Shown here: piece by piece, positions 1 to 64,000 of the stretch | Layout: each line of letters opens with the position of its first letter | Numbering within the stretch: the stretch's first letter is position 1 | Assembly (NCBI GenBank): GCA_022828225.1 | Contig: JAJEJG010000004.1 | Location: forward strand, 39,605-103,604 | Source of the DNA: Nitrospirales bacterium | GTDB lineage: Bacteria; Nitrospirota; Nitrospiria; Nitrospirales; UBA8639 | Length of the DNA stretch: 64,000 nt | Direction: 5' to 3' | Position numbers and translations under genes: made by a program | Notes under the pieces: model-generated | What the model was told of the DNA's origin: nothing | Database searches by the model: none | The model's input: only the letters and a program-made list of their open reading frames with translations

Positions 1-230
1 ACGGCCTCATACGGACAAAGCCGTTGCGATGTTTCGGGATAGAGCCCTTCCCAGGAATCGATGGCCCCATCGTCCGACAACAATTGGATTTCGGAGGCCT
101 CACTGGCGAAGGCTTCTTTCAGAATAGCCTCAAAGACGGCGTCCGGCTTGGTTTGAAAATAAATCATCGCAACGATCTTGGCGGTCGCATGCAGAAATTC
201 CGCTGTGCCGTCATCTCTGTATGTGTTCAC
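1..230 (-). CDS. Partial hypothetical protein (3' end outside window)
   Basis: An open minus-strand frame runs off the left edge of the window. It is not in the ORF track because it has no stop inside the window. From a GTG at 230 it reads a plausible soluble protein, with segments such as ATAKIVAMIYFQTKPD and SEASEIQLLSDDGAIDSWEG, and codon use looks like that of real genes. The plus-strand ORF 24..485 is its shadow. The start is doubtful because the GTG lies inside a short dispersed motif (GAATGAGTGAACACATACAG) seen elsewhere in the window. That motif may have replaced the original 5' end, or the gene may start at a downstream ATG. I do not recognise the family. Confidence 0.45.
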   Translation of the reverse strand, partial: MNTYRDDGTAEFLHATAKIVAMIYFQTKPDAVFEAILKEAFASEASEIQLLSDDGAIDSWEGLYPETSQRLCPYEA

Positions 231-293
231 TCATTCGTTGACACTTGCTGCCTTCTTCTCTCCCCTCCTGTGAGCCCCCCACCGATTGTCCCT

Positions 294-374
294 CGTCTTG
301 TAGGGGCGAACCTATGTGTTCGCCCTGTTCGTTCCGTGGGAATGTGGGACGACACGCAGGTCGTCCCCTACGAA
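294..374. repeat. Dispersed repeat R3, copy 1 (two hairpins)
   Basis: Two small inverted repeats lie in tandem: TAGGGGCGAACC with GTGTTCGCCC, then GGGACGACACGC with GTCGTCCCCTACG. A nearly identical block occurs at 61996..62074, so this is a dispersed intergenic element, not a gene. Related single hairpins occur at 3697..3717, 9966..9991 and 10567..10588. Confidence 0.8.
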
Positions 375-413
375 ACCCGGGATAGGCCTCAAGGGGGGAG
401 TCATAATCGGCGT

Positions 414-857
414 TTAGAAAATCCAGGGGACCAGCCGCCACGTCCGCGACCGGTAGGCTTCATAGTCGTCAAAAATTTCTCCTAACAACATCTCTTCATA
501 GGAAAGTTTTACGATCAGGTCTGCGGCCAGGAGCACCCACCATAACCCGCGCCAGTAGGAAAAGGATTCGCACACCAAGGCCAGAAAGATCATCAGCCCC
601 GCCGTGTACATGGGGTGCCGGACCCATCGATACGGACCATTGGTGACCAGCCTGCTCCCGGTCCTGACTTCGGGGAATACGTTGACCTTCGTGACCCTCA
701 TGGTCAGGACCGCCCACACCACCAACAGGAGTCCCAACAACTCCAACGTCAAGAACCACCCATTTCCGGCGACCCATGGGCCGGAAACCAGAATCGCTCC
801 CATACAAAGGAATTGAACGCCCACGAGAACATAGGATCTGATGGATTGCCGTTTCAT
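414..857 (-). CDS. Isoprenylcysteine methyltransferase-like membrane protein
   Basis: This 147-residue integral membrane protein has about four hydrophobic segments. It carries the hallmark GPYRWVRHPMYTAG motif and a C-terminal EE pair (SYEEMLLGEIFDDYEAYRSRTWRLVPWIF) of the ICMT/PEMT-type methyltransferase superfamily. These use S-adenosylmethionine on lipid-linked or membrane-buried acceptors; the acceptor here is unknown. I start at the ATG of MKRQSIRS, because the longer ORF from 1007 runs back through the upstream TPR lipoprotein gene in another frame. It lies 40 bp downstream of that gene and is probably co-transcribed. Confidence 0.75.
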   Translation of the reverse strand: MKRQSIRSYVLVGVQFLCMGAILVSGPWVAGNGWFLTLELLGLLLVVWAVLTMRVTKVNVFPEVRTGSRLVTNGPYRWVRHPMYTAGLMIFLALVCESFSYWRGLWWVLLAADLIVKLSYEEMLLGEIFDDYEAYRSRTWRLVPWIF

Positions 858-897
858 GTTCAGGGTGCGGCGGCAAAACACCTGGACGGAATGTCGC

Positions 898-1293
898 TCA
901 ATACCGGTACCCTCCGCCCAGGTGCTTCTCCAACGTCGAGGACAGACCGAGATGATTGCGATAGGCCGGGGATTCCACGATTTCCTTATTGGTCGGAGCC
1001 AGTTCACTGGCTTGTTGGAAATGAACCCTGGCTTCCCCGTGGTTGCCCAACTTGTGAAAAGTCAGAGCCAAGTTGAAATGGACTTCCGGCAATTCGGGGT
1101 CGGCCTGAATCGCCGATTCAAAAAGGCTTTTCGCCTCCTGCCAATTGCCTGAATTGTACTGCTGAATCCCTTCGAGATTCTGCTGAGCCGCAGCCGGACT
1201 CGTCATCGGCAGAACGGCAAGAGGACCGGACGGCGTGGCACACCCCGCCATCACCAGAAAACCCAGAACGACCGTACTTATTCCACGGTGCAT
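898..1293 (-). CDS. Small TPR lipoprotein
   Basis: This 131-residue protein opens with a lipoprotein signal peptide (MHRGISTVVLGFLVMAGC, lipobox MAGC). The mature part has about two tetratricopeptide repeats (GIQQYNSGNWQEAKSLFESA and LALTFHKLGNHGEARVHFQQ). Such proteins are membrane-anchored scaffolds; no partner is evident. It is the first gene of a two-gene minus-strand unit with the ICMT-like gene. The terminus GGGYRY is unusual but shows no sign of truncation. Confidence 0.8.
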   Translation of the reverse strand: MHRGISTVVLGFLVMAGCATPSGPLAVLPMTSPAAAQQNLEGIQQYNSGNWQEAKSLFESAIQADPELPEVHFNLALTFHKLGNHGEARVHFQQASELAPTNKEIVESPAYRNHLGLSSTLEKHLGGGYRY

Positions 1294-1414
1294 ACGCTTC
1301 CCTCCATTGTCCCTTGTTCAACTCGCCCTTTGTCCCTGAATTGTGTCACCAGGCATACATGGATAGCAACGCGAAGACGGGCGGAATGCGCCTATGAAAA
1401 GTTCAGCTAAAATC

Positions 1415-1443
1415 TGGAACTACCGGTTCCAAAAGATTATAAT
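1415..1443 (+). promoter_or_regulatory. Candidate promoter for the secreted protein/porin unit
   Basis: A perfect TATAAT (1438..1443) has a 17-bp spacer to a weak -35-like TGGAAC (1415..1420). The small hairpin GGAAC-TACCG-GTTCC starts in the -35 region and extends into the spacer. It faces the gene starting at 1522. Predicted only. Confidence 0.4.
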
Positions 1444-1447
1444 ACAT

Positions 1448-1465
1448 CCACTATTTCTATAGTGG
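1448..1465. promoter_or_regulatory. Inverted repeat in 5' leader
   Basis: CCACTAT-TTCT-ATAGTGG is a perfect 7-bp inverted repeat just downstream of the predicted -10, in the 5' leader of the gene at 1522. It could be an operator or an RNA hairpin; nothing in the sequence separates these. Confidence 0.4.
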
Positions 1466-1521
1466 AATGTTCATTCCTTTATCCCAAGACGATCTTTTAC
1501 CCTCATGGGAGGAGTCACCAG

Positions 1522-1896
1522 ATGAAACGAACACTTGGATTTCTCGCGCTGCTGGTCATCGCCGGTGGCCTCTTGCAGGCATCGGCTTTCGCATCCGGTT
1601 CTCTTTCGACCGGCCAAGGCATCAGTGCCAGAAGCGCCTACGCCATGGGCAAGGCCCTCACCTTTCAGAAGCTCGTGTGCCCATCCTGTCCCCTCAAGGC
1701 GGCTGATTTGACCAAGGAACGCGCCATGAGCCTGAAAAACAGCCTCGAAGCCCGTGACGCGGCGAACAAACCGGGCACTCCTGATGACGAACACATCGCC
1801 GTCCTCTGTCCGGGCAGCCGTGCCAGCGGTTGCGACGGAAAACCGGACGAACAGGAACTCGTCCACTATTACCTGAAGCGCCGTTTCAAGATGTAA
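1522..1896 (+). CDS. Secreted Cys-containing hypothetical protein
   Basis: This 124-residue protein starts at the ATG preceded by GGAGG (1507-1511). The ORF-track start at 1462 is too early. The N-terminus MKRTLGFLALLVIAGGLLQASAFA is a typical signal peptide. The mature protein has a KLVCPSCPL motif and further cysteines (VLCPG, GCDG), so disulfides or a metal site are possible in the periplasm. I do not recognise a family. It lies 45 bp upstream of an outer-membrane barrel gene with its own good Shine-Dalgarno, so the two are probably one operon. Confidence 0.75.
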   Translation: MKRTLGFLALLVIAGGLLQASAFASGSLSTGQGISARSAYAMGKALTFQKLVCPSCPLKAADLTKERAMSLKNSLEARDAANKPGTPDDEHIAVLCPGSRASGCDGKPDEQELVHYYLKRRFKM

Positions 1897-1941
1897 CCAC
1901 AACAGTCTCAAATGGACGTACACGAACGGAGGAACCTCATC

Positions 1942-2832
1942 ATGTACAGAGCAAGATTGATTGCCTTCATGGTTATAGGCATGACGGCTATCGGGTCATC
2001 CGCGTTCGCCGACGGTGTGTCGCCGTGGCTCCCCGCGCCGGGCGCCGGATTCGTCAACCTTTCCTATGTCTCCCAGAATGCCACCCAGTTCTACGTCCAA
2101 GAGGACTTGAGAGGAACTCCTCCTCAGAATGCGGTACCCGACGGAAAAGGCCCGAATCTCGGTCAGCACACCGTGTGGCTGAACGGCATGTACGGCTGGT
2201 CGGATGCAATCGCGATAGACGTCCGCGTGGGGCTTGCCAGAAGCTACGCCTCGGCAGGACCGACGGGAGGTCGTGACAATTATTCGGGCGTCACGGACAC
2301 CAATATCGGCGTCACCTGGCGCATCGTGGATGAACTGGTGTGTCCATCCTCGCCGAGCATCGCCCTGCGTGCCGGGGCAATCATCGAGGGATCCTACGAA
2401 CCCGGCCACATCAATTCTATCGGCGACGGAGCCAGCGGCCTGGAAGTGTCGGCATTAGCCGGCAAATATTTCGGGGACATGTTCGCCGTATCCGGCGAAG
2501 TCGGGTACCGCGACCGCGACGAAGGCGTCCCCGCGGACTTCTTCTTTAACGCGACGGGCGGCATGTTGTTCGAGAACATAGGACTGAGTGTCAACTACAA
2601 GCTGGTTGACGCTCAGTCCGGCCTCCAGATCGGCGTTCCGCCATTCACTCCCGGTGGGCGCGTTTTTCCCAGGCTGGAAGAAGACATCCAGTTCCTCAGC
2701 GGGACGGTGAGCCTCAACGTGTCCGACCAAACGAACCTGGCCGTGTCTTATGGGGAGGTCATCGACGGTCGCAACACGTCAAAGTCCAAAGTATTCAGCG
2801 TGACGATGGGCTACCAGTTCGACACCTACTGA
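1942..2832 (+). CDS. Predicted outer-membrane beta-barrel protein
   Basis: The start is taken at MYRARLIAF (GGAGG lies 9 bases upstream), giving 296 residues. A signal peptide ending SSAFA precedes a mature region of alternating amphipathic strands rich in Gly, aromatic and polar residues. It ends in the aromatic-terminated strand VFSVTMGYQFDTY, typical of outer-membrane barrels. Strand patterns such as MYGWSDAIAIDVRVGLARSY and ALAGKYFGDMFAVSGEVGYR resemble porin/transporter-like families annotated as hypothetical outer-membrane proteins. Substrate unknown. It follows the small Cys-rich secreted protein and may share its promoter. Confidence 0.7.
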   Translation: MYRARLIAFMVIGMTAIGSSAFADGVSPWLPAPGAGFVNLSYVSQNATQFYVQEDLRGTPPQNAVPDGKGPNLGQHTVWLNGMYGWSDAIAIDVRVGLARSYASAGPTGGRDNYSGVTDTNIGVTWRIVDELVCPSSPSIALRAGAIIEGSYEPGHINSIGDGASGLEVSALAGKYFGDMFAVSGEVGYRDRDEGVPADFFFNATGGMLFENIGLSVNYKLVDAQSGLQIGVPPFTPGGRVFPRLEEDIQFLSGTVSLNVSDQTNLAVSYGEVIDGRNTSKSKVFSVTMGYQFDTY

Positions 2833-2852
2833 TTCCCCGGAGCCTGACCGCC

Positions 2853-3740
2853 TCAGGGCCGGTTCAGGCTCCAGTCATACTCGTAGTCCACTGACCCGAC
2901 AAACTTCCTCAGGCGTTTTGCGAGCGGCTCGTCCGCATACTTGACGAGGTGCTCGATCACCGACTTCTCCGTGTCTCCGAAGTCCGCCACGTACCACTTG
3001 TAGATGCTCGAAATAATCATGAAGTCGTCGTCCATCAACTCGACGCCTCTGGGATGGTTTACGTAGGCGCGCGCGCCGGCATCGAGCAACTCCTCGGTAT
3101 TCTCCTCGGTGAAAGCCCTCGGAGACAGGTTCGGACAGCCGTAGCTGGCGCAGTTGACCGCATAGTGGATCCGGTTGTCCCGCCAGATGGGTCGCAGGAT
3201 ACCGTGTTCGATGTTGTTCAGCGTCAGGTCCAGGCCGGCGACCCTGGCATGTACGTCGTCCCAGGGACCACCGAAGATACGCCCCAGGCTGCCCAACAGG
3301 CTTTGGCTGATGTCCTTGATGGAATCCACGGGATAGGCGTCCGCAACGACCTTTACGGTCAGAGCATTGTAGAAATTGATCCAATATGCCTTTTGTTCCG
3401 CGCGGGAATAATTCCGCGGATCGACCGACTGCAAAGACGCCAGGTACGATGCCAGCTTGGCGGAGTCCCCTGCATTGGCCTTGAGCGCCCCGTAGTCGAA
3501 GCGATTTACGCCTGAGTCGTGGACGCGCAGGTAGCCGTCCAGGATCTCCTGCCAGGCGGCGTGATCGAGATGCGTGAGATTCTTCTCGTCGCTCGCGTCC
3601 CAGACCGGAATCAGTTTTGCGGATTGGGCATGTGCGGAGACAACAAACAGCATCGCGACGAGCAGGCTTACGGCAATTCGCAAATACTGTCTCCCGCGTG
3701 TAGGGGGCGGTGTTCGCCCTGTAATCATGGTCGTTTTCAT
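2853..3740 (-). CDS. DUF547 domain exported protein
   Basis: This 295-residue protein starts at 3740, with AAGGAG upstream. DUF547 hallmarks are visible: AEQKAYWINFYNALTVKVV, DLTLNNIEHGILRP and HYAVNCASYGCPNL, the last with the conserved CAS-GCP cysteines. A hydrophobic signal segment (IAVSLLVAMLFVVSAHAQ) directs it across the membrane. Its ATG overlaps the stop of the glycosyltransferase upstream (ATGA), so translation is likely coupled. The n-region MITGRTPPPTRGR is the translation of a repeat hairpin (R3-like, 3697..3717), so the N-terminus appears extended by a repeat. DUF547 proteins have no settled biochemical role. Confidence 0.85.
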   Translation of the reverse strand: MKTTMITGRTPPPTRGRQYLRIAVSLLVAMLFVVSAHAQSAKLIPVWDASDEKNLTHLDHAAWQEILDGYLRVHDSGVNRFDYGALKANAGDSAKLASYLASLQSVDPRNYSRAEQKAYWINFYNALTVKVVADAYPVDSIKDISQSLLGSLGRIFGGPWDDVHARVAGLDLTLNNIEHGILRPIWRDNRIHYAVNCASYGCPNLSPRAFTEENTEELLDAGARAYVNHPRGVELMDDDFMIISSIYKWYVADFGDTEKSVIEHLVKYADEPLAKRLRKFVGSVDYEYDWSLNRP

Positions 3741-4495
3741 GGTCGTTCTTTCTCCTTGTTCAAGTCTGTTCGGCCGAACACGACGCGCCTGCATCGCAAC
3801 TTGGCGATCGTGCCGAGAATGCCGATGCCGGCGCCGATGACGCCCTTCAAGGTTCCTCCAACCTTCGATAGACCGAAACGCCGCCGCAAAGTATTCACCG
3901 GCGTCTCGACGAGTCGCATGTTTAATTGGATGGCCTTGACCTGCATTTCCACCGTCCAGCCGTAGGCAACATCGCGCATGTCGAGTTGACGCAGGGCATC
4001 TGCACGTACGGCCCGAAACGGACCCAAGTCGGTAACCACCCGCCCCCACAGCAGCCGGATCAACAGGCCCGCCACACGGTTACCGATGATCTGCGGCATC
4101 GACAGGGCTCCCGGTTCCACCTGTCCCAGCGCGCGGGACCCGATGGCCAAGTCGGCACCGGCCGCGATGGCCGCCAGCAGGTCAAATGCCTGTCGAACCT
4201 CGAACGACTGGTCACCGTCTACGAACAGGACGACATCCACCGGGTGGAGAGCGGCGATGGCCGTCAAACACGCTCTGCCATAGCCGGGGGTCTCCTCGAC
4301 GACCACGCGGGCACCGGCCGCGCGCGCGCGTGGCGCCGTGGCATCCTTCGATCCATTATCGCACACCACGAGGTCGTCGATAACGTGCTGCCCGGCATCC
4401 GTTCGGAGAGCCAGCATCGCCGTGACCACCGGGGCGATGTTGTCTTCTTCGTCACACGCCGGAATCACCGCTCCAACGCTCAGGTTATGGTACAT
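3737..4495 (-). CDS. Family 2 glycosyltransferase (dolichol-phosphate mannosyltransferase-like)
   Basis: This 252-residue GT-A fold protein begins with AVIPACDEEDNIAPVV (GT2 start) and has the VLFVDGDQSF D-x-D motif at about residue 90. Its C-terminal GLSKVGGTLKGVI helix is typical of polyprenol-phosphate glycosyltransferases. It likely moves a sugar from a nucleotide donor to a lipid carrier at the inner membrane. It sits 16 bp downstream of a GT87-like polyprenol-sugar-dependent transferase, so the two may work in sequence. The donor sugar cannot be read from sequence. Confidence 0.85.
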   Translation of the reverse strand: MYHNLSVGAVIPACDEEDNIAPVVTAMLALRTDAGQHVIDDLVVCDNGSKDATAPRARAAGARVVVEETPGYGRACLTAIAALHPVDVVLFVDGDQSFEVRQAFDLLAAIAAGADLAIGSRALGQVEPGALSMPQIIGNRVAGLLIRLLWGRVVTDLGPFRAVRADALRQLDMRDVAYGWTVEMQVKAIQLNMRLVETPVNTLRRRFGLSKVGGTLKGVIGAGIGILGTIAKLRCRRVVFGRTDLNKEKERP

Positions 4496-4511
4496 CGCAA
4501 CCCATCAGTCG

Positions 4512-5822
4512 TTAAATCCTGTGGCCGATACCGGTCGACCGTTGCCGGAACAGGTCATAAGCCAGCGCCAGCAGGATCATGCCGAACTCCAGGGGCCGAA
4601 CCCATGCCGGCTGCTGGTACGGTTGCAGAGCGCCGTCAATCAGGTTGAGCCCTGTCACGTAGGCGAGGAAGACCGCGACTGAGGCCGTCCATGCGGAGAC
4701 ACTTGGCGTGATCGCGGCAAACGGCAACAGCCAGAGCAGGTACCACGGATTGATGACCGGCGAGGCCATGAGGAATATGCCATAGAGCCAGTCGCCTCGC
4801 GGAACCTCACGCGCGCCGGTCCGGGAATAGCGGAAATAGTAATGTCCCCAGAACGCGGCGCACAACAGGCCCAGAACTATCTTGGCCCCGAACGGTTGCA
4901 GAACAGTGGTCAATACTCCGAAGGCCGCCGAGTTGAACTCCCACTCCCGCGCAACGACCAACAGCGATGCAATGTCCGTCCCGCCTTGCAGGGCGAACGG
5001 CATATACAACGTCCCCAGTGTGACGACGAACAGGATCCAATACCCGAAGCCCGCACCGACCAGCACCAACGGGACCAGCGCCAGCGCGAATATCTTGGCC
5101 CCCGCGGCGACCCCCAGGCAGACGGCCGCACTCCGCCAGCGATGCTTTTGAGACAACACGGTCGCCGCCAGCAACAGACAGACACCGATACCGTCCGGGT
5201 GCGCCGTAAAAGCAACTTCCTTGACGACCAGTGGACACCACGCGTAGAGCATGACGTTCCCTGCCGGAGCCAGACGCAGTAGCAGCGCAATGGTCACCAG
5301 ATCGACGAGGATCAGTATCGCCTGCAAGGCTACGACGCTGCCCGGTTTCAACCAGTAGGCGAGCAGGAAGACGACCTGCGTGACCGGCGCGTAGATGGTC
5401 GGTAATTCGGGATAATTGATCCTATCCAGGATGCCGTGAAATATCGCAGGAACGCCAGGGGCACTGAAGAACGCTTCAGGGACAGCGCCATAGGGCGTGC
5501 CGGTCGTAGCAAAGCGGTAGCCGTCCCACAGGTAACGGTAGAAGTCGTCCTCGTAAATCGGCCCGCCCGCCAACCCGCAGATGCGGAAGACTACCGCCCA
5601 GAAAATCAGGCGACCCAAGGGAACAGCTTCGCCACGTCCCTGGCAATACAGGTAGAGGCCGAAAACCGGCAGGCTGGTCCACGCGACGAGCAGGAAGAAC
5701 GCCGGCAGGTCGGGTTCGCCGGGTCCTCGCGCCAGAAAGGCGAGGGCGGCGTACCCCAACGCGCACCATAGACCGACCACGTCCACGTTCCGGCACGCGC
5801 GCCCGTTTGGAATCGGTGTCAT
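4512..5822 (-). CDS. GT87/DUF2029-like polyprenol-phosphate-sugar-dependent mannosyltransferase
   Basis: This 436-residue protein has about ten to twelve membrane segments. It carries the GGPIYEDDFYRYLWDGYRFA region, in which acidic residues after the first helices are typical of GT-C enzymes, and the SPVINPWYLLWLLPF segment common in GT87/DUF2029 proteins. GT-C enzymes use lipid-linked sugars on the outer face of the membrane. It heads a minus-strand operon with the GT2 and DUF547 genes, which suggests a small envelope glycosylation unit. It is divergent from the flavoprotein at 5929. Confidence 0.75.
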   Translation of the reverse strand: MTPIPNGRACRNVDVVGLWCALGYAALAFLARGPGEPDLPAFFLLVAWTSLPVFGLYLYCQGRGEAVPLGRLIFWAVVFRICGLAGGPIYEDDFYRYLWDGYRFATTGTPYGAVPEAFFSAPGVPAIFHGILDRINYPELPTIYAPVTQVVFLLAYWLKPGSVVALQAILILVDLVTIALLLRLAPAGNVMLYAWCPLVVKEVAFTAHPDGIGVCLLLAATVLSQKHRWRSAAVCLGVAAGAKIFALALVPLVLVGAGFGYWILFVVTLGTLYMPFALQGGTDIASLLVVAREWEFNSAAFGVLTTVLQPFGAKIVLGLLCAAFWGHYYFRYSRTGAREVPRGDWLYGIFLMASPVINPWYLLWLLPFAAITPSVSAWTASVAVFLAYVTGLNLIDGALQPYQQPAWVRPLEFGMILLALAYDLFRQRSTGIGHRI

Positions 5823-5928
5823 CGAGCATCAACCAATCGAGTGGAGACGGCATTGTACATGGAAGGCGCTTGGGCTACCATGCCCCATGAACCTCAAAAC
5901 AGGATCGTTGCTTTCTACGTAGAACGCC

Positions 5929-7317
5929 ATGACACATGATATCGTGATCATCGGAGGAGGGTCCGCGGGGTACGCCGCGGCGCGGACGGCGCGTGATGAA
6001 GGCGCCGACGTGGGGATTATCGACCATGGACCGTTGGGAGGACTCTGCATTTTACGCGGATGCATGCCGACCAAGACGATCCTGCGTTCCTCGGACGTCA
6101 TGTCGCTGATGAAACGCGCTGAAGAATTCGGGTTGGGACCGGTTACCGCAAAAGCGGACCTTTCCGCCATCATCGGTCGTAAGACCCGGCTCATCGAAGA
6201 GTTTGCCGAAGACCGCATTCATGCGCTGAAAGATTCCCTGTTTACCTTATACGAGGAACGCGCCGCGTTCCTCTCTCCCCACGAAGTCCGGGCCGGTTCC
6301 CACAAACTATCAGCCAAGGCGTTCATTATTTCAACGGGGTCCATGGTCTCCCGTGTCCCGATAGCCGGACTCGAAGAAGTCGGCTATATCACAAGCGATG
6401 AGGCCCTGGAACTGCGCGACGTTCCCCGATCCATGATCGTTCTCGGCGGCGGGCCCGTGGCCCTGGAACTGGCACAATTCTTCCAGCGTATCGGCACCCA
6501 CGTGACGTTGATCCAGCGAAGCGCTCACGTCATGTCCCAAGGCGATGAAGACCTGGCTCGCCCGGTGGAAGCCCGATTCCGTGAAGAAGGCATGACGGTC
6601 TTGACCAATACCCGATTGCATGAATTTACCCGGGACGGCACGCACAAAACGGCGCACCTGACTCATGAAGGAACGGCGAAAACCGTAACCGCAGAGGTGA
6701 TCCTCCAAGCTCTGGGACGGCAGCCTAACATCGAGAGTTTGAACGTGGAGGCTGCACAAATCGAGGTTCGTCAGGGCAAAATTTCGGTCGACGACACGAT
6801 GCGGACCAACCAATCGCACATCTACGCCGTGGGTGACGTGAACGGACTCCACGAAATCGTCCATATTGCCATCCAACAAGGAGAAATAGCCGGATGGAAC
6901 GCCGTTCATACGCAAGAGTCGCCCCGTCGATATGACGACCGGCTTAAAACCCAAGTCGTCTTTACCGATCCTCAAATCGCCGGTGTCGGGTTAAGCGAAA
7001 GAGAATGCCGAAGCAGACAAATCCCCTATCGCGCGGCCTCGTATCCGTTTGCCGACCATGGAAAATCCATGACGTTGGGGGAGACCCACGGTCACGTTAA
7101 GCTGCTGGCTTCGCCGGAGAACGGCAAAATCTTGGGAGCGCATATTGTCGGACCGGAAGCCGCCGAGCTGATTCATGAACTCATCGCCGTCATGTACTAT
7201 CAGGGCACGGCTCACGACCTTGCCCGGATGCCCCACTATCACCCGACCCTTGCCGAGATCATCACGTATCCGGCAGAGGAACTGGCCGATCAGATCGACT
7301 CACGGCCTGCAGCCTGA
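5929..7317 (+). CDS. FAD-dependent pyridine nucleotide-disulfide oxidoreductase (Lpd-like)
   Basis: The 462-residue protein starts with the FAD-binding motif IVIIGGGSAGYAAAR and carries the redox-active disulfide GGLCILRGCMPTK (C-x4-C). The NAD(P)-binding Rossmann motif is MIVLGGGPVALELAQFF near residue 170, and the second FAD contact is HIYAVGDVNG. The C-terminal dimerisation domain ends MPHYHPTLAEII, giving the His-x4-Glu-like active base region of dihydrolipoamide dehydrogenase relatives. No 2-oxo acid dehydrogenase genes are nearby, so a true Lpd role is unsupported. A related reductase lies at 8393. Confidence 0.85.
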   Translation: MTHDIVIIGGGSAGYAAARTARDEGADVGIIDHGPLGGLCILRGCMPTKTILRSSDVMSLMKRAEEFGLGPVTAKADLSAIIGRKTRLIEEFAEDRIHALKDSLFTLYEERAAFLSPHEVRAGSHKLSAKAFIISTGSMVSRVPIAGLEEVGYITSDEALELRDVPRSMIVLGGGPVALELAQFFQRIGTHVTLIQRSAHVMSQGDEDLARPVEARFREEGMTVLTNTRLHEFTRDGTHKTAHLTHEGTAKTVTAEVILQALGRQPNIESLNVEAAQIEVRQGKISVDDTMRTNQSHIYAVGDVNGLHEIVHIAIQQGEIAGWNAVHTQESPRRYDDRLKTQVVFTDPQIAGVGLSERECRSRQIPYRAASYPFADHGKSMTLGETHGHVKLLASPENGKILGAHIVGPEAAELIHELIAVMYYQGTAHDLARMPHYHPTLAEIITYPAEELADQIDSRPAA

Positions 7318-7454
7318 GACACACGAAATATGGAAAGATCTTTCTGCCAACGACATGCCTCCTCAACGGGATACGACTCTCAAGCGGTATAATGTCATAG
7401 AAGGTGCATATTCTGACCTGGACCACGACTCAGACAGTAACCATGGAGCCCACA

Positions 7455-8159
7455 ATGACTGATCCTGCCGCATCCTCACCACGACCGCTCGGGAAGCTCG
7501 TCATTCTCGGAATTTTGGCACTGGGCATCGGAGCCTTCTTCTATTTCGATTTAGGCCGCTACGTTTCGCTCGAAGCCCTGAAAGCCAACCGGGACCATTT
7601 ACTGGAGTTTACCAACGCCAACTTTACCACCGCGGTCGTCCTATACGTGGCCGTATACATCCTCCAAACCGCGTTTTCGCTACCCGGCGGGGCCATCATG
7701 ACCCTGGCCGGCGGCTTTTTGTTCGGAAGCATCCTCGGAACGATCTTTGTCAACATTGGAGCCACCACGGGCGCCACCCTGGCTTTCCTGGCTGCGCGAT
7801 ACATCTTGCGCGATTGGGTCGAACAAAAATTCGGTGAGCGCATTGAACCGATTCAGGCCGGATTCGCTCAAAACGCCTTCAGTTACCTGTTGACCCTGCG
7901 GCTGATCCCGGCCTTTCCGTTTTTTCTCGTGAATCTCGTGTCCGGTCTCACCCGGATCCCGCTCGGCACTTATGTCATCGGAACTTCCGTCGGCATTATC
8001 CCGGGCAGTTTTGTGTACGCGTTTGCGGGAAGACAACTCGGTTCCATCAACTCATTGGCGGAAATCGCGTCACCGCCCGTGTTGCTGGCGTTTACGTTCC
8101 TGGGTTTACTGGCGCTCGTTCCCATTCTTCATCGAAAATTCACGAAAAGGGGAAAGTGA
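7455..8159 (+). CDS. TVP38/TMEM64 (DedA-like) membrane protein
   Basis: I start at the ATG at 7455, with GGAG seven bases before it. The 234-residue product has about six hydrophobic segments and the SNARE-associated/DedA-type core GGAIMTLAGGFLFGSILGT, followed by RLIPAFPFFLVNLVSGLTRIPLGTY. Family members act in membrane lipid homeostasis. It is sandwiched between two flavoprotein disulfide reductases on the same strand. TVP38 genes next to mercuric-reductase-like flavoproteins recur in other bacteria to my knowledge, but the link is unexplained. Confidence 0.85.
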   Translation: MTDPAASSPRPLGKLVILGILALGIGAFFYFDLGRYVSLEALKANRDHLLEFTNANFTTAVVLYVAVYILQTAFSLPGGAIMTLAGGFLFGSILGTIFVNIGATTGATLAFLAARYILRDWVEQKFGERIEPIQAGFAQNAFSYLLTLRLIPAFPFFLVNLVSGLTRIPLGTYVIGTSVGIIPGSFVYAFAGRQLGSINSLAEIASPPVLLAFTFLGLLALVPILHRKFTKRGK

Positions 8160-8185
8160 CGCTATGCTAACCGGACTTTCCTTTT

Positions 8186-8309
8186 TTCCTTCCGTTTGTA
8201 AGGGGAGGTCAGGTGGGGTAGAGCCCTCACGTCGGGGGAGGACAACTACCTCTACCTCCCCTTGCCCCTCCTTACCCTTCGACTTCGCTCAGGGCAGGCA
8301 AAGGAGGGG
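8186..8309. repeat. R1 element with R2 nested in its right arm
   Basis: The left arm (TTTGTAAGGGGAGGTCAGG..GTAGAG) faces a right arm (CTCTACCTCCCCTTGCCCC..). The right arm should read CCTTACAAAGG, but it is split at CCTTA by about 24 bp of repeat R2 (8275..8298, CTTCGACTTCGCTCAGGGC). Palindromic intergenic element. Confidence 0.8.
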
Positions 8310-8313
8310 AACT

Positions 8314-8350
8314 CCCTCTCCCCAAGTGGGAGAGGGCTGGGGTGAGAGGG
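8314..8350. repeat. R6 hairpin repeat
   Basis: CCCTCTCCC-CAAGT-GGGAGAGGG, followed by CTGGGGTGAGAGGG. A relative lies at 40571..40605. It abuts the R1/R2 composite, making a three-repeat cluster upstream of the reductase gene. Confidence 0.7.
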
Positions 8351-8392
8351 AATGGTTTGCAATAAGTGAACACATACAGGAAGGACAACCTC

Positions 8393-9946
8393 ATGCCGAC
8401 CGACGATCATCGAAATGAATCCGTGACCATGGCGCCGATGGACGAGTTCAATCAGCAACTCATTCACAACGTCCATCCGCCAACCTGGACCAACCCCACC
8501 CCCAGCGGTCGATACAACGTCGTCGTCATCGGGGCCGGGACCGCCGGGCTGGTCACCGCGGTGGTGGCTGCCGGGCTTGGCGCCAAAGCAGCCCTGATCG
8601 AACGACATTTGATGGGCGGGGATTGTCTGAACGTAGGATGCGTGCCGTCAAAAGGCGTCATTCGCGCGTCCCGTGCGTGGACCGCGGTAAAACGGGGCAG
8701 AGAATTCGGCGTCATCGTTCCGGACGGAATCAAGACCGATTTCGGAGTCGCCATGGAGAGAATGCGAAAACTGCGAGCACGCATCAGCCGGGTGGATTCG
8801 GCGCATCGCTTTGCCGGTCTGGGCGTTGACGTGTTCCTGGGCGCGGGCCGGTTCACCGGAACGCATACGATCGACGTGGACGGCGCCACGCTAGAATTTG
8901 CAAAGGCCGCGATCTGTACCGGCGCACGCGCGGCAGCCCCGCCCATTCACGGTCTGGAAGCGGCAGGCTACCTGACAAACGAAACCGTCTTCTCCTTGAC
9001 CCGCCTTCCCCCGCGCTTGGCCGTCATCGGCGCCGGCCCGATCGGCTGTGAGATGGCCCAGACCTTTGCTCGATTCGGCAGCCGTGTATCCCTTTTCGAG
9101 CAAACCGGGCACATTCTTCCCCGCGAGGATGCGGATGCCGCGGAAATCGTCCAAACGCAAATGACTGAAGACGGCGTCGTGTTTCTCTTTGATTCGCAGA
9201 TCACGTCAGTCGAATTGCGCGGACAGGAGAAAGTCCTGCATTACGACAGCCATGGCGAGTCACATGAACTCGCGGTCGACGAAATACTCGTCGGCGTGGG
9301 ACGCGCCCCCAACGTGGAGGGGCTCGGGCTCGAAACGGCCGGAGTGGAGTATGATACCCGGACCGGCGTGAAGGTGAACAGCCGGTTACAAACGACCAAT
9401 CCCAACGTCTATGCGGCCGGGGACGTCTGCTTTCCGTTTAAATTCACGCACGCTGCGGACGCCATGGCCCAAATCGTCATTCAAAACGCTTTGTTCCCTC
9501 ATCCCCTTGGATTGGGGTACGCCAACACGGATTCACTCATTATTCCCTGGGCGACCTATACGGACCCGGAAATCGCGCACGTCGGGCTGTATGAAGCCGA
9601 GGCGAAGAACAAGGGAATCGAGGTGGATACGTTTACGTTTAGACTCGACGAAGTCGACCGGGCTGTTCTGGATGGAGAGGAGCACGGCTTTGCCCGCGTG
9701 CACGTGAAGAAAGGCACCGACGTCATCGTGGGCGCGACAATCGTCGCGGCGCATGCCGGCGATATGATCAGCGAATTCACATTGGCCATGAAAGGGGGGC
9801 TCGGTTTGGGCACGATCACGGGCACGATCCACCCCTACCCCACGCAGGCCGAAGTCGTCAAAAAAGTGGCCAATGCCTGGAGAAAAACCACCCTCACCGA
9901 GAGCAAGAAACGATTCCTCGAGAAATTGTTTGCCTGGAGGCGGTAA
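8393..9946 (+). CDS. Mercuric reductase-like FAD disulfide oxidoreductase (non-Hg)
   Basis: The ATG at 8393 has AGGAAGGA seven bases upstream, giving 517 residues. A 45-residue lead-in (NVHPPTWTNPTPSGRYN) precedes VVVIGAGTAGLVTA, then the redox centre GGDCLNVGCVPSK. The NAD(P) motif is LAVIGAGPIGCEMAQTF, the second FAD motif NVYAAGDVCFP, and the C-terminal domain carries the HPYPTQAE His. It lacks the N-terminal heavy-metal domain and the C-terminal Cys-Cys pair needed for mercury, so I do not call it MerA. It is downstream of the TVP38 gene. The longer GTG start (8366) would add repeat-derived sequence. Confidence 0.85.
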   Translation: MPTDDHRNESVTMAPMDEFNQQLIHNVHPPTWTNPTPSGRYNVVVIGAGTAGLVTAVVAAGLGAKAALIERHLMGGDCLNVGCVPSKGVIRASRAWTAVKRGREFGVIVPDGIKTDFGVAMERMRKLRARISRVDSAHRFAGLGVDVFLGAGRFTGTHTIDVDGATLEFAKAAICTGARAAAPPIHGLEAAGYLTNETVFSLTRLPPRLAVIGAGPIGCEMAQTFARFGSRVSLFEQTGHILPREDADAAEIVQTQMTEDGVVFLFDSQITSVELRGQEKVLHYDSHGESHELAVDEILVGVGRAPNVEGLGLETAGVEYDTRTGVKVNSRLQTTNPNVYAAGDVCFPFKFTHAADAMAQIVIQNALFPHPLGLGYANTDSLIIPWATYTDPEIAHVGLYEAEAKNKGIEVDTFTFRLDEVDRAVLDGEEHGFARVHVKKGTDVIVGATIVAAHAGDMISEFTLAMKGGLGLGTITGTIHPYPTQAEVVKKVANAWRKTTLTESKKRFLEKLFAWRR

Positions 9947-9965
9947 GAAGCGATCAGGCAAGCGC

Positions 9966-9991
9966 ATGAGGACAACCACGGAGGGTTGTCC
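9966..9991. repeat. R3-like hairpin
   Basis: AGGACAACC-ACGGA-GGGTTGTCCCT is a short inverted repeat of the R3 type, placed between the convergent reductase and thioredoxin-like genes. It may also serve as a terminator stem, but has no T-run. Confidence 0.5.
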
Positions 9992-10546
9992 CTACTTCCA
10001 TTTGATGTTGCACCCGGCGCTGGGGCGTTGAGCCTCGCTCACGGGTTGATCCGCCAGGACGGCGTCGATCGCCGCTCGTAAATCCTTCCCCGTCACCGGC
10101 TTGCCGTTCCCCGGACGGCTGTCATCCAACTGCCCCCGGTAGGCCAGCTTCCGCGCCTTGTCGAATAAAAAGAAATCCGGGGTGCAGGCTGCCGTGAAGA
10201 CTTTGGCCACGGCCTGGGTTTCATCGTAACAGTACGGAAACGTGAATTCGAGTTCCCGGGCCATGGCGCGCAAACGATCCGGATGGTCATCCGGATAGTT
10301 GTCCACGTCGTTACTGCTGATCGCAATCACGCCAAGCGATTGGCCGGCATAATCCCGTCCCAGCCGGCCCAATTCCTGCTGTACGTGAACCACGTAAGGG
10401 CAATGCCGGCAAATGAACATCACCAGCAAACCGTGTTGTCCGGCAAATTGGTCGGGACGGATCATCTCGCCCGACACGACGTCCGGCAATTCAAAATCGG
10501 GAATGGTCGTTCCCAAGGCCAACATACTTGAATGGGTCAATGCCAT
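9992..10546 (-). CDS. Thioredoxin-fold (redoxin/AhpC-TSA type) protein
   Basis: The 184-residue cytosolic protein has the peroxiredoxin/redoxin start DFELPDVVSGEMIRPDQFAGQHGLLVMF and an active site FICRHCPYVVHVQ with a C-x2-C pair. Then come SSNDVDNYPDDHPDRL and TPDFFLFDKARKLAYRGQLDD. It matches the thioredoxin family subgroup commonly annotated as redoxin-domain or thiol peroxidase-like. The CRHCPYV form is characteristic of this subgroup. It is convergent with the flavoprotein reductase, which could be its reductase, although no sequence feature proves that. Confidence 0.85.
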   Translation of the reverse strand: MALTHSSMLALGTTIPDFELPDVVSGEMIRPDQFAGQHGLLVMFICRHCPYVVHVQQELGRLGRDYAGQSLGVIAISSNDVDNYPDDHPDRLRAMARELEFTFPYCYDETQAVAKVFTAACTPDFFLFDKARKLAYRGQLDDSRPGNGKPVTGKDLRAAIDAVLADQPVSEAQRPSAGCNIKWK

Positions 10547-10566
10547 ATACCTGCTCCGTTACAGTA

Positions 10567-10588
10567 GGCAACAACGATCGTTGTTGCC
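10567..10588. repeat. 22-bp perfect palindrome
   Basis: GGCAACAACGA/TCGTTGTTGCC is a perfect palindrome about 20 bp upstream of the redoxin ATG. The outward TAG/CCTA match the R3 hairpin style, so it is probably another R3-type copy, though an operator is possible. Confidence 0.5.
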
Positions 10589-10600
10589 CTATTACATAAC

Positions 10601-10652
10601 AAAAAGCCTTGAAAAGGAAAAGCCCCAATCCGGCTTTTCCCCTTCAAGGCTT
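10601..10652 (-). terminator. Rho-independent terminator of bacterioferritin gene
   Basis: A long stem (AAGCCTTGAAGG..GGAAAAGCC / GGCTTTTCC..TTCAAGGCTT) is followed on the minus strand by TTTTTG. It lies 20 bp beyond the bacterioferritin stop. Confidence 0.85.
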
Positions 10653-10671
10653 GGACGAAGCGAGTGGTCGC

Positions 10672-11151
10672 TTAACTGCCTTCTTCGTGTAGCTGTTCGC
10701 TCAGGTAATTTTGCAGCCCGACCTGCTTGATGCTTTCCAACTGCGTTTCGATCCAGTCGATGTGTTCTTCTTCCTCTTTCGCCATGTCTTCCAGCATGTG
10801 ACGCGTCGTAAAATCGCCAACCTTCGTACAATGCTGGATACCTTCGGTCATCATCTTGACCATGGCCTTTTCCTTGTCCAGGTCGGCTTTCAACTGTTCC
10901 GGAACGGTCTCCCCGATCTTGACCGTTCCCAGCCGCTGCATGTTGGGAAGGCCTTCCAGAAACAGAATGCGATCGATGACCTCTTTCGCGTCTTTCATTT
11001 CTCCGTAGCTACGATCCAGGACGTGATGGTGCAAATTCTCATATCCCCAGTTCTTGCACATCTTGGCGTGCAAAAAATATTGATTGATGACCGTCAATTC
11101 TTCGGTCAACAGCTTGTTGAGAAGATCGACAACTCCTTGTTTGGCTTTCAT
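10672..11151 (-). CDS. bfr: Bacterioferritin
   Basis: The 159-residue four-helix ferritin stores iron and forms a 24-mer with haem at dimer interfaces. Against the E. coli Bfr numbering, the haem ligand Met52 (GEMKDAK) is present, as are ferroxidase ligands Glu18, Glu51, Glu94, Glu127 and His130. The His54 ligand is replaced by Asp. Start: ATG with AAAGGAG upstream. It is monocistronic, with a strong terminator downstream and a palindrome-bearing promoter region upstream, which fits iron- or stress-dependent control. The D54 change may alter ferroxidase chemistry. Confidence 0.92.
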   Translation of the reverse strand: MKAKQGVVDLLNKLLTEELTVINQYFLHAKMCKNWGYENLHHHVLDRSYGEMKDAKEVIDRILFLEGLPNMQRLGTVKIGETVPEQLKADLDKEKAMVKMMTEGIQHCTKVGDFTTRHMLEDMAKEEEEHIDWIETQLESIKQVGLQNYLSEQLHEEGS

Positions 11152-11239
11152 GGCAGTCTCCTTTTAGGTGCCGGTTATGTGTTTTACCGTGCTTTCCGAA
11201 CTATGAGTACTTCCGAATTTCGATTATCATCATGATCTC

Positions 11240-11268
11240 AAGGTACCCCTTCTCTTGCTTGATGTCAA
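11240..11268 (-). promoter_or_regulatory. Candidate bfr promoter
   Basis: On the minus strand a perfect TTGACA (11263..11268) is followed after 17 bp by a weak -10, TACCTT (11240..11245). It lies about 90 bp upstream of the bacterioferritin ATG. Confidence 0.45.
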
Positions 11269-11273
11269 TATAA

Positions 11274-11289
11274 AATACTAGGTAGTATT
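11274..11289. promoter_or_regulatory. Candidate operator: AATACTA-GG-TAGTATT
   Basis: A perfect 7-bp inverted repeat with a 2-bp centre lies six bases upstream of the predicted bfr -35. Its position suits an activator or a repressor that also reads the -35 edge. The shape recalls Rrf2/IscR-type sites, but I cannot assign the regulator. Confidence 0.45.
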
Positions 11290-11427
11290 ACATATAATTG
11301 ATTCTCTTTCTCAAATTCGCCGATTCGGATTCTCAACGTCCGGCCGCGTCGGAGAAAGGGGTTTTAAGAACAAGAATCAAGATACTCGAGTTGACCCGTT
11401 TTTTCGCTCGATGCTACTGTCGATTTG

Positions 11428-14400
11428 ATGCCTGACTCACACCCGACCCGACCTCCGAACCGCCTCATTCACGAAACCAGCCCTTATCTCCTGCAACACG
11501 CCCACAACCCGGTGGATTGGTATCCCTGGGGCCCGGAAGCGCTCCACCTTGCCAAGGAACAGGATAAGCCTCTTCTCCTGTCGATCGGGTATTCCGCGTG
11601 TCATTGGTGCCACGTCATGGAGCGGGAATCGTTCGAAAACGACGAGATCGCCGCACTCATGAATCGCTATTACGTCTGCGTCAAGGTTGACCGTGAAGAA
11701 CGCCCGGATCTAGACGAGATCTACATGCAGGCCACCATCGCCATGAACCAGGGAAACGGCGGTTGGCCCATGACGGTGTTCCTGACGCCGGATCAACAAC
11801 CGATCTTCGCCGGCACGTACTTTCCGCCGACCGACAAATGGGGCAGACCCGGCTTCGGCACGGTCCTCAAAAAAATTGCCGAAGGCTGGGAACGCGACCG
11901 CCCCGCCATTGCCGACAGCGCCACGCGTTTCACCGACCGGTTGCAAACGGCCATGCGCGTCCCCGCGCCCACGACGGTCGGGCAACAGGAGTTGGACTCC
12001 GCGGTCGAGCAATTCTCAGCGGACTTTGACCCGATCTATGGCGGGTTCGGCCAGGCCCCCAAATTTCCACCGGCCACCGGCCTGGCGTTTCTCCTCCGGC
12101 AATACCGCCGAACCGGAACGGAACACGTCCTTCACATGGTTTGTAAAACCCTGGATGCCATGGCCGGCGGCGGCATGTACGACCATATCGGTGGAGGGTT
12201 CGCCCGGTATTCGACGGACGAACGCTGGCTGGTTCCCCACTTTGAAAAAATGCTCTACGACAACGCGCTGCTCGCGAAGACGTATCTCGAAGCGTTCCAG
12301 GTTACCGGCAACCTCGAATACAAGCGCGTCACCTGCGAAATTCTTGATTACATCCTTCGGGAAATGACCTCACCCGAAGGTGGCTTTTATTCCGCCACGG
12401 ACGCCGACTCGGAGGGCGTCGAAGGAAAATTCTTCGTGTGGGACCCCGAACAAATCCGGGCAGTCGTTCCATCGGAGCAGGATGCGGTCCGCTTCTGCGC
12501 GTATTACGACATTACCTCCGACGGCAATTGGGAACACCACAGTATTCCCAATACCCCCCACTCTCTCGAACAAGCGGCCGAGAAACTTTCCTGTTCCCCG
12601 GAGGAGCTTCGAGAAACAATCGACCGGGTCAAACCGCTCGTGTATCAGGCGCGCCTGAAACGCGTGCCCCCCGGGTTGGATGATAAAATCATCACGGCCT
12701 GGAACGGCATGATGATCAGCGCCATGGCCGAAGCGGCACGGGTCCTGAGGCATGCCCCCTATCTGGAAGCCGCACGTCGGGCCGCGGATTTTCTGCTCAA
12801 TACGCTCTCCCGTCCCGACAGAGGCCTGTATCGCACCTATCGGGCAGGCAAGGCCCATCTCGACGCGTACCTGGAGGATTACGCCTATCTCGCGGAAGCC
12901 CTCATCGACGTGTACGAAGCCGGGCGCGAGGAAGGATACCTCAGGGAGGCCGTCCGATTGGGCGAACGACTGTTGAGCGATTTTCTGGATAAGAAGCACG
13001 GTGGATTTTTTACCACGGCCAATGATCACGAAGTCCTCATCCTGCGAGGACGTGAAGGCCCGGACGGCGCCACGCCGAGCGGCAACGCCGTGGCGGCCAT
13101 GGCCTTGGCCCGCCTCTCGTTCCACGAGGATCGTGAAGATTTTCGGAACGCCGCCACGCAGGCTGTTCGAGCCTACGGCCAACAGATCAGTCGCATACCC
13201 AGGGGGTTCGCCAAGACGATCATGGCAGCGGAGTTCCTGCTGAACGGCCCGCTGGAATTGGCAATCCTCGGGTCGCCAAGCGACGAAGGGCACGACCGGT
13301 TGCTCGACGCCGTTGCGGGTCACTTCATTCCCCATCGCATCATCGCTCACGGCAACCCCGATGATCCCGAGTCCCGGCATCCACTTCTCAAAGGCAAGGG
13401 CCTCGTTGGGGGACAAGCGGCCTTATACGTGTGTCGAAACTATGCCTGTCAGGCTCCCATCACCAATCCCGATGACGTGGCGCAGGCCTTGACCGGTACA
13501 CCTGGCGAGGATTCGCGGTCACGCACGCTGGCGTCTCAAGGTCTACAGGGGACAGCCACCGTTCAGGGCACCGCCGCCTATGTGTCACGGATCCTGGCAC
13601 GTTCGTCAGGTCCCACGGCCCACGGCTTTACAACGCTGGGGACCACGGGTCTGACCAACTCCCGGATCGGGTTCGGCGGCTACAGAACCGGAATCGATCA
13701 CGAAGACCATCGGGCCGCACTGATGAAAGCCATTCGGGAAGGCTGCAACCTCATCGACACTTCCACCAACTATGCGGACGGAGACAGTGAACGTTTGGTG
13801 GGAAGCGTGCTTCAGGAGTTGTTTGGCCAAAATGAACTGACTCGCGACAACGTGATCGTGGTTTCAAAAGTCGGCTACGTTCAGGGGAAAAATCTGCAAC
13901 ACGCCAAATCCAGGGAGCAGGCCGGACGCGCCTATCCCGAGATGGTCAAATACGGGGAAGACATCTGGCATTGTCTCCACCCCGAGTTTATCGAGGATCA
14001 ACTCGCGGACTCACTCGACCGGCTCGGACTCGCCACGTTGGACATCTGCCTTTTACACAACCCGGAATATTTCCTCTCCGACGCGAAACAACGAAAGCTG
14101 ACCGTCGACGCGACTACCCTGGATGAACTGCGGACTGAATTCTACCGGCGCATCGAGCAGGCGTTTGTCTATTTCGAGCAACAGATCGACTCAGGCCGTA
14201 TCCAATACTACGGCGTCTCCTCCAACACGAGTACGGCCCAACCGGATAATCCGGAAGCGACCTCGCTGTCCCGCATGCTCGAAGCCGCCCAGCGGGCGGC
14301 TCAACGGGCCGGCAAGTCGCACCATGGTTTCCAAGTGCTGCAATTGCCCATGAACCTCTTCGAGTCGGGAGCCTTGCTCACACCCAACACCGGACAGGAA

Positions 14401-15096
14401 CACACCGTGCTGGAGTTTGCCCGGGAACGCCGCGTCGCCGTGTTGGTCAACAGGCCGCTCAATGCCATACCCGCCGACCGACGGGGAATGATACGACTGG
14501 CCGCTCCGCGGTATGAGCCGGTGGACACGTCCTTCGAGACGCAACACCGGACCGTCCTCGCGTTGGAAGACACGTTTCGGAAAGACTTTGCGCCCCTGAT
14601 CCCCTATTCGGGGAAAGGACTGGAACCCAAAGACTTCTTTTCCCTGGCGGATGAACTCGGTCGCCTCCGGTCCCAAATTCACAACCTCGAGCATTGGGAT
14701 CAGATCGAATCGCAGATGATTGCGCCACACGTCAATCAGGCCCTTCAGGTGACCACCAGGCACATGAACCAGGACAAAGCCACGGACTGGCAAAATTGGC
14801 AAACCCGGTACGTCGCCAAGCTGCTGCTCTTACTCAAAATCATGAGACAGGAAGCGGCCAAGAAGAGCGAGCAACACCTGCAATCCGTCACCGCGACGCT
14901 CGACCGATGCCTTCCGGAAGAAAAACGCGGAGAACCATTATCACGAAAGGCGCTGTGGTGTTTGACCAGCACCCCCGGCGTCACCTGCGTCCTGAACGGC
15001 ATCCGCACCACGGACTACGTCGAGGATTCTCTGACGATACTCCGATGGGAACCCTTGCAAAATCCCCGATCAATCTTCGAGAGCATGCAATCGTAA
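11428..15096 (+). CDS. DUF255 (YyaL-type) thioredoxin-glycosidase-like protein fused to aldo/keto reductase
   Basis: The protein is 1222 residues from the ATG at 11428 (the track uses the TTG before it). Residues 1-170 are the DUF255 thioredoxin-like domain ([26 protein letters not shown] at 58-62). Residues 180-700 are the (alpha/alpha)6-barrel part ([30 protein letters not shown]), ending with the usual [12 protein letters not shown]1331 proteins normally stop here, near 700. From about 735 an aldo/keto reductase domain follows ([47 protein letters not shown]), with Asp, Tyr, Lys and His of the tetrad visible. The frame is open throughout the junction. Function of either half here is unknown; no Shine-Dalgarno is obvious. 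Confidence 0.85.
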
Positions 15097-15114
15097 TGAC
15101 GGCATCGATACTCC

Positions 15115-15236
15115 CTCCCCTTTGTAAGGGGAGGTCAGGTGGGGTAGAGCCAATCGTCCGTACGTCCTGACCGCAGACTCTACCTCCCCTTGCCCCTCCC
15201 CTTCGACAGGCTCAGGACAGGCTTACAAAGGAGGGG
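15115..15236. repeat. R1 element with R2 nested in its right arm (second case)
   Basis: Facing arms TCCCCTTTGTAAGGGGAGG and CTCTACCTCCCCTTGCCCC flank a 28-bp spacer. The right arm is split after CCCCTCC by 23 bp of R2 (15200..15222, CCTTCGACAGGCTCAGGAC..). The insertion point differs from that at 8275. Confidence 0.85.
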
Positions 15237-15297
15237 AAAACAGAAAAGTTCCACGAATGAACAACATATCTCCGTCGTCAATATTTGCAGCCATCCA

Positions 15298-17796
15298 TTA
15301 CTCATTTCGTACCCAGATCTCCCAAAAACGGGACATATTTTCCCATTCACGACCCGGTGAATAGTCGCTCAAATCCAGAGGAACGGGTTGGCGATCCGCG
15401 GTGCGCCGGACACGGATTTCCTTAGAATCCGTCTTTGCGGAAAGCAGGATCGCGCCATGGGAATCCGTTCGATAAATGGTCATGGGCTCGTACGCCTGCA
15501 ACACGTCCTTGGCGGGATGCCCGTAACGATTCCCCTGACCCGCGGACACGACCGCAGTTTTCGCGTTGAGTTGCTGAATCCAGTGTCGATTCAGGGAACT
15601 CTTCGCTCCATGGTGCGGAATTTTGACCACGGTCGCCGACCTCACCAAAGGATGGTCGGTCAATCTAGCCAACGCTTCGACTTCCGCATCGGCCGTCAGC
15701 AGAATGGAGTGCTTCCCGCACGTCAGATTCAGGACCACGGAGAGATTGTTCAATTCCGATCCTTGAAAATCGTGCAACGTGGCGTCGTTTTCCACCAACG
15801 GTGGGTTCAGCGATATGAGTCGGCAAAGCCCTTCCCGCACCAATGATTTTCCTTCCATGGCAATACGTTCGACGAGTCCCCGTTTGGCGACCGCATCACG
15901 CAATCGTTGGTAAAAGTGGTTCGTCCGTTGAATCCCGTTACTCCAATAATGATCGACCTCGAAGTTGTCGACGATCCAGGCAAGCCCGCCCACGTGATCC
16001 AATTGCGGATGCGTGGCAATCACGTGAGTCAGCCGCCTGATACCTCGATCCCACAAATACGGTCCCACGACCATTCGGCCGATATCCCAACGTTCATAAG
16101 CGACCCCGCCGTCAACCAGAATCGTGTCGCCCCCGGGAAGTTCGATCACCGTGGCGTCGCCTTGACCTACGTCCAGGAACGTGACGCGTAACGTCTCATC
16201 CTCGAACACGTATCGCGGCGACCACGTCCACCACAACGGACAGACGACCAGCACACTCACGCTCACGATCCGCAACGTCCTTTTCCGGCTGAGCAACGCC
16301 ATCAAGAGACACAGATAGAAGCCTGCCATGGACAGGATCGACGGCGACGCCACGTGCCATTCGGCGCCGGGTATCCCGGCCAACATGCCGACAACGGACG
16401 TCAGGACGTCCATGATTGCCTGATGAACCCAGCCGAAAGGCAAATGTCCCAGCCCGCCGAGCAAGACGATCAGGGACGCGCCGAGTCCCAACGGCACGAC
16501 CAGCATGCCGACGAAAGGCACGACAACCGCATTGGCAAAGAGCCCCAACCAGGCCACTTGATTGAAATAGTACGCCACGAGCGGAACGGTCCCCACGGTG
16601 GCGGCAAGGGTCATCAACGCGTACTGTTTTCCCCAATGCTTCACCTTGTCCGTGAAGGCCTGCGGGATCTCGTCTTCCTCGACGTCGTTCGTACTCCATC
16701 GAAATACCAAGGCAATAGCGAGGACGGATATGTACGAGAGTTGAAAAGACAGAGCGTACAACGCCCCGGGATCTGCCAGCGTCGTACCCAGGGCGGCGAT
16801 ACCCAATGCAATGAGAATCTGTCGCTCATAACCGATCCACACTGCGTAGAGATACAACAGGATCATCAGCAACGATCGAACGGTCGCGACGTGGGCGCCG
16901 GACAACAGCGTATAAAACAGGACCATGGGGACGGTGACCAGCACGGCCAGTTGCCTGGGAGTCAGGATGCACGAAAGTCTTTCCAGCCACCGGGACGGCA
17001 TGCGGCGAGTGAACCCCCTCACGCCCAGGAACGAGACAAAGGCCAGTAATCCCAAATGCGAACCGGATATGGAAATGATATGGACCGTCCCCGTCGTCAT
17101 AAAGTCGTCACGCACGTCCGGGGGAATATCGTTCTGCTCTCCCACGATCATACCCAGGAACAAACCGCGGGCCGGTTGTCGGAGCGTTGAAACGGCAACT
17201 TGGCGCACCCGATTCCTCCCACGATCAATCCACGACCACAGCCATTCACTCAAGTCGGAGACGCCGGGACGTTGAACCTGTATTCGCCCAAGTCCTCTGA
17301 CGGTCGCAACCGCGTGGATGCCGCGATCCCTGAGGTAGGCGCCGTAGTCAAACCCGCCGGGATTCCGGGTGCCGAAAGGCGGGCGAATGCGAGCACGGAC
17401 CGTGATCCTGTCTCCGCGAAATATGTCCGTCTCCGGTTCACACTCGTTACCCGATTGACACGGACGCCAAGTCAAGCGCAGATTTCCACGGGCAGCACGG
17501 CTCGCGGTGCCCCGGTGGACGGAATCCACGGCCACGATCATCGTCATTCGGCCCGGACCATGCTCGACCGGCGCGGTCACGACACCGGAAAGCGTCAACT
17601 CTTGCCGACCGGTCTGAAGCGGCAGATCAACACCTTGATCGGTTCTCGCGTCCAGCAACCAATATGCGACGCCCAACAGGACACAGGCATACAGGATGAG
17701 GCCCTGTTTCCCGGAGAAAACGCTCTTCTTCTCACACCGGGACAACGATCCGGCGACGAAGACCAGCAGCACAATGATAGTGAGCGGAAGATACAA
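15298..17796 (-). CDS. comEC: ComEC/Rec2-type DNA internalisation channel
   Basis: This 832-residue polytopic membrane protein carries single-stranded DNA across the inner membrane in transformation. Order: N-terminal DUF4131-like/OB region (RGDRITVRARIRPPFGTRNPGGFDYGAYLRDRGI), competence core (MIVGEQNDIPPDVRDDFMTTGTVHIISISGSHLGLLA), and C-terminal metallo-beta-lactamase domain (DVGQGDATVIELPGGDTILVDGG; HPQLDHVGG). The track start is a TTG at 17796. The same frame stays open and hydrophobic about 30 codons upstream (LFLPGIIAFLTGLLLGSYF) without ATG, GTG or TTG, so the true start is unclear. No other competence genes are in the window. Confidence 0.88.
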   Translation of the reverse strand: MYLPLTIIVLLVFVAGSLSRCEKKSVFSGKQGLILYACVLLGVAYWLLDARTDQGVDLPLQTGRQELTLSGVVTAPVEHGPGRMTMIVAVDSVHRGTASRAARGNLRLTWRPCQSGNECEPETDIFRGDRITVRARIRPPFGTRNPGGFDYGAYLRDRGIHAVATVRGLGRIQVQRPGVSDLSEWLWSWIDRGRNRVRQVAVSTLRQPARGLFLGMIVGEQNDIPPDVRDDFMTTGTVHIISISGSHLGLLAFVSFLGVRGFTRRMPSRWLERLSCILTPRQLAVLVTVPMVLFYTLLSGAHVATVRSLLMILLYLYAVWIGYERQILIALGIAALGTTLADPGALYALSFQLSYISVLAIALVFRWSTNDVEEDEIPQAFTDKVKHWGKQYALMTLAATVGTVPLVAYYFNQVAWLGLFANAVVVPFVGMLVVPLGLGASLIVLLGGLGHLPFGWVHQAIMDVLTSVVGMLAGIPGAEWHVASPSILSMAGFYLCLLMALLSRKRTLRIVSVSVLVVCPLWWTWSPRYVFEDETLRVTFLDVGQGDATVIELPGGDTILVDGGVAYERWDIGRMVVGPYLWDRGIRRLTHVIATHPQLDHVGGLAWIVDNFEVDHYWSNGIQRTNHFYQRLRDAVAKRGLVERIAMEGKSLVREGLCRLISLNPPLVENDATLHDFQGSELNNLSVVLNLTCGKHSILLTADAEVEALARLTDHPLVRSATVVKIPHHGAKSSLNRHWIQQLNAKTAVVSAGQGNRYGHPAKDVLQAYEPMTIYRTDSHGAILLSAKTDSKEIRVRRTADRQPVPLDLSDYSPGREWENMSRFWEIWVRNE

Positions 17797-18032
17797 AAAA
17801 TAGGACCCAAGCAGGAGTCCCGTAAGGAAGGCAATAATGCCGGGTAGGAATAGTGAGGAGAATAATTGATTGTTGTTGGAAATTTTCGTTGAATTTATAG
17901 GACCATAGGAGAACGCCTTTCGTTTAATTACACGATTTACGACTTATCGGTCAATAAAAAATACCATACTCCCAACGCTCTCGTCGCGAGCAGGCCGATG
18001 GTGGAGATTTTCTATGACACGCTATCTACGAA

Positions 18033-19382
18033 TTATCCGATGGCGGTCTTGACCACGCCGGCCAAGTCATCCGCAACTGCTTTGATCTGAGAATGATCGC
18101 GGCCCTCGACCATGACCCGGACCAAGGGCTCGGTTCCGGAATACCGGACCAGAATCCGTCCCGTCCCGTTCAACCGTTCTTCACCGGAACGTATCGCTTC
18201 CCGTAACTCTGGAAGAGAGCCCAGATCGGGTTTCCGGTTCACCTTCACGCCCAACAGGACTTGCGGAACGGTTTCGATGCACTGAGTCAACTCCGAGATA
18301 GGAGAACCCGACCCCTTGACCAACTTGAGCATTTGCAGGCCGGATATCAGCCCGTCTCCGGTCGTGTTATAGTCGAGAAAAATGACGTGTCCCGATTGTT
18401 CTCCGCCCAGGTTATAGCCCTCGGCCAACATGCGTTCCAGGATGGACCGGTCGCCGACGGAGGTCCGGATCAGGTTGATTCCGTTCTTTTGCATGGCCGA
18501 TTCGAACCCGAAATTCGTCATGACCGTTCCAACGACGGTATCGTGATTGAGCCTGCCGCGTCGCTGGAAATCCAAGGCGAAGGCGGCCAAGGCCTGATCG
18601 CCATGCACCACGTCACCCTCTTCGTTCACAAACACGGCCCGGTCCGCGTCGCCGTCCAAGGCAATCCCCACGTCGCCTCGACGCGCGCGAACGGCCTCCT
18701 GCAATCGCTCCGGACAGAGGGCCCCATACCCCGCATTGATGTTCGTCCCGTCCGGCTCATCACCGATAACGGACACGTCGGCGCCCAATTCCCGTACGAC
18801 CTTGGGAAACACCGAATACGCGGCGCCATGGGCGCAGTCGATGACCACCTTCATCCCCTGATAATCCATTTCGCGCGGCAGGGACCGTTTCACGAATTCG
18901 ATATAGCGTCCTTCTGCATCGGCAATGCGAAACGCCTTGCCGATTTCATCGGCCGTGGGACGAAGATGTTCGATCTCGTTCGTCAAAATCAATTCTTCAA
19001 TGCGCGATTCCAGTTCATCGGGAAGTTTGAAGCCGTCGTGCGAAAAGAACTTGATCCCGTTATCCTGGTAGGGATTGTGGGAGGCGGAAATCATCACCCC
19101 GGCGTCGGCTCGAAGGCTTCGAGTCAAAAACGCCACGCCCGGGGAGGGCATGGGCCCAACCAGCAAGACGTCGACGCCCATGGAACAAATACCGGAAATC
19201 AACGCCGATTCCAACATGTAGCCGGACAGACGGGTGTCTTTCCCGATCACGATTTGATGGTGCCCCGCCATCCCCTTGAAGACGTATGCCACGGCCCTGC
19301 CCAACTTCAGCACCGTTTCGCTGTTCATGGGTTCCAGGTTGGCAACGCCCCGCACACCGTCGGTTCCGAATAGTTTTCGCAC
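18033..19382 (-). CDS. glmM: Phosphoglucosamine mutase
   Basis: Converts glucosamine-6-phosphate to glucosamine-1-phosphate for UDP-GlcNAc, and so for peptidoglycan and LPS. I use the GTG at 19382 (AGGAGG four bases upstream), which gives the family start MRKLFGTDGVRG and 449 residues. The catalytic phosphoserine loop ISASHNP (Ser about 101), metal loop DGDADR, and C-terminal phosphate-binding RYSGTEPLVRVMVEG are all present. Alternative ATG at 19400 or TTG at 19412 would overlap or abut folP. It is the last gene of the ftsH-folP-glmM group. Confidence 0.95.
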   Translation of the reverse strand: MRKLFGTDGVRGVANLEPMNSETVLKLGRAVAYVFKGMAGHHQIVIGKDTRLSGYMLESALISGICSMGVDVLLVGPMPSPGVAFLTRSLRADAGVMISASHNPYQDNGIKFFSHDGFKLPDELESRIEELILTNEIEHLRPTADEIGKAFRIADAEGRYIEFVKRSLPREMDYQGMKVVIDCAHGAAYSVFPKVVRELGADVSVIGDEPDGTNINAGYGALCPERLQEAVRARRGDVGIALDGDADRAVFVNEEGDVVHGDQALAAFALDFQRRGRLNHDTVVGTVMTNFGFESAMQKNGINLIRTSVGDRSILERMLAEGYNLGGEQSGHVIFLDYNTTGDGLISGLQMLKLVKGSGSPISELTQCIETVPQVLLGVKVNRKPDLGSLPELREAIRSGEERLNGTGRILVRYSGTEPLVRVMVEGRDHSQIKAVADDLAGVVKTAIG

Positions 19383-19408
19383 CGTACCTCCTGACACCAT
19401 GCCCCCTC

Positions 19409-20260
19409 TCAAGCCTGCGCAATAGCTTCCGACATTCGCACCACCTCCCGTATCGACCCGACGTCATGCACGCGAACGATCCCGGCTCCATTCAACACCG
19501 CGGCCGTCACGGCCGCGGCGGTCCCCATGATGCGTTGCTCGACGGGTTGGCCGGTAACCGTCCCGATGAAGGATTTATTCGACACGCCGACCAGGACGGG
19601 ACGACCCAACTGCCGCAATGAGCCAAGGCCTTTCAGCAAGGATAAATTTTGTTGTTCGTTTTTTGCAAACCCGATCCCGGGATCGATCAACATGTGCTCG
19701 CGAGAGATGCCGATGCCCTCGGCATGGTCCAAGCGACGTCCCAAATACTCCCGCACCTCCTCCACCACGTTGTCGTATTGGCAATGCTGCCGCATCGTCT
19801 GCGGCGTGCCTCGCATATGCATCAGCACCAACCCGGCCTTGGTCCGTGCAATCACTTCACCTATACGAGGGTCATGCTCCAACGCGCTGATGTCGTTGAT
19901 GATCACCGCGCCCCAATCGATGGCCCGTTCCGCGACTCCGGCTTTCCGGGTGTCGATGGACAGCGGAATCGTCGCGCGTTTACCGATGACCTCCAGTACG
20001 GGCTTCAAACGACGCAGTTCTTCCTGTTCGTCAATCTCCCGCGAACCGGGTCGCGTCGATTCGGCGCCGATGTCAACCAGATCGGCCCCTTCGCTCACCA
20101 TGCGTTCAATATGAGCCAGAGCGCGTTGAGGATCAAGAAAATGTCCACCGTCGGAAAAGGAATCCGGGGTCACATTCAGTATGCCCATCACCAGGACGCG
20201 ACTGGAGCAGGGAATCCTGACGTGGCAGGCTTGCAGGTATGCGGAGTTGGCCTCATCCAT
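19409..20260 (-). CDS. folP: Dihydropteroate synthase
   Basis: Condenses p-aminobenzoate with hydroxymethyl-dihydropterin diphosphate in folate synthesis. The motifs VMGILNVTPDSFSDGG, GADLVDIGAESTRPGS, LSIDTRKAGVAERAI and DPGIGFAKNEQQNL span the TIM barrel. The start is set at MDEANSAYLQ (20260); the track start 20299 adds low-quality sequence. The stop lies 27 bp upstream of the chosen glmM GTG, consistent with co-translation. The upstream intergenic region holds an R1 element. Confidence 0.93.
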   Translation of the reverse strand: MDEANSAYLQACHVRIPCSSRVLVMGILNVTPDSFSDGGHFLDPQRALAHIERMVSEGADLVDIGAESTRPGSREIDEQEELRRLKPVLEVIGKRATIPLSIDTRKAGVAERAIDWGAVIINDISALEHDPRIGEVIARTKAGLVLMHMRGTPQTMRQHCQYDNVVEEVREYLGRRLDHAEGIGISREHMLIDPGIGFAKNEQQNLSLLKGLGSLRQLGRPVLVGVSNKSFIGTVTGQPVEQRIMGTAAAVTAAVLNGAGIVRVHDVGSIREVVRMSEAIAQA

Positions 20261-20371
20261 AGGAGATCGAGGCCCCGGCAAACACCGGGTCGGGGGCACT
20301 CACAACAAGGACATATATTCCGAAATTCGTTGAAAGAATAGTCAGCCTGAGCGGGGCGACTGAGTTCTTTT

Positions 20372-20502
20372 CCTCCCCTTTGTAAGGGGAGGTCAGGTGG
20401 GGCAGAGTCGCAGGCCCAAAGGGCACCAGCACTGACGACCACTCGGTCTGTCTACTCCATCTCCGGCTCTACCTCCCCTCACTCCTCCTTACAAAGGAGG
20501 GG
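20372..20502. repeat. R1 element, two facing arms with 59-bp spacer
   Basis: CCTCCCCTTTGTAAGGGGAG..GCAGAG faces CTCTACCTCCCCTCACTCC..GGAGGGG between ftsH and folP. The spacer begins TCG, as at the DUF559 locus. No gene is seen in the 300 bp between folP and ftsH. Confidence 0.85.
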
Positions 20503-20564
20503 AACAGGAGAGGCGGCCTAAGTGAGGGGAGCAACGCCAAAGATGTGAACCCGGCACGATGCCG

Positions 20565-22382
20565 TCACACTTGCGCCGGCTCTCGAACGATGGTTCCTCG
20601 ATTGATGATTTGATCGATCTCCAAGGAATCCAAGACCTCTTTTTCCAACAAGGCTTCGGCCAAAGCCCGCAGGGTATGGATATGTTCCGTAAGCATGCGC
20701 TTCGTCCGCTCATAGGCTTCCACGATCAACCGTTTGACTTCATGATCGATTTCCAGGGCCACCTGTTCACTGAAGTCCCGACGCGCAGTAATTTCCCGGC
20801 CCAGGAAAATCTCCTCGTCTTTTTTACCGAAGGTCAACGGCCCCAATTTGTCGCTCATGCCCCACTCACACACCATCTTTCTGGCGAGTTCGGTGGCCCG
20901 TTCAATGTCGTTCCCCGCGCCGGTGGTGACGTTTTTCAGAATCAGTTCTTCGGCCACGCGCCCGCCCAATAAAATCGACAGGGTGTTATACAGGAAATCC
21001 TCGGAATAACTGTGCCGGTCATCGATGGGAAGCTGCATGGTCATGCCCATCGCACGCCCCCTCGGAATGATCGTGACCTTGTGGACCGGGTCGGCACCCG
21101 GCAACAACTTGGCCATGAGAGCGTGACCCGCCTCGTGATACGCCGTGGTGCGCTTTTCGTCTTCGCTCAGGACCAGACTCTTGCGCTCGGCCCCCATCAT
21201 GACTTTATCTTTGGCATTTTCGAAATCAATGAGTTCCACCAACTTCTTGTCCAGTCGCGCAGCCCAGAGCGCCGCCTCGTTGACGAGGTTTTCCAAATCG
21301 GCCCCTGAAAAACCTGGCGTTCCTCTGGCAATTTGCTCGAGGTTCACGTCTGACGCCACGGGCACCTTCTTCGTGTGGACCTTGAGAATTTCCACGCGAC
21401 CCCGCACGTCGGGACGATTGACCACCACCTGTCGATCGAACCGGCCCGGCCGCAACAAGGCAGGGTCGAGGACGTCCGGACGGTTCGTCGCGGCGACGAG
21501 AATCACGCCTTCGGTCGTGTCGAACCCATCCATTTCCACGAGCAACTGGTTCAAGGTCTGTTCGCGTTCGTCGTGACCGCCACCCAGGCCCGCGCCGCGC
21601 AACCGGCCGACGGCATCGATTTCGTCAATGAAAATGATACAGGGCGCATGCTTCTTCCCCTGTTCAAACAGGTCGCGCACGCGAGACGCGCCGACGCCCA
21701 CGAACATTTCCACGAAATCGGACCCGCTGATGCTGAAGAACGGGACACCCGCTTCTCCGGCAATAGCTTTCGCCAACAGAGTCTTGCCCGTTCCCGGAGG
21801 GCCGACGATCAGCACCCCTTTGGGGATTCGCCCGCCGAGTTTTTGAAATTTTTGCGGATCTTTCAAAAATTCAATGATTTCAACGACTTCTTCCTTGGCC
21901 TCTTCCACGCCGGCCACGTCCGCAAAGGTCACCTTTTTCTTCTCCTCGGTCAGGAGACGCGCTCGGCTCTTTCCGAACGAAAGGGCCCGATTGCCGCCGA
22001 TCTGCATTTGTCGCATCAGGAAAAACCACAATCCCAAGAACAGGATAAACGGTCCCCAGGTTACGAGAAACGTAATATACCAGGGACTTTCATCGGGCGG
22101 CTTGGCTTCGATCTGCACCGACTGCTCTCTCAGGGCCTTCACCAAGTCCGGATATTCCACGGTATAGGTTCGAATCCGGTTTCCATCCTTTAAAATCGCA
22201 CTGATATGGCTGTCCTTCATGGTGACCTTGGAAATCTCTCCCCGCTCGAGATGGGCCATGAAGTCACTGAAGATCACTTCCTCTTCAGGCGGCTGGGACG
22301 GGACGGTGAACAGGTTGAACAACAGGATCATGAACAGCCCGACCACCACCCAAAACAGCAAATTCTTGACGCGAGAATTCAT
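20565..22382 (-). CDS. ftsH: ATP-dependent zinc metalloprotease FtsH
   Basis: The 605-residue membrane AAA+ protease degrades membrane and regulatory proteins. Two transmembrane helices (about 8-26 and 103-122) flank a periplasmic domain. The Walker A GPPGTGKT is at 194-201, Walker [12 protein letters not shown] near 249, the SRH around [19 protein letters not shown], and the zinc site HEAGH at 416-420. Start at MNSRVKN, with AAGGAA upstream. It follows tilS on the same strand, an arrangement common in bacteria. The loop has GRLRGAG rather than the usual GRQRGAG. Confidence 0.97.
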
Positions 22383-22537
22383 AAAAAAGCGTTCCTTCTC
22401 TCTCTCAACCCTTCCAAGCAAACCGAAATTGTTTCAAAACATCAGAAATACTACCATGAGGATCGAGTGTCTGCAACCTACTGCCCTTTACGTAAGCCTT
22501 GCAGGACGGTGCGTTGCGAGCGCAACTCCGTTGTTTC

Positions 22538-23962
22538 TCAAGCTTTTCTTCCGGCTGTGCGAATCCGGACAACGGCAACGTGACTGGTCTCCTCGGTCAC
22601 TCGAAACCGATGATCGGAACGATACCCCCCGACGCACAGGATCCCTTCAGGCGCCACCACGAGAGGCACGGTGCTTCGTTCGGCTTGATGAACTTTTGCA
22701 TCAGAGAAAAAATCCTGAAGCTTCTTTCGTCGTCCGCCCATTCCATAAGGAAAAAAATAGTCTCCGAGCTTCCAGGATCTAACAACCAATTCGTGACTGA
22801 ATCGATCCGCATCCAGGTAGGCCACGGTATCATTCCGCCGGGACGGGATCGTCGTCGTCGCCATGATTTTTCCTTCGATCATCTGACCCGTGACCGGCCA
22901 ATGGATCGACCCAGGGAAAGGCCAGACACAAGACCATCCGTGTTGCAAGCGACTGTTCCGGCCCGTTTTCACGAATGTCACCCGGTCGTATTCCCTGACG
23001 GCCTCCAAACCGGCAAAACAACCGGATGAACCCGACGTGCCGTGAACGACGTGCTGCAACAGCGTCTCCACGGTCTCGAACCCGAGCGGACCCGGCTTGC
23101 CCCACAAGGTTCCCACCATTAAAAGGATCATTCTCCGTTGAATGGAGACGGGAAAGGTCAAAAGACGCGAACGGCTCCATACGACGCAAGCCTTCGTGCG
23201 GCTGACCTCTACCGATGCCAGCGCGGCCTTCGCCGCCTCATCCAGGTACTCATGTTCCTCTCGCAGTATCACAGCCTGCCGGGATAGGACGCTCACCACG
23301 TTGGGATTGAACGTTTTCAGCAGAGGGATCAATTCGCGGCGAAGGCGGTTCCTGGTGTATTTCGGGCTGTCATTAGTCGAATCGACGCGGAACTCACAGC
23401 GTTTTTCATCAAGGTACTGCAAAATTTCAGATCGACTCACCTGCAAAAACGGCCGGATGACGCACGGTTCACGCTGAGCCGGCATCCCCGATAGCCCGGC
23501 AAGCCCGGCCCCGCGCAGCATGGACAGCAGGACGGTTTCCGCCTGGTCGTCCCGAGTATGCCCGACCGCGACTTTGGTACCACCCCATTCCCGTGCGACG
23601 GCCTGCAACCATGCGTATCTCCTTTCTCGCGCAACGGCCTGGACCGACTCCCCTTTTCGTTTCCGGAGAGACGTTTTCAGATCAAGCCGTTTCAAGAAGA
23701 ACGGCAGACCCAACTGCCCGGCGAGTTGCTCGACAAACGTCGCGTCCTCCAGGGACTCCTCTTCCCTCAACCCGTGCTCAACGTGAGCCACGGCCAACGT
23801 CAGATCCATGTGTTTCCGCCAGGCAGACATCATCTGCAACAGGGCAACGGAATCCGGCCCGCCGGACACGGCCACCACGACCCGGTCACCCGGAAACAAA
23901 AGACCGAGTTGCCTGACGTGTTTCAAGAGTTTGTGTTCAAAAGCTGTCAGGGCGCGCATCAT
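22538..23962 (-). CDS. tilS: tRNA(Ile)-lysidine synthase
   Basis: Converts C34 of tRNA-Ile(CAU) to lysidine, so that it reads AUA. The ATP-pyrophosphatase P-loop VVAVSGGPDSVALLQMM lies near residue 30. The N-type ATPase domain includes VAHVEHGLREEES, VAVGHTRDDQAETVLLSMLRGAGLAGLSGMP and IRPFLQVSRSEILQYL, and a C-terminal domain contains LVVRSWKLGDYFFPYGMGGRRKKLQDFFSD. About 474 residues from ATG 23962 (GTG 23968 or ATG 23959 also possible). It sits between ribF (gap about 30 bp) and ftsH. Confidence 0.95.
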   Translation of the reverse strand: MMRALTAFEHKLLKHVRQLGLLFPGDRVVVAVSGGPDSVALLQMMSAWRKHMDLTLAVAHVEHGLREEESLEDATFVEQLAGQLGLPFFLKRLDLKTSLRKRKGESVQAVARERRYAWLQAVAREWGGTKVAVGHTRDDQAETVLLSMLRGAGLAGLSGMPAQREPCVIRPFLQVSRSEILQYLDEKRCEFRVDSTNDSPKYTRNRLRRELIPLLKTFNPNVVSVLSRQAVILREEHEYLDEAAKAALASVEVSRTKACVVWSRSRLLTFPVSIQRRMILLMVGTLWGKPGPLGFETVETLLQHVVHGTSGSSGCFAGLEAVREYDRVTFVKTGRNSRLQHGWSCVWPFPGSIHWPVTGQMIEGKIMATTTIPSRRNDTVAYLDADRFSHELVVRSWKLGDYFFPYGMGGRRKKLQDFFSDAKVHQAERSTVPLVVAPEGILCVGGYRSDHRFRVTEETSHVAVVRIRTAGRKA

Positions 23963-23994
23963 CGCCACCGATGGAGATTGCCGTACGGCTCGAC

Positions 23995-24918
23995 TTATGA
24001 GGCAAACACGCGTCGAGTCTGCCGGACGTCCCGGGCGATACGTTCGGCAAGCTGTCCGGAATCGTCAAACCGTTCATCGCCTCGAATGTATTGTAAGAAT
24101 TGAACTTCAATAGGTTGCCCATACAGGTCGCAATCGCCATCCAGGACGTGTACTTCCAGCAACCGTTCCCCATCTCCGAACGTGGGGCGTGTCCCGATAT
24201 AACTCACTGCGGGAAGGACCGCCTCCTGCCACACCATCTTCGTCGCATACACCCCATCGGGCGGAAGAACCCGGTCTTTGGCCGGCCGAAGATTCGCCGT
24301 GCGATAGCCCAACCCCTGCCCGCGACGTTCGCCTTCAATTACCGTGCCTTTCAATGAATACGGACGTCCCAGACATTGCATCGCTTGTTCCATCTTCCCT
24401 GCCCTGACGAACTGGCGAATACGGGTCGAGCTCACGATCGCTTCACTGGAACTCACGGGTTTGAGAAGATGAACCCGGAACCCGGCCTGCGAGGCCAACT
24501 CCCGCAGGGTATCCGTATTGCCCATCCGCTTTTTGCCGAATACAAAATGCTCCCCCACGAACAGATCTTTGACCCCCAGGCCATTCTTGAGAATCGACCA
24601 CACAAACTCCTGTGGGCTCAAGGCGGCAAACTCTTTGGTGAAATGCAATACCACGAGATGCTCGACACCCTGCGCCTCGAACCAAGCCAACTTGTCCGAA
24701 GGGGACGTCAGAAATTCAAAGGTGGTTCCGGGACTCAACACCAACACCGGATGAGGATCAAAGGTCAACACCATCGGCGTACCCTGCTGATCACGAGCAC
24801 ATTGAACGACGGTGGCCAGCAATTCTCGATGCCCGACGTGCTGCCCGTCAAAATTCCCGATGGTCAGGACCGGATTGGGCGGTAAAGGAAGGTCTGGAAG
24901 CCCGTGCGAAACCTTCAT
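23995..24918 (-). CDS. ribF: Bifunctional riboflavin kinase / FAD synthetase
   Basis: Makes FMN and FAD. The N-terminal nucleotidyltransferase has [17 protein letters not shown] and [14 protein letters not shown], then [17 protein letters not shown]. The C-terminal kinase has [17 protein letters not shown] and [12 protein letters not shown]. About 307 residues from the ATG at 24918, whose ATG overlaps the hemB stop (ATGA), so the two are translationally coupled. The usual FDGVHxGH is FDGQHVGH here. Its product FAD would serve the two flavoproteins at 5.9-9.9 kb among others. Confidence 0.95.
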
Positions 24919-25898
24919 GGGGTCGCGGCATTCAATGACTGAGCAGCCTCTTTGGCAAAATACGTCAGGATGAGATCGGCACCGGCACGTTTGATGGACA
25001 GCAGCGTTTCCAACGTCGCTTTGGATTCGTCCAGCCACCCTTGTTGAGCCGCGGCCTTGATCATGCTGTATTCGCCGCTGACTTGAAACGCCGCCACGGG
25101 GACGTCCACCTCGGCCCGCGTCCGCGAAATGATATCCAGGTATGCCAGCGCCGGTTTGACCATGACCACGTCCGCACCCTCTTCCACGTCGGCCAGCACT
25201 TCACGGACGGCTTCGCGCGCATTCGCCGGATCCATTTGATACGAGCACCGGTCACCGAACGCGGGGCTGGACGAAGCCGCCTCCCTGAACGGCGCATACA
25301 GGCAGGACGCATACTTGGCGGCATAGGACATGATGGGAAGGTGCGTAAATCCCCCCTGATCCAATTCGTCGCGGATCGCCGCGACCCGCCCGTCCATCAT
25401 GTCGGACGGCGCCACCATGTCAGCCCCGGCCTCTGCATGGGTTTTCGCCATCAGGCGCAAACAGTCGAGAGTTTCATCATTCAGGATGCGCCCGTCTCTC
25501 ACGATGCCGCAATGGCCATGGGACGTATATTCGTCGATACACACGTCCGTCACGACAAAAAGACCCGGCACGTGATCCTTGAGCGCGCGAACGGCCCGTT
25601 GCACGATCCCGTCCGGATCATAACCGGAGGACCCGCGTTCATCCTTGTGATCGGGGATCCCGAAGAGCATGACCGCCGGAACGCCCAGCAGGTGCGCATC
25701 GGCGGCTTCCTTGATCAGACGATCGATCGACCACCGGAATTGACCCGGCATCGACTGGATGGGTTCCTGTTGATCCGTTCCTTCCCTGACGAACAGGGGA
25801 TAAATCAGGTTGCTCGTCGACAGCGCGGTTTCCCGCACCATCCGCCGAAGAGACCCGGACTCACGCAGGCGCCGCATTCGTTGACGAGGAAATCCCAT
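24915..25898 (-). CDS. hemB: Delta-aminolevulinic acid dehydratase (porphobilinogen synthase)
   Basis: Condenses two ALA to porphobilinogen. Both Schiff-base lysines are visible: [11 protein letters not shown] and [13 protein letters not shown]. The metal-site segment reads [14 protein letters not shown]: the first and third positions of the three-Cys zinc triad are Cys, but the middle one is Asp, a mixture of the zinc and magnesium types. The allosteric Mg/PBG-binding region ([13 protein letters not shown]) is present. 327 residues. Upstream 25899..26113 shows no gene or clear signal. Together with hemA, hemC and cobA/hemD nearby it completes the early tetrapyrrole pathway to uroporphyrinogen III. 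Confidence 0.95.
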
Positions 25899-26113
25899 TA
25901 CGTTTCCTATTTCAGACTCTCTCGGGCTTTCGCCTTTTTGAGCAATGCCCTCAATTGCATCTCCACGGAACCTCTGATTTATTGTGATAGCGGGATGCAG
26001 GGCAAGGCGTCCCGCAACGAAACCCGAGGCTTATCAAACGAGATAGGCGAGGGTTGAGCGAGGACACAACGCCGCCATGCGCCCGATAGTGCAATAAAGC
26101 AGCGGTTCTCAAA

Positions 26114-26506
26114 TTATTTCCTGGGGAGATTCGTTAGAAACACCACCAGATCCCGCACGGAGATCATCCCAACGAGTTCCCCGCCCTTCGAGACTCCCAA
26201 ATGCCGGACGTGTTCCTTGGCCATCAGGTCATTGGCATCCAACAACGTCTTGTTCTCATCAATTTTCAACACGGGCGCCGACATGATTTGTTCGACGGTC
26301 GTCCGATCGGAATCCAATCCCACCGCAACCAACCGCCGGACGAGATCCGTGTCGGTCAGGACCCCGATGATCTCCTTATCCCTGGTGACGAACACACTGC
26401 CGATACCCCTATCCTTCATAATTTCTGCGGCCCTTTGGACACTGGTGTCACGATCAACGGTAACAAATTTTTCAGCGGGGACCATAAACGATTTCACTGG
26501 AACCAT
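26114..26506 (-). CDS. Two-CBS-domain protein (CBS1)
   Basis: The 130-residue soluble protein is made of a tandem CBS pair: FMVPAEKFVTVDRDTSVQRAAEIMKDRGIGSVFVT and IMSAPVLKIDENKTLLDANDLMAKEHVRHLGV. These modules bind adenine nucleotides as sensors. AAGGAG precedes the ATG. It is a paralogue of the gene at 28135 (about 60% alike by eye) and ends NLPRK, where the paralogue continues with a HemC-like tail. It sits downstream of cobA/hemD. Confidence 0.9.
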   Translation of the reverse strand: MVPVKSFMVPAEKFVTVDRDTSVQRAAEIMKDRGIGSVFVTRDKEIIGVLTDTDLVRRLVAVGLDSDRTTVEQIMSAPVLKIDENKTLLDANDLMAKEHVRHLGVSKGGELVGMISVRDLVVFLTNLPRK

Positions 26507-26592
26507 AAAATTCTCCTTGGATTAACACGCTTCATTAAACAATAACTCCCCATTTACCAGAAAGTGATGGGCTTTCGACAATTCATGCGCCG

Positions 26593-28134
26593 TTAAGAAG
26601 GAACCTCATGCCGGACGTAGTCGACCAGTGACTGAACCAACGCCGGAATCGTATTCTGGGCCGCCATGACGTGGACCTCCAACCCCATTTCCCGAATGGT
26701 TTTGGCCGTAATCGGCCCGATGCTCGCAATAATCATCCCATTCAAACGCTGTTTCAAGTCACATGCTTCGTCAAACAGTTGAAAAAAGTTATGAACGGTA
26801 GACGAACTGGCAAACGTGACCACGTCGATCAAATGGTCACGAAACAGTTGCTGAACGCGGTCCCGTTCAACTGTCGGCACCACGGTCTTATAAACCTTCA
26901 CGACTCGTACAACCGCTCCGGATCGTGCCAACTCCTCCGGCAGAATCTCACGGGCTTGTGCGGCCCTGGCAAGCAACACCCGCCGGCCGGACACGCCGGC
27001 CCGCTTCAGTCCGTCGATCACTCCTTCGGCTTGGAACGTGTCAGGCACCAGATCGGCCTCGATGCCGAATCGTTTCATCTCCGCGGCCGTTCGAGGGCCG
27101 ATGCAACAGACCTGCAACCCCGCCAACGCTCGTGCGTCGCGCCCATGGTACCACAGGCGTTGCATAAATGCCTTTACCCCATTAACGCTGGTCAACACAA
27201 GCCATTGAAAGGTGGCAAGCTGCTCAATGGCTGCATCGACTTCCGCCCAATCATCGGGGGGGACGAAGTCGATGGTCGGGCATTCAATCGGTTCTCCGCC
27301 CTGTGCCCGAATCAGATCCGACAATTCCGATGCCTGAGCTTTGGCGCGCGTCACAAGGACGCGCTTCCCGAATAACGGTTTCGTCTCAAACCAATTGAGT
27401 TGCTCACGCAACCGGACGACTTCCCCGACCACCATCACGGTGGGAGGGCGAATATCAGCCTCTTTCGCACGCTCCACAATGTCCTGCAAGGTTCCAACCA
27501 CGGTACGTTGTGCGGCATACGTCCCCCACCGGACCAGCGCCACGGGAGTCTCCGCGGCTTTCCCTTCCTCACGCAACCGGGACACGATCATGGGTAAATT
27601 CTTGACGCCCATCAAAAACACCAGTGTCCCGTCCGCTGCAGCGAAGCGCGGCCACTCCAACGCTGTCTCGTCTTTGTCCGGATCTTCATGGCCCGTAATA
27701 AAGGCCACAGTCGACGCAAGGGTCCGATGCGTAACGGGAATGCCCGCATACGCCGGCACCGCGACCGCCGAGGTCACACCCGGCACCACTTCAACGGGAA
27801 TCCGGTGTTCAACAATCCATTCGGCTTCTTCCCCGCCCCGTCCGAACACGAACGGATCTCCCCCTTTCAACCGGACCACACATTTCCCTTCACGAACCTT
27901 CTCCAACATCAATTGATTGATTTCATCCTGCGGCCGATAGGTCCCACACCCGCGTCGGCCCACGTAAATCCGTTCCGCCTCCGGGGAGACATGATCCAGC
28001 AACGCCGGATTGGCCAGATGGTCGTACAACACGACGTCCGCCTCCTCAAGACAGGCTTTGCCGCGTAACGTCAGCAAACCGGGATCCCCCGGACCCGCCC
28101 CTACAAGATAGACTTTGGATCGAAACTCGGCCAT
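26593..28134 (-). CDS. cobA/hemD: Uroporphyrinogen-III C-methyltransferase fused to uroporphyrinogen-III synthase
   Basis: The 513-residue fusion closes hydroxymethylbilane to uroporphyrinogen III (C-terminal HemD half) and methylates it to precorrin-2 (N-terminal SUMT half), the branch to sirohaem or cobalamin. SUMT motifs are KVYLVGAGPGDPGLLTLRG, VRLKGGDPFVFGRGGEE, VVPGVTSAVAVPAYAGIPVTHR and LVFLMGVKNL. The HemD half begins at about 256 with KRVLVTRAKAQASELSDLIRAQGGEP and has FASSSTVHNFF. It lies between two CBS genes and downstream of hemC. Such fusions are well known in several phyla. Confidence 0.95.
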   Translation of the reverse strand: MAEFRSKVYLVGAGPGDPGLLTLRGKACLEEADVVLYDHLANPALLDHVSPEAERIYVGRRGCGTYRPQDEINQLMLEKVREGKCVVRLKGGDPFVFGRGGEEAEWIVEHRIPVEVVPGVTSAVAVPAYAGIPVTHRTLASTVAFITGHEDPDKDETALEWPRFAAADGTLVFLMGVKNLPMIVSRLREEGKAAETPVALVRWGTYAAQRTVVGTLQDIVERAKEADIRPPTVMVVGEVVRLREQLNWFETKPLFGKRVLVTRAKAQASELSDLIRAQGGEPIECPTIDFVPPDDWAEVDAAIEQLATFQWLVLTSVNGVKAFMQRLWYHGRDARALAGLQVCCIGPRTAAEMKRFGIEADLVPDTFQAEGVIDGLKRAGVSGRRVLLARAAQAREILPEELARSGAVVRVVKVYKTVVPTVERDRVQQLFRDHLIDVVTFASSSTVHNFFQLFDEACDLKQRLNGMIIASIGPITAKTIREMGLEVHVMAAQNTIPALVQSLVDYVRHEVPS

Positions 28135-28581
28135 CTACGGACGTCCATAGATTTGCTCTAAAATATGTCTTCCCCCCGAACCCAGAATCCATCTCTTGGG
28201 AAGATTCGACACGAACCTGACCATGTCCCTCACGGAGATCATCCCAACGAGTTTTCCGTCCCGCGTGACGCCCAAATGCCGGACGTGTTCCCTGGCCATC
28301 ATGGCATTGGCATCCCGAATCGTCTTATTCTCATCAATTTTAATGACGGGTGCCGTCATGATGTGTTCGACGGGAGTCACGTCCGCATCCAAGCCCATCC
28401 CCACCAACCGCCGGCAGATATCCGTATCGGTCACAATCCCGATGATCACCTGATCCCAAGTGACGAGGACACTGCCGATACCGGTATCCCTCATAAGTTT
28501 CGCCGCTTGCCTGACACTGATCGCACGCTCAACGGCAATGATTTTTTCAGCGGGGATCATGAACATTTTTACCGGAACCAT
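28135..28581 (-). CDS. Two-CBS-domain protein with HemC-like C-terminal tail (CBS2)
   Basis: 148 residues from MVPVKMFMIPAEK (GAGGAG six bases upstream; the track start 28614 is too early). Two CBS repeats match the neighbour CBS1 closely. After the shared NLPK the protein continues RWILGSGGRHILEQIYGRP. The upstream hemC ends ILNAGGRRILDQIYGRA, and the DNA of the two ends is also alike around the shared CCATAGATTTG (seen on the plus strand). The tail therefore looks copied from the 3' end of hemC, which itself remains whole. Whether the tail binds anything is unknown. Confidence 0.9.
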   Translation of the reverse strand: MVPVKMFMIPAEKIIAVERAISVRQAAKLMRDTGIGSVLVTWDQVIIGIVTDTDICRRLVGMGLDADVTPVEHIMTAPVIKIDENKTIRDANAMMAREHVRHLGVTRDGKLVGMISVRDMVRFVSNLPKRWILGSGGRHILEQIYGRP

Positions 28582-28657
28582 AACATGCTCCTCGGACAAG
28601 CCCGCGTCGTTCAATAACTCCCTTTTACAGGGTACCGGGATCTTTCAATCATCTATT

Positions 28658-29605
28658 CTACGCACGCCCATAGATTTGATCCAATATCCGTCTGCCTCCC
28701 GCATTCAGGATCCGATCTGCCAAGGCCGTACCGAGCGGGGCCGCCTGTTCCACCGGACCTTCGATTCCGTCTCGAATGACCTGCGTTCCATCGACGCTGG
28801 CGACGAGGCCCTCGAACCGCACCGTGTGGTTATCGAGAACCGCATGGCCTGCAATCGGCACTTGGCAGCCGCCCTCCAGTCGATCCAGGAAGGCCCGTTC
28901 GGTTGAAATCGCAATGGATGTCTTGGAATCGTTGATGGGGTCGAGCAATTCTCGAACAAATATGTCATCCACGCGCGATTCGATCCCTAGGGCGCCTTGG
29001 CCGACCGCCGGAAGACTCAGGGCCGCGGGAAGATACTCGGTCACGTGCTCGGCCCAGCCCAACCGGGTGAGACCAGCCGCAGCCAGGACAATCGCGTCGT
29101 ACTCCCCCTCCTGAAGTTTTCGCAAGCGGGTATTCACGTTTCCTCGAAGCATGACAATGTTCAAGTCCGGCCGGTGAGCCAGCAACTGAGCTTGCCGACG
29201 CAGACTGCTGGTTCCCACCTTCGCGCCGGCCGGAAGATCCCCGAACAGCACGTGGTCCCTGGTCAACAAAGCATCTCTGGCATCCTCCCGCGCCGGCACA
29301 CAAACAATGGCCAGTCCGGCAGGCAACACCGAAGGCACGTCTTTCATGCTATGGACCGCGAGATCGATGTCTCCCCTGGATAACGCCTCCTCGATTTCCT
29401 TGACGAATAACCCTTTCCCGCCGATTTTGGCTAACGGCACGTCCAGAATTTTGTCACCGCTCGTTCGAATCCGTTCGAGCCGGATGGACACGGACGGGGC
29501 GATTTCCCGGAGTCGAGCCTGAATCCATTCCGCCTGCCAGAGGGCCAATTGACTGCCACGTGTGCCAATGACGAGAGACGCCCGCCGTCCATTTGCAAGA
29601 TTCAC
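28658..29605 (-). CDS. hemC: Hydroxymethylbilane synthase (porphobilinogen deaminase)
   Basis: Polymerises four porphobilinogens into hydroxymethylbilane. Motifs are LVIGTRGSQLALWQAEWI, LFVKEIEEALSRGDIDLAVHSMKDVP, GTSSLRRQAQLLAHRPDL, LPAVGQGALGIE, and the dipyrromethane-cofactor Cys in LEGGCQVPIAGHA. I use the GTG at 29605 (AAAGGAAG five bases upstream); an ATG at 29638 is an alternative. It lies directly downstream of hemA. The end AGGRRILDQIYGRA is duplicated on the next gene. Confidence 0.95.
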   Translation of the reverse strand: MNLANGRRASLVIGTRGSQLALWQAEWIQARLREIAPSVSIRLERIRTSGDKILDVPLAKIGGKGLFVKEIEEALSRGDIDLAVHSMKDVPSVLPAGLAIVCVPAREDARDALLTRDHVLFGDLPAGAKVGTSSLRRQAQLLAHRPDLNIVMLRGNVNTRLRKLQEGEYDAIVLAAAGLTRLGWAEHVTEYLPAALSLPAVGQGALGIESRVDDIFVRELLDPINDSKTSIAISTERAFLDRLEGGCQVPIAGHAVLDNHTVRFEGLVASVDGTQVIRDGIEGPVEQAAPLGTALADRILNAGGRRILDQIYGRA

Positions 29606-29647
29606 TCTGCTTCCTTTATCAGCCGTCCCCAGGGCCATGCCTCGACC

Positions 29648-31048
29648 TTACAAACCCAAAGCGCGCCGAGGGATCCTCTCCTGTTCCGGTTCTTCCGCCG
29701 GCGCTGATGCCATCTCGTCCGGGGTCACGTCTGTCCCATCCCGGACATCCTCAACGTTCACGGATTCCTGCTCCGGAAGACCCTGTCCCAAATCATAAAA
29801 CAGTCTCGCCGCTTCGATGTACACAAACCCGTTTGATGATTGGGCCGCGGATTTCAAGGCCACCAATGGGCCGTGAAGCAGTTTGTTGACGATCCCGGAG
29901 GCGAGCCCTTCCACGGCCTCCTGCTGCTCCGGCGTTAGCGTCCCGAGCCGGCTAAGGGCTTTCTGTAACTCCGCCTGCCTCAGTGCGTCCGCCCGTTTGC
30001 GCAAGGCAATAATCGTGGGAGTCGCCTTGAGCGACTGGAGCCATTTCAGGATCACTTCAACTTCGTCTTTGACGATGGACTCGGCACGGGTGGCTTCCAG
30101 CCGGCGCTCTTCACGATTCTGTTCGATATGCGATTCGAGATCGTCGATATCGAACAGGAACGCATTATCGACCTGACGAACGTCGGGATCGATGTTGCGG
30201 GGAACCGAGACGTCAATCAAGAAAATCGGCTGATTCCAACGTGCGCGAACCGCCCGCTCCACGTCCTCGGGACCAATCAGGTAGTGAGACGCCCCGGTGG
30301 AACACAGTACAATATCGGCCCGGTGCATGTTCGCACGAAAATCGTCAAAGGGAATGGACACTCCGTTGAACCTGGCAGCCATATCCGCTGCCCTGATCGG
30401 ATCGCGCGTGGTGAGCAAGACCTCATGGACGCCGTGATTCACCAAATGCTGCGCTGCCAATTTGGCCATTTCTCCGGCCCCGACCAGCATAACCGTCCGG
30501 GCCGACAGGTTGCTGAAGACTTTCTTGGCCAGTTCGACTGCGGCATAGCTCACGGACACGGCGTTTTCCGCGATCCGAGTCTCCGTGCGAACGCGTTTGG
30601 CCACGGAAATCGCCTTCTTGATCAACTTGTTCAGGATGACCCCGGTGGCATTGTGGGTCAATGCCTCTTGGAAAGAATCCTTGACTTGACGCAGGATTTG
30701 CGGCTCTCCCACGACCAGGGAATCGAGACTCGACGCCACGCGAAACAGGTGCGTAATGGCCCGGTCTTCCGCGTGACAATACAGACGAGGCATCAACTGT
30801 TCCGCGGACACGGAAAGGTGCGTATCCACGAAAAATTCCTGGATCGCGGAAAACCCTTGCTCAATCTGGTCGGCGACCGCGTACACTTCCACGCGATTGC
30901 AGGTCTGTAACAGCATCCCTTCCCGAATCCCTTCATGAGCCATGAGCCGGTTGAGGGCTTCGCCCATCCGGCTGTCGGGAACCACAAGCAATTCCCGAAG
31001 TTCGACGGGGGCAGTTTTGTGACTCAGTCCGACCAGGATGATATTCAT
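29648..31048 (-). CDS. hemA: Glutamyl-tRNA reductase
   Basis: Reduces glutamyl-tRNA(Glu) to glutamate-1-semialdehyde, the first step of C5 tetrapyrrole synthesis. The true start is the ATG at 31048 (MNIILVGLSHKTAPVELREL), overlapping the ccsA stop by one base (TGATG); the track ORF is 55 codons too long. The catalytic Cys is in LLQTCNRVEVYAVAD. The NADPH domain has VMLVGAGEMAKLAAQHL, then VLCSTGASHYLIGPEDV and FLIDVSVPRNIDPDV. 466 residues, with an acidic C-terminal extension (VNVEDVRDGTDVTPDEM) beyond the dimerisation domain. Confidence 0.96.
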   Translation of the reverse strand: MNIILVGLSHKTAPVELRELLVVPDSRMGEALNRLMAHEGIREGMLLQTCNRVEVYAVADQIEQGFSAIQEFFVDTHLSVSAEQLMPRLYCHAEDRAITHLFRVASSLDSLVVGEPQILRQVKDSFQEALTHNATGVILNKLIKKAISVAKRVRTETRIAENAVSVSYAAVELAKKVFSNLSARTVMLVGAGEMAKLAAQHLVNHGVHEVLLTTRDPIRAADMAARFNGVSIPFDDFRANMHRADIVLCSTGASHYLIGPEDVERAVRARWNQPIFLIDVSVPRNIDPDVRQVDNAFLFDIDDLESHIEQNREERRLEATRAESIVKDEVEVILKWLQSLKATPTIIALRKRADALRQAELQKALSRLGTLTPEQQEAVEGLASGIVNKLLHGPLVALKSAAQSSNGFVYIEAARLFYDLGQGLPEQESVNVEDVRDGTDVTPDEMASAPAEEPEQERIPRRALGL

Positions 31049-31872
31049 CAGCTTACGGAAATCCCGTTTCCTTTCAGCACGACACCGAGAAACGTCAACA
31101 GCACGCCGGCGAAGCCCACGATCGTCAGATAGGCAGCCTTTTTCGCCCGCCAGCCCACGGTCACCCGGCCCATCAGGACCACGAAATAAAACACCCACGT
31201 CACCAGCGCCCAAATCTGTTCAGGATTCCAGCTCACGTAGGAACCCAGTGTGACCTGGGCGGAAATGGCTCCCGTCAGAATACCCAGCGTGAGGAAAGGA
31301 AACCCCAACAACATCGAACGCTGGTTCAGCGTGTCCAGGAAATCCAAGGGCGGCAACTTAAAGAACAGGACGTTGAATTGTTTGGATTTCAGCAGACGTT
31401 CCTGCATCAGATACATGACCCCTGCCACAAAGGCCACGGCAAACCCGACGGCTCCCAGCATGCTGAGCGTGACGTGGACCCACACCGCCTGCAACATAGG
31501 TTGGAGAACCGGAGCTTCCGAAGGCAAAACCACCGTCGAGATCAGCGAAAGAAAGGCAATGGGCAGAATGAAGGCACCCAGGACGTAAATCCGTTGGAGC
31601 AGGACGACCAGCAAAAAGACCAGGATCAGGGACCATGAAAAAAACGAGAGGGCCTTATGGAACGTGACGCCGACTTCTCCGGAAAACACTTGCACGGCCA
31701 AAACCACGGTATGGATGGCGAACCCGATGCACGTCGCCGCAAGCGCCACCCGGGCAAGCACGTCAGACCGCCGAAGCAGATAGACCAGGGACAACAGAAT
31801 CCCGATAAAATACAGCCCCAGCGTCAGTTGCAAAAAGGCAACGGTCATCAGCCTCACCAGCAAATAGTGCAA
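31048..31872 (-). CDS. Cytochrome c assembly protein (CcsA/HemX type)
   Basis: The 274-residue protein has about eight membrane helices. The tryptophan-rich haem-handling segment is GSYVSWNPEQIWALVTWVFYFVVL. His residues in TCIGFAIHTVVLAVQ and VWVHVTLSMLGAV could bind haem. Next to hemA this is the position of the HemX/CcsA homologue in many genomes; roles suggested are haem delivery for cytochrome c maturation or control of HemA level. Its stop overlaps the hemA ATG, so coupled translation is likely. Confidence 0.88.
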   Translation of the reverse strand: MHYLLVRLMTVAFLQLTLGLYFIGILLSLVYLLRRSDVLARVALAATCIGFAIHTVVLAVQVFSGEVGVTFHKALSFFSWSLILVFLLVVLLQRIYVLGAFILPIAFLSLISTVVLPSEAPVLQPMLQAVWVHVTLSMLGAVGFAVAFVAGVMYLMQERLLKSKQFNVLFFKLPPLDFLDTLNQRSMLLGFPFLTLGILTGAISAQVTLGSYVSWNPEQIWALVTWVFYFVVLMGRVTVGWRAKKAAYLTIVGFAGVLLTFLGVVLKGNGISVS

Positions 31873-31958
31873 TACACCTAGCTTGAAAGTATAGATAGGC
31901 TATTTTCAGATAGCAACAAAGGATAGCAGCGTGCAATGGGCTGATGAACCAAGGGGCC

Positions 31959-32735
31959 TCAGCCGCCGGACCCTGCCGTGGCACCGCCGCACACGTTGAT
32001 GACCTGTCCCGTTATCGAGGCTGCATCAGCTTGGCAAAGATACATCGTGAGGGCGACGATCTCCTCAACCTCCGCCATCCTTTTGATGGGGACCGCTGCG
32101 ACGGCTTGGGCTCGAAATTCCTCGGCTGACATCCCCAGGATGGCCGCTGTTTCTTCGATGCCCTGACGTGCCATATCAGTATCGACCCAGGTTGGACAGA
32201 TGGCATTCACCGTAATCCCGCGCCCGGCCACTTCGAGCGCCAAGGCCTTGGTAAACCCGATGATACCGTGTTTAGCCGTGCAATACGCCGCGTAACCCGG
32301 AACACCGAACCGGCCGAGAACCGAAGACATATTCACGATACGACCGGGATCCTTCATATGCGGCAACACGACTTTTGAACAGAGATAAGAACCCGTCAAA
32401 TTCACATCGAGAATACTCAACCAACGCGTGTCGTCAGGATCGTCCATGGGAGTTCTGCCTGAGACGCCGGCGTTGTTGACCAGGATGTCGATCTGCCCCC
32501 ATTCATTGACCACTGATGCAACGAATCGCTCCACCTCGTCACGATTGGTGACATCGGCGGACATGCTCATCGCGCTTCCTCCACCCTCACGGATCTGTGT
32601 CACCGTCTGATCGAGCAAATCCGCACGCCGCCCGCACACGGCCACACGAACGCCTTTCTCCGCCAGCCCGAGAGCGATTCCCCTGCCGATGCCCGACCCG
32701 CCCCCCGTGACAATCGCCACACGACCTTTCAACAT
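31959..32735 (-). CDS. Short-chain dehydrogenase/reductase (3-oxoacyl-ACP reductase or 3-hydroxybutyrate dehydrogenase-like)
   Basis: A classical SDR of about 258 residues. The cofactor motif is TGGGSGIGRG near residue 12, then NNAGVSG, the catalytic Ser in IVNMSSVLGR, and YCTAK (Tyr-x3-Lys). The ICPTWVDTDMARQG loop and SITGQVINVCGG end are as in the FabG/3-hydroxybutyrate dehydrogenase group. Substrate is not decidable. GGGAGG precedes the start. It is monocistronic and separate from the haem block. Confidence 0.88.
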   Translation of the reverse strand: MLKGRVAIVTGGGSGIGRGIALGLAEKGVRVAVCGRRADLLDQTVTQIREGGGSAMSMSADVTNRDEVERFVASVVNEWGQIDILVNNAGVSGRTPMDDPDDTRWLSILDVNLTGSYLCSKVVLPHMKDPGRIVNMSSVLGRFGVPGYAAYCTAKHGIIGFTKALALEVAGRGITVNAICPTWVDTDMARQGIEETAAILGMSAEEFRAQAVAAVPIKRMAEVEEIVALTMYLCQADAASITGQVINVCGGATAGSGG

Positions 32736-32909
32736 CACCTGTTTCCTCCCTTACTCAAAATACGCACAGAAACTTGTCATCCGACTTAGTTCATGGGATC
32801 TGTAAGCATGGCCCTGAGGAATTGGCTGCTTCCGCTATTTTGTCAACGTCCGTATGAACGTTTACAATGACTCTCTGCAGGCAACCCCAAATCAACCGGA
32901 GACCCTTTC

Positions 32910-33644
32910 ATGCCGGGAACCTTGTATCTCGTCAGCACACCGATCGGAAACCTCGAAGATCTCACCTTCCGATCTCTCCGGGTTTTACAGGAAGTATCGG
33001 TCATCGCAGCCGAGGATACCCGTCATACCCAAAAACTCTGTCGCCATTATCAAATCCACACCCGCCTGACCAGTTATCATGATTTCAATAAAGAAGAAAA
33101 AACTCCAGTTCTCCTGGAACTTTTGAAAGAAGAGAAGTCTATCGCTCTCGTTTCAGACGCCGGAACTCCGCTGATCTCGGACCCGGGTTACTATCTGGTA
33201 ACCCGCGCCATTGCCGGCAATGTACCCATCGTTCCGATTCCTGGCCCCTCTTCGGTGATCACAGCCCTCTCCGTTGCCGGATTACCAACCGATGCGTTTA
33301 CGTTCATCGGATTCCTGCCCAAGAAATCGGTGGCCAGGACGCGCCTTTTGGAAAATCTTCGTGAGGATACCAAGACCATCATCCTCTTTGAAACACCTCA
33401 TCGGATAAAGGCCACGCTGTTAACTATCCAGGAAATCTTCGGCGACCGCCTGGTCGTCATCGGGCGTGAACTCACAAAAGCCCACGAAGAAATCATTCGC
33501 GGCACAGCCCAGGAAATCCTTCTTTCACATTCATCCCGCGTGCTTAAGGGTGAAATGACGCTTGTCATCCAGGGAAAAGAAAAGCGGGCAAAACGCAGCA
33601 GACAGGACCTACAACCGAAACTCAATCATCGGCCTTCTGAATGA
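32910..33644 (+). CDS. rsmI: 16S rRNA 2'-O-ribose C1402 methyltransferase
   Basis: The 244-residue tetrapyrrole-methylase-fold enzyme methylates the decoding centre of 16S rRNA. Motifs are GTLYLVSTPIGNLEDLTFR, VIAAEDTRHTQKL, ALVSDAGTPLISDPG, PIPGPSSVITALSVAGLPT and FETPHRIKATL, with a basic tail. GGAG precedes the ATG. Its 3' end overlaps the convergent TusA-like gene by 23 bp. Confidence 0.95.
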   Translation: MPGTLYLVSTPIGNLEDLTFRSLRVLQEVSVIAAEDTRHTQKLCRHYQIHTRLTSYHDFNKEEKTPVLLELLKEEKSIALVSDAGTPLISDPGYYLVTRAIAGNVPIVPIPGPSSVITALSVAGLPTDAFTFIGFLPKKSVARTRLLENLREDTKTIILFETPHRIKATLLTIQEIFGDRLVVIGRELTKAHEEIIRGTAQEILLSHSSRVLKGEMTLVIQGKEKRAKRSRQDLQPKLNHRPSE

Positions 33645-33867
33645 AGACACGATGATATGAGCCGACTGGCTCACGCCGAAGAATATTGTGGCCTTCGTTC
33701 TCAACGCTCTGTGGGACGTTTCTGATGGGCTCGCCGTCATCCAGAAACACCTCCAAGACCTGCCCGGACTGCATTGTTTCCAAGCGCAGTTTGGTCTTGA
33801 CAAAATTATAGGGGCAAATCACGCCTCGGAGGTCCAACACCGCGTGGGAATCATCTTCCTGATTCAT
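33622..33867 (-). CDS. TusA-family sulfur carrier-like protein
   Basis: The 81-residue protein has the TusA/SirA/YedF fold signature VLDLRGVICPYNFVKTKLRLETMQSGQVLEVFLDDGEP. The catalytic Cys is in CPYN; the family usually has CPxP, but CPxN forms with the FVKTKL helix occur in a known subgroup. Members relay persulfide sulfur to acceptors such as thiouridine synthases or sulfur oxidation enzymes. No partner is adjacent. It overlaps the rsmI 3' end on the opposite strand. Confidence 0.85.
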   Translation of the reverse strand: MNQEDDSHAVLDLRGVICPYNFVKTKLRLETMQSGQVLEVFLDDGEPIRNVPQSVENEGHNILRREPVGSYHRVFIQKADD

Positions 33868-33939
33868 TCGTCTCTGACGTCTTTCATGGGGTTAAAGCAC
33901 TGAACGAATCTTGACGTTTGCAAGACCCGCCACACAAAC

Positions 33940-33980
33940 AAAGAGAGCGTGTCGACGTAAACGCCGACACGCTCTCTTTT
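33940..33980 (-). terminator. Strong rho-independent terminator
   Basis: A perfect 15-bp stem (AAAGAGAGCGTGTCG / CGACACGCTCTCTTT) with a 10-base loop is followed on the minus strand by TTTGTTTG. It lies 30 bp past the stop of the secreted protein gene at 34010. It may also stop plus-strand transcription. Confidence 0.9.
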
Positions 33981-34009
33981 GTCGCAACTTTTCCCGCGGG
34001 GACAGTCTC

Positions 34010-34765
34010 TTATTGAGTCGTCCCTTTGTTGAAGTTATCACGCTTGTCACCATAATCGGTGGCAATCGTGTCGCTCACTCTTTTGTTCACCGTATCCGGC
34101 TGAGGAGCGCATTGCCAGCAAGGCGCGGCACCCGTCACGGTGCCAAGGCTGGAGGTAATTCCTCCCTGTACGGCACCTTCTTGCATTCCACCCTCAGGAA
34201 CGCCGGTGTAACCGGCCGTTGGGGTCGCAATACCACGGAAATTGGTCGGATCCGGCCGTTGGCCTAACCCACCGCCAAAATCCGGATTATCTGCGCCACC
34301 AAGAACCTGGGATCCTTCGAGAACATACACGGTACGAACCATTTTCCGACCCGTGCTGAACTTCTGCGCCGCAGTGGTTTCGTCCTTGGCGGAAACGGCG
34401 ACATAATCCCCTTTGTTCACGGCCTTGAGGTTCTCCATGTTGGTCTCGGAATCGAACCAGAGTTCCTTCAAGTTCAAACCGCCGCGAAGGGTCTGGCGTT
34501 CATCATGAGAACTTCCGCCCATGTCAAGATACAGTTTTCCCGCCGCATAATCGATGGCCACCACTTCACCCTGAATCGTCTCCGGAGCTGAAAGATAACG
34601 TTCCATGTCATCCTGATCGAAGACACGGGACCGCGTTCCAGACCCTTGAGATTCACCAACACCCGTGCCGAAGCCGGAGTGTTGAGGCGCACGCTCTTGC
34701 GCCACTGCCACGCTAACTGAGCCTACAAGAATGATTGCTGCTCCAAAATACCCTAACTTCCGCAT
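34010..34765 (-). CDS. Secreted hypothetical protein with PRC/OB-like region
   Basis: This 251-residue exported protein has signal peptide MRKLGYFGAAIILVGSVSVAVA and a low-complexity polar linker. A compact beta-rich segment follows (IQGEVVAIDYAAGKLYLDMGG..NKGDYVAVSAKDE), which reads like a small barrel with the G-x-V-x-x-I-D pattern of periplasmic stability proteins. The C-terminal third is Gly/Pro rich (GGGLGQRPDPTNFRG, PEGGMQEGAVQGG) with a single CWQC pair. I do not recognise a named family. SD GGAGG precedes the ATG, and a strong terminator follows. Confidence 0.75.
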   Translation of the reverse strand: MRKLGYFGAAIILVGSVSVAVAQERAPQHSGFGTGVGESQGSGTRSRVFDQDDMERYLSAPETIQGEVVAIDYAAGKLYLDMGGSSHDERQTLRGGLNLKELWFDSETNMENLKAVNKGDYVAVSAKDETTAAQKFSTGRKMVRTVYVLEGSQVLGGADNPDFGGGLGQRPDPTNFRGIATPTAGYTGVPEGGMQEGAVQGGITSSLGTVTGAAPCWQCAPQPDTVNKRVSDTIATDYGDKRDNFNKGTTQ

Positions 34766-34952
34766 GTGGCTCCTCCTTAGGAAGTGTAAGTTAATAATCG
34801 AACACTAATAATAAGGAATGATAGCTAGAATAATCAGTCCTTCTTCGTGACTTAGGTTTTGTTCAGTCCTAAAGTGCCATAACTATAGTGATCTGCTCAA
34901 ACAGTGTCAAGAGGTTTCTCCTGTAAATATTCATACGGCAACGACTCCGAGT

Positions 34953-34970
34953 GGCCTCTTGGTTGAGGCC
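34953..34970. other. Small hairpin downstream of tRNA-Leu
   Basis: GGCCTC-TTGGTT-GAGGCC is a perfect 6-bp stem 90 bp beyond the tRNA 3' end, without a T-run. It could be a weak terminator. The rest of 34766-35057 shows no gene. Confidence 0.4.
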
Positions 34971-35057
34971 GTCAGGCTTTCTGCATGATTATGTCCGCTG
35001 ATGACGAAAATCCGGACCAAGCCCCTGGTTCTCTCATTGCCCACAAGATATGGATAA

Positions 35058-35144
35058 TGGTGCCCGGACCGAGGGTCGAACTCGGACTCTCTTGCGAGAA
35101 CCAGATTTTGAGTCTGGCGCGTCTGCCAGTTCCGCCATCCGGGC
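35058..35144 (-). tRNA. tRNA-Leu (anticodon CAA)
   Basis: An 87-base class II tRNA including an encoded CCA. The acceptor GCCCGGA pairs with TCCGGGC. The anticodon arm CCAGA-CTCAAAA-TCTGG gives CAA, reading UUG. The long variable arm (TTCTCGCAAGAGAGT) is typical of Leu, and the T arm has GTTCGAC. No direct repeat of its 3' end was noticed nearby, so I do not call an integration site. Confidence 0.95.
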
Positions 35145-35296
35145 ATCCGATTCCCGTTATCTAGCATGATCGCCGGGTCACGTCAATCAACCCCCTCTCC
35201 TTTTCAGGCTTTCATCCGGCATGCTAAGATTCATGACCGGGAGCACACGTATTTCCAAAAGACCTCAAGAAGATAGCCAGACAAGGAGGAACTTTC

Positions 35297-35569
35297 ATGT
35301 CGGAGATTCAATGTCTCAAATGTGAACAACCCGCGGAAAAAATAACCGAACCCCTTTTTCTCGGAAAACTCGAAGAAGAAGTCAAGAACAACGTCTGCCA
35401 AAACTGCTGGACCGAATGGAACAAGCCGGGCGGGGTTAAAACCATGGTCATCAATGAATACCACCTGAACCTTGGTGACGAAAACGGCCGCGCTACCCTC
35501 AGAAAACAAATGCGGGCGTTTTTCAAGCTGCCGGACGCCGACGTGGAATTCAAGGACTATCGAACCTGA
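35297..35569 (+). CDS. YggX-like Fe(2+)-trafficking family protein with two CxxC knuckles
   Basis: The 90-residue protein has the YggX core (LGKLEEEVKNNVCQNCWTEW and TMVINEYHLNLGDENGRATLRKQM). The enterobacterial protein has one N-terminal Cys; here four cysteines form CLKC and CQNC, a likely zinc or iron site. YggX proteins protect Fe-S enzymes from oxidative damage. AGGAGG stands nine bases before the ATG. It is the first of two plus-strand genes, 135 bp ahead of yqgE. Confidence 0.88.
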   Translation: MSEIQCLKCEQPAEKITEPLFLGKLEEEVKNNVCQNCWTEWNKPGGVKTMVINEYHLNLGDENGRATLRKQMRAFFKLPDADVEFKDYRT

Positions 35570-35703
35570 GACGGACCGGGTTCCCACCGCATCGGGAATG
35601 CCGGCGCGCCAAATCCGGCCCCTGTCATTGATGAAAACCGCCGGACCTCTTCTGTCGCGGCGACCTCTTGTCGAACCTTCGCTCCCCCCTGTAGGATCAC
35701 AGT

Positions 35704-36264
35704 ATGGATAGCCCGCTTGGCAAAGGCATCTTCCTGGTGGCAAGCCCCGGTCTCCGCGATCCGAATTTCCGGCAGACCGTCATCCTGCTGTGCAAACACG
35801 GCCCGGAGGGAGCGCTCGGGGTCGTCGTCAATCGACCGACGGAGATCAATATCACCGAAGTGCTCCCACAAGTCCCCATCCTGGAAGGCCAACAGCACCG
35901 GGTCTTTTCCGGAGGACCGGTCCAACGCAACAACCTCCTGATCCTGTATCGGACGCCGGAAGGGCCGGACGACTCTCACCACGTCTTCAACGGCGTCTAC
36001 ATGGGCGGCGACATGAAAGACCTGGAAGATCTGTTACAAGATCCATCGTCCCTGGGGAACTTCCGCGCCTTCATGGGCTATGCGGGCTGGGCGCCCGGCC
36101 AACTGGAAAACGAAATGCGAACCGGGTCGTGGCTCACGGTCCCGGCCGACTCCACCACCATGTTCGGCAAGGACCACAATAGCCTGTGGGGCAATATCCT
36201 CCGATCCCTGGGTACAGACATGGCCTTCTACGCCGACATGCCCGCCGACCCGCAGATGAATTGA
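35704..36264 (+). CDS. yqgE: YqgE/AlgH family protein (DUF179)
   Basis: The 186-residue cytosolic protein matches the family along its length: GIFLVASPGLRDPNFRQTVILLCKHGPEGALGVVVNRP, then FSGGPVQRNNLLILYRT, then FMGYAGWAPGQLENEMRTGSWL. Crystal structures exist for the family, but its molecular role is unsettled (linked to alginate control in Pseudomonas). It follows the YggX-like gene and marks the end of the core block before the accessory island. Confidence 0.93.
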   Translation: MDSPLGKGIFLVASPGLRDPNFRQTVILLCKHGPEGALGVVVNRPTEINITEVLPQVPILEGQQHRVFSGGPVQRNNLLILYRTPEGPDDSHHVFNGVYMGGDMKDLEDLLQDPSSLGNFRAFMGYAGWAPGQLENEMRTGSWLTVPADSTTMFGKDHNSLWGNILRSLGTDMAFYADMPADPQMN

Positions 36265-36376
36265 GCAGCAACACCCCTCCTCTTCACCTCATGGAAGACG
36301 ATCAGCCTCCGAACACATTGATTCCAATCGTTTTCTGGGGGTCACACTAAGACGCCGAATAATAGGCAACTGTCGA

Positions 36377-38137
36377 TCAGTGGCTCAGAAGCTTGGCCAA
36401 CTCCGTGTTCAAGTGGGAAAAGGCGTCGATCACTCCGTCGAAGACATGATCGAGGGCAAGACCGTAGCCTTGGTTCAAAGCCGCCGTGTCGAAGCCGAGG
36501 GTCTCAAGGCTCCTGAGCACGCCGCCTGTGTCATGTGCGTCCGCTATGCGAAGATCGTTGTTGACGAACAACGCTGCAAGGGCACCGTTTTCGGTCGTCA
36601 AGTCTCCCGGCTCTGCGTCGGCACCGAAGGCGTCGACACGCTCACCCTTGGCGTTCAGCCGCTCTACGATGTTTAATAAGGCTTGCAGCAACTTAAGGCT
36701 GCCTAGGGTCTTGATATCCGAGCGGGTGTGGCCGGCACTCACTAGAAGGTTTCGCAGGAAGCCGTTTGGAATGCGTTGCCAAAGCTCATGAAGGTTCTTA
36801 CACCGCGAGAGAAAAGCTTGCTCCGTCATGGAAAGTGGAGCCACCTGAGCGAGGCGTGACAGTTCAGGATAGTTCAACCAGCCATTGTCGCGCAGTTCCG
36901 CACGGGAGAGCTTAAAGATTTCGGTTGCTGGCCGCGGTGCCGCGCCTGCGGCGTCGCTCAGTTCCGCGAGGTGATCGCCAAGATCTAGCAGTTGTTCCAC
37001 AAAGCGGCCTGTCTTGGAAACGATGTGCTCTTCATCTAGGTTGAGCTCCGCGACTTGGACAGGATCGAGCACGTGGTCATAAGCGTGCTTTATCTCTCGA
37101 TCTGGCTTCGGCTTATAGAGTTCCCGCATCGATACCTTAATTAGATTGCGGCCAACCCGAACGCAGTCTGTGAAGGCCCACTGACCGCCGTAGGATGGGC
37201 TACAATTCCACTTTCCATAAATGTTAACTGGTGATGTGTCGAAAAGACTGCTCTGCTCATACCGTTCTAGAAATCGGTCATCGAGGTGTACGGGCATGAT
37301 CTCGACGAGAGCATTGGCTCGGTCGTGCGTCATTGGACCGGCAACACCTGGCCAGATTAGACCGTTCGCGCTCGGTTCGGGGCTGAGCTCCGGAGTGACC
37401 GCAACTACACTAGCCAAGACCTGTATTAGAAGCCCGCCCTTGTGCTCTCGGATGTCGAGGTCGTACCAGCCGCCACCAGGGTTTAGTCGCGCGTGACCCT
37501 CGCCCGCCATCAATGCCCGGAGGTCGGGGCAATCCGGCAACAGAGTTTCGTAAAAGAAAATCCGGACGCCGTAGGCGCCCCGCATCCAGAGGTAACGTCG
37601 CAGGTATTCGTTGGACATCGTCCAACTGACATTCCTCTTCGGAGAGAAGTAGTACTCGGTCGAGATTTCCCCCTGTGCGACCTCAAACGCCGGAAGCGAC
37701 AGGTCGTCAAAGATCACTCGCTGCTGGTCACCGCCAAGGCAGCGCGGCGAGAGTCCCAAGGCCATCCAGACCTTCTCCGCAAGACTGTAGCTGTAGAAGG
37801 AGCCGTTGCCCCAAGATGCCACGATGTAGTCGAGTCCAGACACCGACGGTGTGAAGTCCGCTAGTTCGCCTTGCTCCCTCACGTACGGTGTGGAAAAGAA
37901 GACCACGCCGTCACTGGCCTCCCGTGGAATACCTAGTTGGGCAATGTCAGCCTTCGGCACCAAAGCCATTACCATATGGACGTACTCACGATCCGGACCG
38001 TACTGGTCGACGTCGTATCGGGAAGCCACCTCGACCCGAAGTTGGGGGTTGTCGTTGATCGGCTCAAGCAGACTATGCAACCGCAACGGCAACTGCGTCG
38101 CCGGTATTGGAAACTCGTTCAGATAATCGATGACCAA
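36377..38137 (-). CDS. Unrecognised 586-residue protein with a C-terminal RX4H (HEPN-like) helical region
   Basis: I do not recognise the full protein. The first about 330 residues look mixed alpha/beta with many aromatic residues (VVFFSTPYVREQGELADF, YIVASWGNGSFYSYSLAEKVW). Residues from about 380 are helical. Near the C-terminus NNDLRIADAHDTGG contains R-x4-H, followed by LETLGFDTAALNQGYGLALDHVFDGVIDAF. This arrangement resembles the helical tail of HEPN-type or abortive-infection proteins known to me. The downstream neighbour of another RX4H protein (38350), both in a region with restriction-modification wreckage and higBA, it is a candidate defence effector. No membrane segment. Function is inference. 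Confidence 0.7.
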   Translation of the reverse strand: MVIDYLNEFPIPATQLPLRLHSLLEPINDNPQLRVEVASRYDVDQYGPDREYVHMVMALVPKADIAQLGIPREASDGVVFFSTPYVREQGELADFTPSVSGLDYIVASWGNGSFYSYSLAEKVWMALGLSPRCLGGDQQRVIFDDLSLPAFEVAQGEISTEYYFSPKRNVSWTMSNEYLRRYLWMRGAYGVRIFFYETLLPDCPDLRALMAGEGHARLNPGGGWYDLDIREHKGGLLIQVLASVVAVTPELSPEPSANGLIWPGVAGPMTHDRANALVEIMPVHLDDRFLERYEQSSLFDTSPVNIYGKWNCSPSYGGQWAFTDCVRVGRNLIKVSMRELYKPKPDREIKHAYDHVLDPVQVAELNLDEEHIVSKTGRFVEQLLDLGDHLAELSDAAGAAPRPATEIFKLSRAELRDNGWLNYPELSRLAQVAPLSMTEQAFLSRCKNLHELWQRIPNGFLRNLLVSAGHTRSDIKTLGSLKLLQALLNIVERLNAKGERVDAFGADAEPGDLTTENGALAALFVNNDLRIADAHDTGGVLRSLETLGFDTAALNQGYGLALDHVFDGVIDAFSHLNTELAKLLSH

Positions 38138-38349
38138 AGCGAGGCCCCTCGTGACCTTTCCCCTAATTTAGGTCCAGGTCGAGCGTGAAGGATTGGGGGA
38201 ATTATAGCCGCTGTGATAGCTGTGTGAAAATGGTCTCACTTTGGGAGGCACGGGGGGGCAGCCCCTCGTCGTTACAGTACCCGGCCACTGCTGGCTATGC
38301 CACCTTGCGGACTGAGATCTCATCGGAACGGCGCAGAAAATCAGAAACC

Positions 38350-39132
38350 TCATTGCTGTGACGATGTCAGCTTAGCCGTCGAAGTAAGTATTTGAAAGAT
38401 ATAGTCTGCCATAATAATCATGTTCATACTGTGTTTAAATGTAGAGTATGGAACAAGTCCGTGCGTGGACGCATGACGGTTTGGAACGTAATCCCCCTCA
38501 TATTGTGCCCTATTACTATCGTCGACTGGTTCATACAAGTGATGAACAAGTCGATCAAATAGTATCCAACCATAAGCCTCTCTTGGCAGGAAGTTTCTTA
38601 TTTCTCCTTGATTTGTAAGTTTCTCCAACATCTTCTTCGAGGAAATTGCACCCGCAGCATCTTCAAAATAATGAATGCGAAATTCCCGATCTATTTCTGG
38701 GAACAGGACACGGCAAACACACCGATAGTGCCCCATACCGTGCGCAGAAAGCGCTTCGCGAAATGTCTCTTTGGTTTCCTCTGATATGTGATAATGATTC
38801 AATCTATTTTCGATGTCTTGACGGATGCTTTCCCAATTGTTCTCGTAGAAACTTGTCAGACGGGCTTCGAGCAGAGATACATCGTCTCTGCATTCCTCAA
38901 CATAGTTCATCGACACAGTATGATACGGTAACCAGCCCGTCGGACGGACTGAATCGATGAATTTGTTATACCTCACAAAGTGCTTAATGTGCGGAGCTAT
39001 CGCTTCGAGAAAAGGCGTGATAGCTTGAGAGACACGTGACATTGATTGAATGAACGGCTGAAGAGGTTCAACCAATCGTTGCAACGCAGCACATAGGTTC
39101 AGAATACTTTGAATGGTTTGGTTATATGTCAT
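38350..39132 (-). CDS. Predicted HEPN-domain protein (putative RNase effector)
   Basis: 260 residues from the ATG of MTYNQTIQS, which overlaps the last codons of the restriction-modification remnant upstream. The C-terminal helix pair reads VPNRHASTHGLVPYSTFKHSMNMIIMADYIFQIL. NRHASTHG holds the R-x4-H motif expected of HEPN ribonucleases, and the trailing Y-x-T-x-K-x-S-x-N is common in HEPN/abortive-infection families. Base composition is clearly AT-richer than the flanks, suggesting transfer. It is followed, after 212 bp with no gene, by the 586-residue RX4H protein. Confidence 0.7.
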   Translation of the reverse strand: MTYNQTIQSILNLCAALQRLVEPLQPFIQSMSRVSQAITPFLEAIAPHIKHFVRYNKFIDSVRPTGWLPYHTVSMNYVEECRDDVSLLEARLTSFYENNWESIRQDIENRLNHYHISEETKETFREALSAHGMGHYRCVCRVLFPEIDREFRIHYFEDAAGAISSKKMLEKLTNQGEIRNFLPREAYGWILFDRLVHHLYEPVDDSNRAQYEGDYVPNRHASTHGLVPYSTFKHSMNMIIMADYIFQILTSTAKLTSSQQ

Positions 39133-39505
39133 GTGCGATGTTCCTACCTTGTCCAAATACGATCGCCGCGATCCGTCTCGTTGTGTCGGTGAAGTGCTGG
39201 ACTTCTTCGGGTTTGAGGGAGCGGTCGAGGATGTCGCTTTCGCGGTAGGAGAGCCATTTTTTGAGGACCTGATAGCCGCCGAGTTTGTAGGTCCAGACGG
39301 CGGCAGGGATGTTGCGCCAGAAGGCGCGGTCGTTCAGGTACACGTCGAAGGTGGTTTCGCCGAGCGTGGGGATGCTGTCGCCCAACGCTGACTTTTCACC
39401 TGGTGTATAGGCGCGCTCGGTGATGCGGCCTTGGCCCGGCATGACGGTATCACCTGTTCCGAAGTGGCCCCAGCCAGCCATCACCGCGAAATCGTCTCCG
39501 GTCAT
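39122..39505 (-). pseudogene. C-terminal fragment of type ISP restriction-modification enzyme
   Basis: The 127-codon open frame reads GWGHFGTGDTVMPGQGRITERAYTP and AFWRNIPAAVWTYKLGGYQVLKKWLSYRESDILDRSLKPEEVQHF. This is the conserved C-terminus of single-polypeptide (LlaGI/type ISP-like) restriction-modification proteins of about 1000-1500 residues. The helicase, methylase and nuclease parts are missing. The N-terminus lies just upstream in another frame (39517..39711), so a large internal deletion has destroyed the gene. Confidence 0.8.
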
Positions 39506-39516
39506 GTTATGGCCGT

Positions 39517-39711
39517 CTATGGTTGTGGGAAGGCAATGTCGCCGACACAGAACACCTTGGGCTTGAGCGTTGCACCCACGACATTCAATAGGTTGGCGAG
39601 CGGCCCGTAGCTCGACCGCTCCCCGGTCGCGCCGCCCAACGCGCTGACTCGCCGGAGGTCGGCGAGGTAGGTTTCAATGGTTGCCGTGAGTTTTGTGTTC
39701 ATTCGGGTCAT
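39517..39711 (-). pseudogene. N-terminal fragment of the same restriction-modification enzyme
   Basis: The 64 codons MNTKLTATIETYLADLRRV..GGATGERSSYGPLANLLNVVG match the start of type ISP enzymes, where this segment leads into the nuclease domain. The frame stops after VGDIAFPQP. Only about 15 bp separate it from the C-terminal fragment, marking the deletion scar. Confidence 0.75.
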
Positions 39712-39768
39712 TTCTGCCTATGCGCTCTCATTCGTTGACAAAATGCCAGAGAAGGGACCATCACTGCT

Positions 39769-40062
39769 TCATGCCGGTTGCGGCTCGTAGCGTTCGATCT
39801 CGATCTGATTCTCACGTTCTTGCGCCCGCGCGATGTCGTAGGCGGTCTGCAAGCGTATCCAGGTTTCCGTCGTGGAGCCGAAAGCCTTAGCAAGCCGGAT
39901 TGCCATCTCGGATGACATGCGCGCACGGCCATTGATCAGGTTCGAAAGGGCTTGGCGACTGACGCCAAGGACCTTGGCACCTTCAGTCACGCTCAGACCA
40001 AGCGGCTCCAAACAAGCGGCGCGCACGACCTTTCCGGGGTGTGGCGGGTTGTTCATGGGCAT
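39769..40062 (-). CDS. higA: HigA-type antitoxin
   Basis: The 97-residue protein starts at [22 protein letters not shown] (GGAGGAGG upstream; the track start 40122 is too long). This is the HigA signature, followed by an HTH_3 domain: [39 protein letters not shown]. It neutralises HigB and represses the operon. It follows higB in the order typical of higBA, 25 bp apart. Confidence 0.92.
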
Positions 40063-40087
40063 TGGGAGGCCTCCTCCGTCTATGAGT

Positions 40088-40366
40088 TTAGTGGTAATCA
40101 ATGAGTTCCACATCATGGACATCCTCGCCTTCGAAGCGGAAGATGATGCGCCAGTTGGCCTTCACGGTTACCGACCAATAGCCCTTCAGAGCGCCTTTGA
40201 GCGCATGGAGCCGGTAGTGTGGAATGCGCATCGCCTCGGGAGACGTGGCGACATCAAGTTGGGCGAGAATCACCTCTACCCGTTCTTGCAGATCCGAATG
40301 GATGAGATTGGGGTCACTGCGCTCATACATGCGTCTGAGACCACGATGTCGGAAGCTCTGTATCAT
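40088..40366 (-). CDS. higB: HigB-type RelE-superfamily toxin
   Basis: 92 residues from [15 protein letters not shown]. The RelE/ParE fold has [46 protein letters not shown], the HigB/GraT-type ending with catalytic His/Tyr near the end. HigB cleaves mRNA on the ribosome. With higA it forms a complete type II toxin-antitoxin pair lodged between two fragments of restriction-modification gene. Confidence 0.9.
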
Positions 40367-40414
40367 CCGCAGAATGTAATCCGTCAATTGACGCTTGTCA
40401 ATAACGATTCATCA

Positions 40415-40515
40415 TTATCCACCCGATCCTCCGCGCCGTTCCGTAACGTGTCGGATTTTTTCAGACTTGAACGGGCGGTCGAGGATATCGCGTTCGCGAT
40501 AAAAAACCTTTTCTT
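40415..40515 (-). pseudogene. Second restriction-modification C-terminal relic
   Basis: In the minus strand the frame reads VFYRERDILDRPFKSEKIRHVTE before a stop. This parallels LSYRESDILDRSLKPEEVQHFTD of the fragment at 39122. It is a short, decayed second copy of the same protein end, just upstream of higB. No other part is visible. Confidence 0.6.
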
Positions 40516-40570
40516 GAGCATCTCACGTCTTAGCAAAATCGGTTCAATTCTGTTATTTTATTTGGCTGTC

Positions 40571-40605
40571 CCCCTCACCCTGCCCTCTCCCTCCAGGGGA
40601 GAGGG
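40571..40605. repeat. R6 hairpin repeat, copy 2
   Basis: CCCTCACCC-TG-CCCTCTCCCTCCAGGGGAGAGGG, related to 8314..8350. It lies between the restriction-modification relic and the PEP mutase gene. No gene is seen in 40516..40672. Confidence 0.65.
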
Positions 40606-40672
40606 AATTATAGAGACTCTCTCCCGAGGAAAAGGGTCTTAAAACTGGCATTGGCAGAATTGTTGAAACCTA

Positions 40673-42307
40673 ATGAGCAAAGAGGCACCACCGTCCAAGA
40701 CCCGGCAATTCAAGGGGCTCCTGCAATCGGACCGGTTGGAGTTTCTTTGTGAGGCGCACAATGGGCTCAGCGCCAAGATCGTGGAGGAGGCGGGGTTCAA
40801 GGGGATTTGGGCCAGCGGGCTGACACTCTCCGCGCAATTCGGGGTGCGGGACAACAACGAAGCCAGTTGGACGCAGGTCCTCGACCACCTGGAGTTCATG
40901 TCCGACGCCACGAGGATTCCCATCCTGCTCGACGGCGATACCGGGTACGGGAATTTCAACAACATGCAGCGCTTGATCAAGAAACTGGAGCAACGCCGCA
41001 TCGCCGCCGTGTGCATTGAAGACAAACAGTTCCCCAAGACCAACAGTTTTCTGAAGGGCGAGACGCAGCCCATGGCCGGCATCGACGAATTCTGCGGGAA
41101 AATCAAGGCCGGCAAGGACGCCCAAAGCGATGCCGATTTCTGCCTGATCGCCAGGGTCGAAGCCTTTATTTGCGGCTGGGGTCTGTCCGAAGCCTTGAAG
41201 CGAGCCGAGGCGTATCACCAGGCCGGCGCCGACGGCATCCTCATTCACAGCGCCCTGGCGGTACCCGACGAAATCCTGGCCTTCAAGCAGGAATGGGGCA
41301 ATCGCTGCCCGGTGGTCATCGTGCCGACCAAGTATTACGCCACGCTCACGGACGTGTTCCGGCAACACGGGTTTTCCCTGGTGATTTGGGCCAATCACCT
41401 CCTCCGCGCGGCCGTGACCGTCATGCAGAAAACCGCGCGCACCCTGAAAGAAAACGAGAACCTGTTCTCGATTGAAGACAAGATCGCCCCGGTAGCCGAG
41501 ATCTTCCGGCTTCAGGACGCGGCGGAACTCCAGGAGGCCGAGAAACGCTATTTGCCCCACAACGGCGCCAGCCCGGCCGGGATCGTCCTGGCCGCGTCAC
41601 GCGGGAACGAACTGGGTGAATTGACGGAAGACAGGCCCAAGACCATGGTACCGATTCAAGGCCTGCCGATCCTGTCGCACATCGTCGATGCGTACAATAC
41701 GATCGGCATCAAGAACATTACCGTGGTTCGCGGCTATAAAAAGGAGGCCGTGTCGCTGCCCAACCTGACCTACGTGGACAACGACGATTTTGCCCAGACC
41801 GGAGAACTCGTCTCCCTGTTCAAGGCGTTGGAATCGAAGAACGGGGATTTTCAGGACACCATCGTTTCGTATGGGGACGTCCTCTTCAACACGCACATTC
41901 CCCAGATCCTGTTTCAGGAACCGGAGGATTGGGTGATTGCCGTGGACAGCGTCTGGGAAGGGAAGACCTCCTATACCCGGCTCGGGGGGTTCGCGGAATG
42001 CACCATGCCGAATTCGCGCATCGCGTTCAATGCGACAATCCATCTCAAACAATTGGGGCGGGACGTGCCGCGAGAATCCATTCACGGTGTATGGATGGGA
42101 TTCTTGAAGGTCTCGGCCAACGCAACCGCACAGTTGCACGGCATTCTCGGGGAGATGCTCGCCGATCCCGCCAACGACAAGGCGGGCATGGCTCAATTGT
42201 TTCAGGAATTGCTCAAACGAGGCGTCCCCATACGCGTACTCTACACGGTCGGGCATTGGCTGGACATCAACAGCCTCGACGACTTGGTACAAGCCGGCCA
42301 ATTTTAG
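40673..42307 (+). CDS. Phosphoenolpyruvate mutase fused to nucleotidyltransferase
   Basis: 544 residues. The N-terminal half is a PEP mutase of the isocitrate lyase superfamily: [11 protein letters not shown] (metal) and the diagnostic [11 protein letters not shown] (about residues 123-133), which separates true mutases from relatives. From about 300 a sugar-nucleotide-type transferase domain follows ([43 protein letters not shown]), like the 2-aminoethylphosphonate cytidylyltransferase PntC. The pair suggests synthesis of a phosphonate head group for surface polymers or lipids. No phosphonopyruvate decarboxylase or transaminase is in the window. No clear Shine-Dalgarno. Its stop lies in a 13-bp direct repeat. 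Confidence 0.85.
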
Positions 42308-42417
42308 ATTGGGATGAAAAGAACCTCACCCAAGCCGCCGCTCCTGTCCCCCTCCTTTGTAAGGAGGGGTAAGGGGAGGAGAAGAGAACGAAGGACACAC
42401 CTGGCAATTTTAGATTG
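42299..42417. repeat. R1 half-element between 13-bp direct repeats
   Basis: CAATTTTAGATTG occurs at 42299..42311 and again at 42405..42417, flanking 93 bp that contain one R1 arm (42348..42384, CCCCTCCTTTGTAAGGAGGGG). The first copy includes the PEP-mutase stop codon. The pattern is that of an insertion with target duplication. Confidence 0.7.
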
Positions 42418-42431
42418 CGTGGAGATCAATC

Positions 42432-43274
42432 ATGCAAACCATCACGACGCACAACGGCATTCCCATTCCCAACTTCATGTACGGCACCGCGTGGAAAAAG
42501 GCGGATACGGACCGGTACGTGCAAGCGGCCGTCCAGGCCGGCTTTCGCGCCATCGATACCGCGAACCAACTCATGCATTATGACGAAGCCCGGGTCGGAG
42601 AGGCCTTATCGGCCTTGGCAAAGCAAGGGATCACGCGGGATCAATTGTTTCTCCAGACTAAATTCACGCCCGTCTCGGGGCAGGACCACCGGACGCCCTA
42701 TGACCCCATGGCCCCCGTAGGCAAACAGGCGACACAATCGTTTGAAAGCTCGCTCGAACACTTGCGGACCGACTTCATCGATTCCTATGTCCTGCACGGC
42801 CCCTACGGCCGCTGGGAACTCGAACAAGAAGATTGGGACGTTTGGACGGCGCTCGAACACCTCTACCAGGAAGGCCGGGTCAAAATGATCGGCATCAGCA
42901 ACGTCCAGGCCCTTCAACTGCAGTTGCTGTGCGAACTGGCCAACGTGAAGCCCATGGTCGTCCAGAACCGTTGCTACGCGGCATTGGGGTGGGACCAGGC
43001 CGTCAGGGAAATCTGCCGGGACCATGACATCGTGTATCAGGGGTTTTCGTTACTCACCGCGAATCGCGGGGTGGTCCAGAACCCGGAGGTCGGCGCCATT
43101 GCCGAACGGTGCAACACGGGGCCGGCCCAAGTCATCTTCCGGTTTGCCCAGCAGGTGGGCATGCTCCCCATCACCGGCACGACCAACACGCAGCGGATGA
43201 CGGATAATCTGGACATCGGCCGCGTGGAACTCACCCCGGAAGACATCGCCCGGATCGAAACCATCGCCGTGTAA
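42432..43274 (+). CDS. Aldo/keto reductase
   Basis: The 280-residue (beta/alpha)8 NADPH reductase has FRAIDTANQLMHYDEARVGEAL, FLQTKFTP (Lys), DSYVLHGPYG (His), and VKMIGISNVQALQL. The spacing from Asp to the acidic/Tyr segment is two residues longer than in the classic DTAxxYxNE form, matching the known DTAxQxxHYxE subgroup, so Tyr in HYDE probably is the catalytic one. GGAG precedes the ATG. It is downstream of the PEP mutase gene across a repeat insertion. Substrate unknown. Confidence 0.9.
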   Translation: MQTITTHNGIPIPNFMYGTAWKKADTDRYVQAAVQAGFRAIDTANQLMHYDEARVGEALSALAKQGITRDQLFLQTKFTPVSGQDHRTPYDPMAPVGKQATQSFESSLEHLRTDFIDSYVLHGPYGRWELEQEDWDVWTALEHLYQEGRVKMIGISNVQALQLQLLCELANVKPMVVQNRCYAALGWDQAVREICRDHDIVYQGFSLLTANRGVVQNPEVGAIAERCNTGPAQVIFRFAQQVGMLPITGTTNTQRMTDNLDIGRVELTPEDIARIETIAV

Positions 43275-43295
43275 TCACGAAACGCCTCAAACACG

Positions 43296-44396
43296 ATGCG
43301 CCACATGCTCAAACCATTCTATCTCGCCCTGTGTGTCGTGGCGTGCCTCGCACTCCCGGCGCCGGCCCAGGAAGGACGCGCCATTCCCGGCGTCCCGTTT
43401 CAAGTCTTTCTGGGTCAGGAGCAAGGCGAAACCATCCCACAGGACTTGGCGAATGACGCCGTGGAAACCGTCACCAAAGCGTTCGGCATCCTGGTCCGAA
43501 ATCGCTCGCAACACAAACGCTTCGATCAGGCCCTCACAAACGATCTCCTGCAAAAGGTCGTGATCGAGCCGCGCGTGTTGAACCGGGACGGTAAGGAATT
43601 TCCGTTTCTCGTGGCCAGGACCAAACAGAAAGGCAAGGTCAAGCTCCTGATCAACGCCATGAGACTCCGGGAAGACGGATACCTGGGACAGCCGGAGACC
43701 CTCGCCCCAAGACTGGCCAAAGAGTTTCAATGGGTGATCAGTAAAGCCGCGACCAAATCCGCCCGCCGGGGACGTCTGCTGAAACGTGACCTGGCAAGCG
43801 CGCCCATTGCCACTAATGCCGAGATCAAAAAGATGTCGCCGGAAGACCGCACGGCCGTGCTGCAGGCCCTGTTGGATACCTACATTCAAACGGTGGATGC
43901 CTATGGCAGCCTGGTCGATCAACCGCATTATGAAATGGGAACCACGACCCTGACGAAACCCGAGCACGTGGATTCGACCATCAAGTTGTATGATATCCGC
44001 GTCCGGCATGCCCTCCGGTTGATCGTCAGCGATCCCTATTTCTGGGAGAACTCGCAAAAGGCCGTTCGCAGCCTGCTTAACGGAAAAATCTGGCACGTCC
44101 TGATGGCCAGAATCGACGAACGGGATTGGACAACGCGGACGCGCGTGGTGCCGGAAGACAAAGCCGTCACGGTGGGGGAACGCGGCAGGACCATTCAACC
44201 GGCCAAGGTTCTCGTGAATTACCATCGTTCGCTGGAACCGAAGGAGACCTTGTACCGTGAAACGCAGGGACTCCCCATGGGCGCGTTATCCGCCGAACAA
44301 CTCGCCAAGGTGATCGCGTGGGAAATCCAAAGCCAGATCACCGAAAAATCCCTGCGCGGTCACGTGGCCGAGGACGAACGAACCGCACCGGAGTGA
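43296..44396 (+). CDS. Secreted hypothetical protein
   Basis: 366 residues with signal peptide MLKPFYLALCVVACLALPAPAQ (start at 43296 or the ATG at 43305). The mature protein is mostly helical and charged, e.g. VLNRDGKEFPFLVARTKQKGKVKLLINAMRL and DRTAVLQALLDTYIQTVDAYG, without cysteines. I do not recognise a family. It follows the aldo/keto reductase by 20 bp and is likely in the same transcript. The next intergenic space holds two R1 arms. Confidence 0.7.
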   Translation: MRHMLKPFYLALCVVACLALPAPAQEGRAIPGVPFQVFLGQEQGETIPQDLANDAVETVTKAFGILVRNRSQHKRFDQALTNDLLQKVVIEPRVLNRDGKEFPFLVARTKQKGKVKLLINAMRLREDGYLGQPETLAPRLAKEFQWVISKAATKSARRGRLLKRDLASAPIATNAEIKKMSPEDRTAVLQALLDTYIQTVDAYGSLVDQPHYEMGTTTLTKPEHVDSTIKLYDIRVRHALRLIVSDPYFWENSQKAVRSLLNGKIWHVLMARIDERDWTTRTRVVPEDKAVTVGERGRTIQPAKVLVNYHRSLEPKETLYRETQGLPMGALSAEQLAKVIAWEIQSQITEKSLRGHVAEDERTAPE

Positions 44397-44404
44397 CGCG
44401 GCCG

Positions 44405-44502
44405 CCTCTACCTCCCCTTTCCCCTCCTTACAAAGGAGGGGCATCAAAAAAGCATGCCCATCTGTTTCCTCCCCTTTGTAAGGGGAGGCCAGGTGGGGTA
44501 GA
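44405..44502. repeat. Two R1 arms in outward order
   Basis: A right-type arm (CCTCTACCTCCCC..TTACAAAGGAGGGG, 44405..44441) precedes a left-type arm (CCTCCCCTTTGTAAGGGGAG..GTAGAA, 44468..44502), the reverse of the usual facing order. They lie between convergent genes and could act as a bidirectional terminator. Confidence 0.8.
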
Positions 44503-44542
44503 ACCCAACCGTAGGATGACGCTTCGCTCATCGACCTACACC

Positions 44543-45463
44543 TCATCGACTTCCCACTCGGTCACGATAGACCGACAGATAAACGGTATCGGCTTTCTTC
44601 CGGCTCCACGGGAACCGGTAGAGGATCCGGATTTGACTCGAATACTGTCCGATGTTCGCCCGTTGCCAGAGCCCCTTTTCAAAATATCGCCGGCCCTCCT
44701 GCTCCCTCAGGAATCCCGCAACCCGGTCTTCCGCAAAAAAATCCACGGCCCAACTGTTCGTCCACGTCGGTTGACATTGCCGAACGTAGTCATCCACTTG
44801 GTAGAGCAGGGCTTGCACCTGGGCCAGGTCGGTCATCACGGACTCAATGGTGCGGAGGAACAGCACTTCATGCCCTTGGGGAACGTCGATGAGGCCGATC
44901 GCGTCTTCCAATTGCCTGCAAGCCGGTTCATCTATGGCATACACGTCCGGCCTACCCGGATCGTCTTGCGGGATGACGATGGTCCGAGAAGCATCCTCCC
45001 GGCACATGAGGTGTAAAGAAGGATGGACGCACTCCCATTCAAGCCGGACTCCGAACGACCTGACGTCCTCCAATAACGTCGGCATCCGCTGGTTCAGGAC
45101 CAGCTTGCCTTGAACCGACTCACCCGGGACCAGCCGGATACCCTGCGATCCAAACTTGCCGGGAAACGAGTCCTGTTGCATGTGGCTCCGTTGCGCATCC
45201 ATTCGAAACGCCGAGAGCCACCCGGCGTCATTCGGGGGCAGCCAGGGCAAATCCCGGAGATTCACGGTGACGGGTTCAGGGTTGGCATTGGTCAAATGGA
45301 CGTGAATTTCGTAAACCCGCTCCTCGGGTTTCTTCAGAAATACCTCCATGGCCAATGTCACACGGGAGTCCAAATCAAGTTCCGCGGCCTGACCGGTCGA
45401 GGCGGATGAACCGCCCGGCAACCACAGGAAAAACCCGAATAAAGCGCACAGCACCCGTTTCAT
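44543..45463 (-). CDS. Secreted hypothetical protein
   Basis: 306 residues from MKRVLCALFGFFLWLPGGSS (signal peptide). The track ORF extends upstream into an R1 element, giving spurious PPLAPPYKGGE sequence. The mature part opens with a beta-rich domain (VYEIHVHLTNANPEPVTVNLRDLPWLPPNDAGW) like a bacterial accessory Ig/DUF2381-like fold. Later helices contain cysteines (WECVHPSLHLMCRED, EPACRQLE, VRQCQPTW). Family not recognised; periplasmic location inferred. It is convergent with the gene at 43296. Confidence 0.7.
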   Translation of the reverse strand: MKRVLCALFGFFLWLPGGSSASTGQAAELDLDSRVTLAMEVFLKKPEERVYEIHVHLTNANPEPVTVNLRDLPWLPPNDAGWLSAFRMDAQRSHMQQDSFPGKFGSQGIRLVPGESVQGKLVLNQRMPTLLEDVRSFGVRLEWECVHPSLHLMCREDASRTIVIPQDDPGRPDVYAIDEPACRQLEDAIGLIDVPQGHEVLFLRTIESVMTDLAQVQALLYQVDDYVRQCQPTWTNSWAVDFFAEDRVAGFLREQEGRRYFEKGLWQRANIGQYSSQIRILYRFPWSRKKADTVYLSVYRDRVGSR

Positions 45464-45507
45464 AGTGATACCCAACGCATAGTATATGGCAGTCGATTCT
45501 CTTCTTT

Positions 45508-45619
45508 CCCCTCCTTTGTAAGGAGGGGCCAGGGGAGGTAGAGTTCGCGGCTGGGATGAAAACACCCCCTGCTCTACGGACGGTTGGCTCTACCCCTCCT
45601 ATCCTCCCCTTACAAAGGG
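45508..45619. repeat. R1 element; right arm continues into the island boundary repeat
   Basis: The left arm CCCCTCCTTTGTAAGGAGGGG..GTAGAG faces a right arm CTCTACCCCTCC..CCCCTTACAAAGGG across a 44-bp spacer. The right arm is cut short and continues as GGGACTTATATATC (boundary repeat). Confidence 0.8.
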
Positions 45620-45639
45620 ACTTATATATCAAACTACAT
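45617..45639. repeat. Boundary inverted repeat, left copy
   Basis: GACTTATATATCAAACTACA with two further matching bases on its 5' side occurs here and, inverted, at 50341..50362. It is fused to an R1 arm at both sites. It encloses a 4.7-kb segment with an IS and small genes. Confidence 0.8.
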
Positions 45640-45805
45640 ATCACAGGAACGCCTTGTCTCGCCTGTGCAGCGCACACTCAAGCTGATGATGGTTTCCGCT
45701 CCCGTCACGACGGAGACCACGGAGAAAGACATGAGCAGAAAAATTGACGGAGCGGACGGGAAAGGTCTTTACTGGATTGGAAAGAGGAGGAAGCTCAGGA
45801 AGGTT

Positions 45806-45829
45806 GGGCGGGGTTTGGACACCCCGCCC
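45806..45829. other. GC-rich hairpin
   Basis: GGGCGGGG-TTTGGACA-CCCCGCCC is a perfect 8-bp stem in the gene-free stretch 45640..45950. It may be another dispersed palindrome. The ORF 45584..45910 over it begins in the repeat and does not look coding. Confidence 0.5.
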
Positions 45830-45950
45830 TTCAGAATGTATACGACGAAGTGTTGGATGTTCCGCCGTAGACCATGGTCATTGGTAGACTCCTTTCTTCT
45901 CTTTGATTAAACGTCCAACTTTTTTATCCTACCAACCACACCCGAACACG

Positions 45951-46196
45951 TCAAGAATCAACCCGCTTAATCTCAAACCCTAAGTCTGTTAAGGCTCTCC
46001 GCGCTTTCGCCGGACCAAACGGTTTCTTCGTTTTGGTCGCCAGCCGGATGACTTGTTTGGGTGGGAAATGCTTTCCATGCACGTTGATATAATAAAGTCG
46101 AATGAAGGTTGGCGTCGCCCGGCGTAACACGGCTTTCACATGCGTGTCGGTCAGGCCGTACAGCTTGGTTCCAATGCGAATGGCTGTCCGTTTCAT
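45951..46196 (-). CDS. Small basic protein, restriction-associated-like domain
   Basis: 81 residues from MKRTAIRIGTK, with AGGAGG four bases upstream. The segment IRLYYINVHGKHFPPKQVIRLATK..FGPAKARRALTDLGFEIKR follows the pattern (Y-x-I-x-V-x-G-x-x-FP-x-K-x-V ... A-R-x-x-L-x-x-LGFE) of a small domain I have seen attached to McrA/SRA-type and other restriction-related proteins. It stands alone here; the role is unknown. It is downstream of the secreted protein gene at 46208. Confidence 0.65.
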   Translation of the reverse strand: MKRTAIRIGTKLYGLTDTHVKAVLRRATPTFIRLYYINVHGKHFPPKQVIRLATKTKKPFGPAKARRALTDLGFEIKRVDS

Positions 46197-46207
46197 GGCG
46201 CCTCCTG

Positions 46208-46534
46208 TCACGGTGCGAATTCAGATGGGACAAAGAGTCTTACGGACCCATTTTCTGTATAGACTCGAATTTCCGTGGTAAAGAATCCTTTGTCCACAAT
46301 CGAATAGGATCTCCCTGTAATAAAAAAGCACAAGCCAGAGGACATCAATTCCTGACCATGTCGTCTATCCTTGTTATTAGCTGCGGTTACAAATTCATCC
46401 AGAGCAGATTCACTGATACAACCTACCGCCCCTTTTGTTTGAATGGTTTTTGTGTTGTCCGCGAGCGCAACATGGCTTCCTGTTGGAATGATGATCAGAA
46501 CACACAAAACCACGGCAAGTACGAACGTTCTCAT
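46208..46534 (-). CDS. Small secreted hypothetical protein
   Basis: 108 residues with signal peptide MRTFVLAVVLCVLIIIPTGSHVALA and AGGAGGAG before the ATG. The mature part has two Cys (VGCISESALDEFV, SGLCFFITGRSYSIVDKGF), possibly a disulfide, and a C-terminal beta hairpin. No family recognised. It is 11 bp upstream of the 81-residue protein, so one transcript is likely. Confidence 0.65.
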   Translation of the reverse strand: MRTFVLAVVLCVLIIIPTGSHVALADNTKTIQTKGAVGCISESALDEFVTAANNKDRRHGQELMSSGLCFFITGRSYSIVDKGFFTTEIRVYTENGSVRLFVPSEFAP

Positions 46535-46569
46535 AACACTCTCCTCCTACTGGGAAGGTTTGCAATTGT

Positions 46570-46591
46570 CCCGACGCAGATAAACGTCGGG
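46570..46591. other. Hairpin CCCGACG/CGTCGGG
   Basis: A perfect 7-bp stem with an 8-base loop lies just upstream of the 137-bp terminal-repeat element and 36 bp upstream of the secreted protein ATG. Role unknown. Confidence 0.45.
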
Positions 46592-46597
46592 CCGTCC

Positions 46598-46734
46598 TGT
46601 CCCAACAGGCAAGAGACTTCCTGCGTATTTACCTTTTGAAATGATCGGGAACGGATGGGCGCGACCCATCAGAGGCCCCGATCAGGCTGTTATATTTCAC
46701 AGGCAACCCGACAAGGGCCGACCTGTTGGGACAG
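46598..46734. mobile_element. 137-bp element with 12-bp terminal inverted repeats (MITE-like)
   Basis: TGTCCCAACAGG at the left is matched exactly by CCTGTTGGGACA at the right. Inside are nested inverted repeats: GATCGGG with CCCGATC, enclosing GATGGG-CGCGA-CCCATC. There is no coding capacity. I see no clear target duplication. A non-autonomous element or a structured RNA are both possible. Confidence 0.55.
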
Positions 46735-47028
46735 TGAGGAGAGGATACTGAAATTAATCAAACTTCACAAGAGAGGGCTTTGACGAGCGACCGGCAGGAT
46801 AGTATGAGGAGTGGGCAGGAATCCCTCTGCGTCGCAGACATTGGAACGTCTGATGTTCGAGAGCCGGAAATCGAATCGCCCACGCTTGCCTCACACCACT
46901 CCGTTTGTGTTATCCTCCCTCATGGTATTCAACACTGTTATGGAACACTGTCATGTTGACTTCCCTTATGGCGTGGTGTACAATTTCGACAATTTTGCGT
47001 ACCCACACCATTACACGAGGAGAATCCA

Positions 47029-47241
47029 TGCGCATCCACATCCAATCCGGCGTTCCTGTTGGTGGGCCTTAGCAGCGCCCACTTTGACACTCGAGACACA
47101 AATAAAACTCCTCAAGTGGGTGGCAGTCCAAATCAAAGGACTGTGTGGCAACATTCCGTCGGCAACGCACACAACGTGGCTGTGTCGGAATGTGTGGCGG
47201 TTGATACTCTTCTGGAAACGAAAAGCTCGCGTTCATTGTGA
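47029..47241 (+). pseudogene. Possible broken small gene
   Basis: An ATG at 47029 with a good GAGGAG reads only MRIHIQSGVPVGGP before a stop. The next frame continues open as a protein-like stretch (LSSAHFDTRDTNKTPQVGG..NAHNVAVSECVAVDTLLE) to 47241. A single frameshift would join them into about 70 residues. No family recognised. The competing ORF 46811..47263 looks non-coding. The rest of 46735..47292 shows nothing convincing. Confidence 0.3.
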
Positions 47242-47292
47242 ACTCCCTTTCTCTCCCGTCTAGGAGATTTGCGTTTATGATGGCTGTGAGCT

Positions 47293-47337
47293 GAGGCCCC
47301 GCCGGGTCCCCACGACCCGGCGGAGGCCGCCTTTTAG
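47293..47337 (+). terminator. GC-rich stem-loop, probable terminator
   Basis: CCGCCGGGTC-CCCAC-GACCCGGCGG, flanked by GGCC arms and followed by CCTTTTAG. It lies between the broken small gene and the IS. Confidence 0.55.
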
Positions 47338-47395
47338 GGTTCTTCTGTCATACGCCTTCGATTCGATTTTGTCAACGCGTGGTCCTTCTGTCGTC

Positions 47396-47436
47396 CCAAA
47401 AACAAAAGCCTACGGCAACGTCGCGCTACCGTAGGC
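47396..47436 (-). terminator. Terminator downstream of transposase
   Basis: GCCTACGG and CCGTAGGC form an 8-bp stem, followed on the minus strand by TTTTGTTTTTGGG. It lies about 90 bp past the transposase stop. Confidence 0.7.
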
Positions 47437-47527
47437 CGTTTGGTGCTTCGCACTCGGCGCCGAGCATACCAAGTTCTTGGCAAAAAATCAAGACCTCAGT
47501 GACTTTTCTCGAAGGCAGGAAGGCCCG

Positions 47528-48478
47528 TCACGCCACCCAACGGGATCTGTTTTTGGATTTGCCGGTGAGAACAGCATACGGCAAATGAACGTTGACGCAG
47601 CGACGGCACAAGGCCTCCAGGCGATCCAAGACGTGTTCGGACACACGGCCCTCGGACAAGCGGAAGGTGGCTTCGGCGAGGTAACGGGGCAGGTGTTTCC
47701 GGCTGACGTGATGGTGCGTGCCCATGAGGGAACGTTTGAACACGGCCCACACGCTTTCGATGCTATTGGTATGCACCAGCCCTCGAACGTACTCATGGGC
47801 CTGATGGTTGACGGTGCCGTGCCCATACCCTGAGGCCGCTAGGCCGGCATAGCCCGCATGTTCATCCGTGAACACGGCACTTCCTCGTTGGACGCGTCGG
47901 CGAATCTCCGGTTGGAGGGTATCCCGCCGGGTATCGGCCACCACCATAGCCCGGGTCGGCCCACCCCGTTCCCGCATCCCGAGGACGATGGTTTTATCGG
48001 CCCCGCCGACGGGGAACCGCTGGCCTTTCTTGCGATGCTTGTTCTTGGCCTTGCCCCCGATATAGGTTTCGTCCACTTCAATCGCCCCGGACAGGGGCTG
48101 GGGATCGGCTCGGCACGCTTCCTTCAACCGATGGACGAGATGCCACGTGGCCTTTTGGGTGAGACCGAGTTCCTTCGACAGTTGCAGGGACGAGACGCCT
48201 TTGCGGGCGACCACGACTTTGTACATCGCGTGCAGCCACACACGGACGGGGAGCGGGCTGGCTTGCAAGACGGTGCCGAACTTGGCGGAGAACTGTTTCC
48301 GGCAGACCCGGCACCGATAGAAGAACGGATGGCCCGACTTCGGGACCACGTCGGCGCTCTGGCAGACCGGACACGTGGGGCCAGTCGGCCATCGGATGGA
48401 TTCAAAGAACTCGACGGCGGCCGCTTCCGTCGCAAACAGGGCAAACAAGTCCCGTTCACTGATCGTGACTGAACACAT
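47528..48478 (-). CDS. IS1595-type transposase (ISXO2-like DDE)
   Basis: 316 residues. The N-terminal zinc ribbon is WPTGPTCPVCQSADVV..FYRCRVCRKQF (two C-x2-C). The ISXO2-like DDE domain carries GAIEVDETYIGGK, VFTDEHAGYAGL and the HTNSIESVWAVFKRSLMGTHHHVSRKHL end. All parts look intact and no frameshift is seen, so it may be active. It lies inside the 45.6-50.4 kb segment bounded by inverted repeats. A short inverted repeat ATAGGG..CCCTAT lies at 48494..48516, but I could not match terminal repeats between the two sides. Confidence 0.92.
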   Translation of the reverse strand: MCSVTISERDLFALFATEAAAVEFFESIRWPTGPTCPVCQSADVVPKSGHPFFYRCRVCRKQFSAKFGTVLQASPLPVRVWLHAMYKVVVARKGVSSLQLSKELGLTQKATWHLVHRLKEACRADPQPLSGAIEVDETYIGGKAKNKHRKKGQRFPVGGADKTIVLGMRERGGPTRAMVVADTRRDTLQPEIRRRVQRGSAVFTDEHAGYAGLAASGYGHGTVNHQAHEYVRGLVHTNSIESVWAVFKRSLMGTHHHVSRKHLPRYLAEATFRLSEGRVSEHVLDRLEALCRRCVNVHLPYAVLTGKSKNRSRWVA

Positions 48479-48735
48479 CGCGCACCTCCAGATGATAGGG
48501 TTGATAAACCCCTATTGTATGGAGGTCGTCACCCCCAGACAAGCAGGATGATAAGCCGTGGGGAGGGAGGATTCAGAGGCGGGTTTTGATCCTGCGACGC
48601 TTGTGTTCCCCTTTTGGTCCCATATACTCTGTAAGAAGAAAGGAAGCACACGGACTTCTGCCGATTGACGGGGAACCAAGCCCATGCCACAATGCTGGCT
48701 TGCTGGCTTATTCATTCTTCCAGAAAGGATTCACC

Positions 48736-48789
48736 ATGACTACAACGTCTCGTGTCACCTTTAACTTTTACGCTGAGGGTGCACTATGA
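48736..48789 (+). CDS. 17-residue leader ORF of micro-operon
   Basis: MTTTSRVTFNFYAEGAL has AAAGGA seven bases upstream, and its stop overlaps the next ATG (ATGA). Its size and coupling suggest a translational leader for the four overlapping genes that follow. Not separately in the ORF track. No family. Confidence 0.5.
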   Translation: MTTTSRVTFNFYAEGAL

Positions 48790-49094
48790 GCGATCAAGTC
48801 CCACCATCTGACCCAAAGTTTACTGAACAAACAGTCCCTCTCAATGCCCCGATTCCACAAATCTATATGAATGGGTTCGAGGTAAGTCTTTCGTTATCCG
48901 ATTTCAGCATCACGCTGATGGCCCATGATCGCCAACTGGCGTATTTACTCATGTCCTTCAGTACGGCAAAAACCTTGTCCGAAAGTCTCACGCAAGCCGT
49001 CCAAACGCTTGAGAAAACAACCAGTCGGGAGATTATGACCATGAATGATGTCAGACAGGCGATAGACTCGAAGCGCGAAAGCCCAGCCTCATGA
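48786..49094 (+). CDS. Small conserved-looking protein (DUF3467-like?), micro-operon gene 1
   Basis: 102 residues. The core IPQIYMNGFEVSLSLSDFSITLMAHDRQLAYLLMSFSTAKTLSESLTQAV reads as a beta-rich domain followed by a helix, resembling small DUF3467-type proteins that I cannot place firmly. It starts within the leader stop and its own stop overlaps the next ATG, so translation is chained. No signal peptide. The role in the operon is unknown. Confidence 0.65.
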   Translation: MSDQVPPSDPKFTEQTVPLNAPIPQIYMNGFEVSLSLSDFSITLMAHDRQLAYLLMSFSTAKTLSESLTQAVQTLEKTTSREIMTMNDVRQAIDSKRESPAS

Positions 49095-49534
49095 ATACTT
49101 CAACTTACAAAGGTTGGCCTGTAGGGGTAGAGGTGGGATTGAATTGCTTAACGCGAGCCCCGGCGCTCAGCTTCCTAAACATTCCACGTCGGGTAAGTCA
49201 CGGAGTGCAGGATTATATTTTGCGAATTCACGAATCGAAAAGGTACCGTCTGGTGGCGAGGCCTTCGTTTATTACGGCCTTGCCGGAGGCCCCCTATTCG
49301 CTTCGAGTGCCGATCCCTATTCTCTTGGAAGCCTTAGAATCAGGAGGATGGATTGCCACGTTCGATGAAGCGAATATCGCTATGATTGGCGAAACGCCAG
49401 AGGAAGCCAAAGAGTTGCTCTCTTACAATATCGTCGATGCCATTGAATTATTTTATTCACATGAAGAAGCGTTGGTACCTGATCTCAGACAGACCTTAGA
49501 GATCCTTCTTCGCTATATCGAGCCGTCAACATGA
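49091..49534 (+). CDS. HicB-like antitoxin candidate, micro-operon gene 2
   Basis: 147 residues, starting by ATGA overlap. The C-terminal two thirds (VPIPILLEALESGGWIATFDEANIAMIGETPEEAKELLSYNIVDAIELFYSHEE) has the strand-strand-helix pattern of the partial RNase-H fold of HicB-type antitoxins, including the G-x-T-x-E-E-A stretch. It immediately precedes a HicA-like gene, the position expected of a partner. No separate DNA-binding domain is evident. The assignment rests on pattern and context. Confidence 0.6.
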   Translation: MNTSTYKGWPVGVEVGLNCLTRAPALSFLNIPRRVSHGVQDYILRIHESKRYRLVARPSFITALPEAPYSLRVPIPILLEALESGGWIATFDEANIAMIGETPEEAKELLSYNIVDAIELFYSHEEALVPDLRQTLEILLRYIEPST

Positions 49535-49839
49535 AAATTTTCACGCAAGCTGATGCTCGTAAAATTGCCAAAAAACTCGGGGCCACCATTGAAAAAGGGA
49601 GTAGACACGACAAGGTCAAGGTCAAATATCAAGGTCGCGTGGTTGGGTTTTATGGGATCAGGCGATCGAGTCGAGAGATTGATCACGCACACATTACTAA
49701 ACAGCTTCATATCTCAAGGGCGGCAGCACGTGGGCTGGCTGACTGCCCGGTGAGTAAAGCCGAATACTTTGACATGATGCGAGCGATAGGAAAGATCCCG
49801 AGAGGAGAGGAGGACAGCCCATGCCTGCCACACTCGTGA
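49531..49839 (+). CDS. HicA-like toxin candidate, micro-operon gene 3
   Basis: 102 residues. ADARKIAKKLGATIEKGSRHDKVKVKYQGRVVGFYGIRRSSRE followed by HITKQLHISRAAARGLADCPVS matches a HicA-related dsRBD-like family common in mobile regions. The Lys-Gly-Ser-x-His segment holds the likely catalytic His of the mRNA interferase fold. ATGA overlap with the gene before; its 3' end overlaps the next gene by 19 bp. Confidence 0.7.
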   Translation: MKIFTQADARKIAKKLGATIEKGSRHDKVKVKYQGRVVGFYGIRRSSREIDHAHITKQLHISRAAARGLADCPVSKAEYFDMMRAIGKIPRGEEDSPCLPHS

Positions 49840-50093
49840 CCTATGACTTACACAAAGAAAAATCTGATTCCGACCGGGCCGCGATTCGACAAGCCATAAA
49901 AACCATCGGGAGTTGGGCTCGACTATCCGAATCATCGTATGCTGTCAGTACCTTTTTGTCGCCAGGCGAAATTCATGGCAAGCTAAGGCCCTATCTTGAC
50001 GACAATGACCATATTTATATTATCAGGCTCACTCAGCCGCATAGCGGGTTTGGGCCCACAGACGTTAACGAATGGCTTCGGTATAACTTATAG
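49821..50093 (+). CDS. Stand-alone Cas2/SinR-like ferredoxin-fold protein, micro-operon gene 4
   Basis: 90 residues. MPATLVTYDLHKEKSDSDRAAIRQAIKTIGSWARLSESSYAVSTFLSPGEIHGKLRPYLDDNDHIYIIRL has the start (TYDL, the Asp position of Cas2/VapD), helix and strand order of the SinR/Cas2-like family. No Cas1, repeats or other cas genes are near, so it is not a CRISPR adaptation gene. Relatives include VapD-type RNases. The 19-bp overlap with the HicA-like gene makes a coupled unit. Confidence 0.75.
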   Translation: MPATLVTYDLHKEKSDSDRAAIRQAIKTIGSWARLSESSYAVSTFLSPGEIHGKLRPYLDDNDHIYIIRLTQPHSGFGPTDVNEWLRYNL

Positions 50094-50340
50094 CTCACCG
50101 CCACACCTACAAAGACCAACCTCGTTACGTCACACGACCTGGTCCTGTGCCATCCTTTTGGGCTTCCTCCTCTTTCCAATCCAATTAAAGACCCTTTCCT
50201 CCTAACGGCCAACAGGGTCAAGAGTCGTGTTCGGCCACCCCTGGATTCAACCGAAAACCAACCCTGAGAAGGACGAGCGGACCAGAGGACGGGAAAAACA
50301 CACAACGGGGCAGAAATCGGGACGGCCCAGTGACCTGATG

Positions 50341-50377
50341 TGTAGTTTGATATATAAGTCCCCTTACAAAGGGGAGG
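50341..50377. repeat. Boundary inverted repeat, right copy, with R1 palindrome
   Basis: TGTAGTTTGATATATAAGTC runs into CCCCTTACAAAGGGGAGG (50360..50377). It is the inverted partner of 45617..45639. The stretch 50094..50340 has no evident gene. Confidence 0.8.
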
Positions 50378-50506
50378 ACACCTGCCTTCAACGCTGAAGA
50401 CCCGTGACCTTATACGCCTTCTTTCCACGTTTCTTGCCGCTATGGTACATTAAAAAGAGAAGACTCGCGCAAAAATCTTCACCCTGCATGGAGCAGGCTT
50501 TCTTTC

Positions 50507-52234
50507 ATGAATAAACGTTCTGTCACAGCATCTTTCGAGTGCTCCCTCGCAGTCATGTTCTGCGTCATGCTTTTCTCGGCCGCAACAACCCAGGCGTTGG
50601 CCGGCGAGCCACGAGCCGAAGCGATTGACGAGATCGCCGAACTTGCGGAAGCCGAGTGGCTGGACGGCAACCCCAGCCAGGCATTGCACATTCTCAACCC
50701 TGGGCTGCAAGACCATCCGACGACCGTCAAGTTGCAAAAATTGCGTGCGGATATTCTATCCACGGCGTCCCGTCGTCACCAGGAAGCCATTGAAGCCTAT
50801 GACGTGATTCTCGACGCGCACCCGGATTCCTTGGAAGTCCGCTGGGCCAAATGGAGCGTATTGCTCCGGGCGGGCCAACAGGATCAGGCCATAGCCGAAT
50901 TTCAACGGCTCGCGCAACTGGATGCGAACAATCCCATTGTCGCGCTCAGGCTGGCCCAGGAACTCCGCAAAGTCGATCGCCTGGAGGAATCCCTGGAGTG
51001 GTATGAAAAAGCCGTGGACATGATTCCGGACATGGTGGGGTGGCGGTTGGCGCTCGCCCGGGCCAAGCTGGACGTCCTGGATGGCCGCGGGGCGCGAGAC
51101 GAAGTCGAACACGTACTGCGAACCGTCGAACCCGGCTCTCCCGAAGAAGCGGCCGCCCACAGCTTACGGTCCGTGATCTACGGGGCCACCAAAGAGCGGG
51201 GCCGGCGCTTCGAACCGATCCTGAGCCCCGGCGGGACCGCAGCGGAACGCAAAGCCTGGTCCGCCATGCGCGCGGACGCATGGCGGCTCTTCGACGCGGG
51301 GCGCTATGCGGAAGTCGAGCCGATCTATCGCAAGCTTCTGGCCCTCAAACCCGACGATTACGCCGCGACGCATGAACTCGGGATGACCTTATTGGGGTTG
51401 GAACGGTGCGATGAAGCGATCAAAATCTTTGAAAGCATGTCCGGGATGAACCCGTCCGACGAAGTCTACGCGGACGCGTTTTTCCGGATCGGCCGCTGCC
51501 TGATGAAGATGGAAAAATGGACGGAAGCCCTCGCCTATTTTGAAATCCTGTATGACGCCGCCCTCGAATTCGATGAACAAACCAAGGAGGTCCCGCCCAA
51601 GGCCGACCTCCGGGTGCTGAACACGGAAACCATCGCCATGTGGCTCAAACGGGTGAAGAAACACATTCCCGCGGATGCGATGCCGAAACAGAATCCGTTG
51701 CTTCCCGCAGTCGATCCCAACGCCCCGGTCCCGATGACCGAAGAAGAGCTGTATCACAAAATAGCAACGGACCGGCTGAACCCCGCACAACAGATCTATA
51801 CGCGGGCGTCCCTGATGGGGCGGGATTCCGATTTCAGCATGTTTCGTTACGTTATTCCGGCCAATCGCGTCATGCGTGACGATCGCCCCACCGGCACCCA
51901 TGAGTTTATCCCGATTGAGCCGCACGATACGTTTCCGAACACGCAGGATGAAATTTATCTGATGTTCGGACTCGTGACCGCCTCCTATGACGAGATGCCG
52001 CTCAGCGTCGAATGTTTTCTCGAGACGCCAAAATCGAACGCGAACCAGATACCGTTGGCCCGGGACCAGGTCATCATGAACATGGGCGACCAGACCGGAT
52101 ACTTCATCATCACCCGGCCTGAATCAGGATGGACACCCGGACTCCACCGGTGCGGGTTATACGTCGGCAGTGAACTCTCGGCCTACACGCATTCGGACGA
52201 AATCCGGTTCCGCGTCATTCCCGAAACTTCGTGA
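50507..52234 (+). CDS. Exported TPR protein
   Basis: 575 residues. The N-terminal signal segment (CSLAVMFCVMLFSAATTQALAG) is followed by about six to eight tetratricopeptide-like repeats up to about residue 370 (e.g. ALHILNPGLQDHPTTVKLQKLRADIL, AEFQRLAQLDANNPIVALRLAQELR). A C-terminal beta-rich domain follows (HEFIPIEPHDTFPNTQDEIYLMFGLVTASYDEMPLSVECFLETPK..GYFIITRPESGWTPGLHRCGLYVG), resembling domains that bind or process cell-surface partners. Its stop overlaps the track start of the MlaC-like gene, so it may lead an envelope-lipid operon. Specific role unknown. Confidence 0.8.
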   Translation: MNKRSVTASFECSLAVMFCVMLFSAATTQALAGEPRAEAIDEIAELAEAEWLDGNPSQALHILNPGLQDHPTTVKLQKLRADILSTASRRHQEAIEAYDVILDAHPDSLEVRWAKWSVLLRAGQQDQAIAEFQRLAQLDANNPIVALRLAQELRKVDRLEESLEWYEKAVDMIPDMVGWRLALARAKLDVLDGRGARDEVEHVLRTVEPGSPEEAAAHSLRSVIYGATKERGRRFEPILSPGGTAAERKAWSAMRADAWRLFDAGRYAEVEPIYRKLLALKPDDYAATHELGMTLLGLERCDEAIKIFESMSGMNPSDEVYADAFFRIGRCLMKMEKWTEALAYFEILYDAALEFDEQTKEVPPKADLRVLNTETIAMWLKRVKKHIPADAMPKQNPLLPAVDPNAPVPMTEEELYHKIATDRLNPAQQIYTRASLMGRDSDFSMFRYVIPANRVMRDDRPTGTHEFIPIEPHDTFPNTQDEIYLMFGLVTASYDEMPLSVECFLETPKSNANQIPLARDQVIMNMGDQTGYFIITRPESGWTPGLHRCGLYVGSELSAYTHSDEIRFRVIPETS

Positions 52235-52365
52235 CCGAACAGCCACGTTTGTGTTCACGTCCGGACTCGCCTTCTTTCGCTTGCCGGGGCAAAACGCAAT
52301 CTGGTACTTCTTCGTTCGGCCTTGATCCGGTCAAGCTTGTTCAGCCGGCGCCACAACCATGCCCC

Positions 52366-52983
52366 ATGATTGACATGTCGAGAAAGTCCCTGATGAGTGT
52401 CGTAATGTTCCTGATCGTGTGGGGATACGGCGTCAACGCGTTCGCCGGCGAAGCGACCCACGTCGTCACCGAACTTCAAGGATCAATCATAACCATGATG
52501 AAAAAAGGACGCGATCTCGGCTACACGGGTCGCTATCAAAGCATTTCCCCTACTGTGAAGCAAACACACGACCTCGACACCATCGCGAGGCTGGTCGCCG
52601 GAAGACATTGGAAAGCACTTGATGCGAGCCAACGTTCCGCCTTTGTCGAGGCGTTCAAAGACCTGAGCATTTCCATGTACGCGGGTCGATTCAAGGACTA
52701 CGGCGGAGAGCGGTTCACCATTCTTTCAGAACAACCCTTGAAAAGAGGGAACCGCAAACTGGTCACGAGCCAATTGGTAAAATCCGACGGCGAGAAAGTC
52801 ACCTTCAGCTACGTCTTGCATCAGATTCACGACCAATGGAAAATCATCAGTGTCAGCGTCAACGGCGTCAGCGACCTGGCCTTGAAACGCGCCGAATACG
52901 GGGGCATTCTGCGAAAAGACGGGTTCCCGACTCTCATCGAACGCCTGAAAACCCAAATCCAAAAGAACGCACATGGACCCTAA
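52366..52983 (+). CDS. MlaC/Ttg2D-family periplasmic phospholipid-binding protein
   Basis: About 205 residues from MIDMSRKSL (MSRKSL at 52375 is an alternative). The track start 52231 lacks a signal peptide near its N-terminus. After the signal peptide ending NAFAGE, the MlaC fold is visible: HDLDTIARLVAGRHWKALDASQRSAFVEAFKDLSISMYAGRFKDYGGERF and HDQWKIISVSVNGVSDLALKRAEYGGIL. MlaC shuttles phospholipids between membranes; the HpnM relatives do this with hopanoids. It precedes an MlaA gene by 36 bp, and an HpnN-like exporter lies nearby, supporting a lipid transport set. The inner-membrane MlaFEDB complex is not in the window. Confidence 0.9.
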   Translation: MIDMSRKSLMSVVMFLIVWGYGVNAFAGEATHVVTELQGSIITMMKKGRDLGYTGRYQSISPTVKQTHDLDTIARLVAGRHWKALDASQRSAFVEAFKDLSISMYAGRFKDYGGERFTILSEQPLKRGNRKLVTSQLVKSDGEKVTFSYVLHQIHDQWKIISVSVNGVSDLALKRAEYGGILRKDGFPTLIERLKTQIQKNAHGP

Positions 52984-53019
52984 CCGACTGCCTCCAGGTC
53001 CTGAATCTCCGGCGGCCCG

Positions 53020-53796
53020 ATGAGAAGCATGACGAAGGCCGCCATGCCGTGTGTGGCAATCGGCTGGTTGCTGATCACCGCTCTGGCGGGATGCACCACG
53101 TCGCAGGCTGCCGGGTCTGCGGCGGCGGATTACGATCCGTTCGAATCCGTCAATCGACGGATTTACCGGGTCAATGACTTAGCCGATCGCAAGATTGCCA
53201 AACCGGCGACCGAAGCCTACGTCTCGTACACGCCGCGACCCATCCGGGAAACCGTCTCCAATTTTTTCGATAACGTGGCGTACCCCAGCGTCATCCTGAA
53301 TGATTTTCTGCAAGGGAAAGGGTCTCAAGGACTCGAGGATTTAAGCCGGTTTCTCGTGAACTCGACGTTCGGGTTCCTGGGCGTGTGGGACGTGGCCACA
53401 CCTCTTGGGCTCGAAGCCCACGATGAAGACTTCGGACAAACCCTGGGCGTGTGGGGGATGGACGAGAGCACCTATCTGATGCTGCCGTTTATCGGACCCA
53501 GCACCGTGAGAGACGCTCCGAATTTAGGCGTGACTGTCGTCACCAATATCCTGTTCTATGTGCCTAATCCTTACGTGATACCCGTCGCTATCCTGGGGTT
53601 TATCGACTATCGGGCGGGAGTGGATGAGGCCGTCACGTTTCGAAACGAAACAGCGGTCGAACCCTATCTCTTTACACGAGAGGCCTATCTGCAACATCGG
53701 AGATTCCTGATCTACGACGGGAATCCCCCCGTCGACGAAAACTTGTTGCTTGACGATCCCTTTGACGATTCACGTTCAATCTCACCCGCCCCTTGA
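53020..53796 (+). CDS. mlaA: MlaA (VacJ) outer-membrane lipoprotein
   Basis: 258 residues. The lipobox is LITALAGC, followed by the family core YDPFESVNRRIYRVNDLADRKIAKP, NFFDNVAYPSVILNDFLQGK and FLVNSTFGFLGVWDVATPLGLEAHDEDFGQTLGVWGM, with the amphipathic helices that form the lipid donut. It takes phospholipid from the outer leaflet and passes it to MlaC, encoded just upstream. The end SRSISPAP is short and polar. No terminator was seen after it. Confidence 0.95.
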   Translation: MRSMTKAAMPCVAIGWLLITALAGCTTSQAAGSAAADYDPFESVNRRIYRVNDLADRKIAKPATEAYVSYTPRPIRETVSNFFDNVAYPSVILNDFLQGKGSQGLEDLSRFLVNSTFGFLGVWDVATPLGLEAHDEDFGQTLGVWGMDESTYLMLPFIGPSTVRDAPNLGVTVVTNILFYVPNPYVIPVAILGFIDYRAGVDEAVTFRNETAVEPYLFTREAYLQHRRFLIYDGNPPVDENLLLDDPFDDSRSISPAP

Positions 53797-53975
53797 CTTG
53801 AAAGCGCGCGCCAACGGTCAGACTGTCAGGTGATGACCATCTCAATAAACTTTACTCCTTGGACTAAAATCTTTTATATTTCCCTGGTTGGCGGATCGAA
53901 CTGTCCTGACAAGCACGTCCACAAGGGCTCGAGTAGGCTAAGCAGCTCAACCCCCTGAGACAAATTTCCAAGATC

Positions 53976-56192
53976 ATGAGGTATTCTCAAGACAGCGACA
54001 ATCGGTTCCGGGACCTTGCGTCCGAGCTTCGCGCGGACCTCCTCTCCAAAAAGGCTGTTCCGGCGCTGGCAGCAGGCCTCACCTCGGGGCTGAATCTGCT
54101 CGTTGCCCAGGTTGCCTTCGGGACCTTCATATTCTCCGGACCGTTGGCTCCCTATTCCTCCCAAGGCGTCGGGCTGGTGCTGTTCGGAAACTTCGCCTCC
54201 TGTCTGGTCATCGCCCTCATGGGCGGCTATCGGGGGGCGATTGCAGGACTGTCTCCCGCGCTGGTCATCGTGATGGTGCTCATCGGATCTACGATGGACG
54301 CCGAAGGCGACGCGTTGTTCGTCACCACGGCGGTCGCGCTCATCATCAGTGCGATCGCAGCCGGCGCGTGCTGCCTCATGATCGGGCGATTCCGGCTCGC
54401 CAACATGGTGCGCTTCATTCCCTATCCGGTGGCGGGCGGCTTCGTGGCCGGAATCGGTGGCGCCGTATGTCTGGCGGCCATGTCCCTGATGGGAGCCGAA
54501 CCGGATTGGCGGGCGATTCCGGCGCTTCTGGAACCTTCAATTCTGTGGAAATGGTTCCCGGGCGCGCTGTATGGAATCGCCCTGTATCTTGTCATGAAGC
54601 ACTGGAGCAATGCGTTGATCTTACCGATAAGCGTCGCGCTCGCCGTTGGCGCATACCACCTCGTCCTCGCCGCCCTCGACATCTCGAGTGACGCGGCGAA
54701 GGCGGCGGGCCTGCTCTTCACAAGCACGGCGGACGGAAGTCTGTGGCCGGCCTTGGGACCCACCGATCTGGCGCACGTGGATTGGGCCGTCATGGCCATG
54801 CAGATCCCCAACATGCTGACGTTGATATTGCTCTCACTCATCTATGTGAGCATGAATCTCGCCGGACTCGAAATGGCCGCGAATCAGGAATTGGACTGGA
54901 ACCGGGAGTTCAAGGCAACGGGGTTCGCGAGTGTGGTCGCCGGTCTGGGCGGCGGCACGGCAGCGAGCATGATCGTTCCCGCCTCGCTACGCAGCAAGCT
55001 GTTAGGAGCCGCCACTCGTCTGACCGGCATTGTCGCCGCTCTCGTCATCGCAGGCGCGTTGTTCGTGGGCGATGGGGTGCTGGAACTGGTCCCGGTACCG
55101 CTCGTAGGAGGAATTCTGTTCTTTGCCGGCATCGGGATGATGGACGAAGGGCTGATGAGAAGCCGCACGCGGCTCCCCTGGTCGGAGTACGGCATCATCG
55201 TGCTGATCTTCGTCGTCATCATCGCCTTCGGGTTATTCGAGGGTGTGGGCGCAGGGATGCTGGCCACCCTCGTGTTTTTTGCCGTGCGGCTCAGCCTCGT
55301 GGACCCGATCGAATCCCGGTTCACCGCACGCGAGCGACGGAGCAACAAGACCCGGTCCGTACCCGATCGCGCCATCCTGCTGGAGGAAGGTGAACGGGTG
55401 CGAGCCTACCGGCTGCACGGCTACATTTTCTTTGGCAGCGTCTGCCCTCTGGCCGATCATCTCAGGCAATCCTTGAGCGGCGCTTCTCGTCCTGCATGTC
55501 TGATGCTGGACTTCGCCGGCGTCTCCGGCTTCGACTTCTCGGCCGTGAACGTCCTTGGCAGGTTTCTGCAGACAGCGAACGCAGCCGGGGTACAAGTCGT
55601 GCTGAGCGCGTTGTCGGAACAGATGAGCACCGGACTGAAGCGCAACCTTCCACCGTCCGTATTCGCCGAGTTGCAAATCGAGCCCAACGAGGACCGCGCC
55701 CTCGAGCGCTGTGAGGACATCGTCATCGCGGTATGGAAGGCGAAGCTCGACACGGCTGATAAGCGGCGCGACTTTCTGCTGGAACACACCGCCGACGATC
55801 TGGAGCGCCACTTGGAGCGGCAAATTCATTTCGAGGACCTGATGGAAGAACTGCAAAGCTGGCTGACTCCGCGCCGGTACTCCGCCGGCGAGGCCCTCGC
55901 GGGACCGGGTACGCCGTCCGAAGGTCTGCAACTCTGTATTTCGGGCCGGGCTTCCGTCTACGATTCCGCGGGTGCGCGTCTCTATCAGTGCAGTCCCGGC
56001 GACGCGATCTGGCCGGCCGACCCATCGGACGAGAAGGCGAACTCGGTGGTTGCAGACCAACCCTGCCGAACGATGGTCCTGACGCCGGCAACCCGGCGCT
56101 GGCTGGAGCAGCACGAAGAGCGGCTTGCCCTCAAGCTGTATCGCTACCTCCTCGCCGGGCGTTTCCGGGCAGAACCGGCGACCGACTCATGA
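53976..56192 (+). CDS. SulP-family anion transporter with STAS and cyclic-nucleotide-binding domains
   Basis: 738 residues. About ten to twelve membrane helices up to residue 430 carry the SulP pattern (SLIYVSMNLAGLEMAANQELDWNREFKATGFASVVAGLGGGTA). A STAS domain at about 465-575 has RLHGYIFFGSVCPLADHL and CLMLDFAGVSGFDFSAVNVL. From about 620 a cyclic-nucleotide-binding-like domain follows (YSAGEALAGPGTPSEGLQLCISGRASVYDSAGARLYQCSPGDAIW). SulP proteins move sulfate, bicarbonate or organic anions; the substrate is not decidable. Its stop overlaps the convergent HpnN-like gene by 6 bp. Confidence 0.9.
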   Translation: MRYSQDSDNRFRDLASELRADLLSKKAVPALAAGLTSGLNLLVAQVAFGTFIFSGPLAPYSSQGVGLVLFGNFASCLVIALMGGYRGAIAGLSPALVIVMVLIGSTMDAEGDALFVTTAVALIISAIAAGACCLMIGRFRLANMVRFIPYPVAGGFVAGIGGAVCLAAMSLMGAEPDWRAIPALLEPSILWKWFPGALYGIALYLVMKHWSNALILPISVALAVGAYHLVLAALDISSDAAKAAGLLFTSTADGSLWPALGPTDLAHVDWAVMAMQIPNMLTLILLSLIYVSMNLAGLEMAANQELDWNREFKATGFASVVAGLGGGTAASMIVPASLRSKLLGAATRLTGIVAALVIAGALFVGDGVLELVPVPLVGGILFFAGIGMMDEGLMRSRTRLPWSEYGIIVLIFVVIIAFGLFEGVGAGMLATLVFFAVRLSLVDPIESRFTARERRSNKTRSVPDRAILLEEGERVRAYRLHGYIFFGSVCPLADHLRQSLSGASRPACLMLDFAGVSGFDFSAVNVLGRFLQTANAAGVQVVLSALSEQMSTGLKRNLPPSVFAELQIEPNEDRALERCEDIVIAVWKAKLDTADKRRDFLLEHTADDLERHLERQIHFEDLMEELQSWLTPRRYSAGEALAGPGTPSEGLQLCISGRASVYDSAGARLYQCSPGDAIWPADPSDEKANSVVADQPCRTMVLTPATRRWLEQHEERLALKLYRYLLAGRFRAEPATDS

Positions 56193-58847
56193 CAAACGGA
56201 CTCCTGCAGAGCCCCTCTGCTCCAATTCGGCCAGGAGGGCCGGGAGAATCACCAGGGCGCAGAGCAAAGCCATGACCAGCACCACCACCAACAGGATGCC
56301 CAGGCCGGCCATGCCCGGGTGCTGCGATAATCCGAGCGCTCCAAAGGAAGCCATCGTGGTCAGGGCGCTGAACAATACGGCTTGAGACGTACTGCTCCGG
56401 ATGACCCGGGCCATGGACGGCGAACCGGCTTCCCGTCTCCGCAGGATCAGATAGATACCGAAGGCAATCCCCAGACCGAGCACCAGCGGCAAGGCGATCA
56501 CGTTCGCCAAATTCAGGGGAATGCCCAACGCCAGGCACGCGGCGACCGTCAACAGAAGCGTCAGGACCAGCGGCAAAAGGACGAAGAGGGTTTCTCCAAG
56601 GCGTCGAAGCACCACGAAGAGCAATAGTGAAGACGCCATAATGGCCAATCCGGTCGCTTGGATACAGGCGTCGACGATCGTTTGCCCGACTTCCATAATG
56701 GTCACGGGCGCGCCGATCGCTCCGGGCGCTAGATGCTGCACGCTCGACACGAACCGGCGCAGGGCCTGATTGTCCTCGACGTTTTCGGCGGGGAAAACTT
56801 CCACCCGGGTCCGGCCGTTCTGCGCGGAATAGTGACTTGTCAAGCTTTCGGGCAACGTCTCCAGCGTGATCTCATCCGGAGCCAGCAGCCCTCGCAAACG
56901 TTCAAGCCATTTCGGGAAATCTCCCAGCAACCGCATACGGAAGTCGTGTACGAACAGGGTCGATCCGCGGGAATCGCGCAACAGGTCATCAATCGCTTGC
57001 ATGAGAGTCTTTCGATTCTCATCAAGATCATATTGGCGGTTTCCGGATTCATACACGCCGAGGGCGGCGCGAAATTCCTTCATGGCCTGCACTTCTTCCT
57101 CCGCGGCAGGCGCCTCGACGACGGCTTGGGGGATCAGGATGGGTTCATGCACCAAAGCCATCTCATCGATGACGGCCAACTTCTCGTCCTGGTCGCCCGG
57201 AACGAAACTTGAAAGAGTCAGTACGTGATCGACCTCGGGCAACGATCGAAGACTCTTCGCCAAGGCATCTGCGGCAGCGAGATTGCCGGCCAACACCTGG
57301 ATCACGTAGGGAGACGTTTCCGGGTCCGCCAGTAGTTCCTGGAAGGTGGAGACGCTTTCCGTCGAAGGGTCCCGAAGGTGCAGGGGATTGAAGTCGAATT
57401 GCAACCGGGGCACCACGACGGCTGCGGCCACCACCACGGGGACCAGAGCCCCGAGAATCACCCGCCGGTATCGGATAATGGCGCCCGGAAACGGATTGTC
57501 CCGGGAACGGTCTTCCGGCATGTTCGCGGGACTCGTCACACGGGCAAGCGGAAATAGGGTCAGCAGTGCCGGGAACAACGTCAGGTTCGCCAACAGAGCG
57601 ATCAACATGCCGACCCCGGCAATGAGCCCCATTTCCGCAAACCCTTTGTAGGACGTAGGGAGGAAGGAAAAAAAGCTGAGAGCCGCAGCCACGGCGGCGA
57701 GCGTCAGGGCCCCACCGACCCCGGTGACCGCATTCCGCAAAGCCGCCTCGTGCTCGCCGTCCTTCGAAAACTCTTCACGGTACCGCAGGCCGAACTGGAT
57801 CCCGAAATCCACACCCAACCCGATAAACAAGACCGGCACGGATGCGGAGATAAAGTTCAACGAGCCGACGGCCGCCACCACAAAGAAGGCCGTCCACAAT
57901 AGGCCCACCACCAGCGTACACAACATCGCTCCCACGAGTCGCAGAGAGCGAAACCCGGCAATCAACACCAACGACACCAGGACCAATGACAAACCCGCGG
58001 CCAACCCCGCGCCCCCGGCAAGCGTCTCCCGCTCTTCCGCTTCGATCGGAATGGGACCCGTCAGCCGGATTCGCACGCCAAACCGCTCCTCGAGACCGGT
58101 TTCATGCCGGCGAAGGAATTCCAGCGGACCTTCGGCCGCTTCCAGGTTCGAATAATCCAGTTGTGATTTCACCAACAGAAATCCGCGGGACGGCTCACTC
58201 TTTCCCGTCACGTCTTCGAGCATGGCCTGTTTCCAGGACGAGGCCGGCGGTTTGCCGAGTCGTTGGCTTTCTATCGCGTCACGTAACAGGGCAAACGAGT
58301 CGGCCAGGACTTTCTGTTGTTCGGGCGTGGGGTCTTCTTCCAACGCCAGGGTGAGGATGGAAAAAAATCCGCGGAGACTGGGGTCCTGCGCGAGCGTCCC
58401 CAGGAACGGAGACCATTCGGCCAGCCGTGCATCCAATCGCCAGAGTTCATCGACGTCGAAATACAACAGTCCGTATTGATCGAAGTATTCATCCTGTTGA
58501 GGTTGATACACCGAAGTAAAGAGCGAAGGTTGTTGTTCCAGAAGCCTTGCCAATGCGTGAACCGCATGGCGTCTGGCATCGGCGTTCCCCTGATCCACGA
58601 CGACCAGGATCAAGTCGTCGAGTTGCGGAAACGTCGCATAGAAGTCTTTCTGCAATTGCCTGAAGTTCAGGTCCGGATCCAATAAATGGACGGGGTCCGT
58701 ATCGAGGGTCAGGTTCTTGGCGGTATACACCGCGGACAGGCCCGTGGCGGCGAGGACGCCGATCACGACCCACGTGGCCACGCGCCGGCACCGGTCTACC
58801 AACCGGACCAGCAAAGCCCGGTACCCGTGGCCTATCCGGTCAAGCAC
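56187..58847 (-). CDS. HpnN-like MMPL/RND exporter
   Basis: 886 residues with two RND halves. Helix 1 (VATWVVIGVLAATGLSAVYTA) is followed by the periplasmic LDTDPVHLLDPDLNFRQLQKDFYATFPQLDDLILVVVDQ, the conserved start of hopanoid-associated HpnN. Helix bundles include the FIGLGVDFGIQFGLRYREEF segment (G-x-x-x-D proton relay) in half one and LALGIPLNLANVIALPLVLGLGIAFGIYLILR in half two. HpnN moves hopanoids to the outer membrane. Here it is close to MlaC/MlaA-type genes, though separated by SulP on the other strand; no squalene cyclase is in the window. Start is a GTG. Confidence 0.88.
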   Translation of the reverse strand: MLDRIGHGYRALLVRLVDRCRRVATWVVIGVLAATGLSAVYTAKNLTLDTDPVHLLDPDLNFRQLQKDFYATFPQLDDLILVVVDQGNADARRHAVHALARLLEQQPSLFTSVYQPQQDEYFDQYGLLYFDVDELWRLDARLAEWSPFLGTLAQDPSLRGFFSILTLALEEDPTPEQQKVLADSFALLRDAIESQRLGKPPASSWKQAMLEDVTGKSEPSRGFLLVKSQLDYSNLEAAEGPLEFLRRHETGLEERFGVRIRLTGPIPIEAEERETLAGGAGLAAGLSLVLVSLVLIAGFRSLRLVGAMLCTLVVGLLWTAFFVVAAVGSLNFISASVPVLFIGLGVDFGIQFGLRYREEFSKDGEHEAALRNAVTGVGGALTLAAVAAALSFFSFLPTSYKGFAEMGLIAGVGMLIALLANLTLFPALLTLFPLARVTSPANMPEDRSRDNPFPGAIIRYRRVILGALVPVVVAAAVVVPRLQFDFNPLHLRDPSTESVSTFQELLADPETSPYVIQVLAGNLAAADALAKSLRSLPEVDHVLTLSSFVPGDQDEKLAVIDEMALVHEPILIPQAVVEAPAAEEEVQAMKEFRAALGVYESGNRQYDLDENRKTLMQAIDDLLRDSRGSTLFVHDFRMRLLGDFPKWLERLRGLLAPDEITLETLPESLTSHYSAQNGRTRVEVFPAENVEDNQALRRFVSSVQHLAPGAIGAPVTIMEVGQTIVDACIQATGLAIMASSLLLFVVLRRLGETLFVLLPLVLTLLLTVAACLALGIPLNLANVIALPLVLGLGIAFGIYLILRRREAGSPSMARVIRSSTSQAVLFSALTTMASFGALGLSQHPGMAGLGILLVVVLVMALLCALVILPALLAELEQRGSAGVRLS

Positions 58848-58870
58848 GGAGACCCACTATCTGTATATGT

Positions 58871-59335
58871 TCAGTCATTCCCTTCGACAAGCTCAGGACA
58901 GGCGTTGACAATTTCTGACACTTCTTTTCCCCTCCTTTGTAAGGAGGGGCAAGGGGAGGTAGAGGCCTTGGTTAGCACTGAAAGGAGATGTTCGAGGACA
59001 CCATTCAAATTGTTCAGCACCTCATCGTTCGTGTAGCGAATGACTTGAAGACCCAAGGAACGCAAATGCCGTTCACGCTGCCGGTCCTTTATGCGTTGGG
59101 TCTTTGCAGCGTGAACGTCGCCATCAATTTCAAGCACGAGTCCCTCTTCCGGACAATAGAAATCGACGATGAACGGACCAATGGCATGTTGCCGACGAAA
59201 CTTGAATGAGTGACATTGTTTTGAACGGAGTTTGGTCCAGAGAAGTTTTTCGGCGGGAGTCATTGCCGTGCGAAGTCGCCGTTTCTGAACAAGAGTTCTT
59301 GGGAGGCCCTGTTGCGTTCGTTGTTTGTGCGCCAT
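58871..59335 (-). CDS. DUF559 endonuclease-like protein with repeat-derived C-terminus
   Basis: 154 residues. The Vsr/PD-(D/E)XK-like core is MTPAEKLLWTKLRSKQCHSFKFRRQHAIG, IVDFYCPEEGLVLEIDGDVH (Asp..Glu-x-Asp) and LGLQVIRYTNDEVLNNLNGVLEHLL, complete for the family. After LLSVLTK the protein continues as TSPCPSLQRRGKEVSEIVNACPELVEGND, which is the translation of an R1 arm and an R2 repeat (the stop is in an R4-like motif). An R1 arm also lies just upstream of the ATG (59346..59381), with the ATG 11 bases beyond it. The gene thus takes the spacer position of an R1 element. Function of DUF559 is unproven; see findings. Confidence 0.88.
   Translation of the reverse strand: MAHKQRTQQGLPRTLVQKRRLRTAMTPAEKLLWTKLRSKQCHSFKFRRQHAIGPFIVDFYCPEEGLVLEIDGDVHAAKTQRIKDRQRERHLRSLGLQVIRYTNDEVLNNLNGVLEHLLSVLTKASTSPCPSLQRRGKEVSEIVNACPELVEGND
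58880..58903. repeat. R2 repeat, copy 3
   Basis: CCTTCGACAAGCTCAGGACA.., the same family as the copies inserted in R1 at 8275 and 15200. Here it lies 25 bp outside the R1 arm and encodes ACPELVEG at the end of the DUF559 protein. Confidence 0.85.
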
Positions 59336-59381
59336 GTTTGTTCGACTCTACCCCACCTGGCCTCCCCTTACAAAGGGGAGG
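58929..59381. mobile_element. Proposed parental R1 element carrying DUF559
   Basis: One R1 arm (58929..58964, TCCTTTGTAAGGAGGGGC..GTAGAG) and the facing arm (59346..59381, CTCTACCCCACC..TTACAAAGGGGAGG) bracket the DUF559 gene, with the same geometry as the 28-60 bp spacer elements elsewhere in the window. No target duplication was identified. Confidence 0.55.
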
Positions 59382-59440
59382 AAAAGAACAAGCACGTTCA
59401 CGTGTGTGAAGGGGAAATCTCGGTGAATCCAAGGGAATCG

Positions 59441-61816
59441 CTACAACCTCAATTGTCTGAGCCGTAACGCATTGGCGATGACCGACACCGAACTGAACGT
59501 CATGGCGACGCTGGCGATGATGGGGCTCAGGAGAAGCCCCAGGAATGGATAGAGAACACCCGCGGCAACAGGCACTCCCACGACATTATAGGCGAACGCG
59601 AAAAAGAGATTCTGCCGGATATTGTTCATCATGGCTTTGCTCAAGATCCGGGCGCGAACCACGCCTCGCAGGTCGCCTTTCACGAGGGTCATGTCCGCGG
59701 TTTCCATGGCCACGTCGGTACCCGTTCCCATGGCAATGCCCACGTCGGCTTCGGCCAGGGCCGGGGCATCGTTGATGCCGTCTCCGGCCATCGCCACCAC
59801 GTCCGATTGCTTTTGCCATTGCTTGACAACCTGTTGTTTGTGTTCGGGTAGGACCTCGGCCTGAACGTCCTCCAAACCGAGTTGGCGGCCCACGGCTTCG
59901 GCGGTCTGCCGATGATCGCCCGTGACCATGACGATGTTGAGCCCTTCACCTTTCAAAGACTCTATCGCCTCGGACGTGGTGGTCCTGATCGGATCGATGA
60001 CCCCGATCAAGCCGGCCGGCTGCGCATCCACCGTCACGAACACCACGGTTTGGCCTTCTTGCCGAAGAGCGTCCCCTTGCCGGTTGAGTTCAAGCAATTC
60101 TTTCGACGGCACACCCACGTCCCGTTCCAGAAACAACCGATTCCCCAATGCCACGAGTTTGCCGTCCACTTGGCCTTCCACGCCCTGCCCGGTCTGCGAA
60201 CGAAACTCTTCGACTTCGCCGAGGGAAAGCCCTCGTTCCCGTGCACCCGCGACAATGGCCGCGGCCAACGGGTGTTCGCTGACTCGCTCGACGCTGGCCG
60301 CCAATTGGAGCAAGGCCGCCTCATTCCACCCTGACGCGGGAATGATCGACCGCAAGACGGGTTTCCCCTCCGTTAGCGTACCCGTCTTGTCCACCACCAA
60401 CACGTTCACTTTTTCCAATCGTTCCAGGGCTTCGGCATTCTTGATGAGCACGCCCGCGGTGGCGCCTCGTCCCATGCCGACCATGACCGACATGGGAGTC
60501 GCCAACCCGAGCGCACATGGGCAGGCGATAATGAGGACGGCCACGGCGTTCACCAGCGCATAGACCAGGCGAGGCTCCGGCCCGATACTCGCCCATACGC
60601 CGAACGTGACGGCCGCAACCAACAGGACGACCGGCACAAAATACCCGGCCACCACGTCGGCCACCCGCTGGATGGGGGCGCGACTGCGTTGAGCTTCGCT
60701 CACCATGTTGACGATCTGCGCCAGCATGGTTTCCTGGCCGACGCGTTTCGCTTCCATCAACACGGCGCCGGTGCCGTTCATGGTCCCGCCGATCACCCAA
60801 TCCCCTCCCCGCTTTTCAACCGGAATGGCCTCACCCGTGACCATGGATTCATCAACCGAGGTCGCCCCTTCCAGTACCTCCCCATCCACCGGGAGTTTTT
60901 CGCCCGGACGAACACGGAGTCGGTCGCCGGCGTTGACCCGTTCCAAGGGGATCTCTTCTTCCCGGTCGTCGTCCCGCACGATCCTCGCGGTTTTCGGGGC
61001 TAACCCCAGGAGAGCTTTCAGCGCGCCCGTGGTTCGACGCCGTGCCCGGATTTCCAACACCTGGCCCAAGGCCACCAGGACGATAATGACGGCCGCGGCC
61101 TCGAAATACACGGGCACGTCACCGGCCGGGGTCCGGAAGGCCTCGGGAAACCGGCCGGGCACGACCGTGGCCAGTGCGCTCGAGCAATAGGCCGCACCCG
61201 TGCCCAAGGCAATGAGGGTAAACATGTTCAAACGGCGGTTGACGATGGATGCCCACCCGCGTTGAAAGAACGGCAGCCCCACCCAGCCTATCACGGGCGT
61301 GGCCAGGACGAACTGCACCCAATTGGATAACCGGGGCGAAAGTACGTTCTGCAAAGGCCGGCCGGGGATCATCTCGGCCATGGCGAGCACCAGCACCGGC
61401 AAGGCCAGTGCCAACCCCACCCAAAACCGGCGCGTCATGTCCGCGAGTTCGGGATCAGGCTCGTCGTCCGCCGCCACGGTTGCCGGCTCCAAGGCCATGC
61501 CGCAAGACGGACAAACCGCGGGTGTGTCCGATATCACCTCAGGACACATCGGGCAAATATATTTGGTGCCCGGCTTGGCCGGCGCCTCGTCCATGGATTG
61601 CGTGTACTTGCCGCTCAGGTACCCGTCAGGGTCGCTCCGAAACCGTGCCTCGCACCGGGGATGGCAGAAATAGTACGTCGTCCCGGCGTGCTCGTATGTC
61701 CCCGCTGCAGACAGCGGGTCCACCGTCATGCCGCACACCGGGTCCTTGGCCATGGGGACACTGGCCATCATGAGTTCGCGGCGTTTGGGTTTTTGGAGGG
61801 ATGGGTCGGGTGGCAT
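59441..61816 (-). CDS. Copper-transporting P1B-type ATPase with YHS and metal-binding domains
   Basis: 791 residues from the ATG at 61816 (a later ATG in [10 protein letters not shown] is possible). A YHS domain ([23 protein letters not shown], about 24-67) leads, then a four-Cys heavy-metal-binding domain ([24 protein letters not shown], 86-109). The ATPase core has the CPC motif in IIACPCALG (432-434), phosphorylation loop DKTGT (476-480), TGDH and [20 protein letters not shown], and the HP motif SEHPLA. CPC with [10 protein letters not shown] end indicates Cu(I)/Ag(I) export. It stands alone, without a CopZ or regulator nearby. Confidence 0.95.
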
Positions 61817-61888
61817 CGCGATGGGCCCTTCTGAACACAAGAACGGAACGACCGTCCAATAAGATCATACCTGTTCCCAAAATGTGTG

Positions 61889-61978
61889 TCATCCCCGACT
61901 TCCTCCTGTCATCCCCGACTTCCTCCTGTCATGCCCGACTTCCTCCTGTCATGCCCGGCTCGATCGGGCATCCAGTGT
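61889..61978. repeat. Three 20-bp tandem repeats plus R5 hairpin
   Basis: TCATCCCCGACTTCCTCCTG is repeated at 61889, 61909 and 61929 (the third with G for C). Then the start of a fourth turns into ATGCCCGGCTCGATCGGGCAT, a hairpin of a widely dispersed bacterial repeat type. The tandem copies look like amplification of the repeat's own left half. Intergenic, upstream of the copper ATPase. Confidence 0.8.
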
Positions 61979-61995
61979 CTTTGGTTTGCGCCTGT

Positions 61996-62074
61996 CGTCT
62001 TGTAGGGGCGAACCTATGTGTTCGCCCTTTCGTTCCATGGGAATGTGGGCCGACACGCAGGTCGGCCCCTACGA
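61996..62074. repeat. Dispersed repeat R3, copy 2
   Basis: Almost the same as 294..374, differing at a few bases (CCATGGG for CCGTGGG; GGCCGACA for GGACGACA with the matching change in the other stem arm, so the hairpin is kept). This compensatory change suggests that the stem matters. 62075..62319 holds no convincing gene. Confidence 0.85.
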
Positions 62075-62319
62075 AGCCCTTTTGCTATGTTTTGCTATGC
62101 CATGCTATGTTTGCGATGTTCCTGCTATGATTGTGCTCTGTTCCGCAAAGCGGGCGGACAACGGGGAGGAACCGAACGCGTCTGCCCCTCCTTTCAGACT
62201 AACCATTTTGTCAACGAATGACTGACCACAGACAGGAATGACAGGAGGGGTTACGGGGAGGAGCCGCTGCTTCGGATCAGGTCGCGGCCCCGCGTGCCAG
62301 AACGGACCGAGACGGCACC

Positions 62320-63685
62320 TCAGAACTTCCACCCCGCCTGCAATCGCAGGCCCTGGTTGACCGGCTGGTCGCCGGCGGGGGCTTGGCGTTGGCCTTCGAG
62401 AGTGAGGGTCAGGCCCGAGCCGGCGGTCCAGCGGGTGCCGAGGCGGTAGGTGCGGGCCGCGCCCGCCGTCAGCACCGTCCCCGTGTAGGGGGTCAGCAGG
62501 CCGGGGCCCAGCGGCGACGGCAGGCCGTAGCCGAGTTCCGCGGATGGTGTCCTTGAACCGTACCGTGATCTCGATGTCGTCTCCCGGTCCGAAAACCGGG
62601 ATTCCCCCCGTGTCGCTGGCCGGCACCCTCGGCGTCGATGTAGCCTCTATGGTGTCGAGCAGCCGCGTGTTGATGGGGAACTCGCTCACGGTGTGCCCGT
62701 GGCTGAGATTGGCGTCGACGGTCGTGCCGGGGTTTCTGATCGTTGCGCCGTTGAGCTCCATTCCGTCGGGGGGTAGGGAGATTTGGTTGTTCCCCTCGCG
62801 GGGCCCGGTGATCGTGTGGCGGAACACCGCCACGGTGCTGGTGCTCGCTGCGGCGACGTATTCGGCGTATGTCGGGATCCGTACCCAATTCTCGTATGGC
62901 CGGATCTCCACCCTGGGTGTTCCGGTGATCTCGACCGGCTTGCTGAACGTGACCAATACCTCCGCGACGTCGCCGGGGTTGTACTCCCCGTCGGTGGGCT
63001 CGTTGGTGAAGGCAATGGCCGTGATCGTCGCCGGAGTCGTGGAGGTCTTCGCGGCGCCGTTGATGGCGAGAAGAAACGAAGATTGTGATGTTATCCAGTT
63101 ACTCCCTTCACTGGACCGCCACAGCGTGCCGTTTCCGATCGACCAGCCTGACAAGCCCGTTTCGGTATCGGTGGCAGTTATTGCAAAGTGGACCCTGTTG
63201 TTGGTCACCCCTTCGTTGACGGTCACCCAGTAGGTCGTGTTGGCTTTCAGCTCCGCCGTGTCGCCGGCCGGCACCGTGAACGTGTTCAGGGCATTGACGG
63301 TTAGGCTCGCCGGGTTGCTGAGTGTGACCACGATGTCGCTGTCGTTCGCGCCCGGCCCTCCACTGTCGTCTTCACGGATTCTGATGACAGTGGTAGCGGT
63401 CGAATTCGCGCCCGAGACACGAATCTGGATATCGGAGATCGTGTACCCGGCGGCGTTGTCACCGGTCTCGAAGCTCTGCGCCCCGAAATTGTTGGACCCG
63501 GTGTTCGTAGACGCGGTCGTGTTCGACACCAGCACGTCGGCATGCGCGTCTTCGGCGGCGCCCCCAAGCGTGGCGACGGCCAGCAGCAGGCCGGCGACGG
63601 CGAGGCCGGCCCGCGCCGCGAGGCGGCGGAGGAAGCCTAGGCGGCGGGACGGGCGCTCCCGCCGGGCGCGGTCCGCGCGGCCCAT
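62320..63685 (-). pseudogene. Broken autotransporter/surface repeat protein
   Basis: From MGRADRARR a signal peptide (LAVAGLLLAVATLGGAAEDAHA) is followed by an adhesin-like beta domain (VLVSNTTASTNTGSNNFGAQSF..; FTNEPTDGEYNPGDVAEVLVTFSKPVEITGTPRVEI..). Near 62540 the reading shifts: in another frame the DNA reads LGYGLPSPLGPGLLTPYTG..TYRLGTRWTAGSGL and ends QGLRLQAGWKF-stop at 62320, the C-terminus of an autotransporter barrel. Most of the barrel is missing, so an internal deletion with frameshift (or an assembly collapse) has joined the two ends. GC is higher than in most of the window. The track's end at 62105 is a frame artefact. Confidence 0.75.
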
Positions 63686-63734
63686 GTCAGGCGCGCGCCT
63701 CGAATGCGGTGGATGTCGGAGCGCATCGCCGGAC

Positions 63735-63846
63735 GGCTCTCGGCTCTCGGCTCTCGGCTCTCGGCTCTCGGCTCTCGGCTCTCGGCTCTCGGCTCTCGGC
63801 TCTCGGCTCTCGGCTCTCGGCTCTCGGCTCTCGGCTCTCGGCTCTC
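63735..63846. repeat. Sixteen tandem copies of a 7-bp repeat (GGCTCTC)
   Basis: Exactly 112 bp of perfect GGCTCTC units (minus strand GAGAGCC). The array is 50 bp upstream of the surface protein start. Because 7 is not a multiple of 3, a change of copy number shifts any frame through it. The ORFs 63637..63918 and 63704..63973 are products of the array. 63847..64000 is AT-rich, with no gene seen. Confidence 0.95.
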
Positions 63847-64000
63847 AACAAGTGTCTGGCCGGGGTGCCCTTTGTCAAGCCTTTTTGTTGCCCATCGCAA
63901 GAATCTTTCTCCTCCCACTACGTGGCTCGGGTTTGATAGTATCGGTGAAGACGTGCTTATTTGTACTGAATGATATAATAATATCTTTTTTCAAGGTTAG

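Follow-up and report, generated by a model that had tools for sequence, protein, structure and literature searches.

The two adjacent genes described here, which code for proteins of 260 and 586 residues, are probably two independent single-gene defence cargos lying side by side in a chromosomal hotspot between yqgE and an aepX-like gene. The 260-residue protein would be a HEPN ribonuclease linked to restriction-modification (R-M) or other defence genes, and the 586-residue protein a separate, ApeA-like sensor joined to a presumed HEPN RNase. An earlier note on this DNA had read the two genes as a HEPN-based defence pair. Our data show that the actual unit is the yqgE-aepX interval, a variable cargo hotspot with R-M and toxin-antitoxin genes. 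We found no earlier description of a defence hotspot between yqgE and aepX. The analysis therefore adds this hotspot and two uncatalogued candidate defence families, since scans of Pfam, NCBIfam, PADLOC and PHROGs gave no usable match for either protein. The window in the following text is the whole stretch of DNA that was analysed (64,000 nucleotides), and its relevant features are:

36265 to 40672, no strand: cargo hotspot, variable across the genus, bounded by yqgE (35704-36264) and the aepX-like gene (40673-42307)
36377 to 38137, minus strand: 586-residue protein, a candidate HEPN protein encoded by a solitary mobile cargo gene; beta-rich in its N-terminal part, helical in its C-terminal part, where D528-L-R530-x4-H535 lies
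38350 to 39132, minus strand: open reading frame of the 260-residue candidate HEPN ribonuclease, with R219-x4-H224 and [E/D]148-x3-[R/K]152
39122 to 39505, minus strand: 3' remnant of a type ISP R-M gene (Type_ISP_C), overlapping the start of the 260-residue gene
39517 to 39711, minus strand: 5' piece left from that type ISP gene, in a different frame from the 3' piece
39769 to 40387, minus strand: higBA toxin-antitoxin genes (HigA-like, 39769-40122; HigB, 40088-40387)
40440 to 40501, minus strand: another short type ISP relic, from the 3' end of such a gene, upstream of higBA

The yqgE-aepX hotspot

Both yqgE and aepX are present in all 14 genomes of the genus. In the genomes that carry the two genes on one contig, the distance between them is 98-190 bp in four (G002, G006, G007 and G009), ~1 kb in G003, 1.4 kb in G010, 4.1-4.4 kb in G004 and the window, and 6.9-8.3 kb in three (G001, G011 and G012). 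Across the genus the cargo includes type ISP R-M, MazF-like, PIN, HNH and FRG/pentapeptide genes. In G010, an HNH endonuclease gene is the sole large cargo of the interval (L055:1967-2989). The defence setting is thus stronger than the earlier note had claimed from a degraded type ISP gene and higBA, both of which are indeed present in the window.

Compared with an intact copy in L050, ~2.8 kb is deleted between the two type ISP remnants of the window. The type ISP genes of G000, G001, G005, G011 and G012 align closely until window position 39162, and all diverge beyond it. The relic at 40440-40501 suggests repeated insertion or recombination of type ISP genes at this site. In the sister genome G005, the type ISP gene is followed directly by an ApeA gene (L064:3024-4514; ApeA_NTD1, 2e-25; HEPN_Apea, 4e-11), so that the slot after 39162 holds ApeA in that genome and the 260-residue gene in the window. 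ApeA was present in 2 of 198 sampled genomes of the phylum and is thus rare there, which makes a second HEPN gene at this site notable.

Conserved motifs and the 586-residue protein

The sequences NRHASTHG and LRIADAHD, from which the HEPN reading arose, are present as residues 218-225 of the smaller protein and 529-536 of the larger one. The 260-residue protein holds three R-x4-H motifs and the 586-residue protein two, with 0.87 and 0.99, respectively, expected from shuffled sequences. Since shuffles yield about 0.9 per protein, a bare R-x4-H is at chance level in both. The named motif rises above chance in both families because it is conserved in the homologues.

The 586-residue frame starts with TTG at 38137 and ends at 36377 on the minus strand, and its start agrees with the N-termini of homologues (MVIDYL vs MIPDYL). 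D528, L529, R530 and H535 are invariant in the 14 members compared, at 25-61% identity. The other R-x4-H, at 445-450, was rejected as an active site, its H not being conserved. The residue following R530 is I, Q or N and so is not always polar, and E451-x3-[RK]455 is present in the main clade and unaligned in the alphaproteobacterial clade. In the predicted structure (pLDDT 76, pTM 0.60), the N-terminal part is beta-rich and the C-terminal part all helical. R530 is modeled near the end of helix 518-531 and H535 in the following loop, ahead of a long last helix (559-585), a placement that matches the motif site of HEPN proteins.

Homologues at 48-61% identity are found on Paraburkholderia plasmids and viral (prophage) contigs, and those at 25-27% on alphaproteobacterial plasmids. 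Tail, integrase, Y-family polymerase and spanin genes mark the prophage context. In addition, a homologue adjoins a TIR-type short-Argonaute (TIR-pAgo) gene in L010 and a ResIII/PbeA-like helicase gene in L080, while GajA is a few kb away in L008 and a Fic gene lies near the homologue in L009. The 586-residue gene is a solitary cargo of prophages, plasmids and defence islands. A scan of viral contigs with the alphaproteobacterial clade gave no confirmed match. On a Burkholderia glumae plasmid, the homologue is interrupted by frameshifts (L007:8001-9683).

Like ApeA (ApeA_NTD1, PF18862, with HEPN_Apea, PF18739), the 586-residue protein has, encoded by one gene, an N-terminal part rich in beta structure followed by a C-terminal helical part that holds R-x4-H. 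No member of either family matches the ApeA_NTD or HEPN_Apea Pfam domains. Profile comparisons of both families with the ApeA of G005, and of the two families with each other, found no relation; these negatives are weak evidence because the alignments are shallow. The C-terminal profile of the 586-residue family matched no HEPN chain, and its polymerase and Integrator matches are noise. Foldseek searches of the model against PDB or BFVD gave no significant fold match, and the BFVD matches are noise. Matches of the 586-residue protein to Lactococcus tape-measure proteins were weak and were rejected. A broader HEPN profile drawn from PF18739 and PF14355 matches had too few usable sequences.

It is less likely than not, though by no means improbable, that the 586-residue protein is no HEPN nuclease and that its R-x4-H is structural, in some other kind of prophage or plasmid cargo. 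The lack of a HEPN, ApeA or fold match speaks for this, as do the many further invariant residues (43 of 586 positions). On the other hand, R and H stay invariant down to 25% identity, the motif is predicted at a helix end before the long last helix, and defence genes are among the neighbours. The invariant D-L-R-x4-H, its modeled position and the defence and prophage neighbours make a HEPN nuclease plausible. If so, the beta-rich N-terminal part may sense infection and the C-terminal domain would be the presumed HEPN RNase.

The 260-residue family and its neighbours

The 260-residue frame runs on the minus strand from an ATG at 39132 to the end of its stop codon at 38350. AGGTAGGA lies upstream of this ATG, and the gene shares its first 11 bp with the 3' end of the type ISP remnant. 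As the earlier note had observed, the gene is AT-richer than its surroundings, with 43% GC against 57% in the 586-residue gene and 57-61% around them.

One scan of a genome collection found four homologues in three uncultured genomes, namely one in Binatia (59% identity), one in Nitrospinota (53%) and two in an alphaproteobacterium (54% and 42%). A later search added a sixth, distant member in G522 (E 8e-35). Identities in the family are 37-59%, the G522 member being more distant. A tblastn search against phages and plasmids returned no match to the protein, and a scan of viral contigs with the family no confirmed match. R219/H224 is the only one of the three R-x4-H motifs with both residues kept in all six members; those at 110 and 149 were rejected as active sites, as their H is not conserved. 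The six share PNR-[H/N]-A-x2-HG, with H after the R in five and N in G522, which gives the textbook form R-N-x3-H. All of them also carry [E/D]148-x3-[R/K]152, 70 residues upstream of R-x4-H. The HEPN signature consists of R-x4-6-H with a polar residue (most often N, D or H) after the R, and an upstream E-x3-[KR] (PMC3710099).

The AlphaFold2 model of the 260-residue protein is all-helical, with moderate confidence overall (pLDDT 69, pTM 0.65) and low confidence around the motif. Its first three Foldseek matches in PDB are of HEPN type, 2hsb (probability very high), 1ufb and 1o3u, the last still fairly high, all with E > 0.6; the HepT toxin 7ae8 is lower among these weak matches. The motifs, the weak fold matches and the defence neighbours make it very probable that the protein represents an uncatalogued family of HEPN ribonucleases. 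The HEPN reading of the earlier note is thus well supported for the smaller protein and plausible for the larger one, for which the structure prediction gave a helical C-terminal part with no fold match.

Known or candidate defence genes lie within a few kb at five of the six loci. In the window the type ISP remnant is immediately upstream on the same strand, and in L012 a 1394-residue type IIG R-M gene is 272 bp upstream, again on the same strand. Near the homologue in L013 are methylase genes (5mC and N6/N4), a gene for a type II REase-like ATPase and a TIR-like gene. L014 has a SIR2 gene upstream on the same strand and also a Dsr1-like gene. In L079, a pentapeptide gene is directly upstream on the same strand, accompanied by a KAP NTPase gene (PADLOC PDC-S49, 9e-182) and a CHAT gene. 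This locus is a compact island of the KAP NTPase, pentapeptide, distant 260-residue homologue and CHAT genes (L079:3993-14826). In L011, a HicB-like gene is upstream on the same strand.

R-M linkage has been noted in at least 16 HEPN clades, and a PrrC-like backup role was proposed for it (PMC3710099). The 260-residue protein resembles PrrC and other R-M-linked HEPN effectors in its HEPN motif and, in the window and L012, in the R-M gene immediately upstream. It differs from PrrC in having no ABC ATPase domain; moreover, the R-M partners here are of types ISP and IIG instead of type I, and that of the window is dead. With ApeA the 260-residue gene shares its position directly behind a type ISP gene, as in G005, but the protein is without the beta-rich part. 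It is weakly alike in modeled fold to HepT (the HEPN-MNT toxin) and the stand-alone HEPN proteins 2hsb, 1ufb and 1o3u, but has extra N-terminal helices, and no nucleotidyltransferase partner is seen beside the gene.

We infer the RNase activity of the protein and its trigger, and control by R-M by analogy with PrrC. In our proposal, the HEPN protein would be the RNA-cutting, growth-stopping arm beside a defence gene, whether R-M or another kind, and this neighbour would restrain or trigger it in the way of PrrC and type I R-M. Two chains would join their R219/H224 sites for metal-independent cutting of tRNA or mRNA. In the window, the deletion of ~2.8 kb from the type ISP gene leaves the effector without its R-M partner, and the 260-residue protein would be an orphan effector. 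More speculatively, and with better chances of being wrong than right, the family could be a promiscuous HEPN 'tail' effector behind unlike defence genes, the slot after the type ISP gene serving in this genus as an exchange site for either the 260-residue HEPN protein or ApeA as RNA-cutting backup. If the family is indeed an interchangeable HEPN arm of R-M, the proposal that HEPN proteins back up R-M (PMC3710099) becomes directly testable through a comparison of genomes that share a type ISP gene but differ in what lies downstream of it.

Alternatively, the 260-residue protein might be a HEPN toxin, alone or in a toxin-antitoxin relation, kept as addiction cargo with no role in R-M backup. 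HepT among the weak fold matches, the HicB-like gene in L011 and the persistence of the gene in the window after the loss of its R-M gene would fit such a toxin. Across the six loci, however, no small partner gene is conserved, and the neighbours differ from locus to locus, most of them being defence genes, so we consider this unlikely.

Relation between the two genes

Most probably, the two independent cargos are each an abortive effector that stands alone or is attached to R-M and would cleave RNA at an R/H site formed by a dimer. That both are functionless, decaying passengers of a degraded island is suggested by the adjoining type ISP gene, a deletion relic, but is very unlikely, as both frames are full length compared with their homologues and every invariant residue is intact.

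The earlier note located the two frames correctly, as neighbours on one strand, and the gap between them is 212 bp. Its claim of a pair fails on the neighbourhoods. Outside the genome of the window, no locus of either family holds both genes, and the 586-residue gene is absent from the whole genomes of L011, L012 and L013. Among 399 sampled genomes that were searched for both genes, only the small one occurs in G522 and G281, and only the large one in G427. Searches of other genomes of the phylum turned up neither gene, and matches at 7e-4 there are fragments. Since their relatives are never together outside this one genome, the two genes are not a pair. Homologues that are never linked were among the grounds on which the earlier note would have given up its claim, and by that standard the pair is refuted; the other such ground, R and H residues that are not conserved, does not apply. 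A two-component system in which the 586-residue protein senses infection and both HEPN parts cut RNA would suit the adjacency, the shared strand, the short gap and the conserved R-x4-H in both proteins, but is highly improbable given these separate distributions, and the GC contents of the two genes differ by 14 points.
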